Below, piece after piece: positions 1 to 41,943 of a stretch of DNA of 41,943 bases. Where the stretch lies: positions 1 to 41,943 of the IMG/VR virus record IMGVR_UViG_3300030328_000932, one strand, 5' to 3'. Origin of the DNA: a virus. Numbering within the stretch: position 1 is the first letter of the stretch; each line of letters starts with the position of its first letter. The notes under the pieces were generated by a model, which was not told where the DNA came from, did no database searches, and saw nothing but the letters and a program-made list of their open reading frames with translations. Both the position numbers and the translations under genes were made by a program.

Positions 1-153
1 GTACTAACAAATAATTAGCTGAAACATTACCAGCTAACAATTTATCCTGAGTACCTAATCGAACACCATACACCATAGGATTTATAGAACCATCAGGAAA
101 TGTTAGTTGTTCCTTGTGAACTTCCATAAATGGATCAAGGTTACCACCATAGT
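1..153. repeat. contig-end overlap (left copy)
   Basis: Positions 1-153 repeat 41791-41943 with four mismatches, at 38, 101, 116 and 140 (matching 41828, 41891, 41906 and 41930). All four are third-position synonymous differences in the DUF932-like reading frame (Leu, Thr, His, Asn). A true terminal repeat of one molecule should be identical, so this looks like a circular assembly closed across two closely related haplotypes. Confidence 0.9.
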
Positions 154-235
154 TTTTAATAGTTGGTTCTGTAACTTGATTAGGTTCTGTAACTGGTACT
201 AAGTCAGTGATATTATTAAGATCATGTAATTGCAT
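1..235 (-). CDS. DUF932-like phage protein, N-terminal part
   Basis: This is the start of the gene whose remainder lies at 41078-41943. It opens with ATG (complement of 233-235), preceded by AGGAGC about 6 nt upstream, and reads MQLHDLNNITDLVPV, then a TEPNQVTEP stretch and LDPFMEVHKEQ. It runs off the window edge in the same frame as the right-hand piece. Joining the two across the 153-base overlap gives a 948-bp gene of 315 aa. The N-terminal 40 residues look like a flexible linker before the DUF932-like body. It is transcribed leftward, downstream of the gene at 322-561 and a hairpin at 282-311. The function of DUF932 proteins is unknown. Confidence 0.8.
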   Translation of the reverse strand, partial: MQLHDLNNITDLVPVTEPNQVTEPTIKNYGGNLDPFMEVHKEQLTFPDGSINPMVYGVRLGTQDKLLAGNVSANYLLV

Positions 236-281
236 TTTAATGCTCCTATTTATTTTGAATTAAGGAATATGTTTTGAAAGT

Positions 282-311
282 GGGGCTGATTGAGTAATAG
301 TGCTCAGCCCC
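282..311 (-). terminator. GC-rich hairpin between leftward genes
   Basis: A perfect 8-bp stem, GGGGCTGA (282-289) with TCAGCCCC (304-311), and a 14-nt loop. It lies about 10 nt past the stop of the leftward gene at 322-561 and upstream of the DUF932-like gene. No clear U-run follows, so it may be an attenuator, a processing site or an mRNA-stabilising element rather than a strong terminator. Confidence 0.55.
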
Positions 312-321
312 AAAACACCAT

Positions 322-561
322 CTATTCAGAGTTTTGTTTGGGATAGATATCGTACTTTGTTGCCAAAGTATTCCAGACTAACATTAGTGCTGTTATTGCA
401 TAAGCACTATTATCTTTACAACTGGAATCAATCATTGATACAGCATCCTTAAAAGCTGTATCAAGATTATCTCTTTCACCAAACAGATTGCACTCTTGAA
501 TAGAGAGTTTTTTATCACCATTATTAATGATGTAATTATTCTCTTTCAATTCATACTCCAT
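322..561 (-). CDS. hypothetical protein, 79 aa
   Basis: I do not recognise the family. The protein is acidic at both ends (MEYELKENNYII, KQNSE) and has a hydrophobic helix-like stretch near the C-terminus (SAYAITALMLVWNTLA). That stretch could be an amphipathic helix rather than a membrane span, because no signal or flanking positive charges are seen. The gene follows the damaged gene at 565-750 and is followed by a GC-rich hairpin and the DUF932-like gene, probably on one leftward transcript from the promoter at 778-807. Confidence 0.6.
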   Translation of the reverse strand: MEYELKENNYIINNGDKKLSIQECNLFGERDNLDTAFKDAVSMIDSSCKDNSAYAITALMLVWNTLATKYDIYPKQNSE

Positions 562-564
562 TTA

Positions 565-750
565 TTAGTTAAGAATTAAATGTTTTGTGCTACCCTTCAT
601 TCTACGATCAGGTAGCGATGCATCCATAATAAGTCTAGGTCTATTTTCACCGTATCCAATACTCGGCTTCATTCTTACATACATCACAAAGTAAAGGTAC
701 AGCCCGACCACCATCGGCTGATTGCATATCGTATAATTGTCAAAGAACAT
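565..750 (-). pseudogene. small gene, probably frameshifted
   Basis: One frame is open from ATG at 748-750 to 565 (61 aa), but protein-like sequence appears to be divided between frames. The second frame reads MQSADGGRAVPLLCDVCKNE with a CxxC knuckle and stops after EYWIR. The first frame is convincing only in its second half (GENRPRLIMDASLPDRRMKG, then STKHLILN). Joined, these give a coherent zinc-knuckle miniprotein of about 60 aa. No good ribosome binding site precedes either start. It is either a real frameshift mutation or a sequencing/assembly indel near 655-670. It lies directly downstream of the leftward promoter at 778-807. Confidence 0.45.
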
Positions 751-760
751 CAAGACATTT

Positions 761-777
761 AGTCAATGTCTTTGACT
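761..777. promoter_or_regulatory. operator-like dyad at the start of a leftward transcript
   Basis: AGTCAA-TGTCT-TTGACT is a perfect 6-bp inverted repeat. It begins one base beyond the -10 box of the leftward promoter at 778-807, where transcription would start. This position would suit a repressor, but no regulator is identified. Confidence 0.35.
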
Positions 778-807
778 ATTATACGTTTCAGAAATCAAAA
801 AAGTTCC
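778..807 (-). promoter_or_regulatory. leftward promoter cassette 1
   Basis: Complement reads TTGGAACTT (GGAACTT at 807-801), 17 bp, then TATAAT (783-778). It matches the eight other copies in the leftward half, except that the spacer is 17 rather than 16. It would drive the small genes at 750-322 and the DUF932-like gene. Confidence 0.65.
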
Positions 808-1009
808 AAAATATTTAAACTTTTTTAAAATAATTTGCGGTGTATAATATAACTGGCTTAAGTCAATTTGCTTTTTTCAATACAATAATTCTAACCTGAA
901 AACGGATTAGGGGGGCGGTCGTGTGCAAAAAAAGAAAAACACACATGCTAATATAATTTTTTAAAAATTTTCTAAAGGTTTTTTGGATGAATTACTGGGG
1001 CGGGTACTA

Positions 1010-1180
1010 TAAATACAAAAGCGGATACTATATATACTATATTACTATTTACTACTTACTATAATTACTATATATTACTATATATACTATATTACTATAT
1101 ATATATTATATATATATTATATATACTATATACTATATATACTATTATACTATATATACTATAGTACTATTATAAATAAC
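1010..1180. repeat. TACTATA-rich low-complexity tract
   Basis: About 170 bp built of imperfect TACTATA, TATATA and ATTACTATA units, almost free of G and C. It sits in the divergent intergenic region. Such a tract would melt easily (possible DNA-unwinding element) and is also a place where an assembly can be wrong in length. Confidence 0.7.
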
Positions 1181-1256
1181 CAACCGCAAACTAAACTAGG
1201 ATAATTAAATATATATTATATCAAACATAGTTGTCAAGTTTTTATTAAATTAAATC

Positions 1257-1493
1257 ATGTCAGAATACAAAACATTATACCAAAAAGCTTTATCTGGTGA
1301 CTTCGAGATTGGTAACGTGTATGAAAACCTAGAACGTTGCCGTGAGATATCCGCAGAGCTAAAGCTAATGGATGTTATAGACCCAAGCTCTAGACAAATC
1401 GGTTTGATATCTGAGTTGCTGTATCGCATGAAGAACATGCCGGAGTTACAAATACTAGATGTCAATATGTTTACCGATGAGGAACCTAACTAG
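1257..1493 (+). CDS. small protein upstream of terminase, 78 aa
   Basis: First rightward gene, unknown family. It is a mostly helical, charged protein (MSEYKTLYQKALSGDFEIG, later SAELKLMDVIDPSSRQIGL). No convincing Shine-Dalgarno precedes its ATG. It ends with TAG at 1491-1493, and the next gene continues in the same frame with TTG as the very next codon. Either the two are translationally coupled separate proteins, or some ribosomes read through the amber codon to give an N-terminally extended terminase small subunit. No domain is recognised. Confidence 0.7.
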   Translation: MSEYKTLYQKALSGDFEIGNVYENLERCREISAELKLMDVIDPSSRQIGLISELLYRMKNMPELQILDVNMFTDEEPN

Positions 1494-2249
1494 TTGGCAC
1501 TAAGTCGCACAATTAAAGGGGTTAAGCATTACGCTTACGAATCAGAACTAGAGTTTCGTACCGCACATCCTAACACACCTCTGATTACAGACTGGAAGAA
1601 AGCAGAGGAGGGGGACTGGTGTCTTGCAGACGATGGCAAGATAGTTCAAATACTAAAGAAAGGTTGTTTCGTAGATTCCAAAAAAAGAGATAACGATTAT
1701 ATTAGAACAATTATTGGTATGTTTAATCACAGAGGTAGAGGTTCTTTTGCAGGTACGGTAAAAGATGAGATATACAGATTTACGAAGAAATCAGACTATC
1801 AAATTAAAACAGGTGGGTATCTTACAGATGCAAAAAGAAACTTTGCTAAGTATATTGCACATGGAATGGAGCCTACAGAAGCATATCAAAAAGCATTTCC
1901 AACTACAAACAGTTTAGAGTATGCAGAAAGAAAGTCAACACTACTACTTAAAAACAAAACAGTGAGGCAAGCAGTGGATAAAGAAATAGAAAACTTAATG
2001 TCAGAGGTAGGTATTACAAAAAGATACTTATTGGAAAGCACTAAAGATGTTGTAGACAAAGCAGATGCAAAAGACAATGATAAGCTTAGAGCCTTGGAGA
2101 CACTGATGAAGATATCTGGTTTGTTATCTACAGAAAAGAAAGTAGACTCTGTAGCACTGATACAAGAGTTTTCTGGGTTTAGCAGAGATAAGCTCAAAGC
2201 ATTTGAACAGGGTATATTACCAGAAACAAAAAAAGAAATTAGTGGATAA
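1494..2249 (+). CDS. terS: terminase small subunit
   Basis: Predicted 251-aa DNA-recognition subunit of the packaging motor, directly upstream of the large subunit block. The middle has the small-terminase pattern of a helical segment, GYLTDAKRNFAKYIAHGMEP then TEAYQKAFP, like the helix-turn-helix NA.RCKAFV.EY..G...TEA..RAG of this family. A long helical, lysine/glutamate-rich oligomerisation region follows. The N-terminal 70 residues (KHYAYESELEFRTAHPNTPL) form a separate small domain. The start is TTG immediately after the upstream TAG; the next in-frame ATG is about 75 codons later and would remove the N-terminal domain. A GAGGA about 10 nt upstream can serve as ribosome binding site. The C-terminus (LPETKKEISG) is echoed again at 2596-2631. 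Confidence 0.8.
   Translation: MALSRTIKGVKHYAYESELEFRTAHPNTPLITDWKKAEEGDWCLADDGKIVQILKKGCFVDSKKRDNDYIRTIIGMFNHRGRGSFAGTVKDEIYRFTKKSDYQIKTGGYLTDAKRNFAKYIAHGMEPTEAYQKAFPTTNSLEYAERKSTLLLKNKTVRQAVDKEIENLMSEVGITKRYLLESTKDVVDKADAKDNDKLRALETLMKISGLLSTEKKVDSVALIQEFSGFSRDKLKAFEQGILPETKKEISG
2214..2230 (+). repeat. direct repeat flanking a small gene (copy 1)
   Basis: ATATTACCAGAAACAAA at the 3' end of the terminase small subunit recurs exactly at 2596-2612, and the following bases also encode a similar tail (LPETKK...). The gene at 2242-2589 lies between the copies, which suggests insertion or duplication at the end of terS. Confidence 0.6.
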
Positions 2250-2589
2250 TAAAAAATTTTTAGATTGGTGGGAGGTTGCAGTTGACATGCATAATTATGC
2301 ACCTAATCCTAACGACCCTTTGCATTATTATGACTATAAATCTGCATTTGAATCTGGACATCCAGTTCCTGAAAGTGGAGAGCATTGGAACTCTAAATTT
2401 AAAAGCGACTTACATCCCAATAGATTTGTAAAAGGAAAAGACCCTAGTGTAAACAGACCAGAATTAGAATGGTGGGATACTAAATATCAAAAAGCCGCTA
2501 CAAGTGCTGATGTTATAAAAGCTGACTCTCTTAGGCAGGAGTTTGAAAAAACTATCTATGGAAGGGTAGTGACAGGTATAAGAAAATGA
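2242..2589 (+). CDS. conserved small phage protein next to terminase, about 115 aa
   Basis: The sequence KKFLDWWEVAVDMHNYAPNP, then HYYDYKSAFESG and FKSDLHPNRFVKG, is of a type I recall beside portal or terminase genes in many phages. It is rich in aromatic residues, with no known enzymatic motif; function unknown. The open frame begins at a TTG at 2203, but the GTG at 2242 is the better start. It overlaps the terS stop by only 8 bases, and the residues before it only reproduce the terS 3' end in another frame. The gene lies between two copies of a 17-bp repeat. Confidence 0.65.
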   Translation: MDNKKFLDWWEVAVDMHNYAPNPNDPLHYYDYKSAFESGHPVPESGEHWNSKFKSDLHPNRFVKGKDPSVNRPELEWWDTKYQKAATSADVIKADSLRQEFEKTIYGRVVTGIRK

Positions 2590-2595
2590 CTTTTA

Positions 2596-2612
2596 ATATT
2601 ACCAGAAACAAA
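2596..2612 (+). repeat. direct repeat flanking a small gene (copy 2)
   Basis: Exact second copy of the 17-bp repeat at 2214-2230. Read in frame through 2631, it encodes ILPETKKQLPDG followed by a stop, a second version of the terS C-terminus. It has no start codon of its own and looks like a gene relic. Confidence 0.55.
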
Positions 2613-2626
2613 GAAACAATTACCTG

Positions 2627-3349
2627 ATGGCTAACAACTTATTACAAATGGCACAGCCCGCATCAACCAATGTGCACAATAACATAGACAATCTAATATT
2701 GCAAGCTGAATTAGATAAAAAACAATTTGGAGGAGTTAGTTACTATGGAGATAGGCAAGACTTTCCAATAGATATGGTTAAGTATGCTAATTTAATGTCT
2801 AAAGCAAATATGTCAAAAGCTATATCAGAATTAAAAAGTGACATAACTCCAGAAGGCCAAGAAACGCTATCAGGCTTAACTCAAGAGGTTATAAATAGAA
2901 TGAGATTAGGGGATGCCCCTAAGGGTATCATAGCATACAGATCAGAACCTAAATCAAATGTTAGAGGACAGTACTACCCTGCAAAAAATCCCCTGTATGC
3001 TCCAGACACAATTAGAATTTTTGAGCCTACAAATATTAGATATAAAAAAAATGACCTAATAAGTGATTACCCAACGGAAACACTACTCCATGAACCCTTA
3101 CATGGTATTCGTACAGTAAGCAGTCCTAATAAGCTGTTATTTCACAGAGAGCAAAAAGGTTTTACGCAAAGCGATTTTAACAGGTACGAACAAAACATGA
3201 TACAATCACTAAGTGATTATCTTGGAAACAGGGAAAAAGTTTTTAAAGAAGCAGAAGCACTATGGCAACCCCAGCTAGAAGGTGTATCTAGGGAAGCGTA
3301 TTTACGTAGAGTTCGTCCATACAATCCAATAGAAAATATTTTAAAGTGA
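2627..3349 (+). CDS. putative HEXXH metallopeptidase-like protein
   Basis: 240-aa protein between terS and terL. The key feature is TETLLHEPLHGIR, an HExxH motif (H155, E156, H159) set after a predicted strand and followed by a helical C-terminal region. HExxH usually binds zinc in metallopeptidases. The third ligand is not obvious, so enzymatic activity is inferred, not shown. The central region (APDTIRIFEPTN) is strand-rich. The start is ATG at 2627 with no strong ribosome binding site. The stop overlaps the GTG start of terL (GTGA). It could be a virion-associated or head-maturation protease, but no phage protease family is recognised with confidence. Confidence 0.6.
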   Translation: MANNLLQMAQPASTNVHNNIDNLILQAELDKKQFGGVSYYGDRQDFPIDMVKYANLMSKANMSKAISELKSDITPEGQETLSGLTQEVINRMRLGDAPKGIIAYRSEPKSNVRGQYYPAKNPLYAPDTIRIFEPTNIRYKKNDLISDYPTETLLHEPLHGIRTVSSPNKLLFHREQKGFTQSDFNRYEQNMIQSLSDYLGNREKVFKEAEALWQPQLEGVSREAYLRRVRPYNPIENILK

Positions 3350-4935
3350 GTTTTAACATCACCCCACCTCCATCAGAGATGGATAAAAGAGATGAGGTGC
3401 TAGCAAAAGCATATAGCAACCTTATTTACTTTGGCAGGGCCTTTCTTCCCAATGACTTTCTAAAGAAATCAGAATCAGCACCCTTTCACTACGAAATGGG
3501 AAAGAAGATGATAGATACCACACCCGGAGCTAGAATATGCAATATAATACCTAGAGGTCACGGTAAGTCTGTAGTGGCAAAGGCGGCTATCATACACAAG
3601 CTATGCTTTGCGGCTGACGACCAGCAACATTTTATTGCATGGGTATCAGAAGAACAGTCGCAGGCTATAGATCATTTAAAGTATATCCGCTCTCATTTTG
3701 AAAACAACAAGATGATACGGTACTACTTTGGTAATATGGATGGTGGTAGTGTAGGTAAACGCTGGACGGAAAAGGATTTAGTAACTCCCAAAGGTGACAG
3801 GGTAATATCCAAAGGTACATCACAAAGGCTTAGAGGTAGGGCAGAAGTAGATGTACGATATACTGGTATTGTACTGGATGACTTTGAATCGGAATTAAAT
3901 ACAAAAACGCCAGAAAGGCGTGCAGACATCAAGAAATGGATTGTATCCACAGTGTACCCTGCCTTAGAAGAAACTCCGGGGAATGAGGGGTGGATATGGC
4001 TTTCTGGGACTATTGTACACTACGACTCTTACTTGCAAATGACGTATGACGGTTGGAAAAAAGCACAGGAAGACAAAAGAGCATACCCTTGGGATGTAAA
4101 CTTTTACAGGGCTATTGAAAACGATAGACCCTTATGGGAGTCTCAGTTTTCTAAAAAGAAACTAGAATCTAAAAAACGAGAGTTTATTGAAGCTGGCTTG
4201 GTTAATAAGTTTGCTCAGGAGTACATGAATGATGCTAGAGATGTAACCAGTGCATCTTTTAAAATAGATAGAATCCAATATTACAACGGAAGGGTTGAAT
4301 GTAAAAATAAATTTAACTACCTTATAGACGGTGAAGATGCGATACCAATTCATATCTACATGGGTGTTGACCTTGCGGCAACAGCTTCAGAGACTTCTGA
4401 CTATCAAGTCATACTGGTCATGGGCATTGATTCCAGCAATAATCGGTATGTATTGGAGTATTTTCGTGAGCGTATACCAACATTCGATGTTCCGAAGGAA
4501 ATTATACGACTTGCAAACAAGTATACTCCAGTACGCAGAGTTACGATTGAGACAGTTGCGGCACAGGAGATGGTTCGGGATATGGTTACACGGCTTTCCG
4601 CAACAGAGAAAAGACTTCTTCCGGGTATATTTAAGGGAGTTAAGCCTCCGAATAGAATTAAAAAACAAGATAGGCTGGAAACCAGTCTTGGCCCTATTGT
4701 CAATTCTAAGAAGTTGTATATACAAAGAGAGATGACAGAGCTGGTAGATGAGTTCTTTGAACACCCCAAGCCTAGAAATGATGATGTTATGGATGCTTTG
4801 TACTATGCAGACTACTTTGCGAAAGCACCAAAGAGCGGTAGGGCTAAGCTAGACTCTATTGACAGTGTTGACGATCATCCAATACGAAAAATACAAAGCA
4901 AAGCGTATAACTGGATGACGGGTTCGAGATTTTAA
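3346..4935 (+). CDS. terL: terminase large subunit (ATPase/nuclease)
   Basis: 529-aa packaging motor. The ATPase half has Walker A IIPRGHGKS (67-75), Walker B GIVLDDFES (174-182; acidic pair D178/D179) and a coupling motif WLSGTIVH (218-225). The RNase H-like nuclease half has its acidic residues in MGVDLA (D342), TIETV (E402) and RNDDVMDALYY (D479, D480, D483). The length is typical. It starts at GTG 3346, overlapping the previous stop as GTGA, so it is translationally coupled. TerL pumps DNA into the prohead through the portal. The packaging mode (headful or cos) cannot be decided from sequence alone. Confidence 0.93.
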   Translation: MSFNITPPPSEMDKRDEVLAKAYSNLIYFGRAFLPNDFLKKSESAPFHYEMGKKMIDTTPGARICNIIPRGHGKSVVAKAAIIHKLCFAADDQQHFIAWVSEEQSQAIDHLKYIRSHFENNKMIRYYFGNMDGGSVGKRWTEKDLVTPKGDRVISKGTSQRLRGRAEVDVRYTGIVLDDFESELNTKTPERRADIKKWIVSTVYPALEETPGNEGWIWLSGTIVHYDSYLQMTYDGWKKAQEDKRAYPWDVNFYRAIENDRPLWESQFSKKKLESKKREFIEAGLVNKFAQEYMNDARDVTSASFKIDRIQYYNGRVECKNKFNYLIDGEDAIPIHIYMGVDLAATASETSDYQVILVMGIDSSNNRYVLEYFRERIPTFDVPKEIIRLANKYTPVRRVTIETVAAQEMVRDMVTRLSATEKRLLPGIFKGVKPPNRIKKQDRLETSLGPIVNSKKLYIQREMTELVDEFFEHPKPRNDDVMDALYYADYFAKAPKSGRAKLDSIDSVDDHPIRKIQSKAYNWMTGSRF

Positions 4936-4987
4936 ATGTTGCACTATTATACTCTTTATTGTTAACATAAGATAGCTAAATACACAC

Positions 4988-5395
4988 ATGCCAAGGTACT
5001 CAACAAGATCAAAGAAAAGATTATCAACCTGTGATGAAAGGTTGCAAGAAGTGTTTAATGAAGTGATTAAGCACGTAGACTGCTCTATACTGGAAGGTCA
5101 TAGAAGCAAGGAGAGGCAAAATAAACTATATGATGAAAAACGTACTAAGGTTAGGTATCCTAATGGTAGGCATAATTCTAGCCCTTCTAAAGCCGTTGAC
5201 GTTACCCCTTATCCTGTGGATTGGGAAGACCGGGAACGACAAACCCTCTTTGCTGGGTTCGTTATTGGCATTGGTCGGGGCATGGGCTATAAGATAAGAT
5301 GGGGCGGTAACTGGGATATGTATGAAGAAAAAGGTAGATGGGAAGTGAAAGACAATCGTTTTGATGACTTTCCGCATTTTGAGATAAAAGAATAA
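4988..5395 (+). CDS. M15-family peptidase, probable endolysin
   Basis: 135-aa protein of the D-Ala-D-Ala/L-Ala-D-Glu peptidase (VanY/M15) type. Motifs are GHR (37-39), the zinc-site stretch RHNSSPSKAVDVTPYP (H62, D71), WGGNWD (105-110) and the C-terminal FPHFEI (H130). H62, D71 and H130 match the His-Asp-His zinc ligands of M15 enzymes. It would cleave peptidoglycan cross-links at lysis or during entry. It has no signal peptide, so it needs a holin or delivery in the virion. It is placed between terL and a glycine-rich virion candidate, away from the holin-like genes near 18 kb. Its stop overlaps the next ATG (TAATG). Confidence 0.85.
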   Translation: MPRYSTRSKKRLSTCDERLQEVFNEVIKHVDCSILEGHRSKERQNKLYDEKRTKVRYPNGRHNSSPSKAVDVTPYPVDWEDRERQTLFAGFVIGIGRGMGYKIRWGGNWDMYEEKGRWEVKDNRFDDFPHFEIKE

Positions 5396-6513
5396 TGCCC
5401 GGTACTACAGACACAGTAAAAGCAAAATTAACACCCGGTGAATTTGTCATTCGCAAAGAAGCCGTAGATATGATAGGGGTTCCTATGTTGAACAAGTTAA
5501 ATAATATGCCAGAAGAAGGTGGGCACTCCGCTATTGATAGAATTATTGATATGGCTACCATGAGCAACATGAAGATGATGTACGGAGGTGGAATGGTAAA
5601 GCCAAACTACGCTGGTGGAGGAATGGTACAGCAGTATGGACACGGTGGTGAGGTTGCTTTAGGATATGAGAATGGTGGGAAAGTACAAGAGCTTATGGAG
5701 GCGTTACAACAAGAACAGCAATACACTATGAGTGCTCCTGATTATGGAACAAATATATTTGGACAAAAGATTACTGAGCCTTACGAGTTTAACCCAGAAG
5801 ACTTTACTCCTATGGGAACCGTTGGTTCTATTGGTAAAGGCATTAAGCAGTTAATAAAATCTGCAAGCACAAAAAGAACTTTAAAAAATATGGCGAAACA
5901 GGATGACCTTGCAAAATATTCTTTTCCTGATGCTTCTGGAGAAACAATGGAACTTTCAGGTAAAGAGATAGGTTCTGTTTTAAGTATTTTAAATGGAAGG
6001 TATCCAAGAGGAACCATTGTTAACTATCCTAAAGTTGGTAATCGCCCTGCGTATAAAGCAACCGTAAGCCCCTCTGGAAGATTTACACCATTAGAAGACT
6101 CATTGATGGGTATGCAATATGGCGGATCGACTAAAGAGAAAAAGATGATGGGTTATCAAGATGGTGGCCCTGTGGGAGAAAGTGATTCTGTAGAAGAGGG
6201 TATTCCATTACCACCTCAACCTAAAGACCCATTGCAGATTGATGCTAGGCAAGCAGATCCTTCTATGTATGAAGGAAGTCAGTTGGGAGTGAGAGATCAG
6301 GCTATGATGTTGCAAGATAGCATTGAGCAAGATACGGTAAACAAAGCTAGAAAAACATTACAGCTACTAAAACTAAAAAGTTTATTGGAAGGTGCAGAAT
6401 CTTTAGACTCTGAAACTGGAAACCCTGTTTTAGACAGAGAAAAAGATGCGGGTAAAGAGATGACAAGACAAATGCTACAGAGAATGATAATGATGAGAGG
6501 CATGCCCTTTTAG
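5395..6513 (+). CDS. glycine-rich putative virion protein
   Basis: 372 aa. The N-terminus carries AKLTPGEFVIRKEAVDMIG then PMLNKLNN, a short module I recall from virion-associated proteins of marine phages. Glycine-methionine loops follow (GGGMVKPNYAGGGMVQQYGH, around 64-83, and QYGGSTKEKK near 240). The middle and C-terminal parts are helical and charged. The position between endolysin and portal suggests a structural or assembly role; function unknown. It ends in TAG (6511-6513), and the portal gene lies in the same frame one codon further on (TAG CGT ATG). Confidence 0.7.
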   Translation: MPGTTDTVKAKLTPGEFVIRKEAVDMIGVPMLNKLNNMPEEGGHSAIDRIIDMATMSNMKMMYGGGMVKPNYAGGGMVQQYGHGGEVALGYENGGKVQELMEALQQEQQYTMSAPDYGTNIFGQKITEPYEFNPEDFTPMGTVGSIGKGIKQLIKSASTKRTLKNMAKQDDLAKYSFPDASGETMELSGKEIGSVLSILNGRYPRGTIVNYPKVGNRPAYKATVSPSGRFTPLEDSLMGMQYGGSTKEKKMMGYQDGGPVGESDSVEEGIPLPPQPKDPLQIDARQADPSMYEGSQLGVRDQAMMLQDSIEQDTVNKARKTLQLLKLKSLLEGAESLDSETGNPVLDREKDAGKEMTRQMLQRMIMMRGMPF

Positions 6514-6516
6514 CGT

Positions 6517-8547
6517 ATGGAACAAGACCCAAGAGCATTACAAAATGATGATTTATATAGGCAATGGCGTGACTCACGATCTGAATGGGACACGGAAGCT
6601 CGTAAGGACATTGATTTCTATCTTGGTAATCATTTTAGTCAGGATGAATCTGACGACCTAGCATCTAGAAACCAAGCGGATATACCTATGGATCGTGTAT
6701 CTGCCGCAATAGAAAAATTTAAAGCAGTACTTACATCAAGGCCTCCTGCATTTACAATAACTCCTAGAGAAGATTCCGATGTGCAAGTTGCTACATTGTG
6801 GAGAACGGTGATGGGTTACGTATGGCAAAAGTCCGATGGTGATTGGCAAATGAAACAAGCGATACAAGACTATGCCACAACAGGTATGGGCTACTTGTAT
6901 GCTTACATAGATAGAGAATCAGATTTTGGTAGAGGTGACGTTAAGTTCACTTATGTTGACCCGTTCAGAGTTTATGCTTCTCCTAGCTCTCGTGATCGTT
7001 GGTTTAGCGATTCAGATGGTATCATCCTTTCCACCATCCTTACAGGTGAGCAGGCCGTTAACCTCTACCCAGAATTAGGAGATAGAATTGATCCGGAAAC
7101 GGGCGAAGAGATACTGGGTTTAATAAACGATATATCTGGATTTACGTATGATGAAGAAGATTATCCTTCCTCTCAAAACAAAAACTCTATGAATGTATTT
7201 ACTCCAGCAGAGGTAAAGGACAAAGATTATTATCAGGTAAAAAAGTATCAAGTACTAGAAAGATTTTATAAAATAAAAGTTCCTTATTATCGTATCATAG
7301 ATATGAAAAGCCAAGAAGAAAGTATTCTTTCTCAAGAAGAATATGCTCAGTTTGTATCGGAAAATTCAGAGGCTTTTGATATTGGAGCTTTTACAGCAAT
7401 AGAAGTTTTACAAACTCGTGTAAAAGTATGTGCATCAATGGGTGAGGTTGTGCTATATGAACAGATATTAAATACCGATGAGTATCCTATTATACCCCTT
7501 CCAAATATCTGGACAGGCACTCCTTATCCCAAGTCAGACGTATCTAGAGCAAGGCCTATGCAAAGACTGCTTAATAAGTTGTGGTCATTGGCATTGTCTC
7601 ATGCACAAGCATCAGCGGGTTTAAAATTGTTAGTACCTTTGGGTAGTGTGGACGATATAGATCAGCTAGAAAAAGACTGGGCAAATCCAAATGCCGTTAT
7701 TGAAGTCGATTCATCCCAAGGTGAGCCGCACTACCCAGCTCCTCAACCTTTAGCTGGAGAGTTTTATAGATTAATACAACAGTCAGAGTTTTACATAGAT
7801 TTTATATTTGGACTTCCGGAAATGATGCATGGTTTTGCAGAAAAAGCCCCTGAGACAATGAGGGCTACAGAAAGAATGATTGCACTGGGAAGTGAAAGAC
7901 CAAAGTCTAAACTTAGAGATATAGAGTTTAGTATTAACAAGTTAGGCAAGGTTCTGTACAATCTGTCTAAGGGTCACTATACCTACAAAAAGATTTTTCG
8001 TTTAGCACAGCCAAATAACAATATAACTGAAGTTATGGCAAATTTTTATACAGATGTTTCCGGAGCTGTGTTAGATTTAAAGAAGGAAAAGCATGCGTTA
8101 GATCAGCATGACATAAGAATTGAACCGGGTTCTACAATGCCTTCTAGTAAATATGCAGAACTTGCAGTGTATTTAGAGGCTTTTCAAATGGGTATTGTAG
8201 ATAGGTACGAAGTATTAAAGAAAAATCCTGAATTGTTTGATAAGGAAGGAATTATGCGTAGAACAGAAGAGAAGCAGTTATTACAGCAACAAGTTCAGGC
8301 AATGCAGGATCAGATAAAGAATTTGCAGGGTGACTTGCAAACCGCACAACGAGAGTCTGTTAGCGATAGAAAAAGAGTCGAGGTTGAAAAGTTTAAATCT
8401 AGGCTATCTGAAGTTTCTTCAGAATCTAAAGCGGACAGAAGAGTGCAACGTAGTAAACTAGAAAACGAGGTGAAGCTAGAGGTGGAGAAATTGGCTAGTA
8501 ATCTGAAAGATGTTCAGAGAAAAGTCAGTTCTACTCCTGAAGCCTAG
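6517..8547 (+). CDS. portal protein (P22-like)
   Basis: 676-aa portal, the dodecameric DNA gate at one head vertex. It starts MEQDPRALQNDDLYRQWRDS, then DIDFYLGNHFSQDE and ADIPMDRVSAAIEKFKAVLT. It has the typical VKFTYVDPFRVYASPSSRDR segment, a clip/wing region around YPIIPLPNIWTGTPYPKSDV, and a crown-side region FGLPEMMHGFAEKAPETMRA then ERMIALGSERPKSKLRDIE. The last 90 residues form a long glutamine/lysine coiled coil (about 585-670), consistent with a barrel or crown extension. The size fits P22-type portals. It is upstream of scaffold and capsid, the usual order. Confidence 0.88.
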   Translation: MEQDPRALQNDDLYRQWRDSRSEWDTEARKDIDFYLGNHFSQDESDDLASRNQADIPMDRVSAAIEKFKAVLTSRPPAFTITPREDSDVQVATLWRTVMGYVWQKSDGDWQMKQAIQDYATTGMGYLYAYIDRESDFGRGDVKFTYVDPFRVYASPSSRDRWFSDSDGIILSTILTGEQAVNLYPELGDRIDPETGEEILGLINDISGFTYDEEDYPSSQNKNSMNVFTPAEVKDKDYYQVKKYQVLERFYKIKVPYYRIIDMKSQEESILSQEEYAQFVSENSEAFDIGAFTAIEVLQTRVKVCASMGEVVLYEQILNTDEYPIIPLPNIWTGTPYPKSDVSRARPMQRLLNKLWSLALSHAQASAGLKLLVPLGSVDDIDQLEKDWANPNAVIEVDSSQGEPHYPAPQPLAGEFYRLIQQSEFYIDFIFGLPEMMHGFAEKAPETMRATERMIALGSERPKSKLRDIEFSINKLGKVLYNLSKGHYTYKKIFRLAQPNNNITEVMANFYTDVSGAVLDLKKEKHALDQHDIRIEPGSTMPSSKYAELAVYLEAFQMGIVDRYEVLKKNPELFDKEGIMRRTEEKQLLQQQVQAMQDQIKNLQGDLQTAQRESVSDRKRVEVEKFKSRLSEVSSESKADRRVQRSKLENEVKLEVEKLASNLKDVQRKVSSTPEA

Positions 8548-8566
8548 AGACATCTAAGGAGAGACT

Positions 8567-9352
8567 ATGTCTACAACAGAACAACAGGAAGTAAATGTCC
8601 AAAACGATCAAGTCGTAACTAATGAGGCTTTCGTGGAAGATATCGTAAATCAGCAAGCTGGGCCTGAGAGTCCAGAGCAAATTCAAGAACCAGTACAAGA
8701 ACCAGCTACTTCAATGGATTATGAAGCTGAGGCTAAGAAGTTCCAATCTATGTATGATCGGTCACAAGCTGAAAATGCAAGATTACAACAAGGAGCACAA
8801 ATACTTCAGTTATTGGAGCAGAGACCTGACTTGGTGCAGGCACTTGAAAGCGGTATAGCTCAACCACAAACTCAACAGCAAAACGAACCTAGTGTCGGGA
8901 AGGATGATTTTAATCCTTGGGATGCTTTCACAGATGAGAACTCTGAGTCGGGACGATATGTAAACAATAAGATAGAATCGTTAGTGAATCAGAGATTGAC
9001 TTCTGCGTTATCCCAACAACAGCAACAGATACAAGCTGAGATGCAAATGCAAAATACCGTAAATGAATTAAGAGGAACGTATAAGATGTCCGATGGCGAC
9101 ATTCAAGAGTTCTTGCAGTTCACTACGAAACCAAAAGAGCAAGTAGGTTTAAATAATCTAGTAAAGCTCTGGCAGATGCAAAACGGTCAATCCGTTGCTA
9201 ACAACGATACAATGGAAGCGGTAAATGCGGCAAAACAAGCTCCTAGAACTGCTGGCGTTCTTCAAGGTCAACCTCAAACATCACAAAAAAATGATACTGA
9301 TAAGATTTTTGATGCCGTCATGGGCAATAGTGGCTCTTTGCGATTACCGTGA
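8567..9352 (+). CDS. scaffolding protein
   Basis: 261-aa acidic, glutamine-rich protein directly upstream of the major capsid gene. It has a disordered N-terminus rich in Q, E and P, then a coiled coil (YEAEAKKFQSMYDRSQAENA, about 50-75), then LLEQRPDLVQALESG. The C-terminal end is short and basic-poor. This composition and position are typical of phage scaffolds, which template prohead assembly and then leave. A good ribosome binding site (AAGGAG) lies 8 nt before the ATG. Confidence 0.8.
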   Translation: MSTTEQQEVNVQNDQVVTNEAFVEDIVNQQAGPESPEQIQEPVQEPATSMDYEAEAKKFQSMYDRSQAENARLQQGAQILQLLEQRPDLVQALESGIAQPQTQQQNEPSVGKDDFNPWDAFTDENSESGRYVNNKIESLVNQRLTSALSQQQQQIQAEMQMQNTVNELRGTYKMSDGDIQEFLQFTTKPKEQVGLNNLVKLWQMQNGQSVANNDTMEAVNAAKQAPRTAGVLQGQPQTSQKNDTDKIFDAVMGNSGSLRLP

Positions 9353-9387
9353 TATAACAAACAAACCACAAACCAAGAGGTAATAAA

Positions 9388-10770
9388 ATGGCAATATCAT
9401 ACAATACTGGTACTTTAAAGTCCAGTGATATCACAGCTTCTACTTCCTCTGCTGGTGTAGGTCAGGCTCCTGATAGGAGACGGATATTTAATTTTGGAGA
9501 CAGGGTAGCAGAATTGGCCCCTGAAGAATCTCCATTCTTCGTGTATCTTTCTCAAGTAGCCAAAGCACCTACCGATGATCCAGTATTTCGTTACTTGGAA
9601 AATCGTAATAAAATCAACTTTACTGACCGTTCTCTTCTTTTGAAAGGAGCTGTTAATGGTGGTTCTGCTGTGTCCGCAGGAACGTCTTATGCGTTTACTG
9701 TTGACACTGCTGGTGGAGCCTCTGTTGACTATCTATTAAAAGGAATGGTTATCGCTGTTCAAACTGCATCTCGCACAGGTGATGTTGGAATTGGGCAAGT
9801 GGTCGTTCGTGTTGATTCAGCAGTAACACATGGTAGTAGCGAAACTTCATTCACAGGTAAGATTATTGATGTCTCGAACGCAAATGTTTCTGGATATAAT
9901 GTTCTTGCTGATAATGATGCGGCTCAGATAATCGGTACTTCCTTCGAGGAAGGTTCTGGTTCTCCTGACGTTTTCTCAACAGAGCTTGAAGATAATTATG
10001 GGTATACCCAGATTTTTAAGACAGCCGCTGAGATGACAAACACAGCGTATGCAACTCGCTATCGTGGGTATGCAGACGAGTGGAGTAGACTATGGGCTGA
10101 CAAACTACGTGAGCATAAAATTGACATTGAAAGAGCTATGCTCTTTGGTCAAAAAGCTCGTCAAGGTGGCATTCAATATTCTGAAGGAATTGTAGGTCAC
10201 ATCCTTAAAAATGTAAATCCAACTGTAAACGATGATGATTTTAGCTATAGCTCTGGTAGCTCGTACTACCGAAGTGTTGCACAGGCAGAAATGACTTACG
10301 ATAGATTACTTAGTGATCTTGAAGTAATCTTTGATCCTGCTCGTGGTGGTGCTTCTGACAAGCTAGTCTTGTGTTCCTTACCAGTGATTACGTTTTTTAA
10401 CAAGTTAGGCGATGGAAAATTCTTAGATGCTTCTATGGGTCATTCTGCTAATAATTACAGAATGGACATGACAACTAGGAATGGTGCTTTCGGTCACTCC
10501 GTAATGGTAATTGATACTATTCACGGAACACTTAACCTTGTTAAAGAGCCACTTTTCAGAGGAATTGCGGCTGGGTATATGCTAATGGCTGACATGAGTC
10601 AAGTTTCTTATCGTCCTTTGATTGGAAATGGAATTAACCGTGATACACAGGTTATGACCAATGTTCAAGGTGCTGATGAGGATTTGAGAAAAGACATGAT
10701 TCTAACCGAAGCTGGTTTAGAAGTAAGTCTTTCTGAGTCTCATGCTTTGTTTAACTTAGAACACAATTAA
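9388..10770 (+). CDS. major capsid protein (HK97 fold, SU10-like)
   Basis: 460-aa shell protein. It begins MAISYNTGTLKSSDITASTS and contains GDRVAELAPEESPFFVYLSQ, with an inserted beta-rich domain around 85-180. A segment with YTQIFKTAAEMTNTAYATRY and KLREHKIDIERAMLFGQKAR matches the spine-helix region of SU10-type major capsid proteins, and the C-terminal part contains MVIDTIHGTLNLVKEPLFRG. The length is usual. Scaffold precedes it and a decoration candidate follows. AAGAGG before the ATG is a good ribosome binding site for a highly expressed gene. Confidence 0.88.
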   Translation: MAISYNTGTLKSSDITASTSSAGVGQAPDRRRIFNFGDRVAELAPEESPFFVYLSQVAKAPTDDPVFRYLENRNKINFTDRSLLLKGAVNGGSAVSAGTSYAFTVDTAGGASVDYLLKGMVIAVQTASRTGDVGIGQVVVRVDSAVTHGSSETSFTGKIIDVSNANVSGYNVLADNDAAQIIGTSFEEGSGSPDVFSTELEDNYGYTQIFKTAAEMTNTAYATRYRGYADEWSRLWADKLREHKIDIERAMLFGQKARQGGIQYSEGIVGHILKNVNPTVNDDDFSYSSGSSYYRSVAQAEMTYDRLLSDLEVIFDPARGGASDKLVLCSLPVITFFNKLGDGKFLDASMGHSANNYRMDMTTRNGAFGHSVMVIDTIHGTLNLVKEPLFRGIAAGYMLMADMSQVSYRPLIGNGINRDTQVMTNVQGADEDLRKDMILTEAGLEVSLSESHALFNLEHN

Positions 10771-10781
10771 GGAGTTAGATA

Positions 10782-11267
10782 ATGAAAACAGCTAGTTTAA
10801 ATGCAAATAGTTCAAGCTTCCAAACTGGTGAAAAAGCGTTTCAAAAAATAGACAACTCTGCGGCAGTGACAAGAACACTGACTGCGGCTGAGTCTGGAAC
10901 TCTTTTCGCTGTAGATATGTCTACGGAGGACAATAACGTAGCTTTAACCTTGCCAACGGCATCTGATGCCATAGCAGGTTGTAGCTATGACTTTTGTTTT
11001 ACTGTTAACTGTGACGATGATGCAGACTTTAGCATAACAACTGGAGCAAACGGAACTGATATATATGGTTACGTTGTTGCAGGTGCGGCTAATAGTACAG
11101 TAGACGATGTTGATGGACTCTCAAAAATAACCGTAGATGGTTCTGTTTCTCAGGCTATCGAAGGTTTAAGAATGACTCTTATCTGTGACGGTGTGAATTG
11201 GCATCTAAGCGGATATATTCCAGTTGCTATTGGAACAGTTGTTCTTGTTGAGTCAGCAAGTGCTTAA
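10782..11267 (+). CDS. putative head decoration protein
   Basis: 161-aa small beta-rich protein right after the capsid gene, with a strong ribosome binding site (AAGGAG). It is rich in A, T, S, D and G; recognisable strands include SGTLFAVDMSTEDNNVALTL and LRMTLICDGVNWHLSGYIPV. It has no enzymatic motif. Position and composition suggest a capsid decoration or spike protein; a minor structural protein is the alternative. A strong hairpin follows the stop codon. Confidence 0.6.
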   Translation: MKTASLNANSSSFQTGEKAFQKIDNSAAVTRTLTAAESGTLFAVDMSTEDNNVALTLPTASDAIAGCSYDFCFTVNCDDDADFSITTGANGTDIYGYVVAGAANSTVDDVDGLSKITVDGSVSQAIEGLRMTLICDGVNWHLSGYIPVAIGTVVLVESASA

Positions 11268-11289
11268 TCCGAATATATAAGGATAACAG

Positions 11290-11340
11290 TTTTAGGTGCT
11301 GTAGGGGTTATCAATAAAAGGTAACCCCTAAAACCTAAAA
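11290..11340 (+). terminator. two-tier hairpin after the capsid genes
   Basis: Nested perfect stems: outer TTTTAGGT (11290-11297) with ACCTAAAA (11333-11340), inner AGGGGTTA (11303-11310) with TAACCCCT (11322-11329). There is no U-run after it. It lies between the capsid/decoration genes and the next small gene and could be a partial terminator or a 3' stabiliser that keeps capsid mRNA abundant. Confidence 0.6.
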
Positions 11341-11350
11341 AGGATTAACT

Positions 11351-11557
11351 ATGAATAAGTGCATACATTGTAATAAAGAAAATAAAAACAACTGGTTTTA
11401 CTGTAGGTCTTGCGGAAAGAAAGCTTCTGAAAGTAAATTTACTACTAATATGTGGATGACATCACAGATGGGAAAGAGAACAGATGTAGAGCTATCAGTA
11501 CAGTCCATATCTGAAAATACAAATAAAATGAGAAAAAATTTAGGTTATGGCGGTTAA
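11351..11557 (+). CDS. zinc-ribbon miniprotein, 68 aa
   Basis: Two CxxC knuckles (CIHC at 4-7 and CRSC at 18-21) form a compact zinc ribbon; the remaining 45 residues are a charged helical tail. The gene has a good ribosome binding site (AAGGATT) and overlaps the next gene by 11 bp. It is in a block of small basic proteins between capsid and adaptor genes. It may bind nucleic acid or act in head completion; function unknown. Confidence 0.75.
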   Translation: MNKCIHCNKENKNNWFYCRSCGKKASESKFTTNMWMTSQMGKRTDVELSVQSISENTNKMRKNLGYGG

Positions 11558-11840
11558 GAAAAAAGATTCAAGATTAAAAAGAGCTGGTGTAACTGGGTTT
11601 AATAAACCAAAGCGTACTCCGGGCCATCCTAAGAAATCTCATATTGTTGTTGCGAAGGTAGGGGATAAAATTAAAACAATACGATTTGGGCAACAAGGCG
11701 TAAAGACAGCAGGTAAACCAAAGGTCGGGGAACCTGCAAAGCAAAAGGCAAGACGTAAGTCATTTAAAGCTAGGCATGCTAAGAACATAGCTAAGGGAAA
11801 AATGTCAGCGGCTTACTGGGCCGATAAGGTAAAATGGTAA
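11547..11840 (+). CDS. small basic protein, DUF6321-like
   Basis: 97 aa, strongly basic. The core KRAGVTGFNKPKRTPGHPKK then SHIVVAKVGDKIKTIRFGQQ and the C-terminal KSFKARHAKNIAKGKMSAAY match a family I recall as DUF6321, common in marine phages. Family assignment is from memory. The charge and conserved basic C-terminus suggest DNA or RNA binding, perhaps a packaged nucleic-acid-binding protein. It overlaps its neighbours on both sides (11 bp, and TAATG). Confidence 0.7.
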   Translation: MAVKKKDSRLKRAGVTGFNKPKRTPGHPKKSHIVVAKVGDKIKTIRFGQQGVKTAGKPKVGEPAKQKARRKSFKARHAKNIAKGKMSAAYWADKVKW

Positions 11841-12004
11841 TGAATAAAAAAGTAAAAGCACCTGCTGGTTATCATTGGATGAAAGCCGGAAGTGGTTATA
11901 AGTTAATGAAGCATAGTGGTAAGTTTAAAAAACATAAAGGTGCAAGTCTTATGGCTGATTTCAAAGTTCAGATGAGACATGTAAAACCTAAGAAGAAAAA
12001 GTAA
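11840..12004 (+). CDS. very small basic protein, 54 aa
   Basis: The sequence reads MNKKVKAPAGYHWMKAGSGY then KLMKHSGKFKKHKGA and ends in PKKKK. It starts with ATG sharing its A with the previous stop (TAATG) and ends sharing its last A with the next ATG in the same way, so it is tightly coupled on both sides. About a third of the residues are K, R or H. The PAGYHWM motif looks conserved in similar tiny phage proteins. It is likely a nucleic-acid-binding or virion-internal peptide; function unknown. Confidence 0.75.
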   Translation: MNKKVKAPAGYHWMKAGSGYKLMKHSGKFKKHKGASLMADFKVQMRHVKPKKKK

Positions 12005-12705
12005 TGGCTACGTTTGAAGCACAGGTAGAGGGATTAACAGGTCTAAGTATAGATGGTAGCAGTGCACCTACACAATCAGAACTTTCTCAGTTCCTAACAG
12101 ATGGTGCTAAAGAGATTCTAAATACATTACCAAGATCAAAACAATCCTTGTTTACAACTGCAAACGATTTAAACGGTAGTAGTCAAAGTCTTACGCTTTT
12201 AGGTTCTGAGGTGTTTAGTGTAACTAGAGACGATGGTACTATTAATCAACCATGCAGAAGAGTTCCTGCTGAGTTAAATGGACGTATTAGAGATTCTGAT
12301 GATATGATGGCGGCTACCACTACAGACCCTGCTTACTACGTTACAAACAATATTTTAGTCGTTGTGCCTTCACCTACTAACGCTCAAAATGCTCATGTTC
12401 ATACACTGAATTATCCTACGGTTGCTTTTGGTGACAGTGCTATTGCTAAGTTTCCAGATGATGGGGAGTATTTGGTACCTTTATATGCTTCTATTAAATC
12501 ATTACAAAATGCTATTGAAACAACAAGAGCTTTATCTAATACTCAATTTGATAGTGCAGTAACAGCAAATACATCTGAAGATGTAGAATTGGCATCTTCA
12601 CATATAAGTGCTGGTAATGCATATTTAAATGAAATAAACTCTATGGAAAAACAACAAGCTAAATTACAGGTAGATTACGATAAGGGAATACAGGAGTTAA
12701 AATAA
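12004..12705 (+). CDS. putative head-tail adaptor, 233 aa
   Basis: Mostly helical N-terminus (MATFEAQVEGLTGLSIDGSS, SQFLTDGAKEILNTLP), a beta-rich middle (QSLTLLGSEVFSVTRDDGTI, YVTNNILVVVPSPTNAQ) and a helical C-terminus. This arrangement is typical of connector proteins that extend the portal. It lies after the capsid block and before two shorter adaptor-like genes, with 1-base overlaps (TAATG) on both sides. The assignment rests on context and fold-like pattern, not on an exact family match. Confidence 0.6.
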   Translation: MATFEAQVEGLTGLSIDGSSAPTQSELSQFLTDGAKEILNTLPRSKQSLFTTANDLNGSSQSLTLLGSEVFSVTRDDGTINQPCRRVPAELNGRIRDSDDMMAATTTDPAYYVTNNILVVVPSPTNAQNAHVHTLNYPTVAFGDSAIAKFPDDGEYLVPLYASIKSLQNAIETTRALSNTQFDSAVTANTSEDVELASSHISAGNAYLNEINSMEKQQAKLQVDYDKGIQELK

Positions 12706-13055
12706 TGGCAATACATTCTTTAACAGTGAAACAGATTATCAGTAGGGTTAGGCAAGTTTTTCCCGATGCTCCAGAAACATACATTATGTCTTTAATTAAT
12801 GATGCTATTAATGAGCTTGGACAATATTCTCAAAAGTCAATATCTGCAAAAATTAACATAGTAGCGAATCAAACATTCTATGATTTGTCTGATAGTGCTA
12901 CAGATTCATCTAGTAACGCTATGGGTATTAACAAAGTTCACAGGGTAGACGTTATGGATAATGATGATGATTACATTAGAGTACCAAGAGTTTTAGATGG
13001 CGAACCTCTTATGTTTGATATTACATCAGAGTCAGCGATAAAGGAGCCTTCATAA
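12705..13055 (+). CDS. adaptor/connector-type protein, 116 aa
   Basis: Begins MAIHSLTVKQIISRVRQVFP, then YIMSLINDAINELGQYSQKS, a helix pair common in phage adaptor proteins. A strand region follows with KINIVANQTFYDLSDSA and RVDVMDNDDDYIRVPRVL. The stop overlaps the next ATG by one base in another frame. The next gene looks like the natural continuation of this protein, so the two may be one adaptor gene split in this lineage. Confidence 0.6.
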   Translation: MAIHSLTVKQIISRVRQVFPDAPETYIMSLINDAINELGQYSQKSISAKINIVANQTFYDLSDSATDSSSNAMGINKVHRVDVMDNDDDYIRVPRVLDGEPLMFDITSESAIKEPS

Positions 13056-13483
13056 TGGCAAGCAATATAAAGTATCCAGAAGATAAGGTTTTATATTTTA
13101 TTAGAGGGGATCATTTAGGTTTAATTACGACATTCTCTTCAACGGGAGAGTCAAGAACAGAGAGAAAGTCTTATCAGGCGTTTGATCATTCTGTTACAAA
13201 TGGTTTACTTGTCCATTACTACGGGAATCCCAACAAGGTTACAGCGATTACAGACACCCCAGATGTTGATAACTTATATCATTCTGCAATTGTAGACTAT
13301 GTAAAGAAGTGTTTGTATATGGATCGTGCGGGTAGGACATCCGATAGTAACAGAGCACAAGTAGCAATGAACCTAATGATGAGACATGAAAGAAAATTTG
13401 ATATGGCCATTAAGAAATATGGCACAAAGAAAAGAAGCAAGACTGGAGGAACTAGGGCGGTAGTCCCAGCTAGTTTTACATAA
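13055..13483 (+). CDS. structural protein following adaptor, 142 aa
   Basis: Contains KVLYFIRGDHLGLITTFSST, NGLLVHYYGNPNKVTAITDT and a helical segment VDNLYHSAIVDYVKKCLYMD, ending in a basic tail (KKYGTKKRSKTGG). The pattern resembles the C-terminal half of adaptor proteins. One-base coupling to the preceding gene supports co-assembly. It is followed by a 104-bp gap before the tail fibre gene. Confidence 0.6.
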   Translation: MASNIKYPEDKVLYFIRGDHLGLITTFSSTGESRTERKSYQAFDHSVTNGLLVHYYGNPNKVTAITDTPDVDNLYHSAIVDYVKKCLYMDRAGRTSDSNRAQVAMNLMMRHERKFDMAIKKYGTKKRSKTGGTRAVVPASFT

Positions 13484-13587
13484 GATAATTGATTGATTAT
13501 TTGTTTTGATTTGAGTTAAGTTTCAAGACATATAATTTAACTATATGAATGCTTAAAAGCGGTGGTGGTGGAAATATAGGGTAGATT
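13484..13587 (+). promoter_or_regulatory. gap before tail fibre, possible promoter
   Basis: Longest non-coding gap inside the rightward block apart from the hairpin region after the capsid genes. It contains TATAAT (13531-13536) preceded by TTGATT 19 bp upstream, a spacing longer than ideal. It ends in a GGTGGTGGTGGA patch about 15 nt before the ATG. A promoter for the fibre is possible but weakly supported. Confidence 0.3.
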
Positions 13588-16500
13588 ATGGCAAACCAAT
13601 TCACTACAAAGGAAGTACTAAACAAGGTACTACTCGATTCTTCAGGTGATGCAATCACAGCAAATTCAGTAACTTCTCAAGAAGCATTAAACGCTGTACT
13701 AGACACATCAAATAATAGACTAAACGTATCCCTCGGTGGTAGCAATACAATTTCAGGCGATGTTACCATTACAGGCGACTTAACTGTACAGGGTAGTGCT
13801 ACTAATACATTCGATGAACAGATACAAGGGATAGTCCAAATATTAGGTTCTGCTGGAACAGGTGCTACACCAGCAGGAACATTACAATTAACAACTTCTG
13901 AAACAACTATAGTTGATAATGACCAACTTGGAAGGATAGAGTTTTTAGCCGCTAGTGAGGCAGATGGAAGTGACTCTCAGTTGGTAGGAGCTTCAATAGC
14001 TGGTGAAGCTGAGGCTACTTTTGCGGCTGACAATAATTCTACTGCTTTAGTTTTTTCTACAAACACATCAGCGGCCGCTACGGAACGCATGAGAATTACA
14101 TCTGCTGGTTTGGTTGGTATTGGTGCAACGCCAAGTGCTGTTTTGCATTTGTTTAGAAATAACACAGATACTAATCTATTAATAGAATGTACTCATTCTG
14201 TTTCAAGTGCATCTATTGATTTAAGGTCAGCTACAGATAGAGATTCTACTGTAATGTTTCGTGAAGGCTCAACTTTGAAAGCACAGGTACTACATGATGC
14301 AAGTGCAGATTCTCTTGTATTAACAGATGGAGCTAATTCAAATACTGTTTTTATAAATGCAAACAAGGTTGGTATTGGCGAAAGTTCTCCAGACCAATTA
14401 TTGCACATTTCTGGTACTGCACCAGTAATAAGATTGCAAGAAACTGCTGATTCTGCTATTGAAGACACTAATGCTATTGCAAGTATTGAGGCTTGGGCTA
14501 ATGATAGCGGTGAAAGAAAAGCTGGTTCTATAGCTTTTGTTGCTTCTGAACAATGGGGAGCAGACACAGACGATGCTCCTACAGCAATAACATTTAATAC
14601 GCAAACAAATGATGGTACAGATGAATTTGGTGAAAGAATGAGAATTGAAGGTGCTGTTGGTGGTACGCCATTAATTGGTATTGGAACTGCAAGTCCTTCA
14701 GAAGCTTTACACATTTCATCAAGCGAAGCATCTGCTACGCCTGTTCTTTTATTGGAAAATACGAATGCCAATAATTTACCAGCACAAATAAATTTTTATA
14801 AAAACACTTCTGATGAAGATGATGATGATTGGCTTGGTCAAATAGATTTTGAAGGAAATGATTCAGGTGGAAATAGGCATCAATATGGTAGAATTGCCTC
14901 AAGGTCAACTGATGTAGCAGATGGAAGTGAAGATGGAAACATAATTTTTTCAACAATGAAAGCTGGTACATTGACAGACACTTTAATACTTGAATCTGGT
15001 AATGCTGGTATTGGAACGAGTTCACCAGTTGCTCAAGGATTAACAGTAGCTAATGCTGGTGATGTTAATTTAACTCTATTGGCAGATAGTAATGCAGATG
15101 GTGCTAATAATTGGTCAATGATAGATTTCAGGGTTGATAATACTTCTGGAAATCCTGAAGCAAGAATTTATTATAAGCAAGACATTACTTCTTTAGTTTT
15201 AGCTACAGCAAATACAAATAGACTTATACTTGACTCCAACTCCAGAATCTCACTAAGTAATAATGATAGTGGGACAAGTAACACAGTCTATGGATACCAA
15301 GCTGGTAACCTTATTGGTGCTGGGGATAATTTTAATGTTTTTATAGGCCATCAAGTTGCAGATGCAGATATGACTAATGCGACTAATAATGTTGGAGTAG
15401 GTTATCAAAGTCTTGGTGCTTTAACTGAAGGAGATAATAATATTGCTCTCGGTTATCAATCAGCAGATGCTATCACATCAGGTTCTGCGAATGTAGCAAT
15501 CGGAACATCATCTCTTGGAGCAAATACAGCTACTCATAATAATGTAGCAGTTGGAACAAGTGTCTTACAGTCACTTGAAGCATCATCACAAAATACTGCT
15601 ATTGGTTCAGGTGCTATGTCTTCGATAGGTACTGGTGCAAGTGGATTATCAAATTGTGTAGCAATAGGGTATCAAGCATTTCAAGGTGGTGTTAATACAA
15701 CTACAGGAGCAAATGGAACAGTTGCAGTAGGGATGAATTCTCTTACAGCACAGACGACTGCAATTGGGAATACAGCAGTTGGTTATTTCTCGCTAAGTAC
15801 AGCTACAACTGGTGGATATAATACAGCAGTAGGAAATGTTGCTCTTGATGCTTGTACTGGAACATCTAATACAGCAGTTGGATTTGGTGCATTGGGTAGT
15901 GTGGTTGGTGGTGGTACAAATATTGGCATAGGGAGTGGTGCTGGAAACAAAGGTGGAGGTTCTGGTGCTGATTTAACCACAGGGAATGAAAACACTCTTA
16001 TTGGTAATGTAACAAGAGTTTCAACCGCTGGTGCTGAAAATCAAACTGTAATAGGGTATGATGCAGTAGGACAAGCAGACGATTCAGTCACACTTGGTAA
16101 TGCAGATGTAACTGCTGTGTATATGGCACAAGATAGTGGTGCTACAGTTCATTGTGCTGGGGTAGTTGTTTCAGAAGGAATAAACTTCCCAGATGATGCT
16201 TCTGCAAGTCCAAGTTCAGATGCAAACACTTTGGATAACTACGAAGAAGGAGTATTTGAAGTTGCAGTTACAGGGGCAACAAGTGGTAGTTGGTCAACTT
16301 CTTCGAGTGGTGGATATTTAAATTATGTTAAAATTGGAAAATTATGTCATATTTCTGGTTATATTGAAGTAGACACAGATAATAGTGCGAGTGGTCTTGT
16401 AAAAATCACACTTCCATTTACATCGGCAACTGGATTAACTGAAGCGTCTGATTTACAATGGGGAAGTGCTTCGGTTGCTGATGGTGGTACTACACTTAAT

Positions 16501-16653
16501 GCTGTTGTGAGTGGTGCATATATCCCTGAAAATCAAGCTTATTTCCACCTTTACCATGTGACGGATGCTGGAGCATATACTTATTATTCAGATTCAAATT
16601 TAGATGCTGGTTGGGTAGCAAGAGTTGGTTTCACTTACAGAACTAATAATTAA
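13588..16653 (+). CDS. tail fibre with YadA-like head repeats
   Basis: 1021-aa receptor-binding fibre candidate. Residues 1-85 are an attachment region (MANQFTTKEVLNKVLLDSSG) ending in SGDVTITGDLTVQGS. Residues about 90-500 hold repeated shaft modules with VGIG..SP....LHI signatures near 171, 260, 362 and 472. Residues about 560-835 hold many NxAVGxxAL/AIGxxSL repeats, the left-handed beta-roll pattern of YadA-type trimeric adhesin heads. A distinct C-terminal domain starts at DNYEEGVFEV (about 879) and ends GWVARVGFTYRTNN. No S74 intramolecular chaperone is visible. It probably forms a trimer that contacts the host surface. Confidence 0.85.
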   Translation: MANQFTTKEVLNKVLLDSSGDAITANSVTSQEALNAVLDTSNNRLNVSLGGSNTISGDVTITGDLTVQGSATNTFDEQIQGIVQILGSAGTGATPAGTLQLTTSETTIVDNDQLGRIEFLAASEADGSDSQLVGASIAGEAEATFAADNNSTALVFSTNTSAAATERMRITSAGLVGIGATPSAVLHLFRNNTDTNLLIECTHSVSSASIDLRSATDRDSTVMFREGSTLKAQVLHDASADSLVLTDGANSNTVFINANKVGIGESSPDQLLHISGTAPVIRLQETADSAIEDTNAIASIEAWANDSGERKAGSIAFVASEQWGADTDDAPTAITFNTQTNDGTDEFGERMRIEGAVGGTPLIGIGTASPSEALHISSSEASATPVLLLENTNANNLPAQINFYKNTSDEDDDDWLGQIDFEGNDSGGNRHQYGRIASRSTDVADGSEDGNIIFSTMKAGTLTDTLILESGNAGIGTSSPVAQGLTVANAGDVNLTLLADSNADGANNWSMIDFRVDNTSGNPEARIYYKQDITSLVLATANTNRLILDSNSRISLSNNDSGTSNTVYGYQAGNLIGAGDNFNVFIGHQVADADMTNATNNVGVGYQSLGALTEGDNNIALGYQSADAITSGSANVAIGTSSLGANTATHNNVAVGTSVLQSLEASSQNTAIGSGAMSSIGTGASGLSNCVAIGYQAFQGGVNTTTGANGTVAVGMNSLTAQTTAIGNTAVGYFSLSTATTGGYNTAVGNVALDACTGTSNTAVGFGALGSVVGGGTNIGIGSGAGNKGGGSGADLTTGNENTLIGNVTRVSTAGAENQTVIGYDAVGQADDSVTLGNADVTAVYMAQDSGATVHCAGVVVSEGINFPDDASASPSSDANTLDNYEEGVFEVAVTGATSGSWSTSSSGGYLNYVKIGKLCHISGYIEVDTDNSASGLVKITLPFTSATGLTEASDLQWGSASVADGGTTLNAVVSGAYIPENQAYFHLYHVTDAGAYTYYSDSNLDAGWVARVGFTYRTNN

Positions 16654-16700
16654 AAATTTTAATTGGATAATTAAATGGAAATAAAAAATAGGAGTCAGAA

Positions 16701-16943
16701 ATGGCATTAACTAAACAATCAACTTTTGATTATGAGGTCAGAGGTCAATTTAAAGTAATTCAGGTCAGAGAAAGAGTATCAATTTTAGAAGATGGAAAAG
16801 AGATTAGCTATAAATATATACGAAAAACTTTAGAACCTACTGCTGATGTATCTAATGAGTCAGATGAAATTAAAAAAATATCTAATTCATTATGGACAGA
16901 TAAGATTAAAAAAGCATACAAAGATAGTATCAAAAAAGATTAA
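16701..16943 (+). CDS. small protein after tail fibre, 80 aa
   Basis: The sequence MALTKQSTFDYEVRGQFKVI then QVRERVSILEDGKEISYKYI is a beta-rich miniprotein often seen downstream of tail fibres in marine phages. It is followed by a charged helix. It has a strong ribosome binding site (AGGAGT). It may assist fibre assembly; that role is inferred from position only. Confidence 0.7.
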   Translation: MALTKQSTFDYEVRGQFKVIQVRERVSILEDGKEISYKYIRKTLEPTADVSNESDEIKKISNSLWTDKIKKAYKDSIKKD

Positions 16944-16964
16944 TTAACAAACAAGGAGTCTAAC

Positions 16965-17237
16965 ATGGCTAAAAAAGAAAAAGAAAAGCCAGTCTTGAAT
17001 CTCGATGGTAAAGAATATGTTATCGAGGATATGACTGATTCACAAAAGGAACTAGCAGGAGAAGTTGCTATGTACCAAAATCATGTAAGTGATGTTCAGA
17101 ATAAACTGAATACAAATGCTTTCATGCGTCAGCAATTAGTTGAGTGTGAAAAGGTGTTTGTAGAAAAACATCAGAAAGGTGTGATGGAGCTTAAAAAAGC
17201 TTTAGAACCTGAAGTGGTGGAGGCTGAAGCTAGCTAA
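16965..17237 (+). CDS. small DUF6447-like protein, 90 aa
   Basis: The short motif LNLDGKEYVIEDMTDSQKEL resembles a small phage family I recall as DUF6447; that name is from memory. A helical, acidic C-terminus follows (VMELKKALEPEVVEAEAS). It has a good ribosome binding site (AAGGAG). Its stop shares a base with the next ATG. Function unknown. Confidence 0.65.
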   Translation: MAKKEKEKPVLNLDGKEYVIEDMTDSQKELAGEVAMYQNHVSDVQNKLNTNAFMRQQLVECEKVFVEKHQKGVMELKKALEPEVVEAEAS

Positions 17238-17527
17238 TGCTTATAAGGAAAAGTTCTCAGGGTCACGACCTAAAGTTATATAGAAATACAACTCCTAGTT
17301 CTATTCGTACAAAGAAATACCCAGATGGTACAACAGAGACCCTGACTTATCCTTCTAGATATAAATACTTTTTAACATTTAATGGTGAAGTTATACAGAG
17401 AAGTGATAGTTGGGATACGATTGAACAGGCTTATGTTGACAAATGTGAAGATGAACACGGTGGGGGTACAGGAAGAATGTTAGTAGGTAAACATGAATTA
17501 GTAAATAATATGATACAATCCAAATGA
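17237..17527 (+). CDS. hypothetical protein, 96 aa
   Basis: Unknown family. A beta-rich N-terminal half contains SSIRTKKYPDGTTETLTYPS and YKYFLTFNGEVIQRSDSWDT; a glycine patch (HGGGTG) follows. It is coupled on both sides (TAATG upstream, ATGA overlap with the membrane gene downstream). It belongs to the cassette of small genes between the tail fibre and the large tail protein. Confidence 0.65.
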   Translation: MLIRKSSQGHDLKLYRNTTPSSIRTKKYPDGTTETLTYPSRYKYFLTFNGEVIQRSDSWDTIEQAYVDKCEDEHGGGTGRMLVGKHELVNNMIQSK

Positions 17528-17817
17528 AAAATCCTTTAGCAACATTAGTATCTTGGCAATACAACACAGGTCAATTAGATGGTTGGACTGCTTATCACTT
17601 AGCCGCTGGAGCTTTCTTATGTAAGGTATTTCAATGGTTAAGTTGGACAGACTTTTGGTGTGTGATGGGTGTATTTATTATAGGTGTGTTATGGGAAATT
17701 GTTGAGTGGCTTATTGAAGGTGATGAAGAAACCTATGGTACAAAAAAAGCATGGGCATATAATACTATGGCTGATATTATTGTTGAAACAGGAATCGCAT
17801 GGTGGATGGTATTATGA
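17524..17817 (+). CDS. small membrane protein, VanZ-like pattern
   Basis: 97 aa with two or three membrane spans: LAAGAFLCKVFQWL, DFWCVMGVFIIGVLWEIVEW and a C-terminal ADIIVETGIAWWMVL. Charged and polar residues within the spans (H25, E59, E62, D84) recall VanZ/DUF2238-type membrane proteins, but this is only a resemblance. It is followed by other small membrane proteins in a lysis-type cassette, so a holin-related or host-envelope role is possible. Its ATG overlaps the previous TGA, and its own TGA overlaps the next ATG. Confidence 0.65.
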   Translation: MKNPLATLVSWQYNTGQLDGWTAYHLAAGAFLCKVFQWLSWTDFWCVMGVFIIGVLWEIVEWLIEGDEETYGTKKAWAYNTMADIIVETGIAWWMVL

Positions 17818-17990
17818 ACAAAGTAATAGAAAAATTAGATAATGGAGATTTTAAAGTTGTTAGTACAAGTTATGACATTCCTGTTAATTATATTAGGAAT
17901 ACCAAATTGCAGTCAAGGGTGGATAGTAGGAGGCATTCCTCTCACACCGCAAGACACAGTTACAAATACAGTGTTTACAGAGATAGTTGA
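17814..17990 (+). CDS. small ORF overlapping the next gene out of frame
   Basis: The ATG at 17814 overlaps the previous stop as ATGA, the arrangement used by neighbouring genes. The first 27 residues (MNKVIEKLDNGDFKVVSTSY, DIPVNYI) look like normal protein, but the remainder is arginine/serine/histidine-rich and looks like a shadow of the next gene. Either this is a short real peptide overlapping its neighbour, or a one-base indel has split one gene into two frames. Confidence 0.35.
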   Translation: MNKVIEKLDNGDFKVVSTSYDIPVNYIRNTKLQSRVDSRRHSSHTARHSYKYSVYRDS

Positions 17991-18087
17991 TGTTGATTCG
18001 GTTACACATTGGTATTATGGTAATTTGTCTACTCATACTAATTGGTGTTACTTGCACAATGATTGGGAAAAAGTCGAGGTCAAGTGA
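17842..18087 (+). CDS. small secreted/membrane protein in lysis region
   Basis: 81 aa with an N-terminal hydrophobic segment (LLVQVMTFLLIILGIPNC) and a polar domain with several tryptophans (WIVGGIPLTPQDT, HWYYGNLSTHTNWCYLHNDW). This looks like a signal anchor or signal peptide followed by a periplasmic domain. No canonical lipobox is present. No Shine-Dalgarno lies before 17842; an internal ATG at 17872 is an alternative. Its TGA overlaps the GTG of the next gene (GTGA), supporting that it is translated. An outer spanin-like role is a guess from context. Confidence 0.5.
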   Translation: MEILKLLVQVMTFLLIILGIPNCSQGWIVGGIPLTPQDTVTNTVFTEIVDVDSVTHWYYGNLSTHTNWCYLHNDWEKVEVK

Positions 18088-18404
18088 ATGACAAACCAGA
18101 TACCGCTAGAAGTTATCGTGCTACTGTCCTTGATGATAATGCCATTGTTAGCATTAATCTTAAATGGTTGGCTCAGATTGGCGTACTTATCGGAATGTTG
18201 GTATATGGTTACTGGCAAATTGAAACAAGGATTGCGAAACTTGAAGATAATGTTATTATTGCAAATGAACAAATTGGGGATTTGCTTAATAAACATATCG
18301 TGGAAGAAAGGGCTGAAAGACAAGAGTTGGCAGAAAAAGTAGCTTTCTATGAAAAAGAATTTAACATTAATCCATTAAGCTGGGGAAAACGTAAGAAGAA
18401 ATGA
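18084..18404 (+). CDS. membrane-anchored coiled-coil protein, 106 aa
   Basis: Starts at GTG 18084, coupled to the previous stop. After a polar N-terminus comes one membrane span (LAQIGVLIGMLVYGYWQI, about 31-48), then a long coiled coil (ETRIAKLEDNVIIANEQIGD through AEKVAFYEKEF) and a basic C-terminus (LSWGKRKKK). This architecture is that of inner-membrane spanin-like or holin-associated proteins. A longer version from a TTG at 18063 exists but would overlap the upstream gene more. Its stop overlaps the next ATG (ATGA). Confidence 0.65.
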   Translation: MNDKPDTARSYRATVLDDNAIVSINLKWLAQIGVLIGMLVYGYWQIETRIAKLEDNVIIANEQIGDLLNKHIVEERAERQELAEKVAFYEKEFNINPLSWGKRKKK

Positions 18405-18523
18405 GTGAAGTACAAGAGGCATTAGTAAGGGAGAAAACTCTTGTGCTATTAGCAAGGAACCAAGGTAATCAAAAAAATATTCAAAGAATTATAGAACAAT
18501 TTTTAAAATGCATTAAGGGGTAA
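18401..18523 (+). CDS. very small helical protein, 40 aa
   Basis: The sequence reads MSEVQEALVREKTLVLLARN then QGNQKNIQRIIEQFLKCIKG. It starts with ATG overlapping the previous TGA (ATGA). It is a single amphipathic-helix-type peptide with no membrane span. It sits between two membrane-anchored coiled-coil proteins, so it may be part of the same complex. Function unknown. Confidence 0.6.
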   Translation: MSEVQEALVREKTLVLLARNQGNQKNIQRIIEQFLKCIKG

Positions 18524-18526
18524 GGG

Positions 18527-18844
18527 TTGGATTTTCTACAGTTATACGGTGAAGCGGGAATGATAGGTGTTGTGGGGGCTATGTTTGTATATTTAGTCGT
18601 ATCACTTAGTAATAAATCAGCACAGCAACAAGAAACCCTTGAGAACTTAAAGGTAGAAAACAAGGGTCAGTCAGAGACCTTAGAGAATACAGAGGGTATG
18701 ATTATCAAACTTATTACGAGGTGGAATGCCAGTGATGATAAGCTAGATAGAAAATTTGATGCTCTTACAAAAGAGATAAATGACTTAGACAATCAAGTAT
18801 CTGAGATAAAAGGTTCACTAAGTAGGATAAACGGTAAACACTAA
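18527..18844 (+). CDS. membrane-anchored coiled-coil protein, 105 aa
   Basis: The start is TTG at 18527, preceded by AAGGGG. It has one membrane span near the N-terminus (MIGVVGAMFVYLVVSL, about 12-27), then a long coiled coil (NKSAQQQETLENLKVENKGQ; NDLDNQVSEIKGSLSRINGK). This topology matches that of 18084-18404 and is typical of spanin- or holin-type lysis accessory proteins. Its stop shares a base with the next ATG. Confidence 0.65.
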   Translation: MDFLQLYGEAGMIGVVGAMFVYLVVSLSNKSAQQQETLENLKVENKGQSETLENTEGMIIKLITRWNASDDKLDRKFDALTKEINDLDNQVSEIKGSLSRINGKH

Positions 18845-18990
18845 TGGATAGCTTAAAAGTAACTGGACTGAGCACAAGCTTAGGCGTTGTATATTGGACA
18901 GATTTATTGTCTGGTGTTTTGATGTGTATAATGTTTATAGTGCAAATTTATTATTTGTATTTAAAAACCAAGAAAATAAAGGAAGATTAA
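18844..18990 (+). CDS. single-span membrane microprotein, 48 aa
   Basis: The sequence begins MDSLKVTGLSTSLGVVYWTD, is followed by a hydrophobic segment LLSGVLMCIMFIVQIYYLYL, and ends with a basic tail KTKKIKED. ATG shares its A with the previous TAA. One membrane span with a short charged C-terminus suits a small holin or antiholin, but no family is recognised. Confidence 0.6.
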   Translation: MDSLKVTGLSTSLGVVYWTDLLSGVLMCIMFIVQIYYLYLKTKKIKED

Positions 18991-19218
18991 ATGGATATAA
19001 AAGCAATGCTAGTAAAGTTAGCAGAAGAGCAAGCAGAAAGAATGCAGGAAGAAGCATTAAAGCATTTAGCCTCAGATGAGTTCACAGAGAGCTTGGCTAC
19101 AAAAATTAATAAACGTGTCAATTTACCTTGGATTAATGAAGAAAAAGAACAAGAGCTTTTTGAGAAATTAGTCGATGTGATGACAGATATGTTAGAAGGA
19201 GTGTTTAAAGGTAAGTAA
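18991..19218 (+). CDS. helical protein, 75 aa
   Basis: Starts directly after the previous stop and ends one base into the next gene. The sequence MDIKAMLVKLAEEQAERMQE with a C-terminal VDVMTDMLEGVFKGK is all-helical and charged. It lies immediately before the large tail protein and may be its chaperone or an accessory; nothing further can be seen. Confidence 0.6.
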   Translation: MDIKAMLVKLAEEQAERMQEEALKHLASDEFTESLATKINKRVNLPWINEEKEQELFEKLVDVMTDMLEGVFKGK

Positions 19219-19622
19219 TGCCTAAGAAGATATATAAAATAAATGATTGGTCTGGTGGTATGAATAACCGTAAAGACCCTAGAGACTTACCAGATAGGCA
19301 ATATCCATTTGTTAAAAACATGTCTATTGATGCATTGGGAAAAATAAAAACTGCTGGTGGTTTATACAATCACATCGAAGACTCCGATGGTTCTACTAAC
19401 TTAACTCAATATATTCCATCTGCAAATAACACAGTTTTAGGTGGTTTTGGTTTGTTTTACTTTGAATCAGATCATAGTAAAGATGCAGATCAAACTATAA
19501 CGGAAACCAAAAGCGGTACAGCGTTAACTGTTGGTACGAGTGACGGTAACATAGCTTTTGTTCAGGTGGCTACAAACCCAGATGGTAACACTCAAGCACC
19601 GGAGCAAGGAAGTGGTTTATAG
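19218..19622 (+). CDS. large tail protein, N-terminal piece before in-frame TAG
   Basis: 134 aa: MPKKIYKINDWSGGMNNRKD then ARG/ASP-rich RDLPDRQYPFVKNMSID, LGKIKTAGG, and an FYFESDHSKD segment. This start is the N-terminus I expect for a tail protein of about 1000 aa. The frame ends at TAG (19620-19622) and the next gene continues in the same frame with ATG as the next codon, with no shift and no gap. The two together would be 1072 residues. The stop could be read through, be a recent mutation in this haplotype, or be a real division into two proteins. Confidence 0.7.
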   Translation: MPKKIYKINDWSGGMNNRKDPRDLPDRQYPFVKNMSIDALGKIKTAGGLYNHIEDSDGSTNLTQYIPSANNTVLGGFGLFYFESDHSKDADQTITETKSGTALTVGTSDGNIAFVQVATNPDGNTQAPEQGSGL

Positions 19623-22436
19623 ATGCCAATACCTTCAACTTCATATTTAAAGTTAGTAGGTGGTGTAACCTCTACCATAAGCACTATATTTACCAGTAGT
19701 CTAATTAAGGTTGGTGATTTAGTAAAGATTACAGGCACAGATGACAATAATGGTATTTTTTTAGTTGCTCAGGTTGTAGATAACTTAAATAGTGGTTCTG
19801 GTTTAGGTAGTACATTTACAGACAATACGAGGTCTACTGCATTACCTACCCCAACGACAACAATTATAATGGATGGGGCCAATACAAATATAACGGCTGG
19901 TATGTCGGTAAGCGGAACACACATAAAAGCTGGAGCTTACATTGCTTCAGTAACTCAAACAAGTGACCCCGCTACTTTTGAAATATCAGAGGCAACATTA
20001 TCAAATGTTTCTGGGGGAACAACCTTAACCTTTGGTGATAGAGATGTATACTACGTACTAAAAGGAACTGGCATTGCCAATGAAGACGATACTTCTGCTA
20101 ACCCTACCATACGAGTCATTCGATCTACCGGTGATAAAATGTGTGCATTGGGAAAAAGAGGTACAAGTGCAAATGCGGCTGGTGTAGATGTTTGGTCTAA
20201 TAATGCCACTACAGATTACACTCAAACAGGTAATGGTTGGACTAACAGAAAAATAAACCCAACGCTAGCAGGTATAAATGGTGCTAAATACATATATCAT
20301 TTTGTAGATGAGGTTTTACGAGTATGCGATACAGAAACTACTAACACAAGCATCATAAAATGGTTTGGGTATATACAAAGAAATCAATTTAATCATAATT
20401 TAGGATTGACGATTGCAGAGTGGCAAGAGCAATCAAGTGTATTAAGATCACCAGAAACAAATAGTGCTAGTCTTACAATAGCCTTTGGTCACACAACTCA
20501 TGCGGCTGACACAGCAGGGGCTTATTTTCTTGAGGCTAGTAACAAATCAAGAGGTGTAGCTAGAAAATTAAGGAATGCAAGTGATACTGCTTTGTTACTG
20601 GATGGGGCCGTAAATACAACTTCTAACTCTTTTATTTTTGACGATGGAACTAATGATGTTTTAGATCAAAACTTTGCTGGTGAACTGATAACGGTTAATA
20701 CAGACTACGATGCCAGACCAACAGAGATATTATTTTGTACAAAGCCTGCGGCTGGTTTAGCGGCTAATGTTCAGTATGAGAGAGACTATGGCGGTTTAGG
20801 ATCAGATAGCTATTCAGATAATGAAACACCTATATTGAGAAGAGGCGTAGGTTTCAACATAGGCGTTAGTGACGGAACAGCAGATGGGGATTGGGAAGGG
20901 TTGACGTATGAATTTTATCAAAGTTTTTTATATGATGGCAATCAAGAATCAGTGCCTGTTAGGATGGGGAACGGTGCGGCTACTATAGCGGCATTTACAC
21001 ATTCACAAACAGCAGGTAAATCTATGAGAGTTTCCGTGTATGCTGATGTTGCATATTCCGGTAGGATATCTGGTGGAAGAATCTACATCAGAGAAGCCAA
21101 TACAGATAATGAGTTAGCTTTGCTTGCAGATATAGATATTGTAAAGGGCGTACGAACCACTATAGATGGAGATCATGTAGCTTGGACAGAAAATGCTACT
21201 GCTGTTGACAAAGGTTTTTGTGTGGTTGCAGATGCCACAGGAAATGCAAGTAAGCCAAACTTAGATACTTACACAACAATAAATGGATTTTCACCAGACG
21301 TAAAATATGTATCATTAGGTGGTGCAGGTGAATCGTATCAAGCTTCTATTGTAGAAAATCGAAGAACATTTATAGGGAACGTAAGAGTTATTGGTGCTTC
21401 TGGGGAGCTAGAAACTTTTGGTGACAGGATTATGTATAGTGAAATCAATAAGTTTGACACGATACTGCCACATAATTTTATAGATGTTTCTAAGGGCGAC
21501 TATGGGGTATACACAGCCTTACAAGCTTATGCTGATAGGTTGGTAGCCTTTAAGCATAATCTCGTTCATATCATCAATATAGCAAGCCCTAGCCCAGCAG
21601 GTTGGTACTTAGAAGAAACAATAAAATACTCTGGTGTGAATAAAAATTTTAGCGTAACAAAAACAAAATATGGTATAGCTTGGGTTGCGGAAGATGGGTG
21701 TTACATATATGACGGTGAGAAAGTTACAAACCTTATTAAAGATAAGTTAGCGGTTAGCAAAGCTTCTTTTCTTGGAACAGGTGCAGATAAAACATGGAAC
21801 GCATGGTATCGTGGTACAGCAAACGTAAAAGACCCTATGATTGGTTACGATAGTATCAGTAACTCATTAGTTATTATGAGAAGTCCTAACGATTCTTCTG
21901 ACAACTCAGATGAAGGTTGGATATATGATTTTGATTCAGATGGGTGGGTATTTCACGACCTTATCTTTACAGACAGTCATTTATTTAGCAACTTTTCTAC
22001 AGATTGGAACAATAATTTAATTGTAGCCACTAACAACAATGCATCACACACTACCACTAGCTTTAAAAAGTTTTTGCCTATTAGTCTTGCAAATGCACAT
22101 CAAGTATTTATTACAAGAGATATAGATTTTGGTGAGCCCGGTATTATTAAAAAAGTATACAAAGTTATTGTTACTTACAAGTCTAATGGCTCTGTAACAA
22201 CCCCTTTTAAATATGCTATTGATGGTAAACAAAATTTTTCTGGTGATGGCGGTGGTACATTTACAGGTAACTTAGCAGATACCAGTGGTGCATGGGACGT
22301 GGTAACATTAACTCCATCTTCCACTATAGAATGTCAAAGCTTACAAGTACAGTTTGCGGCTACTACATCTGGGATATATGAGTTTAATGATATTAGCATT
22401 GAATACAGATACATTAGAAATAAAAATGTTACCTAA
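19623..22436 (+). CDS. large tail/virion protein, main piece
   Basis: 937 aa, in frame with the preceding 134-aa piece. It is beta-rich throughout, with hallmark segments HFVDEVLRVCDTET, NRRTFIGNVRVIGASGELET, YADRLVAFKHNLVHIINIAS, AWVAEDGCYIYDGEKVTNLI and EGWIYDFDSDGWVFHD. These kelch/propeller-like strand repeats resemble podovirus tail nozzle or tail-tube-stabilising proteins placed between adaptor and ejection genes. A GGAG/AAGGAAG precedes the ATG, so independent initiation is possible. Its stop shares a base with the next ATG. Confidence 0.75.
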   Translation: MPIPSTSYLKLVGGVTSTISTIFTSSLIKVGDLVKITGTDDNNGIFLVAQVVDNLNSGSGLGSTFTDNTRSTALPTPTTTIIMDGANTNITAGMSVSGTHIKAGAYIASVTQTSDPATFEISEATLSNVSGGTTLTFGDRDVYYVLKGTGIANEDDTSANPTIRVIRSTGDKMCALGKRGTSANAAGVDVWSNNATTDYTQTGNGWTNRKINPTLAGINGAKYIYHFVDEVLRVCDTETTNTSIIKWFGYIQRNQFNHNLGLTIAEWQEQSSVLRSPETNSASLTIAFGHTTHAADTAGAYFLEASNKSRGVARKLRNASDTALLLDGAVNTTSNSFIFDDGTNDVLDQNFAGELITVNTDYDARPTEILFCTKPAAGLAANVQYERDYGGLGSDSYSDNETPILRRGVGFNIGVSDGTADGDWEGLTYEFYQSFLYDGNQESVPVRMGNGAATIAAFTHSQTAGKSMRVSVYADVAYSGRISGGRIYIREANTDNELALLADIDIVKGVRTTIDGDHVAWTENATAVDKGFCVVADATGNASKPNLDTYTTINGFSPDVKYVSLGGAGESYQASIVENRRTFIGNVRVIGASGELETFGDRIMYSEINKFDTILPHNFIDVSKGDYGVYTALQAYADRLVAFKHNLVHIINIASPSPAGWYLEETIKYSGVNKNFSVTKTKYGIAWVAEDGCYIYDGEKVTNLIKDKLAVSKASFLGTGADKTWNAWYRGTANVKDPMIGYDSISNSLVIMRSPNDSSDNSDEGWIYDFDSDGWVFHDLIFTDSHLFSNFSTDWNNNLIVATNNNASHTTTSFKKFLPISLANAHQVFITRDIDFGEPGIIKKVYKVIVTYKSNGSVTTPFKYAIDGKQNFSGDGGGTFTGNLADTSGAWDVVTLTPSSTIECQSLQVQFAATTSGIYEFNDISIEYRYIRNKNVT

Positions 22437-23122
22437 TGGACAGGCATACTAGAAGAATACAAAACACAAAACAAGCTTCTGTGGAGTTTCAAGGTAAGCC
22501 ATCTTTAAATGGTATGGTAGAGGGGCAGATTGCTATTGAGAAAAAATCAAATAGTCAGCTAGCAATATACAGAAAAAAGTTTGGACAGTTGTGGAAATCG
22601 TATATGTCCAATAATGGCGATCAATATGTAGATAGGACACTAACTACAAATACTTTAAAATATTCACACAAATTCATAGACTATCGTGTGTTTACACACA
22701 ACTTTAGTGTTAACTTAGGCACGTCTGAAGTTTTTTTACCTTGGTCTAGTTCAACAGATAACACAGCCGCAAGATGTGATGTAGGGTTTTTAACTCCATT
22801 TAAAATGCATTGTTCAAAAATACTATTTAAAGTTCCTGTGTTTGAAGACAACGCAGATGATATTCTTTTTAAGATAAAGAAAATGGACGATGGAGATGCA
22901 ACAGTTGACGAGGTTTGCACTTTTCTGTATGATTCTTCAGCTTTAGGTAACACTGTAGATAACACAACTCTTACAGTAAATGAGTCCGACTGGAGCAGTT
23001 CACCAACAATAGAATCTAATGATGTTGCAATGATTAGCATAACACCATCAGATACTGGCATTACAACAAGTGTAAAAGAATTTTTTGTTTCGTCTTTATG
23101 GCGGGTAGAGGTGGAAATATGA
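22436..23122 (+). CDS. virion structural protein, 228 aa
   Basis: Begins MDRHTRRIQNTKQASVEFQG, then GMVEGQIAIEKKSNSQLAIY, a short N-terminal module used to attach to tail or baseplate. A beta-rich domain follows (FTHNFSVNLGTSEVFLPWSS, FLTPFKMHCSKILFKVPVFE), typical of fibre-tip or spike proteins. One-base overlap with the large tail gene suggests joint assembly. No enzymatic motif. Confidence 0.6.
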   Translation: MDRHTRRIQNTKQASVEFQGKPSLNGMVEGQIAIEKKSNSQLAIYRKKFGQLWKSYMSNNGDQYVDRTLTTNTLKYSHKFIDYRVFTHNFSVNLGTSEVFLPWSSSTDNTAARCDVGFLTPFKMHCSKILFKVPVFEDNADDILFKIKKMDDGDATVDEVCTFLYDSSALGNTVDNTTLTVNESDWSSSPTIESNDVAMISITPSDTGITTSVKEFFVSSLWRVEVEI

Positions 23123-23155
23123 TAAAAGTTGTATTAAATTCAAAGGAATTATACC

Positions 23156-24520
23156 ATGATTAAACATTCCCAACAATCAAAAGGCTTTATGCCTACAAAA
23201 TCCGGGCCTAATCTTAGTGGCTTTTATATGGGTAATTCAAGCAATCTTATGCAAATGTATCAAACTGGAGGTGACATTCCTTCAGCGTATAAAAAAAGCT
23301 TTAGCTTAACGGCTACTCCCGGAGGAGCAACCCTTGCAAGGGCAATTCAACGAAGGTCTGATGCTGACACGCTAGAAGATTATCAAAGAAAAGAAGCTGA
23401 GAGACAAAAACGTGGTGGTCTTTTTGGTAGCATTGCAGGAACCGGACTTGCTTTAATTGGTGGTGCGATTGCAGGGCCTGCTGGTGCGGGCATAGGCAAA
23501 GCCATAGGAACAGGGCTAGGTCAAAGATTTGGTGCTGGAAAGGCTGTTGATTATGATTCAAGTGGTACTGTTTTTGCACAGCAGGCTTTTAGAGATGTAG
23601 ATGAGGCTAGTGAAGATTTTAATCAGGGAATTTTAGGCAGGTCTCTTTTAGAGGGTGCTAAAACAGGATTGACTGCTGGCCTTACTCCGGGTGGTGGTGT
23701 ATACGGAGCATACAACCCTTTAAAAAGTGCAGGTAGGGCAAACATATCAAAAATGGTTTCAGGTGTTGGGTTAAAAGGCTTTACAGGGGGGCAAGGACTA
23801 CTAGGCTTTTCACAACCTGAGTTTGTGCAAGCTACATCTGCTATGCCACAAACACTTTCTCAAAGCGAAATTGCTAGTAGGGCGATGGACTATTCACAAA
23901 GATATGGCGATCAGGCATCTCAATTATTTATGGATGATTTTGGAATACAGATTCCGGGTGCTCAAACAGGTGGTCTTATTGAATACCAGTACGGTGGGGG
24001 AGTTGGTGATATACAACAAATTTTACAAGATGCTGGTATACAAGCCAATGAAAACCAACTAGCTTTATTTGAACAGTTTGATCCTAGTTCCTTGAATGAA
24101 CTGGCATCTGATTTGCAAAGTAGTTTACTCTCTGGCACTAAACAAGTACAAGCACAGCAAGCTGGCACGGGTTTCTCTGGTTCTGGTGTGACACAAGAAG
24201 CACAAAAAGAACAAAGGGAAATTGCTATGGGGCAACTTGAGTCTGCACAAGAAAAAGCGGCTAGAGGATTTGAGTCACAGACATTGGGAGATGCGGCTAG
24301 TATGATAAATGAGGGTGTAGATTTTGGTCGTGTTAATAATGAACCTCAGTTTGAACAGGCCCCTACGCAAGAGGCTGGATGGAGCCCTCCTGAGAGTCCA
24401 CAGCAAGGGGCTACCTACGCTTTTAATAATAAAAACTGGGTATGGGATGGTTCTAATTGGGTAACTGGTGCACAGTTTACATACGACATGGATTCGTATT
24501 ATGATGACATGTACGGTTAA
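23156..24520 (+). CDS. internal virion protein with glycine-zipper segment
   Basis: 454 aa. A glycine/alanine-rich membrane-active stretch lies near 87-127 (GLFGSIAGTGLALIGGAIAG, PAGAGIGKAIGTGLGQRFGA), like the glycine zippers of ejection proteins. Other glycine loops occur (GGQGLLGFSQPEF, YQYGGGVGD), followed by a glutamine-rich region (LESAQEKAARGFESQTLGDA). It is first of three genes forming a presumed ejectosome, like the gp14-gp15-gp16 order of T7-like phages. The ATG has AAAGGA upstream. Such proteins leave the head with DNA and form a channel across the envelope. Confidence 0.65.
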   Translation: MIKHSQQSKGFMPTKSGPNLSGFYMGNSSNLMQMYQTGGDIPSAYKKSFSLTATPGGATLARAIQRRSDADTLEDYQRKEAERQKRGGLFGSIAGTGLALIGGAIAGPAGAGIGKAIGTGLGQRFGAGKAVDYDSSGTVFAQQAFRDVDEASEDFNQGILGRSLLEGAKTGLTAGLTPGGGVYGAYNPLKSAGRANISKMVSGVGLKGFTGGQGLLGFSQPEFVQATSAMPQTLSQSEIASRAMDYSQRYGDQASQLFMDDFGIQIPGAQTGGLIEYQYGGGVGDIQQILQDAGIQANENQLALFEQFDPSSLNELASDLQSSLLSGTKQVQAQQAGTGFSGSGVTQEAQKEQREIAMGQLESAQEKAARGFESQTLGDAASMINEGVDFGRVNNEPQFEQAPTQEAGWSPPESPQQGATYAFNNKNWVWDGSNWVTGAQFTYDMDSYYDDMYG

Positions 24521-24531
24521 GGACGATTACG

Positions 24532-26058
24532 ATGCCCGGACACACTAGAAGTATATATAGTAGAAGACAGCGTATGGCTCCCGGTCAATACGACAATCCC
24601 CTTGCAGACTTTTTAGATAGACTGCCAGATTATTTTAACGATTATCAGAGAAATCAATTAGCTCTTGAAAGACAGCAACTGGCAGATAAAAGGTATGAAG
24701 ATTCAAAAGAAATAGCTAGACAGCAGAGAGTAGAAGAGCAAGAACGTTACGATAAAGAACAAAAAAGATTAGATAAGAAAGCAGAAACAGATGAACTTAA
24801 TAGAATAAGGTCTATAGGTAATAGCTTTTTAAATAACGGAGACACAGAGCAGGCGATAAAAATATTTGAAAAGACTGGTGATATGGACATTGTTTCTGGG
24901 TTGAGAGATAAGGCGGAAAAAGAAACTGGTAGGGAGGATGCTTTTGTTGAGATCAGAAACATGTCTGGTAGATCAGACACAAATCCCTTTCAGTATAAAG
25001 ACAAGTTAGAAAAGTTTAGAGAGGATTACAACATAAGACCCGGTGATAATAGCAATTTAGATAGACAGTTGTTTCAAATAGAGTCTTTAAATAATCAGCA
25101 AATTAATAGACGAAATAAAGGAATGATACCACTTGAAGAATGGAAGACCCTAGACCCCGAAGCTAGAGCGGATTATAATGCGGTGAAAGATGCAGAAAAA
25201 GTTTTAAGCGAGTTGCGAGAAGAGCAAGTAATGGGAGCGGGTGTAATTTCATCTGGTCTTGGTGGCCCAAGTATATCAGAGAGGATAGAAAACCAAAGAA
25301 ATAAAATATCTCAAATAATGAATAAGCCTAAATATAAACTGGAAACAGAGGCAGAATATAATTTTAGAACAAAGTCAGAGGCACGCTCTCAATTAGGTTT
25401 ATCTCAACCTAATATAAACATGGGTGAAAATACTTTTAACATAGATGAATTTACGCCTTCATCTGAAGAATCTCTTGCTGGTATGGATGTCAATGAGGCT
25501 GTTGAAAAATTAATTGCACCACCGGAATCACAACCCGACAGTGTTCAAGTCGAGAGTAGGACTCCTATACAAGACATACTAAATATACCTAGTGCACAGG
25601 CTCAACCTCAGACAACAGAACAAGACATTTCTAAACCTGCTGATTTGCAACTTGGTGAAACTATTAGTGCACAGCCAACATCTAATTTCGATGTAAAAGA
25701 CATATCTGAAGCTAAAGATAATATGTTAAAAAACCCTCAAACAGCTCGCAAATACGCTAAAGATGTTAAAAAATTACAAAATTTATCTAACAGATTGTTA
25801 GATGTTCAAAACATACCAAATGAAAAAAGCAGAGATTTTACTAGAAAAAAACTAAACAAAGAAATTGAAAAAATATCTAATGATATTAAAAAAGAATATG
25901 GAGATTTTATTGATCCAAACACAGGTGAATTTAGCAGTGGTGAATTTAGCAATGATTTCTTTTCTGTATTAAGTTTATATAGCGATGTACCTCAAGATCA
26001 ATTAAAACAATTATTCAAAGGTTTTTCTACAGCAAAGCCAGTACAACAAGCAATATAA
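24532..26058 (+). CDS. internal virion protein, coiled coil, 508 aa
   Basis: N-terminal MPGHTRSIYSRRQRMAPGQY, then a long charged coiled coil (NQLALERQQLADKRYEDSKE, EEQERYDKEQKRLDKKAETD). The middle is proline/glutamine-rich and disordered (about 330-400, PESQPDSVQVESRTPIQDI). The last 100 residues are helical again. The location between two ejection candidates and the architecture suggest a gp15-like internal core protein. No enzymatic motif is seen. The next gene begins 3 bp after its stop. Confidence 0.6.
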   Translation: MPGHTRSIYSRRQRMAPGQYDNPLADFLDRLPDYFNDYQRNQLALERQQLADKRYEDSKEIARQQRVEEQERYDKEQKRLDKKAETDELNRIRSIGNSFLNNGDTEQAIKIFEKTGDMDIVSGLRDKAEKETGREDAFVEIRNMSGRSDTNPFQYKDKLEKFREDYNIRPGDNSNLDRQLFQIESLNNQQINRRNKGMIPLEEWKTLDPEARADYNAVKDAEKVLSELREEQVMGAGVISSGLGGPSISERIENQRNKISQIMNKPKYKLETEAEYNFRTKSEARSQLGLSQPNINMGENTFNIDEFTPSSEESLAGMDVNEAVEKLIAPPESQPDSVQVESRTPIQDILNIPSAQAQPQTTEQDISKPADLQLGETISAQPTSNFDVKDISEAKDNMLKNPQTARKYAKDVKKLQNLSNRLLDVQNIPNEKSRDFTRKKLNKEIEKISNDIKKEYGDFIDPNTGEFSSGEFSNDFFSVLSLYSDVPQDQLKQLFKGFSTAKPVQQAI

Positions 26059-26061
26059 AAC

Positions 26062-29000
26062 ATGCCAACAAACCCAGATTCATACAGGTCTTTTGCAGAT
26101 GCTTTAAATCTGGCTTACAGTAATCCAGATAAAATAAACAATACAACTTTAAACAGTTTACATGAAAGGTCGGATTTTTTAGAATCTGATTCTAATCCTG
26201 TTACTGACACATTTGATCCAGATGCATACACAGAAAACTTTTTACAGGAATCAAATAAAATAAAAAAGTCATCTAAAGATGAATCTTTGTATGGATTTAT
26301 ACCCGGAGGGTGGCTACCAGACTGGGTTAAGGATGGGTATAATAGAAGTATAACGGGCCTGTCAGAACAGATTGTATCTGGAGAGCAAAGGTTTAATCTT
26401 GGTGATTACAATCCTAGCACATTAGAAGATATAGGTGCTACCGTAATATCTTTTATACAACCACTAGACTTTGCAACGATGGCGGCTGGTGGTGGTATTG
26501 GAGGTTTCGCCGCTAAACAAGCATTAAAATCTGGTGCAAAAGAAGCTCTGAAAAAAGGACTGTCAAAAACAGCTACTAATAAGATAGTAACTAATAAATT
26601 AGATGATCTTGCAGTAAAAGAAATATTGGGCAATGCTCCAAATAAAGCAATACAATTAATGGTAAATGGTGGAGTTGCACCTACGGTAGCTAAGAAAGCT
26701 GTAGAACAAGCCGCTCCTAGAGTAGTTCATAAGGCATTAATTGAAGGTGCGGCTGGAGCAACAGGATTAGGGTTTTATCAAGGTCTAGCCACAGGGCAAA
26801 TGACAAAGATTGAAAGCGGTGACTTTGATGAAGTTATGGCTTTAAAAGAAGGTATTAAAGGCAGTGCGTTAGGTGCTGTGACAGCAGGAACTGGGCCGAT
26901 TGTAAGGTCTGCCCTAAAAGGTTTAAAGCCTACAACTCAAACTCTTGCTGTAAAAGCTGTAGAGACTGCTGAGTTTGGTACTCTTGCTCCTATTCTTAGC
27001 GGAGAAGATATAAATGTAGAAGGGTATATACATGCGGCGGGTGTTATAGGTGGCTTAACAGCACAGAAAGCGGCGTTAAGGTATGCTAAAAAAGGTATAG
27101 ATGCTGTAAAGTCTAAGCAGTACGAGAACGCAATGGATGCTGAAACTACAGCAAGATACATAATGGAGGAGACTGGTAAAGACGTTCAAAAAAGAAGTGT
27201 TCGTAACATGATAGAAACCAATGAAGTTTTTACGGATAGATATGGAACAGAGTTTGATCGTTTGCGTTTTAATGATAAACAAAAAACAGTTCAGTTGCGA
27301 AACAAGCAGACTCAGAAAGTAGATAAAATTAATTACGATCAATTTGACCAATTATTATTTAGAAGAAAAAGCAAAGCTAGAACAGAAAAAGGTCTCGCTA
27401 CATACAGAAATAATCAAATAAAAAACCTTACAAAAGAGTTAAAATTAGATACTAAAAAATTTAATGAGCATATAGATGCATCAAGACTAAAGCCACCAGC
27501 AGAAGGTGTAAAAAATAAATACTCCTTAAACTCTTTAAGTGGTGTGGAAAGGTTTAAGCTGTTAAATGAACTTAGGCATGAGAAGAGAGTTCTTGATTTA
27601 GGTAAGCAGTTAACGGAAGCAGGTTGGGAGGGTAGTTTACTACCAAAGAAAAGATTTTTTGATGATCTGTTTCCCACCCTTCCTAAGTTTTACAGGCAAA
27701 CAAAAAATAGAGGAACAACACAATTAGAAACATTATCGTTTAGAGACTTTGATCGCTTTAATATTAGAGAACTAACATTAACTGGTGACTTTATACAGCA
27801 GTTTAGAAGTGCAGGTGTGTTTAAAGGCGGTTTATTTAAAAGAAAAAAGTTATTAGAATACAATCAATCTTTAGCTGACAAGCTTGAAGACCCTAGATAC
27901 GCCATTGCAAAAAATAAAAACCTACCAGACTTCCAAAAGGTACAAGAAATTAGAAAAACATTTGATAGTATATGGGAGTTGGCTAATAAGGCGGGTATTG
28001 ATCTAGGCCCTAAAGAACAATTTTATTTTCCTAGAATGATAAAGCCTGAGTTTTTAGGGATATTTAATAAAGACATAGCAAATATAGCAAAGAACAATGC
28101 AGAGTTAGCATTTGACAGTAAGCTAGCAAATAATAAAAACTTTCAAGACTTGTTAAAGTCTTACATAGATACAAAACAGTTTGATCCTGCTACTATTAAT
28201 GCACTGCAAAAAATGGGTGGGGTTGATCCTAATGTAACACCTAGAACAAGGGCACAGCAAGCTGAGGTCAATAGAAAGATGGCTCAAGCTTTTTACGACC
28301 TTAACCGTGCAGTTACGGTTCAGTTTGCCAACACAGCAAAGAACTTAGAAGTTGCTAGAAAAGGGGTTGATATACCAAAAGAATTTATGGAAAGAGATGT
28401 CAGATTAGTTCTTTCAAGGTACTCAAAACAAGTGGCAAACAGAATATCTTTTGTAGAAACTTTTGGCAAGAAGGGAGAGGTCATTACTAGCAGAATCAAT
28501 GCACTTCATAAGTCTTCTAAGGATGCTTTAAAAGCAGGCGATTTAAAGCTTTCAAAACAGTTTAGCGAATCAAGCAGATTGTTAAAGCAGTTGTTTTCTG
28601 CTTCTACAAATAAAATTGAAATTGATCCATCGTACAACTGGAAGACACCAACGGCAAGAAAGTTTTGGGGAGATATTGTTGATTTTCAAATAGGTACAAA
28701 GATTGGTTTAGGTTTTGCTACAATACCAAACATAACACAGACTTTTATATCTACTGCAATACGAACAGGGTATAGGCCTTTGGTAAGGTCAATGTATAAT
28801 TTATCTGTAAACCCTGTAGTGGATTCTAAAACTGGATTAAGATACAGAGATGCTATTAGAAAGTCTGGTGTTTCTAATTTGTCTGTCTTTCAAATGATTT
28901 CTAATTTGGAACCATCAGATAGGTTCATGGGTAGGTTTGCAGATATAACAACAAGGGTTTCACAATTTCAAAGAATAAATGAGTACAACCAAATACTTTC

Positions 29001-30066
29001 TGCGGCGGCGGCTAGGGAGTGGATACTGGCACTTAGGAAAACAGCTAATGGAAGAAGTGCTTTATTAGATACAGGTATTAAGTTACCTCAGTTGTTAGGC
29101 GGTGCTAGGATAAACAGAAGGCAGTGGGCGATTAAGACTCTAAATGAATTAGGCTTTGCTGACCATACAAAAACTCCCACACAAAGACAACTATATGAAG
29201 CTATGTATAAGTTCTCAAGAGACAGTCAGCTACAAAGAAACGTGCTCACAGAACCTTTAGTTTCTCTTGACCCTAGATGGAGACCTTTCTTTTTATTTAA
29301 AAAGTTTGGTTATAAACAGTTTAACTGGATGAGAGAGCAGTTACAGGCAGAGGTGTCTCGTGGTAACTTGTTTCCTATGCTAAGACTTGGTGTGGCGGGA
29401 ATGGCAGGTGGTGAGTTTGTTGGATATGCGAGAGATGCATTTGCAGAATATATAGCAGGTAATGAGGTCTATGACAATAATAGATATATGTTTCCCTATT
29501 TATTAAAAGGAACCAAGTTATCAGATGTAGGATCAGATCAATTTGTAGAAATGTCTGAATTTACCATAGACGATTATGTAGATAGGTTTGCATCTGTTGG
29601 TGCATTTGGTGTTATAGGAGATATTGTTGCTAATGAAAATAAAATAAGAGCTATTGAGTTTGCTTTCAAACCTGCGATCGTTCAGGACTTTGATAAGATA
29701 TGGAGTGCTATGACTAGAACAATAGAAGATACAAAAACATACGGATTAGGAACCGTTAAAAGACTTCCAAAGTATGTGGCTCCTATACTTGGTACAGTTC
29801 CTAGAAGGTTTGCTGAGAAATTTGAACCCGTTGGTCAGAGAAACGCTTATGTTTTAAGAATTAAACAATTAAGATTAGGAGACATAAGAGATGCTATCAT
29901 AGAAGGCAATAGCGACAAAGCCGTTAGATTGATACAAGACTACAACAGAACTTATGGATCAGAAAACCCTATACTATATGATGACTACGATGCAGATGCG
30001 ATTACAGAAAGAATTATAAACAGAATAAAGAAGAGACAAGAAAACGTAAGGAGAACTAATCCGTAA
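26062..30066 (+). CDS. very large internal virion/ejection protein, 1334 aa
   Basis: Largest gene in the window and last in the rightward block. It has an alanine/glycine-rich membrane-interacting stretch near 135-165 (PLDFATMAAGGGIGGFAAKQ), further small-residue segments (AAGATGLGFYQGLATGQM), and long helical, lysine-rich regions. A conserved-looking C-terminal part contains LDPRWRPFFLFKKFGYKQFN and FPMLRLGVAGMAGGEFVGYA. No lytic transglycosylase signature is visible, unlike T7 gp16, so cell-wall cleavage would have to come from elsewhere. The 3' end overlaps the convergent leftward gene by 11 bp. Confidence 0.7.
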   Translation: MPTNPDSYRSFADALNLAYSNPDKINNTTLNSLHERSDFLESDSNPVTDTFDPDAYTENFLQESNKIKKSSKDESLYGFIPGGWLPDWVKDGYNRSITGLSEQIVSGEQRFNLGDYNPSTLEDIGATVISFIQPLDFATMAAGGGIGGFAAKQALKSGAKEALKKGLSKTATNKIVTNKLDDLAVKEILGNAPNKAIQLMVNGGVAPTVAKKAVEQAAPRVVHKALIEGAAGATGLGFYQGLATGQMTKIESGDFDEVMALKEGIKGSALGAVTAGTGPIVRSALKGLKPTTQTLAVKAVETAEFGTLAPILSGEDINVEGYIHAAGVIGGLTAQKAALRYAKKGIDAVKSKQYENAMDAETTARYIMEETGKDVQKRSVRNMIETNEVFTDRYGTEFDRLRFNDKQKTVQLRNKQTQKVDKINYDQFDQLLFRRKSKARTEKGLATYRNNQIKNLTKELKLDTKKFNEHIDASRLKPPAEGVKNKYSLNSLSGVERFKLLNELRHEKRVLDLGKQLTEAGWEGSLLPKKRFFDDLFPTLPKFYRQTKNRGTTQLETLSFRDFDRFNIRELTLTGDFIQQFRSAGVFKGGLFKRKKLLEYNQSLADKLEDPRYAIAKNKNLPDFQKVQEIRKTFDSIWELANKAGIDLGPKEQFYFPRMIKPEFLGIFNKDIANIAKNNAELAFDSKLANNKNFQDLLKSYIDTKQFDPATINALQKMGGVDPNVTPRTRAQQAEVNRKMAQAFYDLNRAVTVQFANTAKNLEVARKGVDIPKEFMERDVRLVLSRYSKQVANRISFVETFGKKGEVITSRINALHKSSKDALKAGDLKLSKQFSESSRLLKQLFSASTNKIEIDPSYNWKTPTARKFWGDIVDFQIGTKIGLGFATIPNITQTFISTAIRTGYRPLVRSMYNLSVNPVVDSKTGLRYRDAIRKSGVSNLSVFQMISNLEPSDRFMGRFADITTRVSQFQRINEYNQILSAAAAREWILALRKTANGRSALLDTGIKLPQLLGGARINRRQWAIKTLNELGFADHTKTPTQRQLYEAMYKFSRDSQLQRNVLTEPLVSLDPRWRPFFLFKKFGYKQFNWMREQLQAEVSRGNLFPMLRLGVAGMAGGEFVGYARDAFAEYIAGNEVYDNNRYMFPYLLKGTKLSDVGSDQFVEMSEFTIDDYVDRFASVGAFGVIGDIVANENKIRAIEFAFKPAIVQDFDKIWSAMTRTIEDTKTYGLGTVKRLPKYVAPILGTVPRRFAEKFEPVGQRNAYVLRIKQLRLGDIRDAIIEGNSDKAVRLIQDYNRTYGSENPILYDDYDADAITERIINRIKKRQENVRRTNP

Positions 30067-30253
30067 CGTACAATAAGGTTTCCTCTGCAAATTCTGGAAA
30101 CCCATGCTTTTCCCAGAACTTAGCTAATCTTTTGTAATATACTTGTGCTGTAATACGTTTCTTTTTTAAATCTTTAATGATTACCATAAACTCAGAAACC
30201 AATTCAGGTTCCATAGGTTCTTCTTCTACTGGAAAGTCATCCATTATATCCAT
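30056..30253 (-). CDS. small acidic protein, 65 aa
   Basis: Last gene of the long leftward block. The sequence MDIMDDFPVEEEPMEPELVS, then KKRITAQVYYKRLAKFWEKH, joins an acidic N-terminus to a helical basic middle. Its 3' end runs 11 bp into the end of the rightward 1334-aa gene, with no terminator space between them. Its start overlaps the upstream gene's stop. Function unknown. Confidence 0.6.
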   Translation of the reverse strand: MDIMDDFPVEEEPMEPELVSEFMVIIKDLKKKRITAQVYYKRLAKFWEKHGFPEFAEETLLYVTD

Positions 30254-30555
30254 TACTTACTACTCCTTATTTGTATAGAAAAAAGTTCTTCTTTCTTTTT
30301 CTTTGTATATGTAGACCTTTGACTCTTTGTCATCTTCAACCAACACTCTGGAAGTGAAGAAACTTGAGTGTCGTAACTACCTGCAACTCCACAAAATTTT
30401 TTAAGTTGGTCATCGTTTTTCTGTTTTTGTGGGTTAAAATATGATTTACCGCAAAAACCACAGGTTCTATTGGTTTTACTGCAAATTTCAAACATTGGCT
30501 TTAAAAAACCCCCTCTAATCTCACGATTTTCGCTGTAAAATAAATTATTGGACAT
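30253..30555 (-). CDS. cysteine-containing small protein, 100 aa
   Basis: Contains ICSKTNRTCGFCGKSYFNPQ, with CGFC as one zinc knuckle and further cysteines (C24, C54, C71) that may complete the site. A basic C-terminus follows (STYTKKKKEELF). This is a probable zinc ribbon. It lies just after a GC-rich hairpin (30582-30607) in the leftward block. Function unknown. Confidence 0.55.
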   Translation of the reverse strand: MSNNLFYSENREIRGGFLKPMFEICSKTNRTCGFCGKSYFNPQKQKNDDQLKKFCGVAGSYDTQVSSLPECWLKMTKSQRSTYTKKKKEELFSIQIRSSK

Positions 30556-30581
30556 AAGTATCGCCTAAATAAAAACTATTG

Positions 30582-30607
30582 AATAAGGGGGCCGTAGCCC
30601 CCCTATT
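30582..30607 (-). terminator. hairpin with UACG tetraloop
   Basis: In the leftward transcript the stem GGGGGC/GCCCCC encloses UACG closed by a C-G pair, the very stable UNCG tetraloop, extended by AATA/TATT at the base. It lies 12 bp past the stop of the gene at 30619-30828. It is followed only by a mixed AT stretch, so it may be a weak terminator or an RNA-stabilising or processing element. Confidence 0.65.
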
Positions 30608-30618
30608 ATTAACAAGCA

Positions 30619-30828
30619 CTAGAATGGCGTGTTTTTCTTGTACTCTTCCTTAAACTGACCAGAAAGATACCTATCTCCCTTATCGGTTTCGTTGATCCAC
30701 AAAGAAAAGTCTTTCTTTTCTCCATTTACCATACCGTTACCAGTATAATCAGGCTTCTTATCGCCATCTTTTTTGAACTTGTTTTTCCACAGCGTAAAGC
30801 TGTTTTCTTTTTGTTTGTATTCGGCCAT
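30619..30828 (-). CDS. small hypothetical protein, DUF736-like pattern, 69 aa
   Basis: MAEYKQKENSFTLWKNKFKK, then GKDFSLWINETDKGDRYLSG-like strand sequence (DFSLWINETDKGDRYLSGQF). Small proteins with a lysine-rich N-terminus and this beta pattern resemble DUF736-type phage and plasmid proteins, but the match is only by eye. A GGAGGC ribosome binding site precedes the ATG. Function unknown. Confidence 0.6.
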   Translation of the reverse strand: MAEYKQKENSFTLWKNKFKKDGDKKPDYTGNGMVNGEKKDFSLWINETDKGDRYLSGQFKEEYKKNTPF

Positions 30829-30851
30829 TGTGCCTCCTAGTTATGGGCAAG

Positions 30852-31070
30852 CTAATTCATTACTTTGTTTAGCCAACGCAGAGATTCTAATTTGTCATTC
30901 TTTTTATCTCTTTCGTAAGAACTTGCTTGCCCTGTTCTGTTATTCAATTTTGTTTCTAATTCTATCATTCTCTTGTAAGTTGATCCTCTTTTTGAGACTC
31001 GACCCTCTTTGATAATTTTTTTATAATAAGTGACAAGTCCTCTTGCTCCCATTAGTTTATTATTTTTCAT
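30852..31070 (-). CDS. small basic helical protein, 72 aa
   Basis: MKNNKLMGARGLVTYYKKII, then KRMIELETKLNNRTGQAS. It is basic and helical. Its start overlaps the stop of the resolvase-like gene upstream by 11 bp, so it is translationally coupled. It could be an accessory of that nuclease; no family is recognised. Confidence 0.6.
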   Translation of the reverse strand: MKNNKLMGARGLVTYYKKIIKEGRVSKRGSTYKRMIELETKLNNRTGQASSYERDKKNDKLESLRWLNKVMN

Positions 31071-31392
31071 CTGCCATTTCCTTCATTATAGATAATGTGT
31101 TAATAAAATATTCATAGTCTAATACAATGTATGGTTTACCACGATCCTCACGAATCACCACACCATGCTCTTGTTTTTCTGGCTTCATCCATACCGCTAT
31201 CTGTTTCCTTCTTTTACACCCAAAGTATTGACCTTCAATTTCTATGTCTCCTTGTTCGTGTTGTGCTCCACCTCTGTCTCTGTTAAATGCTTCTAACCCT
31301 GCTTCTTTCGCCATACGTACGGCTTGTCTTTGTAACTCTGCACCACGTTGTCTTGCTCTTCTTCCACGTTGTACATTTTTAGGATTTTTCAT
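31060..31392 (-). CDS. PD-(D/E)XK nuclease-like protein, resolvase type
   Basis: 110 aa. RRARQRGAELQRQAVRMAKE (helix with E19), then FNRDRGGAQHEQGDIEI and FGCKRRKQIAVWMKP. This follows the pattern of small phage PD-(D/E)XK enzymes and Holliday-junction resolvase-like proteins: helix with Glu, acidic D49 in GDI, then x-C-K. The position that normally holds Glu before CK is Gly (G58), so either another acidic residue substitutes or activity is lost. The gene is coupled (ATGA) to the zinc-ribbon gene upstream. It would process recombination or replication intermediates. Confidence 0.6.
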   Translation of the reverse strand: MKNPKNVQRGRRARQRGAELQRQAVRMAKEAGLEAFNRDRGGAQHEQGDIEIEGQYFGCKRRKQIAVWMKPEKQEHGVVIREDRGKPYIVLDYEYFINTLSIMKEMADEK

Positions 31393-31559
31393 ACTGCTAA
31401 CCTCATTTTACTGTGTTTATTTTTATTTCTGCAACGAGGGCAACTCATGTAAAGTTTTTTAGAATCTGACCAGTGAGTATTGTCACACTTATTGCATTCG
31501 TACAAATACTCTATAACATACTGACCATTTACATACTTAGTTCTGGTAAGATCAAACAT
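31389..31559 (-). CDS. zinc-ribbon miniprotein, 56 aa
   Basis: Short gene reading MFDLTRTKYVNGQYVIEYLY, then ECNKCDNTHW and MSCPRCRNKNKHSK. Two CxxC knuckles (C22/C25 and C40/C43) form a zinc ribbon. It overlaps the genes on both sides (8 bp upstream, ATGA downstream), which fixes it as real. It may be a nucleic-acid-binding partner of the following nuclease. Confidence 0.7.
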   Translation of the reverse strand: MFDLTRTKYVNGQYVIEYLYECNKCDNTHWSDSKKLYMSCPRCRNKNKHSKMRLAV

Positions 31560-31797
31560 TTTCTGTTACGCTACCTTCGATAACTAAGTCTGTACCTGAT
31601 GATCTATCTGCCATCGCATCGTTTTCTTTGTCTAACATTTGATTTTTTATTCTCTGCATGTCTTGTAATAACGCAAGATAGGGGCCTCTGTAGTCCTGTA
31701 CGTTTTCACCCTGCAAGGCTATTTTTAATGCATTGATATGTAACTCAACTTCTTGTTTAGAATACTTAATCAAAGCTGTACATGTATATTTCTTCAT
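31552..31797 (-). CDS. small helical protein, 81 aa
   Basis: MKKYTCTALIKYSKQEVELH, then INALKIALQGENVQDYRGPY and a polar acidic C-terminus. It is helical with no motif recognised. It overlaps the PD-(D/E)XK gene upstream by 4 bp and the zinc-ribbon gene downstream by 8 bp, as part of the nuclease cluster's operon. Confidence 0.6.
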   Translation of the reverse strand: MKKYTCTALIKYSKQEVELHINALKIALQGENVQDYRGPYLALLQDMQRIKNQMLDKENDAMADRSSGTDLVIEGSVTENV

Positions 31798-32276
31798 AAT
31801 AATTCCACTCCCTTGTTTGCAGGCAAGTATGCGTTAGTTCTAACAATACTACCGCCATTAATTGTTTTTTGTGTTCTCGTGTTTTTAACGTCAAAGTCAA
31901 ATAAAAAGTTCCCGTATTTGTCTGTTATTTTCCAATACATAACAATTTCATCTGTAATTAAATACAGAAAACCAATAAAAGGAACTCTTAAAAGAGTAGA
32001 TAATTTCTTACCATCCATGATTTTATCAAAGGTAACAAGCCAAGAACCAAACTCTCTCAACTTCATAAGACTCATATCCCTACACTTAGACTCGAATATT
32101 CCTGAGACTTGATTGTTTTTCACAATAATTCCATCTACCTTAGCATCCATATTCTTATCCGTTTCTACCAACATAGAACCTTCTTTATGCTCTTTGCATA
32201 TATGAAAGTTTATTTTTTCTAACATTTTTCTTTCATACTCCAAAGACTTCTGTCCTTTTTTTGTTAGTATATCCAT
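31794..32276 (-). CDS. PD-(D/E)XK-type nuclease, 160 aa
   Basis: The core has MDAKVDGIIVKNNQVSGIFESKCR: D48, then thirteen residues, then E62-S-K64, the canonical D...ExK catalytic triad, with an upstream helix carrying E14/E16. A following helix (SLMKLREFGSWLVTFDKIMD) completes the restriction-like fold. This is the better formed of the two small PD-(D/E)XK genes. It is coupled one base to the gene upstream. It may resolve branched DNA or degrade host DNA; which of these cannot be told from sequence. Confidence 0.65.
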   Translation of the reverse strand: MDILTKKGQKSLEYERKMLEKINFHICKEHKEGSMLVETDKNMDAKVDGIIVKNNQVSGIFESKCRDMSLMKLREFGSWLVTFDKIMDGKKLSTLLRVPFIGFLYLITDEIVMYWKITDKYGNFLFDFDVKNTRTQKTINGGSIVRTNAYLPANKGVELL

Positions 32277-32749
32277 TAGAAAGGTACAGGTGCTTTGTCT
32301 ATGAGTTGGATAACTCTTGCTACGGGGTAGTGAATTTCTTCATCTAAGTCATTTAAAAATTTCTTTTTAAATACATCTATCAATACCTTTGCCATCTTAA
32401 TATCGTGGAGGTAGAGGAAGGGTAGTTGCCCACTCTTCCTCTCCTCTTTCCCAATGACCATCATAGAAATAAACTTTGCAAATCCCCAGTTCTTCTTGTG
32501 CTCGTATATTGCATCTTCTGTTTTTTTGTATCTGAATATCCCGTTATCCCTTACGGTATTATCGGCATAGTTGGGATGCTCATTCCTGTCTATCTCATAC
32601 TCTGGTTTGAATACGTCTGCCACATACCTACCGAACTTTACGTTCTCAGACAATTCCATACCTACTATATGAGCCGTGTATCTTCCAACAGGAACTGACT
32701 TGCCGAAATCAAACGGATCATCAGGGTAAAATGCATCTCCTATTTCCAT
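32276..32749 (-). CDS. hypothetical protein in recombination cluster, 157 aa
   Basis: N-terminus MEIGDAFYPDDPFDFGKSVP, then VGRYTAHIVGMELSENVKFG, a strand-rich domain, and a helical C-terminus (IKMAKVLIDVFKKKFLNDLD). The layout (G-x-Y-x-x-x-I strand start, long polar region, helices) resembles DUF669/single-strand-binding-like phage proteins, by appearance only. It is located between a Cas4-like nuclease operon and a PD-(D/E)XK gene, so a DNA-recombination role is inferred. Confidence 0.55.
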   Translation of the reverse strand: MEIGDAFYPDDPFDFGKSVPVGRYTAHIVGMELSENVKFGRYVADVFKPEYEIDRNEHPNYADNTVRDNGIFRYKKTEDAIYEHKKNWGFAKFISMMVIGKEERKSGQLPFLYLHDIKMAKVLIDVFKKKFLNDLDEEIHYPVARVIQLIDKAPVPF

Positions 32750-32758
32750 GTTGGTTTA

Positions 32759-33157
32759 CTACATTGCCTCTATCTTAGAAAGGCAAGCCTCTAGGTTTTC
32801 AAGAGTAATGTTGCCATTCTTTAACTGATACAGTACTTTGTTCTTATTCTTTGCACCTAAATTCCTCACAGCATCTGTAATTTTTTTAGTGACATACTCT
32901 TCGTCAGTTTCTTTAATGACTGTACCATTGAACTTATCCTTGACTTCTTCTACCAGTTCTTTATCTGTCATAGCTTTCTTCTTATCTAGCATACCTTTAA
33001 TGCCATCATAGCCATGTATAATAAACTGCACCCACTTCTCCATTGACTTCATATTGTCAGGCGTAAGTTCTTGTCCTTTCTCAATGAAGGCCACTGCGAC
33101 ACCGTGTCGTATCTTGCCTTCTGTTATTTTATCCCAATCGGGTTGTTTGTCGCTCAT
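32759..33157 (-). CDS. hypothetical protein after Cas4-like nuclease, about 132 aa
   Basis: The start MSDKQPDWDKITEGKIRHGV (ATG at 33155-33157) is chosen over a longer frame because it is preceded by AAGGAG and its ATG overlaps the stop of the nuclease gene as ATGA. It is helical: VAFIEKGQELTPDNMKSMEK, WVQFIIHGYDGIKGML, then KNKVLYQLKNGNITLENLEA. No family is recognised. Its tight coupling to the Cas4-like gene suggests a partner, perhaps an annealase or nuclease accessory. Confidence 0.6.
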   Translation of the reverse strand: MSDKQPDWDKITEGKIRHGVAVAFIEKGQELTPDNMKSMEKWVQFIIHGYDGIKGMLDKKKAMTDKELVEEVKDKFNGTVIKETDEEYVTKKITDAVRNLGAKNKNKVLYQLKNGNITLENLEACLSKIEAM

Positions 33158-33882
33158 AGATCGACTCCTTTCTCTTTGTATCCACCACCGCATATTTCAT
33201 AGAAGTTGCAATATTTAGGGTTGCACTCCCACTTATATACAGGAGCTACACCTAGCTCAATAGGTGGATTACCTGTTTCAAAATTCTTGTTAACATGATG
33301 CCAGTATTCTTTCGCTTTCTGCACGTACGATGTTGGCACTACTTTTTCTTTCATCATTGAATTATCTTTATTGTAATATAGTAACGACAGTTTTTTTAAT
33401 TTGTTCCCAGTATGTTCCTCAACCCACCAACCGTATGTACCTAACTGTATGTTATAGTTCACAGAAGGGTTGGGGTCTGGGTTACGACCAAACAATCCTT
33501 TCCACTTCCAAGCATTGCACGTTTTAATATCATATAACGCATCATCCTCAATAATCATTACATCTAAGAAGCCACGTACATTTACCTCTGGTAATTGTAT
33601 CTCACGTTCTATCATTATTTGAGAACCGTTGATTCTTGCATAGTCCATTAATGCTTCTTGTATATCTCCATGTACTAAGTCTCCAAGCCGAAACAATCTC
33701 ATGGTTTTATCATCTATTATTTTTGGCTCCACATCTGCTACATGTTGAAAATAATGTTTCCTCATGCACATTCCCGCTGAAGAAGCGTGAAACCATTCTT
33801 CCTTGCCTTGATATCTTTTTTTCTGGTGAAGGTCATTGCCCTTTCGCAACCAGTCTTCGTATATCTTTTGTATGTCTAACAT
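33154..33882 (-). CDS. Cas4/RecB-like nuclease with Fe-S cysteines
   Basis: 242-aa PD-(D/E)XK exonuclease. Motifs are FHASSAGMCMRKHYF (C39), GDLVHGDIQEAL (H71), GFLDVMI (D107), ALYDIKTC (D118-x-K120) and YNIQLGTYG (Q146). A C-terminal cysteine set follows in WECNPKYCNFYEICGGG (C220, C225, C231). One N-terminal plus three C-terminal cysteines match the 4Fe-4S arrangement of Cas4 and AddB-type nucleases. No cas genes or CRISPR array are nearby, so it is a phage recombination or host-DNA-degradation nuclease rather than part of CRISPR. Confidence 0.8.
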   Translation of the reverse strand: MLDIQKIYEDWLRKGNDLHQKKRYQGKEEWFHASSAGMCMRKHYFQHVADVEPKIIDDKTMRLFRLGDLVHGDIQEALMDYARINGSQIMIEREIQLPEVNVRGFLDVMIIEDDALYDIKTCNAWKWKGLFGRNPDPNPSVNYNIQLGTYGWWVEEHTGNKLKKLSLLYYNKDNSMMKEKVVPTSYVQKAKEYWHHVNKNFETGNPPIELGVAPVYKWECNPKYCNFYEICGGGYKEKGVDL

Positions 33883-33906
33883 AATTTGTCCTTTGGTATA
33901 TAGGGG

Positions 33907-33986
33907 CAGGGCAGGCCCTTTGAGATGTGTAGTTGCGGAGTGGATCGGAAAATTCGTTGGAGCAAAAACCGATCCTGCCTGCCCTG
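33907..33986 (-). other. structured intergenic RNA element
   Basis: CAGGGCAGG (33907-33915) pairs with CCTGCCCTG (33978-33986), and inside it GGATCGG (33942-33948) pairs with CCGATCC (33969-33975). The element lies between leftward genes at 33999-34187 and 33154-33882, just upstream of the nuclease start. It could be a terminator, attenuator or small RNA. I tested it as a tRNA and it does not fit. Confidence 0.45.
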
Positions 33987-33998
33987 TAATAATTTCAT

Positions 33999-34187
33999 TT
34001 AGTCTTTTGTCTCCAATATAGACTCTTTATCTGCAAAGAAGTTAATCTCTATAACAGCACCTTCATCTGTCTTTGCATATATAGTCTTAACGTAATTCTT
34101 GCCATTTCTAATAGCCGATGTCTCAGTAGACAAAGACTTAACGTTATGTACGTTAACCTCTTGATAATTCCCTAGTGTTGACTGCAT
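33999..34187 (-). CDS. small hypothetical protein, 62 aa
   Basis: Start MQSTLGNYQEVNVHNVKSLS (ATG at 34185-34187) is preferred over a longer frame, because an AGGAGAGGACA ribosome binding site is directly upstream. Beta-rich sequence follows: NYVKTIYAKTDEGAVIEINF. It overlaps the end of the upstream gene by 35 bp. No family is recognised. Confidence 0.6.
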   Translation of the reverse strand: MQSTLGNYQEVNVHNVKSLSTETSAIRNGKNYVKTIYAKTDEGAVIEINFFADKESILETKD

Positions 34188-34392
34188 TGTCCTCTCCTTG
34201 TATTGTTTGTGCCCATCTATCAAGTGCATTGTATTCAGATGACTCTGCTTTCTGCACGAGCTCTAGGGCTTTTCTTAGACCAGTAATCTCAGCAAAATAA
34301 TAATCGTTTGATGGATTATCGTCCCACTGCTTCTCCACATTAGTGATCTCCTTAGCTAGTTGATATTTCAGTTTACTTAATACTGTAAACAC
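34153..34392 (-). CDS. small helical protein, 79 aa
   Basis: MFTVLSKLKYQLAKEITNVE, then GLRKALELVQKAESSEYNAL, a helical protein with no recognised family. AAGGAG precedes the ATG. It follows the HNH gene, is on the same strand and overlaps the next gene. Confidence 0.6.
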   Translation of the reverse strand: MFTVLSKLKYQLAKEITNVEKQWDDNPSNDYYFAEITGLRKALELVQKAESSEYNALDRWAQTIQGEDNAVNTRELSRG

Positions 34393-34416
34393 TGTCTTCT
34401 CCTTTTTGTTGTTCTA

Positions 34417-34935
34417 TTATGTAACGCATCGTTTTCTATTTTGTTCCCGTTTTTTATTATATTCCTTCACTATATCTTCTATGTGCTTCATATATCCAAA
34501 TTGCTTATGGGTCTTTAGGTGATGACAGTTACGACATCTAATCTTACACTTCTGTATTTCTTTTTCTATGGTTTCCCATTTGTATCCAGTTCTCACAAGA
34601 TGACCGACTCCCTCCGTTGGCCTAAGCTTTCCTCTCTTTTTATTTCCCTTAACGTGATCGAACTCCAGAAGTCGATGATCGTTCTCACCACAATCTACAC
34701 AGCCATAAATAAAGTACTCCATAAATATTCTTTTGTAGTTTTCTTTTACTACACGAGCTTTTCTTTCTTTGACTTGCTGTATCCTATGCTCCCTGCGAGA
34801 TTCATACCAAGTATCATTGTGATATTTCTTTTGACAAATCTTACATAAGTATTGTCTACCATCGGGCTTGGCACGATTGATATAAAACTCCTTACGGGGT
34901 TTGTCTTCTTTACATTTAGCACATCTCTTCAACAT
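34417..34935 (-). CDS. HNH endonuclease with zinc ribbons
   Basis: 172 aa. The N-terminal knuckles C5/C8 and C31/C34 (CAKC, CKIC) form a zinc finger. The nuclease core has YGCVDCGENDHRLLEFDHV (C79, C82, D93-H94) and CKIRCRNCHHLKTH (C134, C137, H138). This is the free-standing HNH homing-endonuclease pattern, which often moves between phages by cutting the same site in other genomes. It has no close ribosome binding site. It sits between unrelated tiny genes, as such elements commonly do. Confidence 0.8.
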   Translation of the reverse strand: MLKRCAKCKEDKPRKEFYINRAKPDGRQYLCKICQKKYHNDTWYESRREHRIQQVKERKARVVKENYKRIFMEYFIYGCVDCGENDHRLLEFDHVKGNKKRGKLRPTEGVGHLVRTGYKWETIEKEIQKCKIRCRNCHHLKTHKQFGYMKHIEDIVKEYNKKREQNRKRCVT

Positions 34936-34958
34936 CTCAAGTTTCGATTCTTTTTAAT

Positions 34959-35153
34959 TTAGTTATTCTTAGTTTCAGATTCAATGTTTTCTTTTATCTC
35001 ATTTGTTTCATCAGGGTCTACGTCTATCTCTAAATATTTCTCATCGTCCATAACAAAGTTAATTGCATCTTCTTTCAGGATAGACTTAGCTTCCTCAACT
35101 GACTCAGCTTCTACAAATCCACTAGCTGTTATTGTCCAATGATATTCTTTCAT
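34959..35153 (-). CDS. small acidic protein, 64 aa
   Basis: MKEYHWTITASGFVEAESVE then EAKSILKEDAINFVMDDEKY and an acidic C-terminus. The short beta-alpha-beta pattern with VEAESVEEAK is common in tiny phage proteins of unknown role. Its ATG overlaps the stop of the gene upstream by one base (TAATG). Confidence 0.65.
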   Translation of the reverse strand: MKEYHWTITASGFVEAESVEEAKSILKEDAINFVMDDEKYLEIDVDPDETNEIKENIESETKNN

Positions 35154-35359
35154 TACTTACCCCCTAATCTGAATGGAAACTGCACCCACTCATTGTTTTC
35201 ATTTTTATATTTACATCCTCTTTTTTCTATGGCATACTGCATAGCTTCTTTCATTGTCCTAACTCTTGTATAGCAAGTGTATCCTAAATTCTCACTGCTG
35301 TTCCAAGTGATTTCTATTTCTCCTGTCCAATGACTTTTTTGTTTGTTAGTTAGTTTCAT
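35153..35359 (-). CDS. small hypothetical protein, 68 aa
   Basis: MKLTNKQKSHWTGEIEITWN, then YTRVRTMKEAMQYAIEKRGC. Same beta-alpha style as its neighbour. An AGGAGC ribosome binding site lies between the ATG and a GC-rich hairpin (35378-35397) that follows the upstream gene. Function unknown. Confidence 0.6.
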   Translation of the reverse strand: MKLTNKQKSHWTGEIEITWNSSENLGYTCYTRVRTMKEAMQYAIEKRGCKYKNENNEWVQFPFRLGGK

Positions 35360-35377
35360 TAGTTGCTCCTTTTTATA

Positions 35378-35397
35378 GGGGCGGGTTGCCCCGCCCC
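35378..35397 (-). terminator. GC hairpin, repeated element copy 1
   Basis: GGGGCGGG-TTGC-CCCGCCCC, an 8-bp perfect stem. The 29-bp sequence from the stem through AGTTTAGTT recurs exactly at 35866-35894. It begins right at the stop of the leftward gene at 35406-35765. No U-run follows, so it may act as a partial terminator or processing signal. Confidence 0.6.
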
Positions 35398-35405
35398 AGT
35401 TTAGT

Positions 35406-35765
35406 TTACGCTACCTCTTCCTCTAAAGGGTACTTTTCGTATTCACCCATTCTTTCAAGAACACGCTGAACTAGATACCATATCACATCAAACCTCAGGT
35501 TTCTTTCATGGCGGTCATCTAGTCTACCCTGATTACAATCCCAGTTGTATTTATTTACAGCCTTTAAAACGTTTAGCATCTCAGGTGCAGACGTTATTAA
35601 TGTAGCATTACTTTCTAGTTCCTTCTTAGATAACCCTCTGTTCATCTCGCAGATTGTTTCTGCAAAGGCTTCTTCTTCAACGTATCCATTTATCGAATAG
35701 CGATTGACTTGATCTAATTCCCATTTTCCTTTAGTTATATTTTTACTAACAGTTTGATCTTTCAT
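35406..35765 (-). CDS. phage protein with NAxLIxxAPExL motif, 119 aa
   Basis: Contains SNATLITSAPEMLNVLKAVN, the widespread phage miniprotein motif NA.LI..AP.LL..LK (function unknown). The start MKDQTVSKNITKGKWELDQV (ATG at 35763-35765) is chosen over an upstream ATG because GGAG lies 8 nt before it. An acidic, helical C-terminus follows. Promoter cassette 2 (35822-35850) lies just upstream. Confidence 0.65.
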   Translation of the reverse strand: MKDQTVSKNITKGKWELDQVNRYSINGYVEEEAFAETICEMNRGLSKKELESNATLITSAPEMLNVLKAVNKYNWDCNQGRLDDRHERNLRFDVIWYLVQRVLERMGEYEKYPLEEEVA

Positions 35766-35821
35766 TACACATCTCCTTTTTTTGTGTTTTTGTTTTGGCA
35801 TTTTTATTTGTGCCGTTTCTT

Positions 35822-35850
35822 ATTAAACGCTTAAAAATTTAAAAAGTTCC
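35822..35850 (-). promoter_or_regulatory. leftward promoter cassette 2
   Basis: Complement: TTGGAACTT (GGAACTT at 35850-35844), 16 bp, then TTTAAT (35827-35822). It drives the gene at 35406-35765 and probably the long run down to 30056. The GC hairpin copy 2 sits just upstream of it. Confidence 0.65.
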
Positions 35851-35865
35851 AAATTAATTTATAGA

Positions 35866-35885
35866 GGGGCGGGTTGCCCCGCCCC
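35866..35885 (-). terminator. GC hairpin, repeated element copy 2
   Basis: Identical stem to 35378-35397 (the 29-bp match covers 35866-35894), placed after the stop of the gene at 35898-36083 and about 15 bp before promoter cassette 2. Stop-hairpin-promoter order resembles the mobile promoter/stem-loop cassettes known in T4-type phages. Confidence 0.6.
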
Positions 35886-35897
35886 AGTTTAGTTGTT

Positions 35898-36083
35898 TTA
35901 TTTATAATTGATGCACGACTTATCTTTAGAGCTTGAAGTCCATTCATGCCCCTTGCTACATTTGTAGTCTGTCCATGTTACTTGACCACTATGTCTTCCT
36001 CTACTCCAAATAGTCTGCATAGCTGAATAACCTTTTTCTTTTTTCACGATAGTTACTCTACCATCACATCTCTGTTTTTTCAT
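35898..36083 (-). CDS. small cysteine-containing protein, 61 aa
   Basis: MKKQRCDGRVTIVKKEKGYS, then YKCSKGHEWTSSSKDKSCIN. Cysteines C6, C42 and C57 with H46 could bind zinc (CSKGHEW is a ribbon-like half site). AAGGAG precedes the ATG; promoter cassette 3 lies directly upstream. Function unknown. Confidence 0.6.
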   Translation of the reverse strand: MKKQRCDGRVTIVKKEKGYSAMQTIWSRGRHSGQVTWTDYKCSKGHEWTSSSKDKSCINYK

Positions 36084-36128
36084 AATAGCTCCTTTTTATT
36101 ATTGTTGTTTTAAGCTTCGTGCTTACTT

Positions 36129-36157
36129 ATTAAACGCACCAAGTTTCAAAAAGTTCC
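36129..36157 (-). promoter_or_regulatory. leftward promoter cassette 3
   Basis: Complement: TTTGGAACTTTTT (GGAACTT at 36157-36151), 16 bp, TTTAAT (36134-36129). It starts immediately after the stop codon of the gene at 36161-36454 and drives 35898-36083. Confidence 0.7.
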
Positions 36158-36160
36158 AAA

Positions 36161-36454
36161 TTAATTTTTCACGTCAAAGATATGGTAGACCTCAACATGC
36201 GTATTACAATCATAATTTGAGCAAGTAAAGTTAGATACAATACCTTCGCTCTGTTCGTCTTCATACATCTCTTCTATATCGTGATCGCCACCCCATATTA
36301 ACTCTGACTTACATTGCCAACAGCGGAACACTTTGCAATCGTTTTCATCCTGAGCCTTGATAACATCCTTAAGTCTCTTGATCTTCTCATCTCGCCTATC
36401 TACCATAGATTCGTATTGCAGTAGTTCTAGCTGTAACTCCTTATATTCTTTCAC
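36161..36454 (-). CDS. coiled-coil zinc-ribbon protein, 97 aa
   Basis: N-terminal helix MKEYKELQLELLQYESMVDR and coiled coil to about 35, then CWQC (C45/C48) and FTCSNYDCNTHVEVYH (C76, C81 plus His). Zinc ribbon joined to a dimerising helix. Start is GTG at 36454 overlapping the previous stop (GTGA). It is the last gene of the large miniprotein operon from promoter 4. Confidence 0.6.
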   Translation of the reverse strand: MKEYKELQLELLQYESMVDRRDEKIKRLKDVIKAQDENDCKVFRCWQCKSELIWGGDHDIEEMYEDEQSEGIVSNFTCSNYDCNTHVEVYHIFDVKN

Positions 36455-36555
36455 TTACGGAACCTCTTCTTCTTTTCACGCTTCACTTCATCTAGGGAAA
36501 CTACAAATGCTGTACATAAAAGAATCAACACCAGTAAAAGGATTAGTTCTGTCAT
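36451..36555 (-). CDS. membrane microprotein, 34 aa
   Basis: MTELILLLVLILLCTAFVVS then LDEVKREKKKRFRK: one hydrophobic span followed by a basic tail. A GGAGGGGGA ribosome binding site lies just before ATG 36555. The ATG overlaps the stop of the preceding membrane microprotein (ATGA). A longer frame to 36660 exists in the same reading frame but lacks an upstream signal. Confidence 0.65.
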   Translation of the reverse strand: MTELILLLVLILLCTAFVVSLDEVKREKKKRFRK

Positions 36556-36683
36556 TTCCCCCTCCAGTCTTGTATCGAGTAAATTACCAAAGTTACCAAA
36601 AACATACCCATTGATAGAGCTACCAAACCCATACCGAATATGAGAAAGTTTACTATCCATTCTGCTAAGTCTATCAGTATCAT
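36552..36683 (-). CDS. membrane microprotein, 43 aa
   Basis: MILIDLAEWIVNFLIFGMGL then VALSMGMFLVTLVIYSIQDW, ending RGK. One or two hydrophobic segments with no soluble domain. GGAGGACAG lies just before ATG 36683, and the ATG overlaps the previous stop. Too short for most gene callers, but signals and overlaps on both sides support it. Confidence 0.65.
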   Translation of the reverse strand: MILIDLAEWIVNFLIFGMGLVALSMGMFLVTLVIYSIQDWRGK

Positions 36684-36823
36684 CTGTCCTCCTTCAGCTT
36701 CTTAATCTCAGTTCTAATATACCATCTCATTAAGTAATGGTATATAAGATGCAGTATCGCAAGGTATACCACTATAAAAACATCAAATCCATTCTCTGAT
36801 AAAGATTGTAACCAATGTATCAT
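36680..36823 (-). CDS. membrane microprotein, 47 aa
   Basis: MIHWLQSLSENGFDVFIVVY then LAILHLIYHYLMRWYIRTEI, ending KKLKEDR. One membrane span and a basic cytoplasmic tail. GAGGAGGG lies just before ATG 36823, which shares a base with the previous stop (TAATG). It is one of three consecutive membrane microproteins. Confidence 0.65.
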   Translation of the reverse strand: MIHWLQSLSENGFDVFIVVYLAILHLIYHYLMRWYIRTEIKKLKEDR

Positions 36824-36924
36824 TATTCGCCCTCCTCGTTCCAAGTATCACAATGCTCTAAGCATTCTGTACAAATATTATAATCTGGGTACACATCTGC
36901 ACCGCAACATTCTGATCTATCCAT
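36823..36924 (-). CDS. zinc-knuckle microprotein, 33 aa
   Basis: MDRSECCGADVYPDYNICTE then CLEHCDTWNEEGE. Cysteines at C6/C7 and C18/C21/C25 form a compact zinc site of the CCGA...C..C..HC type common in phages. GGAGGAAT precedes ATG 36924. Coupled to both neighbours. Function unknown. Confidence 0.65.
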   Translation of the reverse strand: MDRSECCGADVYPDYNICTECLEHCDTWNEEGE

Positions 36925-36925
36925 A

Positions 36926-37102
36926 TTATTCCTCCACCTGCTTTGCTCTTTTATATAAGAACGCTTCTATTATTCTTATCATCAACTCTGAATTGATGTT
37001 GTGTTCACTCATTAAATGCTCTGCTTCTCGATCTACTGCTTCGTCTAACTCTGGAAACAATGTATCGCACAGCTCATCAAATAACAGATCGTTTTCGTTC
37101 AT
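36926..37102 (-). CDS. small acidic helical protein, 58 aa
   Basis: MNENDLLFDELCDTLFPELD then EAVDREAEHLMSEHNINSEL and an amphipathic C-terminus. AAGGAG lies upstream of ATG 37102. It overlaps the end of the upstream gene (37077-37430) by 26 bp. All-acidic, helical; perhaps a partner of the nearby proteins. Function unknown. Confidence 0.65.
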   Translation of the reverse strand: MNENDLLFDELCDTLFPELDEAVDREAEHLMSEHNINSELMIRIIEAFLYKRAKQVEE

Positions 37103-37430
37103 TTTTTACTTCTCCTTTTTGTTTATATGTTCTTATCATACAGACTAATAACAAAAGATAATTAATGATGTCCATAATCCTACCTTCTATACTTTCCGAG
37201 TACTCTTTACCATCTTTAAAATAGTTAAAAACACTACTTGTATGCTTCAGTAAATATACAGAAAGTACCTTCATTGGTGATAGCCCTAATGTTTTTGCTA
37301 TGTTCTCGAAGTTCCATAAAACATTTGAGTTATGATGTCCTTCTGTATACTCAATACGTTTGTCGTCTGAAAGTTTGAGAGTTTTCTTAAGGAAGTCCTC
37401 TCTCATAAATTGATATTCTTTTGAGTTCAT
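37077..37430 (-). CDS. Nmad1/DUF1599-like nucleotide-related protein
   Basis: 117 aa with KRIEYTEGHHNSNVLWNFEN, AKTLGLSPMKVLSVYLLKHT and SIEGRIMDIINYLLLL. This all-helical pattern (VLWNF..., KH..., IEDS..DI..Y..L) matches the Nmad1/DUF1599 family, which is related to MazG-like nucleotide pyrophosphohydrolases and found near nucleotide-modification genes in phages. No partner modification gene is seen here. ATG overlaps the previous stop as ATGA. The basic C-terminus (KQKGEVKNERKR) overlaps the next gene. Confidence 0.6.
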   Translation of the reverse strand: MNSKEYQFMREDFLKKTLKLSDDKRIEYTEGHHNSNVLWNFENIAKTLGLSPMKVLSVYLLKHTSSVFNYFKDGKEYSESIEGRIMDIINYLLLLVCMIRTYKQKGEVKNERKRSVI

Positions 37431-37618
37431 AAATCCCTCCTAGTTTGAAAATAATCATTTATTTCATCTCTGTATAGATTGCTTACAAGAACGGGATCAT
37501 TTATGAAACTTGATATAATTTCACAAAAGTCTTTCCTTGTTAGGTTGCAGTTGTCAATATCTAATTCAAAAAACATTATGACATCTTCCTTATCTATTAT
37601 CTTTAGTGGTAGCTTCAT
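37427..37618 (-). CDS. small hypothetical protein, 63 aa
   Basis: Start MKLPLKIIDKEDVIMFFELD (ATG at 37616-37618) is chosen because GGAG lies 6 nt upstream; a longer frame exists but overlaps another gene. Helical C-terminus (EIISSFINDPVLVSNLYRDE). The 5' end overlaps the upstream gene by 29 bp. Function unknown. Confidence 0.55.
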   Translation of the reverse strand: MKLPLKIIDKEDVIMFFELDIDNCNLTRKDFCEIISSFINDPVLVSNLYRDEINDYFQTRRDL

Positions 37619-37757
37619 ATCGCTCTCCTTTTTCTTCATTGGATACGGCATCTTTACTCCTTTCCTTATCACGCTCTAGTTTTCTTTTGATTTCTTCCAA
37701 GTATCTCTTGGCACTATCGTAACCCATGTCAGTTACCAGACCTTTTATTTTACCCAT
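37590..37757 (-). CDS. small basic helical protein, 55 aa
   Basis: MGKIKGLVTDMGYDSAKRYL then EEIKRKLERDKERSKDAVSN and a charged tail. Its ATG shares the final A of the previous stop (TAATG), with GGAG before it. It is in a frame separate from the longer reading frame that covers the same bases, so it was easy to miss. Likely a coiled-coil peptide; function unknown. Confidence 0.6.
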   Translation of the reverse strand: MGKIKGLVTDMGYDSAKRYLEEIKRKLERDKERSKDAVSNEEKGERYEATTKDNR

Positions 37758-37942
37758 TACTTCTCCTTTTTTATTTCTTCTACTTCTAACAAGTCGGCCT
37801 TCAAAAAAGCATCTGCATCAAATCCTTCGTCTGTTGGTGCTAGATCAAAATCATCGCATAATCTTTTCAATGCACTTTCCTTGTTGGATGCATCGACCTC
37901 ATAGATAAGCCACTTCTTTACTTCAAATGTATATTTTTTCAT
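37757..37942 (-). CDS. small acidic protein, 61 aa
   Basis: MKKYTFEVKKWLIYEVDASN then KESALKRLCDDFDLAPTDEG. Beta-alpha-beta start with the DASNKESALKRL pattern seen in several tiny genes here. AAGGAG precedes the ATG. First gene of the unit transcribed from promoter 4, after a 100-nt structured leader. Confidence 0.65.
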   Translation of the reverse strand: MKKYTFEVKKWLIYEVDASNKESALKRLCDDFDLAPTDEGFDADAFLKADLLEVEEIKKEK

Positions 37943-38056
37943 TATTACTCCTTTTTATTTATTGTTGATAGGCACAAGCTAAACGGTTATGTGTTTGTTT
38001 GTTAGTTTGAATAAAATTTCAAATACATTATGTCTAGCTTGTCCCTATGTTTATTA
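37943..38056 (-). promoter_or_regulatory. structured 5' leader of the miniprotein operon
   Basis: Between promoter 4 and the first ATG. ACAAGCTA (37974-37981) pairs perfectly with TAGCTTGT (38035-38042), and TTTGAA (38006-38011) pairs with TTCAAA (38018-38023) inside. The long leader and nested stems suggest RNA-based regulation. No riboswitch family is recognised. Confidence 0.45.
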
Positions 38057-38085
38057 GTTATACGAGGTTAGTTCGTATAAGTTCC
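38057..38085 (-). promoter_or_regulatory. leftward promoter cassette 4 with operator-like dyad
   Basis: Complement: TTGGAACTT (GGAACTT at 38085-38079), 16 bp, TATAAC (38062-38057). The spacer and both box edges form a perfect inverted repeat TTATACGA-GGTTAGT-TCGTATAA (38058-38080), a likely repressor or activator site. It starts just after the stop of the HNH gene. Confidence 0.7.
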
Positions 38086-38093
38086 AATTTATT

Positions 38094-38513
38094 TTAATAG
38101 TTTTGATGTCCATGTAATTCCATGTGGCAGTTAGCACAAAGGACAATACATTTCTTAATCTCATCAAATATCTTTTTAAGCCCGAAGCCACTACTAATCA
38201 TGTTGCCAACATTAGCTTCCTTCGTATGGTCGTGATGATGGAATTGTAATGCCCAAGTAGAAAACTTTTTACCTCTTGATTTCTGAGAGTAGCCACAACT
38301 TCCACAACTTAGTTCTTTCTTGTAATTCCTTATCTTTCTAGCCTTCTCCATTCTTCCGTTAGGTGTTTTCTTTTTGTGATCCCAATAGCATCCATGTTTT
38401 GTACAGTAGTATCTTCTATATGGATTCCCTGATTTGTCAAACATACCCGTTTTAGCAAACTCTGATAAGTCCATACTAGCATTACATCCTTTACATGTTC
38501 TTGTTTCTGTCAT
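38094..38513 (-). CDS. HNH endonuclease, 139 aa
   Basis: MTETRTCKGCNASMDLSEFA, an N-terminal zinc knuckle (C7/C10) with YYCTKHGCYWDHKKK; then CGSCGYSQ (C70/C73), LQFHHHDHTKE (HNH core) and CIVLCANCHMELHG (C126, C129, H130). This is a zinc-stabilised HNH nuclease of the free-standing homing type. The ATG at 38511-38513 is chosen over a longer frame because the extra residues overlap the upstream gene and lack a ribosome binding site. Its stop is directly followed by promoter cassette 4. Confidence 0.75.
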   Translation of the reverse strand: MTETRTCKGCNASMDLSEFAKTGMFDKSGNPYRRYYCTKHGCYWDHKKKTPNGRMEKARKIRNYKKELSCGSCGYSQKSRGKKFSTWALQFHHHDHTKEANVGNMISSGFGLKKIFDEIKKCIVLCANCHMELHGHQNY

Positions 38514-38709
38514 TATGCCCCCATTGTTTTTTGATGTATTTTTTAATCTCACTTTTGAATATTATGTTTTTTGTATACCCTTTTTTATGACTCCAATCAT
38601 CATTGCAAATATGATCATTGCACATATCGTCATTTAAATCCTCTACAAATTGCTCTGCTCCCCAAAAATCATATTCACAATCTTCACAAACCATTTTTAT
38701 TTCTATCAT
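38491..38709 (-). CDS. small cysteine-rich protein, 72 aa
   Basis: MIEIKMVCEDCEYDFWGAEQ then DDMCNDHICNDDWSHKKG. CxxC (C8/C11) and C30..C35 with His suggest a zinc ribbon, similar to small phage zinc proteins. AAGGAG is directly upstream, after promoter cassette 5. Overlaps the HNH gene by 23 bp. Confidence 0.6.
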   Translation of the reverse strand: MIEIKMVCEDCEYDFWGAEQFVEDLNDDMCNDHICNDDWSHKKGYTKNIIFKSEIKKYIKKQWGHNDRNKNM

Positions 38710-38735
38710 TATATATCTCCTTTTTTTATTTACTT

Positions 38736-38764
38736 ATGTAACTACACACTTAATTAAAAGTTCC
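38736..38764 (-). promoter_or_regulatory. leftward promoter cassette 5
   Basis: Complement: TTGGAACTT (GGAACTT at 38764-38758), 16 bp, TTACAT (38741-38736), the weakest -10 of the set. It begins right after the stop of the gene at 38773-39267 and precedes 38491-38709. The upstream words TTAAAATAAATTGGAACTT are identical to those of cassette 4. Confidence 0.6.
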
Positions 38765-38772
38765 AATTTATT

Positions 38773-39267
38773 TTAATAATGTACATCTGCGGGTACTACA
38801 AAAACCTTTTGATCTTGTAGGTTCTTAGCATCCCATTTGTTCAGTACGTTATTTAAATGATTCCTAGATTTTATTCCTTCGCCATCACTATCATACATCC
38901 AGACTCCTGCACCTCGGTAGTCTCCCACAGATTTGTAATGGTACTGAAGATGACTATTTTTCAGAGATTGTATGATTTCTAGGTCGCTCTTATTTTCTGT
39001 AATCTTTCGTATTTCTTGTAAGTGCCACCTCATATCCCTTAATGTATTTCTCCATCCGTCTACCACTAATTTACGCCCTTCTGCGGTGCTTATCCCTGAG
39101 ACTGGTTGCAACCTATCACCCCAATACGAAGTACCACCATTATCAAAAGTATCGTAGTAGTCAAATGGATACTGCCCTTCGCATAGATGATCCATATTGT
39201 TTTTTGCTTTACCTAGTGCTTCGCCTTTGCTATTGGCATAGACTATGTTTCTTATTATCATGTGCAT
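38773..39267 (-). CDS. hypothetical protein, 164 aa
   Basis: Start MHMIIRNIVYANSKGEALGK at ATG 39265-39267 (GGGAG upstream). It contains DYYDTFDNGGTSYWGDRLQP and a helical middle (LRDMRWHLQEIRKITENKSD), and ends in GVWMYDSDGEGIKSRNHLNN. Aromatic and aspartate-rich, with no catalytic motif I recognise. Third gene of the unit started by promoter 6; its stop borders promoter 5. Confidence 0.6.
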   Translation of the reverse strand: MHMIIRNIVYANSKGEALGKAKNNMDHLCEGQYPFDYYDTFDNGGTSYWGDRLQPVSGISTAEGRKLVVDGWRNTLRDMRWHLQEIRKITENKSDLEIIQSLKNSHLQYHYKSVGDYRGAGVWMYDSDGEGIKSRNHLNNVLNKWDAKNLQDQKVFVVPADVHY

Positions 39268-39268
39268 T

Positions 39269-39481
39269 TTATTTGCTCCCTTTTTTACATTTTTTAATAA
39301 ATTCATTTTCATTGATAGTACCACAAACTAAACAAACGCTTTCCCAAATTGGACTAATCCATTCACATGGCTCACAATAGTCATAAAAATTATATTTCAA
39401 TTCTCCTCGCTCAACAGCTTTTAAAACTGCAACTTGTCCATGCTTTTCATATATTTTATATGCCTTTTCATAATTGTCCAT
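39269..39481 (-). CDS. small zinc-knuckle protein, 70 aa
   Basis: MDNYEKAYKIYEKHGQVAVL then a YDYCEPCEW knuckle (C36/C39) and VCLVCGTINEN (C49/C52). Helical N-terminus, zinc ribbon C-terminus. Its ATG shares a base with the previous stop. Function unknown. Confidence 0.65.
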   Translation of the reverse strand: MDNYEKAYKIYEKHGQVAVLKAVERGELKYNFYDYCEPCEWISPIWESVCLVCGTINENEFIKKCKKGSK

Positions 39482-39780
39482 TACTCTTCCTCCTCATCAT
39501 GTATCTCATCCCACAAATGTTCAGCTACCTCATAGAAATTGACCTCTTTTATAGAACTATTTACGATGTCGTTAATAAACCCATGTGTATATTCATACGA
39601 ACTCAACACATCATCAGCCATATCCTCTGCCCACTCTTTAAGGTCTTTAGATAACTCATACTTATTTATAGAATCCTTTGTGAGTTGTAGGGCGTGTCTA
39701 TAATCTCCCTCTGTGTTTGTGATCCACAAATTAAAGTTCCAAGTTTCATAATTTGTCCATCCGTTGTATTTATCACTCAT
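39481..39780 (-). CDS. phage protein with NGWTNYETW motif, 99 aa
   Basis: MSDKYNGWTNYETWNFNLWI carries the NGWTNYETW motif, a well-known phage and plasmid miniprotein family of unknown role, followed by a helical, acidic C-terminus (HLWDEIHDEEEE). AAGGAG precedes the ATG. First gene downstream of promoter cassette 6. Such proteins are often early genes; function not established. Confidence 0.7.
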   Translation of the reverse strand: MSDKYNGWTNYETWNFNLWITNTEGDYRHALQLTKDSINKYELSKDLKEWAEDMADDVLSSYEYTHGFINDIVNSSIKEVNFYEVAEHLWDEIHDEEEE

Positions 39781-39813
39781 TGTATTACTGCTCCTTTTAT
39801 TGTTTGTTTACTT

Positions 39814-39842
39814 ATTATACTACACTTTTAAAATAAAGTTCC
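39814..39842 (-). promoter_or_regulatory. leftward promoter cassette 6
   Basis: Complement: TTTGGAACTT (GGAACTT at 39842-39836), 16 bp, TATAAT (39819-39814), a consensus -10. It lies 8 bp downstream of the 3' end of the tRNA-like RNA and drives the genes at 39780-38773. Confidence 0.75.
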
Positions 39843-39850
39843 AAATTTGT

Positions 39851-40019
39851 GAGCCGAGGAGGAGTCGAACCTCCGATTATTATTCTACCCTTTTACCCAT
39901 TTTTAAGAGGGGCAACAAGGCTCTATTCCTTACGCTCTGTCCAATCTTAAATTGGCACACTCTACTTCTAGAGTCTTTCACACATTTCCATAGATTTACT
40001 TTTCACCTTGTATCGGCTC
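39851..40019 (-). ncRNA. tRNA-like structured RNA, about 170 nt
   Basis: No protein gene lies between promoter cassettes 7 and 6; the unit instead has tRNA-like ends. The 5' end GAGCCGA (40019-40013) pairs perfectly with TCGGCTC (39857-39851), and the 3' part is a canonical T-arm GGAGG-TTCGACT-CCTCC (39874-39858) abutting that stem, with discriminator A at 39850 and no encoded CCA. Between them are ACAAGG (40011-40006) pairing with CCTTGT (39920-39915), a hairpin ACTCTA-GAAG-TAGAGT, and another, CCAAT-TTAAG-ATTGG. No D-arm and no normal anticodon arm can be drawn. Candidates are a divergent tmRNA-like RNA, a tRNA with an insertion, or a new tRNA mimic. Confidence 0.6.
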
Positions 40020-40027
40020 TATTACTT

Positions 40028-40056
40028 ATTATACTACATTATTTTTTAAAAGTTCC
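40028..40056 (-). promoter_or_regulatory. leftward promoter cassette 7
   Basis: Complement: GGGAACTTTT (GGAACTT at 40056-40050), 16 bp, TATAAT (40033-40028). Transcription would start within a few bases of the tRNA-like RNA's 5' end (40019). It is placed right after the stop of the gene at 40060-40239. Confidence 0.75.
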
Positions 40057-40059
40057 CAT

Positions 40060-40239
40060 TTATTTTTTATTTTTAAATTCTATGGTGTATTCTTCTACAC
40101 CTTCCTCCAATAATTTTACTACTTTCTTTGCAAAAATATCTGTAAAGCTACCGTATGAATCACCCATTGCTTTAGCAATCAATGAGGTTTTCAACCTTCT
40201 ATATACTTTGTTATCAATATGTAATTTTATAGTTTTCAT
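40060..40239 (-). CDS. small ribbon-helix-helix-like protein, 59 aa
   Basis: MKTIKLHIDNKVYRRLKTSL then a helix and KKVVKLLEEGVEEYTIEFKN. A short N-terminal strand followed by two helices is the layout of Arc/MetJ-type ribbon-helix-helix DNA-binding proteins. AGGAG precedes ATG 40239, which is chosen over a longer frame. It is a candidate regulator of the promoter cassettes, an inference from its presence only. Confidence 0.5.
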   Translation of the reverse strand: MKTIKLHIDNKVYRRLKTSLIAKAMGDSYGSFTDIFAKKVVKLLEEGVEEYTIEFKNKK

Positions 40240-40288
40240 ATTTTCTCCTAAAGGGGATGCATTACACACCCCCTTTAATTTCTGTAAG

Positions 40289-40510
40289 TTAGTTTGTTTT
40301 CTGTACTTCGTATCCGTACTCAGAACCCACATAATTTATGTGTTTTGATGTTGTTACAGACCACCACCCAAGAGGTTTTATAGTTCTTTTTATGTGGTCA
40401 ATCTCTGCAACCTTTGTGTCATAACTCCATATATTATGGTAATCAACTTTTAGATTTTGTTTGTATTTGTCTAGTGCTGTTCTTGTTGTTGCTGTTTGTG
40501 TTGTGTACAT
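40289..40510 (-). CDS. small hypothetical protein, 73 aa
   Basis: MYTTQTATTRTALDKYKQNL then a beta-rich middle (IKPLGWWSVTTSKHINYVGS). GGAG precedes the ATG; promoter cassette 8 lies just upstream. No family recognised. Confidence 0.6.
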   Translation of the reverse strand: MYTTQTATTRTALDKYKQNLKVDYHNIWSYDTKVAEIDHIKRTIKPLGWWSVTTSKHINYVGSEYGYEVQKTN

Positions 40511-40541
40511 TTTTTTACTCCATTTTTTTGTTTTGTTACTT

Positions 40542-40570
40542 GTTATACTCTCCGAGTTGCCGAAAGTTCC
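40542..40570 (-). promoter_or_regulatory. leftward promoter cassette 8
   Basis: Complement: TTTGGAACTT (GGAACTT at 40570-40564), 16 bp, TATAAC (40547-40542). About 10 bp after the stop of the microgene at 40580-40705. It drives 40289-40510 and 40060-40239. Confidence 0.7.
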
Positions 40571-40579
40571 AAAGTTTTT

Positions 40580-40705
40580 TTATTTATTAAATTCTTCTAA
40601 TCTTTTCCACAACTTCCAATAAAAATAATCTCCTTTGATGCCGTAATTTTCTCCGATTACCTCTAATATCTTTTTCATTTCTTCTATTTTCTTTTGGTTG
40701 TCCAT
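40580..40705 (-). CDS. very small helical protein, 41 aa
   Basis: MDNQKKIEEMKKILEVIGEN then YGIKGDYFYWKLWKRLEEFN. A single charged helix plus an aromatic tail. AAGGAG lies before ATG 40705. First gene of the leftward early block, directly after promoter cassette 9. Function unknown. Confidence 0.65.
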   Translation of the reverse strand: MDNQKKIEEMKKILEVIGENYGIKGDYFYWKLWKRLEEFNK

Positions 40706-40735
40706 CTCAAAAACTCCTTATTAATTGTTATATAT

Positions 40736-40764
40736 ACTATACTCCTAGCATTAGAAAAAGTTTC
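40736..40764 (-). promoter_or_regulatory. leftward promoter cassette 9
   Basis: Complement: TTTTGAAACTT (GAAACTT at 40764-40758, one mismatch to GGAACTT), 16 bp, TATAGT (40741-40736). First of the series; it drives 40580-40705. Confidence 0.6.
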
Positions 40765-40910
40765 AAAATAATTAAAATAAATTAAATCTTTTTTTGGGGG
40801 GTTGTGTGTGGGGGTTGTGGTTTATTAATTGGCTTATATAATATAATATAAATAAGGGAAGTAATTAATTTATATATATACCCACATATTACAGAACTTA
40901 GGCGGATTAC

Positions 40911-41004
40911 CTACCTACGTGCACACTATATAATAAAAATAAACTACCCACGTGCACAAAGTTATAAAAAATCTACCAACGTGCACAAACTACCTACGTG
41001 CACA
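40911..41004. repeat. four iteron-like 15-bp repeats
   Basis: CTACCTACGTGCACA (40911-40925), CTACCCACGTGCACA (40944-40958), CTACCAACGTGCACA (40973-40987) and CTACCTACGTGCACA (40990-41004), all in the same orientation. They differ only at position six. Each contains the palindrome GTGCAC. Unequal spacings (33, 29 and 17 bp) in an AT-rich region suit iteron or regulator binding sites rather than a coding repeat. Confidence 0.8.
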
Positions 41005-41036
41005 GAAATATAAAAAAATATAAAAATAAAAAAATT

Positions 41037-41069
41037 AGAGAATCAGGCCCCTTTCGGGGCCCTATCTCT
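41037..41069 (-). terminator. rho-independent terminator of the DUF932-like gene
   Basis: In the leftward transcript GGCCCC-GAAA-GGGGCC (arms at 41056-41061 and 41046-41051), with a GNRA-type tetraloop, is extended by AGAGA/TCTCT at the base. A long U-rich tract (complement of 41012-41036) follows. It lies 8 bp past the gene's stop. This is the clearest intrinsic terminator in the window. Confidence 0.85.
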
Positions 41070-41077
41070 GTTTTGTG

Positions 41078-41943
41078 TTATGACTGGAACATATCAGTTT
41101 GGTTAGGGTTTACAAAAGTAGTTTCTTCTGTATCCTTACCATATTGTAGAAGTCCATCAACTACTACACTATTATTACTGAAGTTAGCATTGGTTAGCTT
41201 TTCAGGATGCCATAGTACATTAGTCCCCGCATTTAACAAGCCCCATGCTGTGAAATCACCATCTTCATAGTATTTGTCCATAAGTTGACCGAATTGCTGT
41301 ATTGGTAGTTGATTTCCACCAGTTCCTTTAGGGATGTATTTTTCTCTAATTAACTTGATTTCTGTATTATCAACTGGTTTCTGTAACTTACCACAAGCAT
41401 CTACAAAGTTTGTTAGATGGTACTCGGATGAGTTTCTGAGCAAATTAGTTGCTTGGAATATCTCATCTTTCCAATTTAGACTTTGACCTTTATTATGACT
41501 AAACATATAACCAAAGCCATATTTATTAGAAGTCATACCATTTTTACAAATGTATCTTTGAAAGTAGATTCTAATTCCTGCACCAGTTGATCCATTGTAA
41601 GAGTTTTGTACTTCAAGTACTAGCCCCACAAGATCACCAACATTAGGAACTGGTTTCTCTAATCCACCATCTTTACAGAAATATATATCTCTGAACTGAC
41701 CTTTGTTATTAAAGAACCTTTTTTCATGTTCCCATTTCAATCCACTAACAGCCATAATTTCCATAGCAACATCCATTAGTTCCCTATTAGGTACTAACAA
41801 ATAATTAGCTGAAACATTACCAGCTAATAATTTATCCTGAGTACCTAATCGAACACCATACACCATAGGATTTATAGAACCATCAGGAAAGGTTAGTTGT
41901 TCCTTATGAACTTCCATAAATGGATCAAGATTACCACCATAGT
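41078..41943 (-). CDS. DUF932-like phage protein, main part
   Basis: Body of the DUF932-like gene, without its N-terminus, which lies at 1-235. Conserved-looking segments are MVYGVRLGTQDKLLAGNVSA, GLKWEHEKRFFNNKGQFRDI, GLVLEVQNSYNGSTGAGIRI and YFQRYICKNGMTS, the last matching the R.(V/I)C.NGM signature of DUF932 proteins (function unknown; frequent in phages and plasmids). The C-terminus GKDTEETTFVNPNQTDMFQS is polar. Alone, this piece has an internal ATG at 41917 that is not the true start. It is followed by a strong terminator. Confidence 0.75.
   Translation of the reverse strand, partial: YGGNLDPFMEVHKEQLTFPDGSINPMVYGVRLGTQDKLLAGNVSANYLLVPNRELMDVAMEIMAVSGLKWEHEKRFFNNKGQFRDIYFCKDGGLEKPVPNVGDLVGLVLEVQNSYNGSTGAGIRIYFQRYICKNGMTSNKYGFGYMFSHNKGQSLNWKDEIFQATNLLRNSSEYHLTNFVDACGKLQKPVDNTEIKLIREKYIPKGTGGNQLPIQQFGQLMDKYYEDGDFTAWGLLNAGTNVLWHPEKLTNANFSNNSVVVDGLLQYGKDTEETTFVNPNQTDMFQS
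41791..41943. repeat. contig-end overlap (right copy)
   Basis: Second copy of the 153-bp end sequence (see 1-153). It differs at 41828, 41891, 41906 and 41930; all differences are synonymous in the DUF932-like frame. Confidence 0.9.

Follow-up and report, generated by a model that had tools for sequence, protein, structure and literature searches.

The question raised by the right end of this phage genome is what kind of molecule is encoded between two promoter-like repeats, where no protein gene had been recognized and a first-pass annotation had placed an RNA with tRNA-like ends that is not a normal tRNA. The window analyzed here is the whole 41,943-base stretch of an uncultivated virus from IMG/VR; its source record carries phage terminase, portal, and capsid genes, and its right end is a leftward block of small genes. 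The range outlined in the annotation, 39814 to 40056, does contain an RNA gene, but the gene itself is shorter (∼169 nt) and occupies minus-strand positions 40019 to 39851, as delimited by its fold, its relatives, and a covariance model.

Read from the 5' end, the RNA runs GAGCCGA-UA-CAAGGU-GAAAAGUAAA-UCUAU-GGAAAUGUG, and its 3' part reads AUAGA-G-CCUUG-(variable arm)-GG...AAUC-GGAGG-UUCGACU-CCUCC-UCGGCUC-A-C. All elements lie on the minus strand. The 5' strand of the acceptor stem, GAGCCGA (40013 to 40019), pairs with the 3' strand UCGGCUC (39851 to 39857), which is followed by A73 and C74. The linker UA (40011 to 40012) comprises 2 nt, pyrimidine-purine, throughout the family, as do Y8 and R9 in tRNA. 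The 5' strand of P2, CAAGGU (40005 to 40010), stands at the position of the D-stem and pairs with 39916 to 39921; its pairs vary across the family as CAAGG/CCUUG, UAAGG/CCUUA, and CCAGG/CCUGG. A near-invariant, purine-rich bulge of 10 nt, GAAAAGUAAA (39995 to 40004), with variants limited to GAGAAG, GAACAG, and one extra A, leads to the 5' strand of P3, UCUAU (39990 to 39994). This strand pairs with 39922 to 39926, and one of its C-G pairs is replaced by U-G in 8 of 26 sequences. An inner stem, ACAAGG/CCTTGT, had been annotated and is present, but it was incompletely described, as the paired region continues into a P2-P3 core interrupted by the 10-nt bulge. On the 3' side of this P3 strand lies the conserved block GGNAAUGUG (39981 to 39989), in which one base varies (A, U, or C) and the others are near-invariant.

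The middle of the molecule (39927 to 39980) is variable. In the window, it forms the two interior hairpins that the annotation had noticed, ACTCTA-GAAG-TAGAGT at 39974 to 39959 and CCAAT-TTAAG-ATTGG at 39955 to 39941, but a single hairpin takes their place in some relatives, among them the short members; the length of this segment ranges from 26 to 55 nt across the family, followed by AAUAGAGCC. The 3' strands of P3 and P2, AUAGA-G-CCUUG (39916 to 39926), come next, with AUAGAGCCU invariant in the 26 sequences. At the place of an anticodon arm lies a variable arm, UUGCCC-CUCUUAAAAAU-GGGUAA in the window (39893 to 39915), which shows compensatory stem changes in some members, a loop of 5 to 11 nt with varying sequence, and a length of ∼100 nt in the relative L147. 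A GG-containing stretch ending in AAUC (39875 to 39892) precedes the T-stem; its GG is kept where the T-loop is standard, and its AAU[U/C] is invariant. The T-arm GGAGG-UUCGACU-CCUCC (39858 to 39874) directly abuts the 3' strand of the acceptor stem, as had been annotated, and its loop reads UUCRA in 25 of 26 sequences. The shell, consisting of the acceptor stem, the T-arm, and the GG stretch, is conserved in shape and not in sequence, and the P2-P3 core at the place of the D-arm is nearly identical in sequence from member to member. The core block AGGUGAAAAGUAAAUYUAUGGNAAUGU together with AUAGAGCCU is near-invariant among unrelated phages, and ∼37 core bases hardly change at all.

Relatives of this RNA occur in ∼35 viral contigs, very different phages included, and provide 27 distinct full sequences. 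The sequences of L014 and L118 end within the RNA, and the full record of L118/L146 contains it complete and internal to the contig. Close relatives were reached through the DUF932 gene, and divergent ones were reached with a scan for the core AAGTAAATCTATGGNAATG and then with gapped scans. Within the window's clade, the RNAs show 96 to 98% identity, compared to 62 to 66% for the DUF932 protein. The family spans 138 to 228 nt. In the short members L019, L138, L141, and L142, one hairpin replaces the two inner hairpins, a difference of 26 nt that would break any reading frame there. The acceptor 5' strands of other members read GCCCAAG, GCCCUAG, GUGCCGG, GGGCAGA, GGACAGA, GCGUAGA, GCAUAGA, GGAUAGA, GGAAAGU, and CUUCACU; wherever the sequence suffices, the 27 distinct sequences place a 7-bp acceptor stem exactly 2 bases 5' of P2 and a T-stem directly against the acceptor 3' strand.

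Searches beyond these contigs return no known family. Rfam 15 gives nothing above the gathering threshold for the RNA or for the window, and permissive Rfam searches match nothing credibly except the tRNA/T-arm part. When the RNA and its core are compared by blastn with GenBank phage and plasmid sequences, only ordinary tRNA T-arms or noise come up, and model R1, applied to GenBank phages with related helicase, GroEL, and carbamoyltransferase genes (huge phages included), finds only weak, tRNA-sized matches. Among prokaryotic genomes, a first exact pattern finds nothing, and an exact gapped pattern, which would miss diverged copies, finds no relative in ∼85,000 of them. The nine matches to this second pattern have neither a T-arm nor an acceptor and are due to chance, as are most matches to the exact 14-mer GAGCCGATACAAGG. 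A literature search, thin on subscription papers, found no description of this RNA.

Shuffle controls and, decisively, covariation in relatives support the fold. A perfect T-arm (TTCRANY loop) whose 7 following bases are fully paired 40 to 240 nt upstream occurs at one place in the window, counting either strand; 40 dinucleotide shuffles yield no such place. The RNA fold is stabler than those of shuffles, with a z-score of −2.8. The covariation alignment comprises 26 sequences and 23 shell and core pairs, i.e., 598 pair cells. Standard pairs fill all 598 cells (100%), compared to 83% in shuffles, and 92 cells carry two-sided changes; all covariation measures exceed those of all 500 shuffles, and sliding the partners by 1 to 3 columns lowers the pairing to 40 to 53%. 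The annotated pairing of GAGCCGA (40019 to 40013) with TCGGCTC (39857 to 39851) forms with all seven pairs in 26 of 26 sequences. Two-sided compensatory changes are found in all seven acceptor pairs, in four of the five T-stem pairs, and in two P2 pairs; the stem pairs are thus kept in the very way whose absence the annotation had named as grounds for dismissing the RNA. The inner part of P2 and most of P3 are without variation and therefore silent for covariation. Because both hardly vary, their pairing is supported by one-sided changes and by the fold, and P2 and P3 are not formed in the minimum-energy fold of L157. G-U rather than A-C pairs are seen on the minus strand, which supports the strand assignment. 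A covariance model trained on 11 sequences, none of them from the window's clade, scores the window at 106 bits (E value of ∼1e-27), compared to <30 bits for ordinary tRNAs with the same model. Model R1 is silent on control loci, which included chance loci from the 14-mer scan, except for tRNAs and a few matches of <15 bits. This is almost certainly a real structured RNA family.

The resemblance to tRNA extends to the 3' end. C74 is kept family-wide, with N73-C74-A/U following the acceptor stem in 27 of 27 distinct members. The ordinary tRNA genes of L170, L175, L153, and L148 nearly all show N73-C74 without the full CCA; in four related records, C74 is present in 15 of 15 such genes, and the full CCA is encoded in 1 of the 15. 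As C74 is common to the RNA family and to the phages' own tRNA genes, both are read as following the same 3' maturation path. In tRNA, G18 and G19 of the D-loop touch the T-loop (PMC4810234). Outside the core, the phage RNA conserves a single GG, immediately upstream of the T-arm, which makes this stretch the putative elbow partner of the T-loop. In one case, a relative of the 228-nt form at 10651 to 10877 of L175, both the GG and the usual T-loop sequence are gone, the loop reading GGCAGCA instead of TTCGACT, and the stems are kept; this copy is possibly decaying or altered. The acceptor and the elbow are what RNase P, RNase Z, and CCA-adding enzymes recognize (PMC4810234), and the RNA has the structural features required of an RNase P and tRNase Z substrate. 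Given these known specificities, maturation by tRNA enzymes is probable. Of the options annotated, the mimic recruiting tRNA enzymes is in keeping with these features, with the acceptor, the T-arm, a G18G19-like GG, and C74 all kept in very different sequences.

Canonical phage tRNAs share with the RNA the 7-bp acceptor, the 5-bp T-stem with its UUCRANY loop, Y8R9, Y48, the elbow GG, and N73-C74. In contrast to them, a domain of 60 to 100 nt with an invariant core replaces the D-arm, the anticodon arm is inconsistent, with the GG placed between it and the T-arm, and the molecule measures 138 to 228 nt. ARAGORN, run on the window and its relatives, calls the RNA neither a tRNA nor a tmRNA, and no D-arm plus anticodon arm with a usable anticodon was found by ARAGORN, arm comparison, or trial excision. 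These results bear on whether the locus is a tRNA gene interrupted at or close to its D-arm, the interruption being the conserved core, as an intron that splices itself or is removed by enzymes. The cloverleaf-like order, with the conserved core where an insert could sit, speaks for such a gene, and interior deletions let ARAGORN call a tRNA in some members. However, the anticodons obtained by excision disagree (Leu, Arg, Ser, Ile, stop, or none), the calls made after excision do not consistently exceed those of interior-shuffled controls, and the ARAGORN intron mode finds nothing. The GG adjoins the T-arm and does not lie in a D-loop, the anticodon-like loop varies from 5 to 11 nt, and Rfam gives neither a group I nor a group II match, which leaves an intron-containing tRNA very unlikely.

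A compact or degenerate tmRNA, the other option annotated, would carry alanine on its shell and use an internal frame to tag stalled proteins. An acceptor and T-arm joined to a P2-like helix are also the layout of tmRNA (RF00023), which shares the stable, tRNA-ended design with a long helix in place of the D and anticodon arms, and the proposed frame GCC AAT TTA AGA TTG GAC AGA GCG TAA exists in the window. This frame is confined to members with a long middle and is missing in L019, L138, L141, and L142 as well as in the divergent members. G3:U70 occurs in 1 of 26 sequences (L152), and the 2 nt between the acceptor and P2 leave no tmRNA D-loop segment. Neither of the two checks bearing on this option calls a tmRNA: ARAGORN finds none, and the match to the Rfam tmRNA model is limited to 17 nt in the T-arm of L154, at 11.3 bits compared to a cutoff of 47. 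The RNA is also far shorter than tmRNA, and no pseudoknots were found in it. The tmRNA reading is thus extremely improbable.

The Y RNAs form a further group with tRNA-like parts. YrlA is a noncoding RNA with a tRNA-like module that is not known to be formed by the RNA's own ends. In Y RNA, the ends form a Ro60-binding stem; in the phage RNA, they form an acceptor stem beside the T-arm. A Ro60-type Y RNA is not supported: a TROVE (Ro60) gene is present in 0 of 26 phage records, the positive control having been detected (a search that covers partners encoded by the phage and to which one encoded by the host would be invisible), and there is no Rfam match. Two coding possibilities were likewise set aside. 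The minimal open reading frame AUG-GNA-AUG-UGN in the core has no conserved stop position. A 194-amino-acid open frame runs antisense through the RNA on the plus strand (39764 to 40348); it is argued not to be a gene because the long and short RNA forms differ by 26 nt.

The promoter-like repeats annotated on both sides of the RNA are present. One copy of GGAACTTT-N15-TATAAT lies before the RNA (40028 to 40056, minus strand), with its spacing to the RNA kept in the clade, and the second copy (39814 to 39842, minus strand) would serve the downstream neighbor, a DUF7249-family gene outside the RNA (39481 to 39780, minus strand); 0.00 occurrences of this composite repeat are expected. The TATAAT box ends 8 bases upstream of the 5' G, which places the predicted start at or within ∼2 nt of the RNA 5' end, in agreement with the start expected by the annotation. 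The box GGAACTTT occurs 12 times in the window compared to 1.9 expected, 11 of these copies on the minus strand, and differs from the −35 box of sigma-70; sites of the element GGAACTTT...GTAGTATAAT include 38741 to 38764, 39814 to 39842, 40028 to 40056, and 778 to 807, among others. In an AT-rich intergenic region at 40908 to 41005, four iteron-like direct repeats, CTACC[T/C/A]ACGTGCACA, occur with a GTGCAC palindrome and form a possible origin or regulator site.

In L009 and L018, the same downstream region follows a single promoter copy without the RNA. In L003, with a DUF932 protein 98% identical, a different structured RNA of 66 nt (8014 to 8079) lies directly behind the promoter repeat in its place; this RNA is closed by GGCGAGG/CCTCGCC, has a z-score of −3.2, and lacks a T-arm. 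These empty sites and the replacement indicate an accessory cassette, and its absence in two or three relatives suggests an accessory role. In other phages, the RNA lies between genes, and the neighbors vary (GroEL, carbamoyltransferase, glutamine amidotransferase, RecA, and tRNA clusters), so no partner protein travels with it. L207 shows a terminator-like hairpin just upstream of the RNA, making a processed 5' end likely there.

This setting raises the alternative of cis-acting punctuation, in which the shell would only mark host-enzyme cuts in a phage transcript and the excised RNA would have no job. Cutting of transcripts at tRNA-type structures is known from organelles, and the RNA lies between genes of the same strand in several relatives. 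Punctuation would nevertheless leave the near-invariant core of ∼37 nt within shells of variable sequence unexplained, and in the window's clade the RNA has its own predicted promoter start at its 5' end; this alternative is unlikely. Still somewhat less likely is a decoy for tRNA-binding host proteins or tRNA-cutting defense nucleases, with the shell as the active part. The shell is indeed the part read by many tRNA-binding proteins (PMC4810234), and the accessory distribution would suit a decoy. The core is the most conserved part, however, not the shell or an anticodon loop, and the anticodon-like arm is not conserved.

The preferred reading, held with moderate confidence, is a new family of phage-encoded, noncoding, tRNA-like RNAs in which the shell is matured by host tRNA enzymes and the core acts in trans on a host factor. 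Here, the shell would fold into that half of a tRNA which comprises acceptor and elbow, and host RNase P, tRNase Z, and the CCA enzyme would trim and protect the RNA, with the CCA tail stabilizing it. Such maturation would apply both to RNAs started at their own promoter and to those inside longer phage transcripts. The core may then serve as an accessory infection tool, in host takeover or counter-defense, as near-identical phages can lack the RNA and no partner gene travels with it. That the core acts in trans and on the host has, at best, an even chance. A more specific version is tentative: a class of small phage RNAs whose tRNA-like shell delivers an invariant core, either a binder of an essential host target or a ribozyme, into the space of host tRNA maturation and translation.

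Viral tRNA-like structures of the TYMV type and long RNAs matured by RNase P share the principle that mimicry of acceptor and elbow recruits tRNA enzymes (PMC4810234). In those cases, the mimic is part of a long RNA without sequence relation to the phage RNA. The shell described here, in contrast, forms the ends of a small RNA of a DNA phage, around a conserved core particular to that RNA. GOLLD and ROOL are likewise structured RNAs that phages encode, with functions yet to be assigned, and tRNA genes are often close by (PMC12286853); they are much larger and have other structures, and the phage RNA here has no Rfam match. Mimicry of tRNA for processing is thus a known device, and the core and the combination form, as far as these searches show, a new RNA class.

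A second tRNA-like RNA of ∼154 nt occurs in the same phages, at 2246 to 2399 (minus strand) of L201 and 8929 to 9082 (plus strand) of L202, i.e., G001 and G015. It shows an acceptor-like GCGTAGA/TCTACGC, the T-arm GTAGG-TTCGACT-CCTAT, an unrelated core, and a weak match to both models. Shells of this tRNA-like kind may thus occur more widely, around different cores.

The RNA family lies outside Rfam 15 and the searched GenBank phage records and is common to phages otherwise little alike, with a conservation as tight as that of catalytic or protein-binding RNA. The alignments and the covariance model make it searchable and testable. Its core, by varying so little, points to a bacterial target that is itself widely conserved, and its shell suggests the borrowing of host tRNA-finishing enzymes for a stable viral RNA tool. 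If the shell works as proposed, phages exploit the enzymes of host tRNA ends for stable noncoding RNAs, and if it also delivers the core, the RNA of G001 and G015 would be a further member of a wider phage strategy of shell plus cargo.
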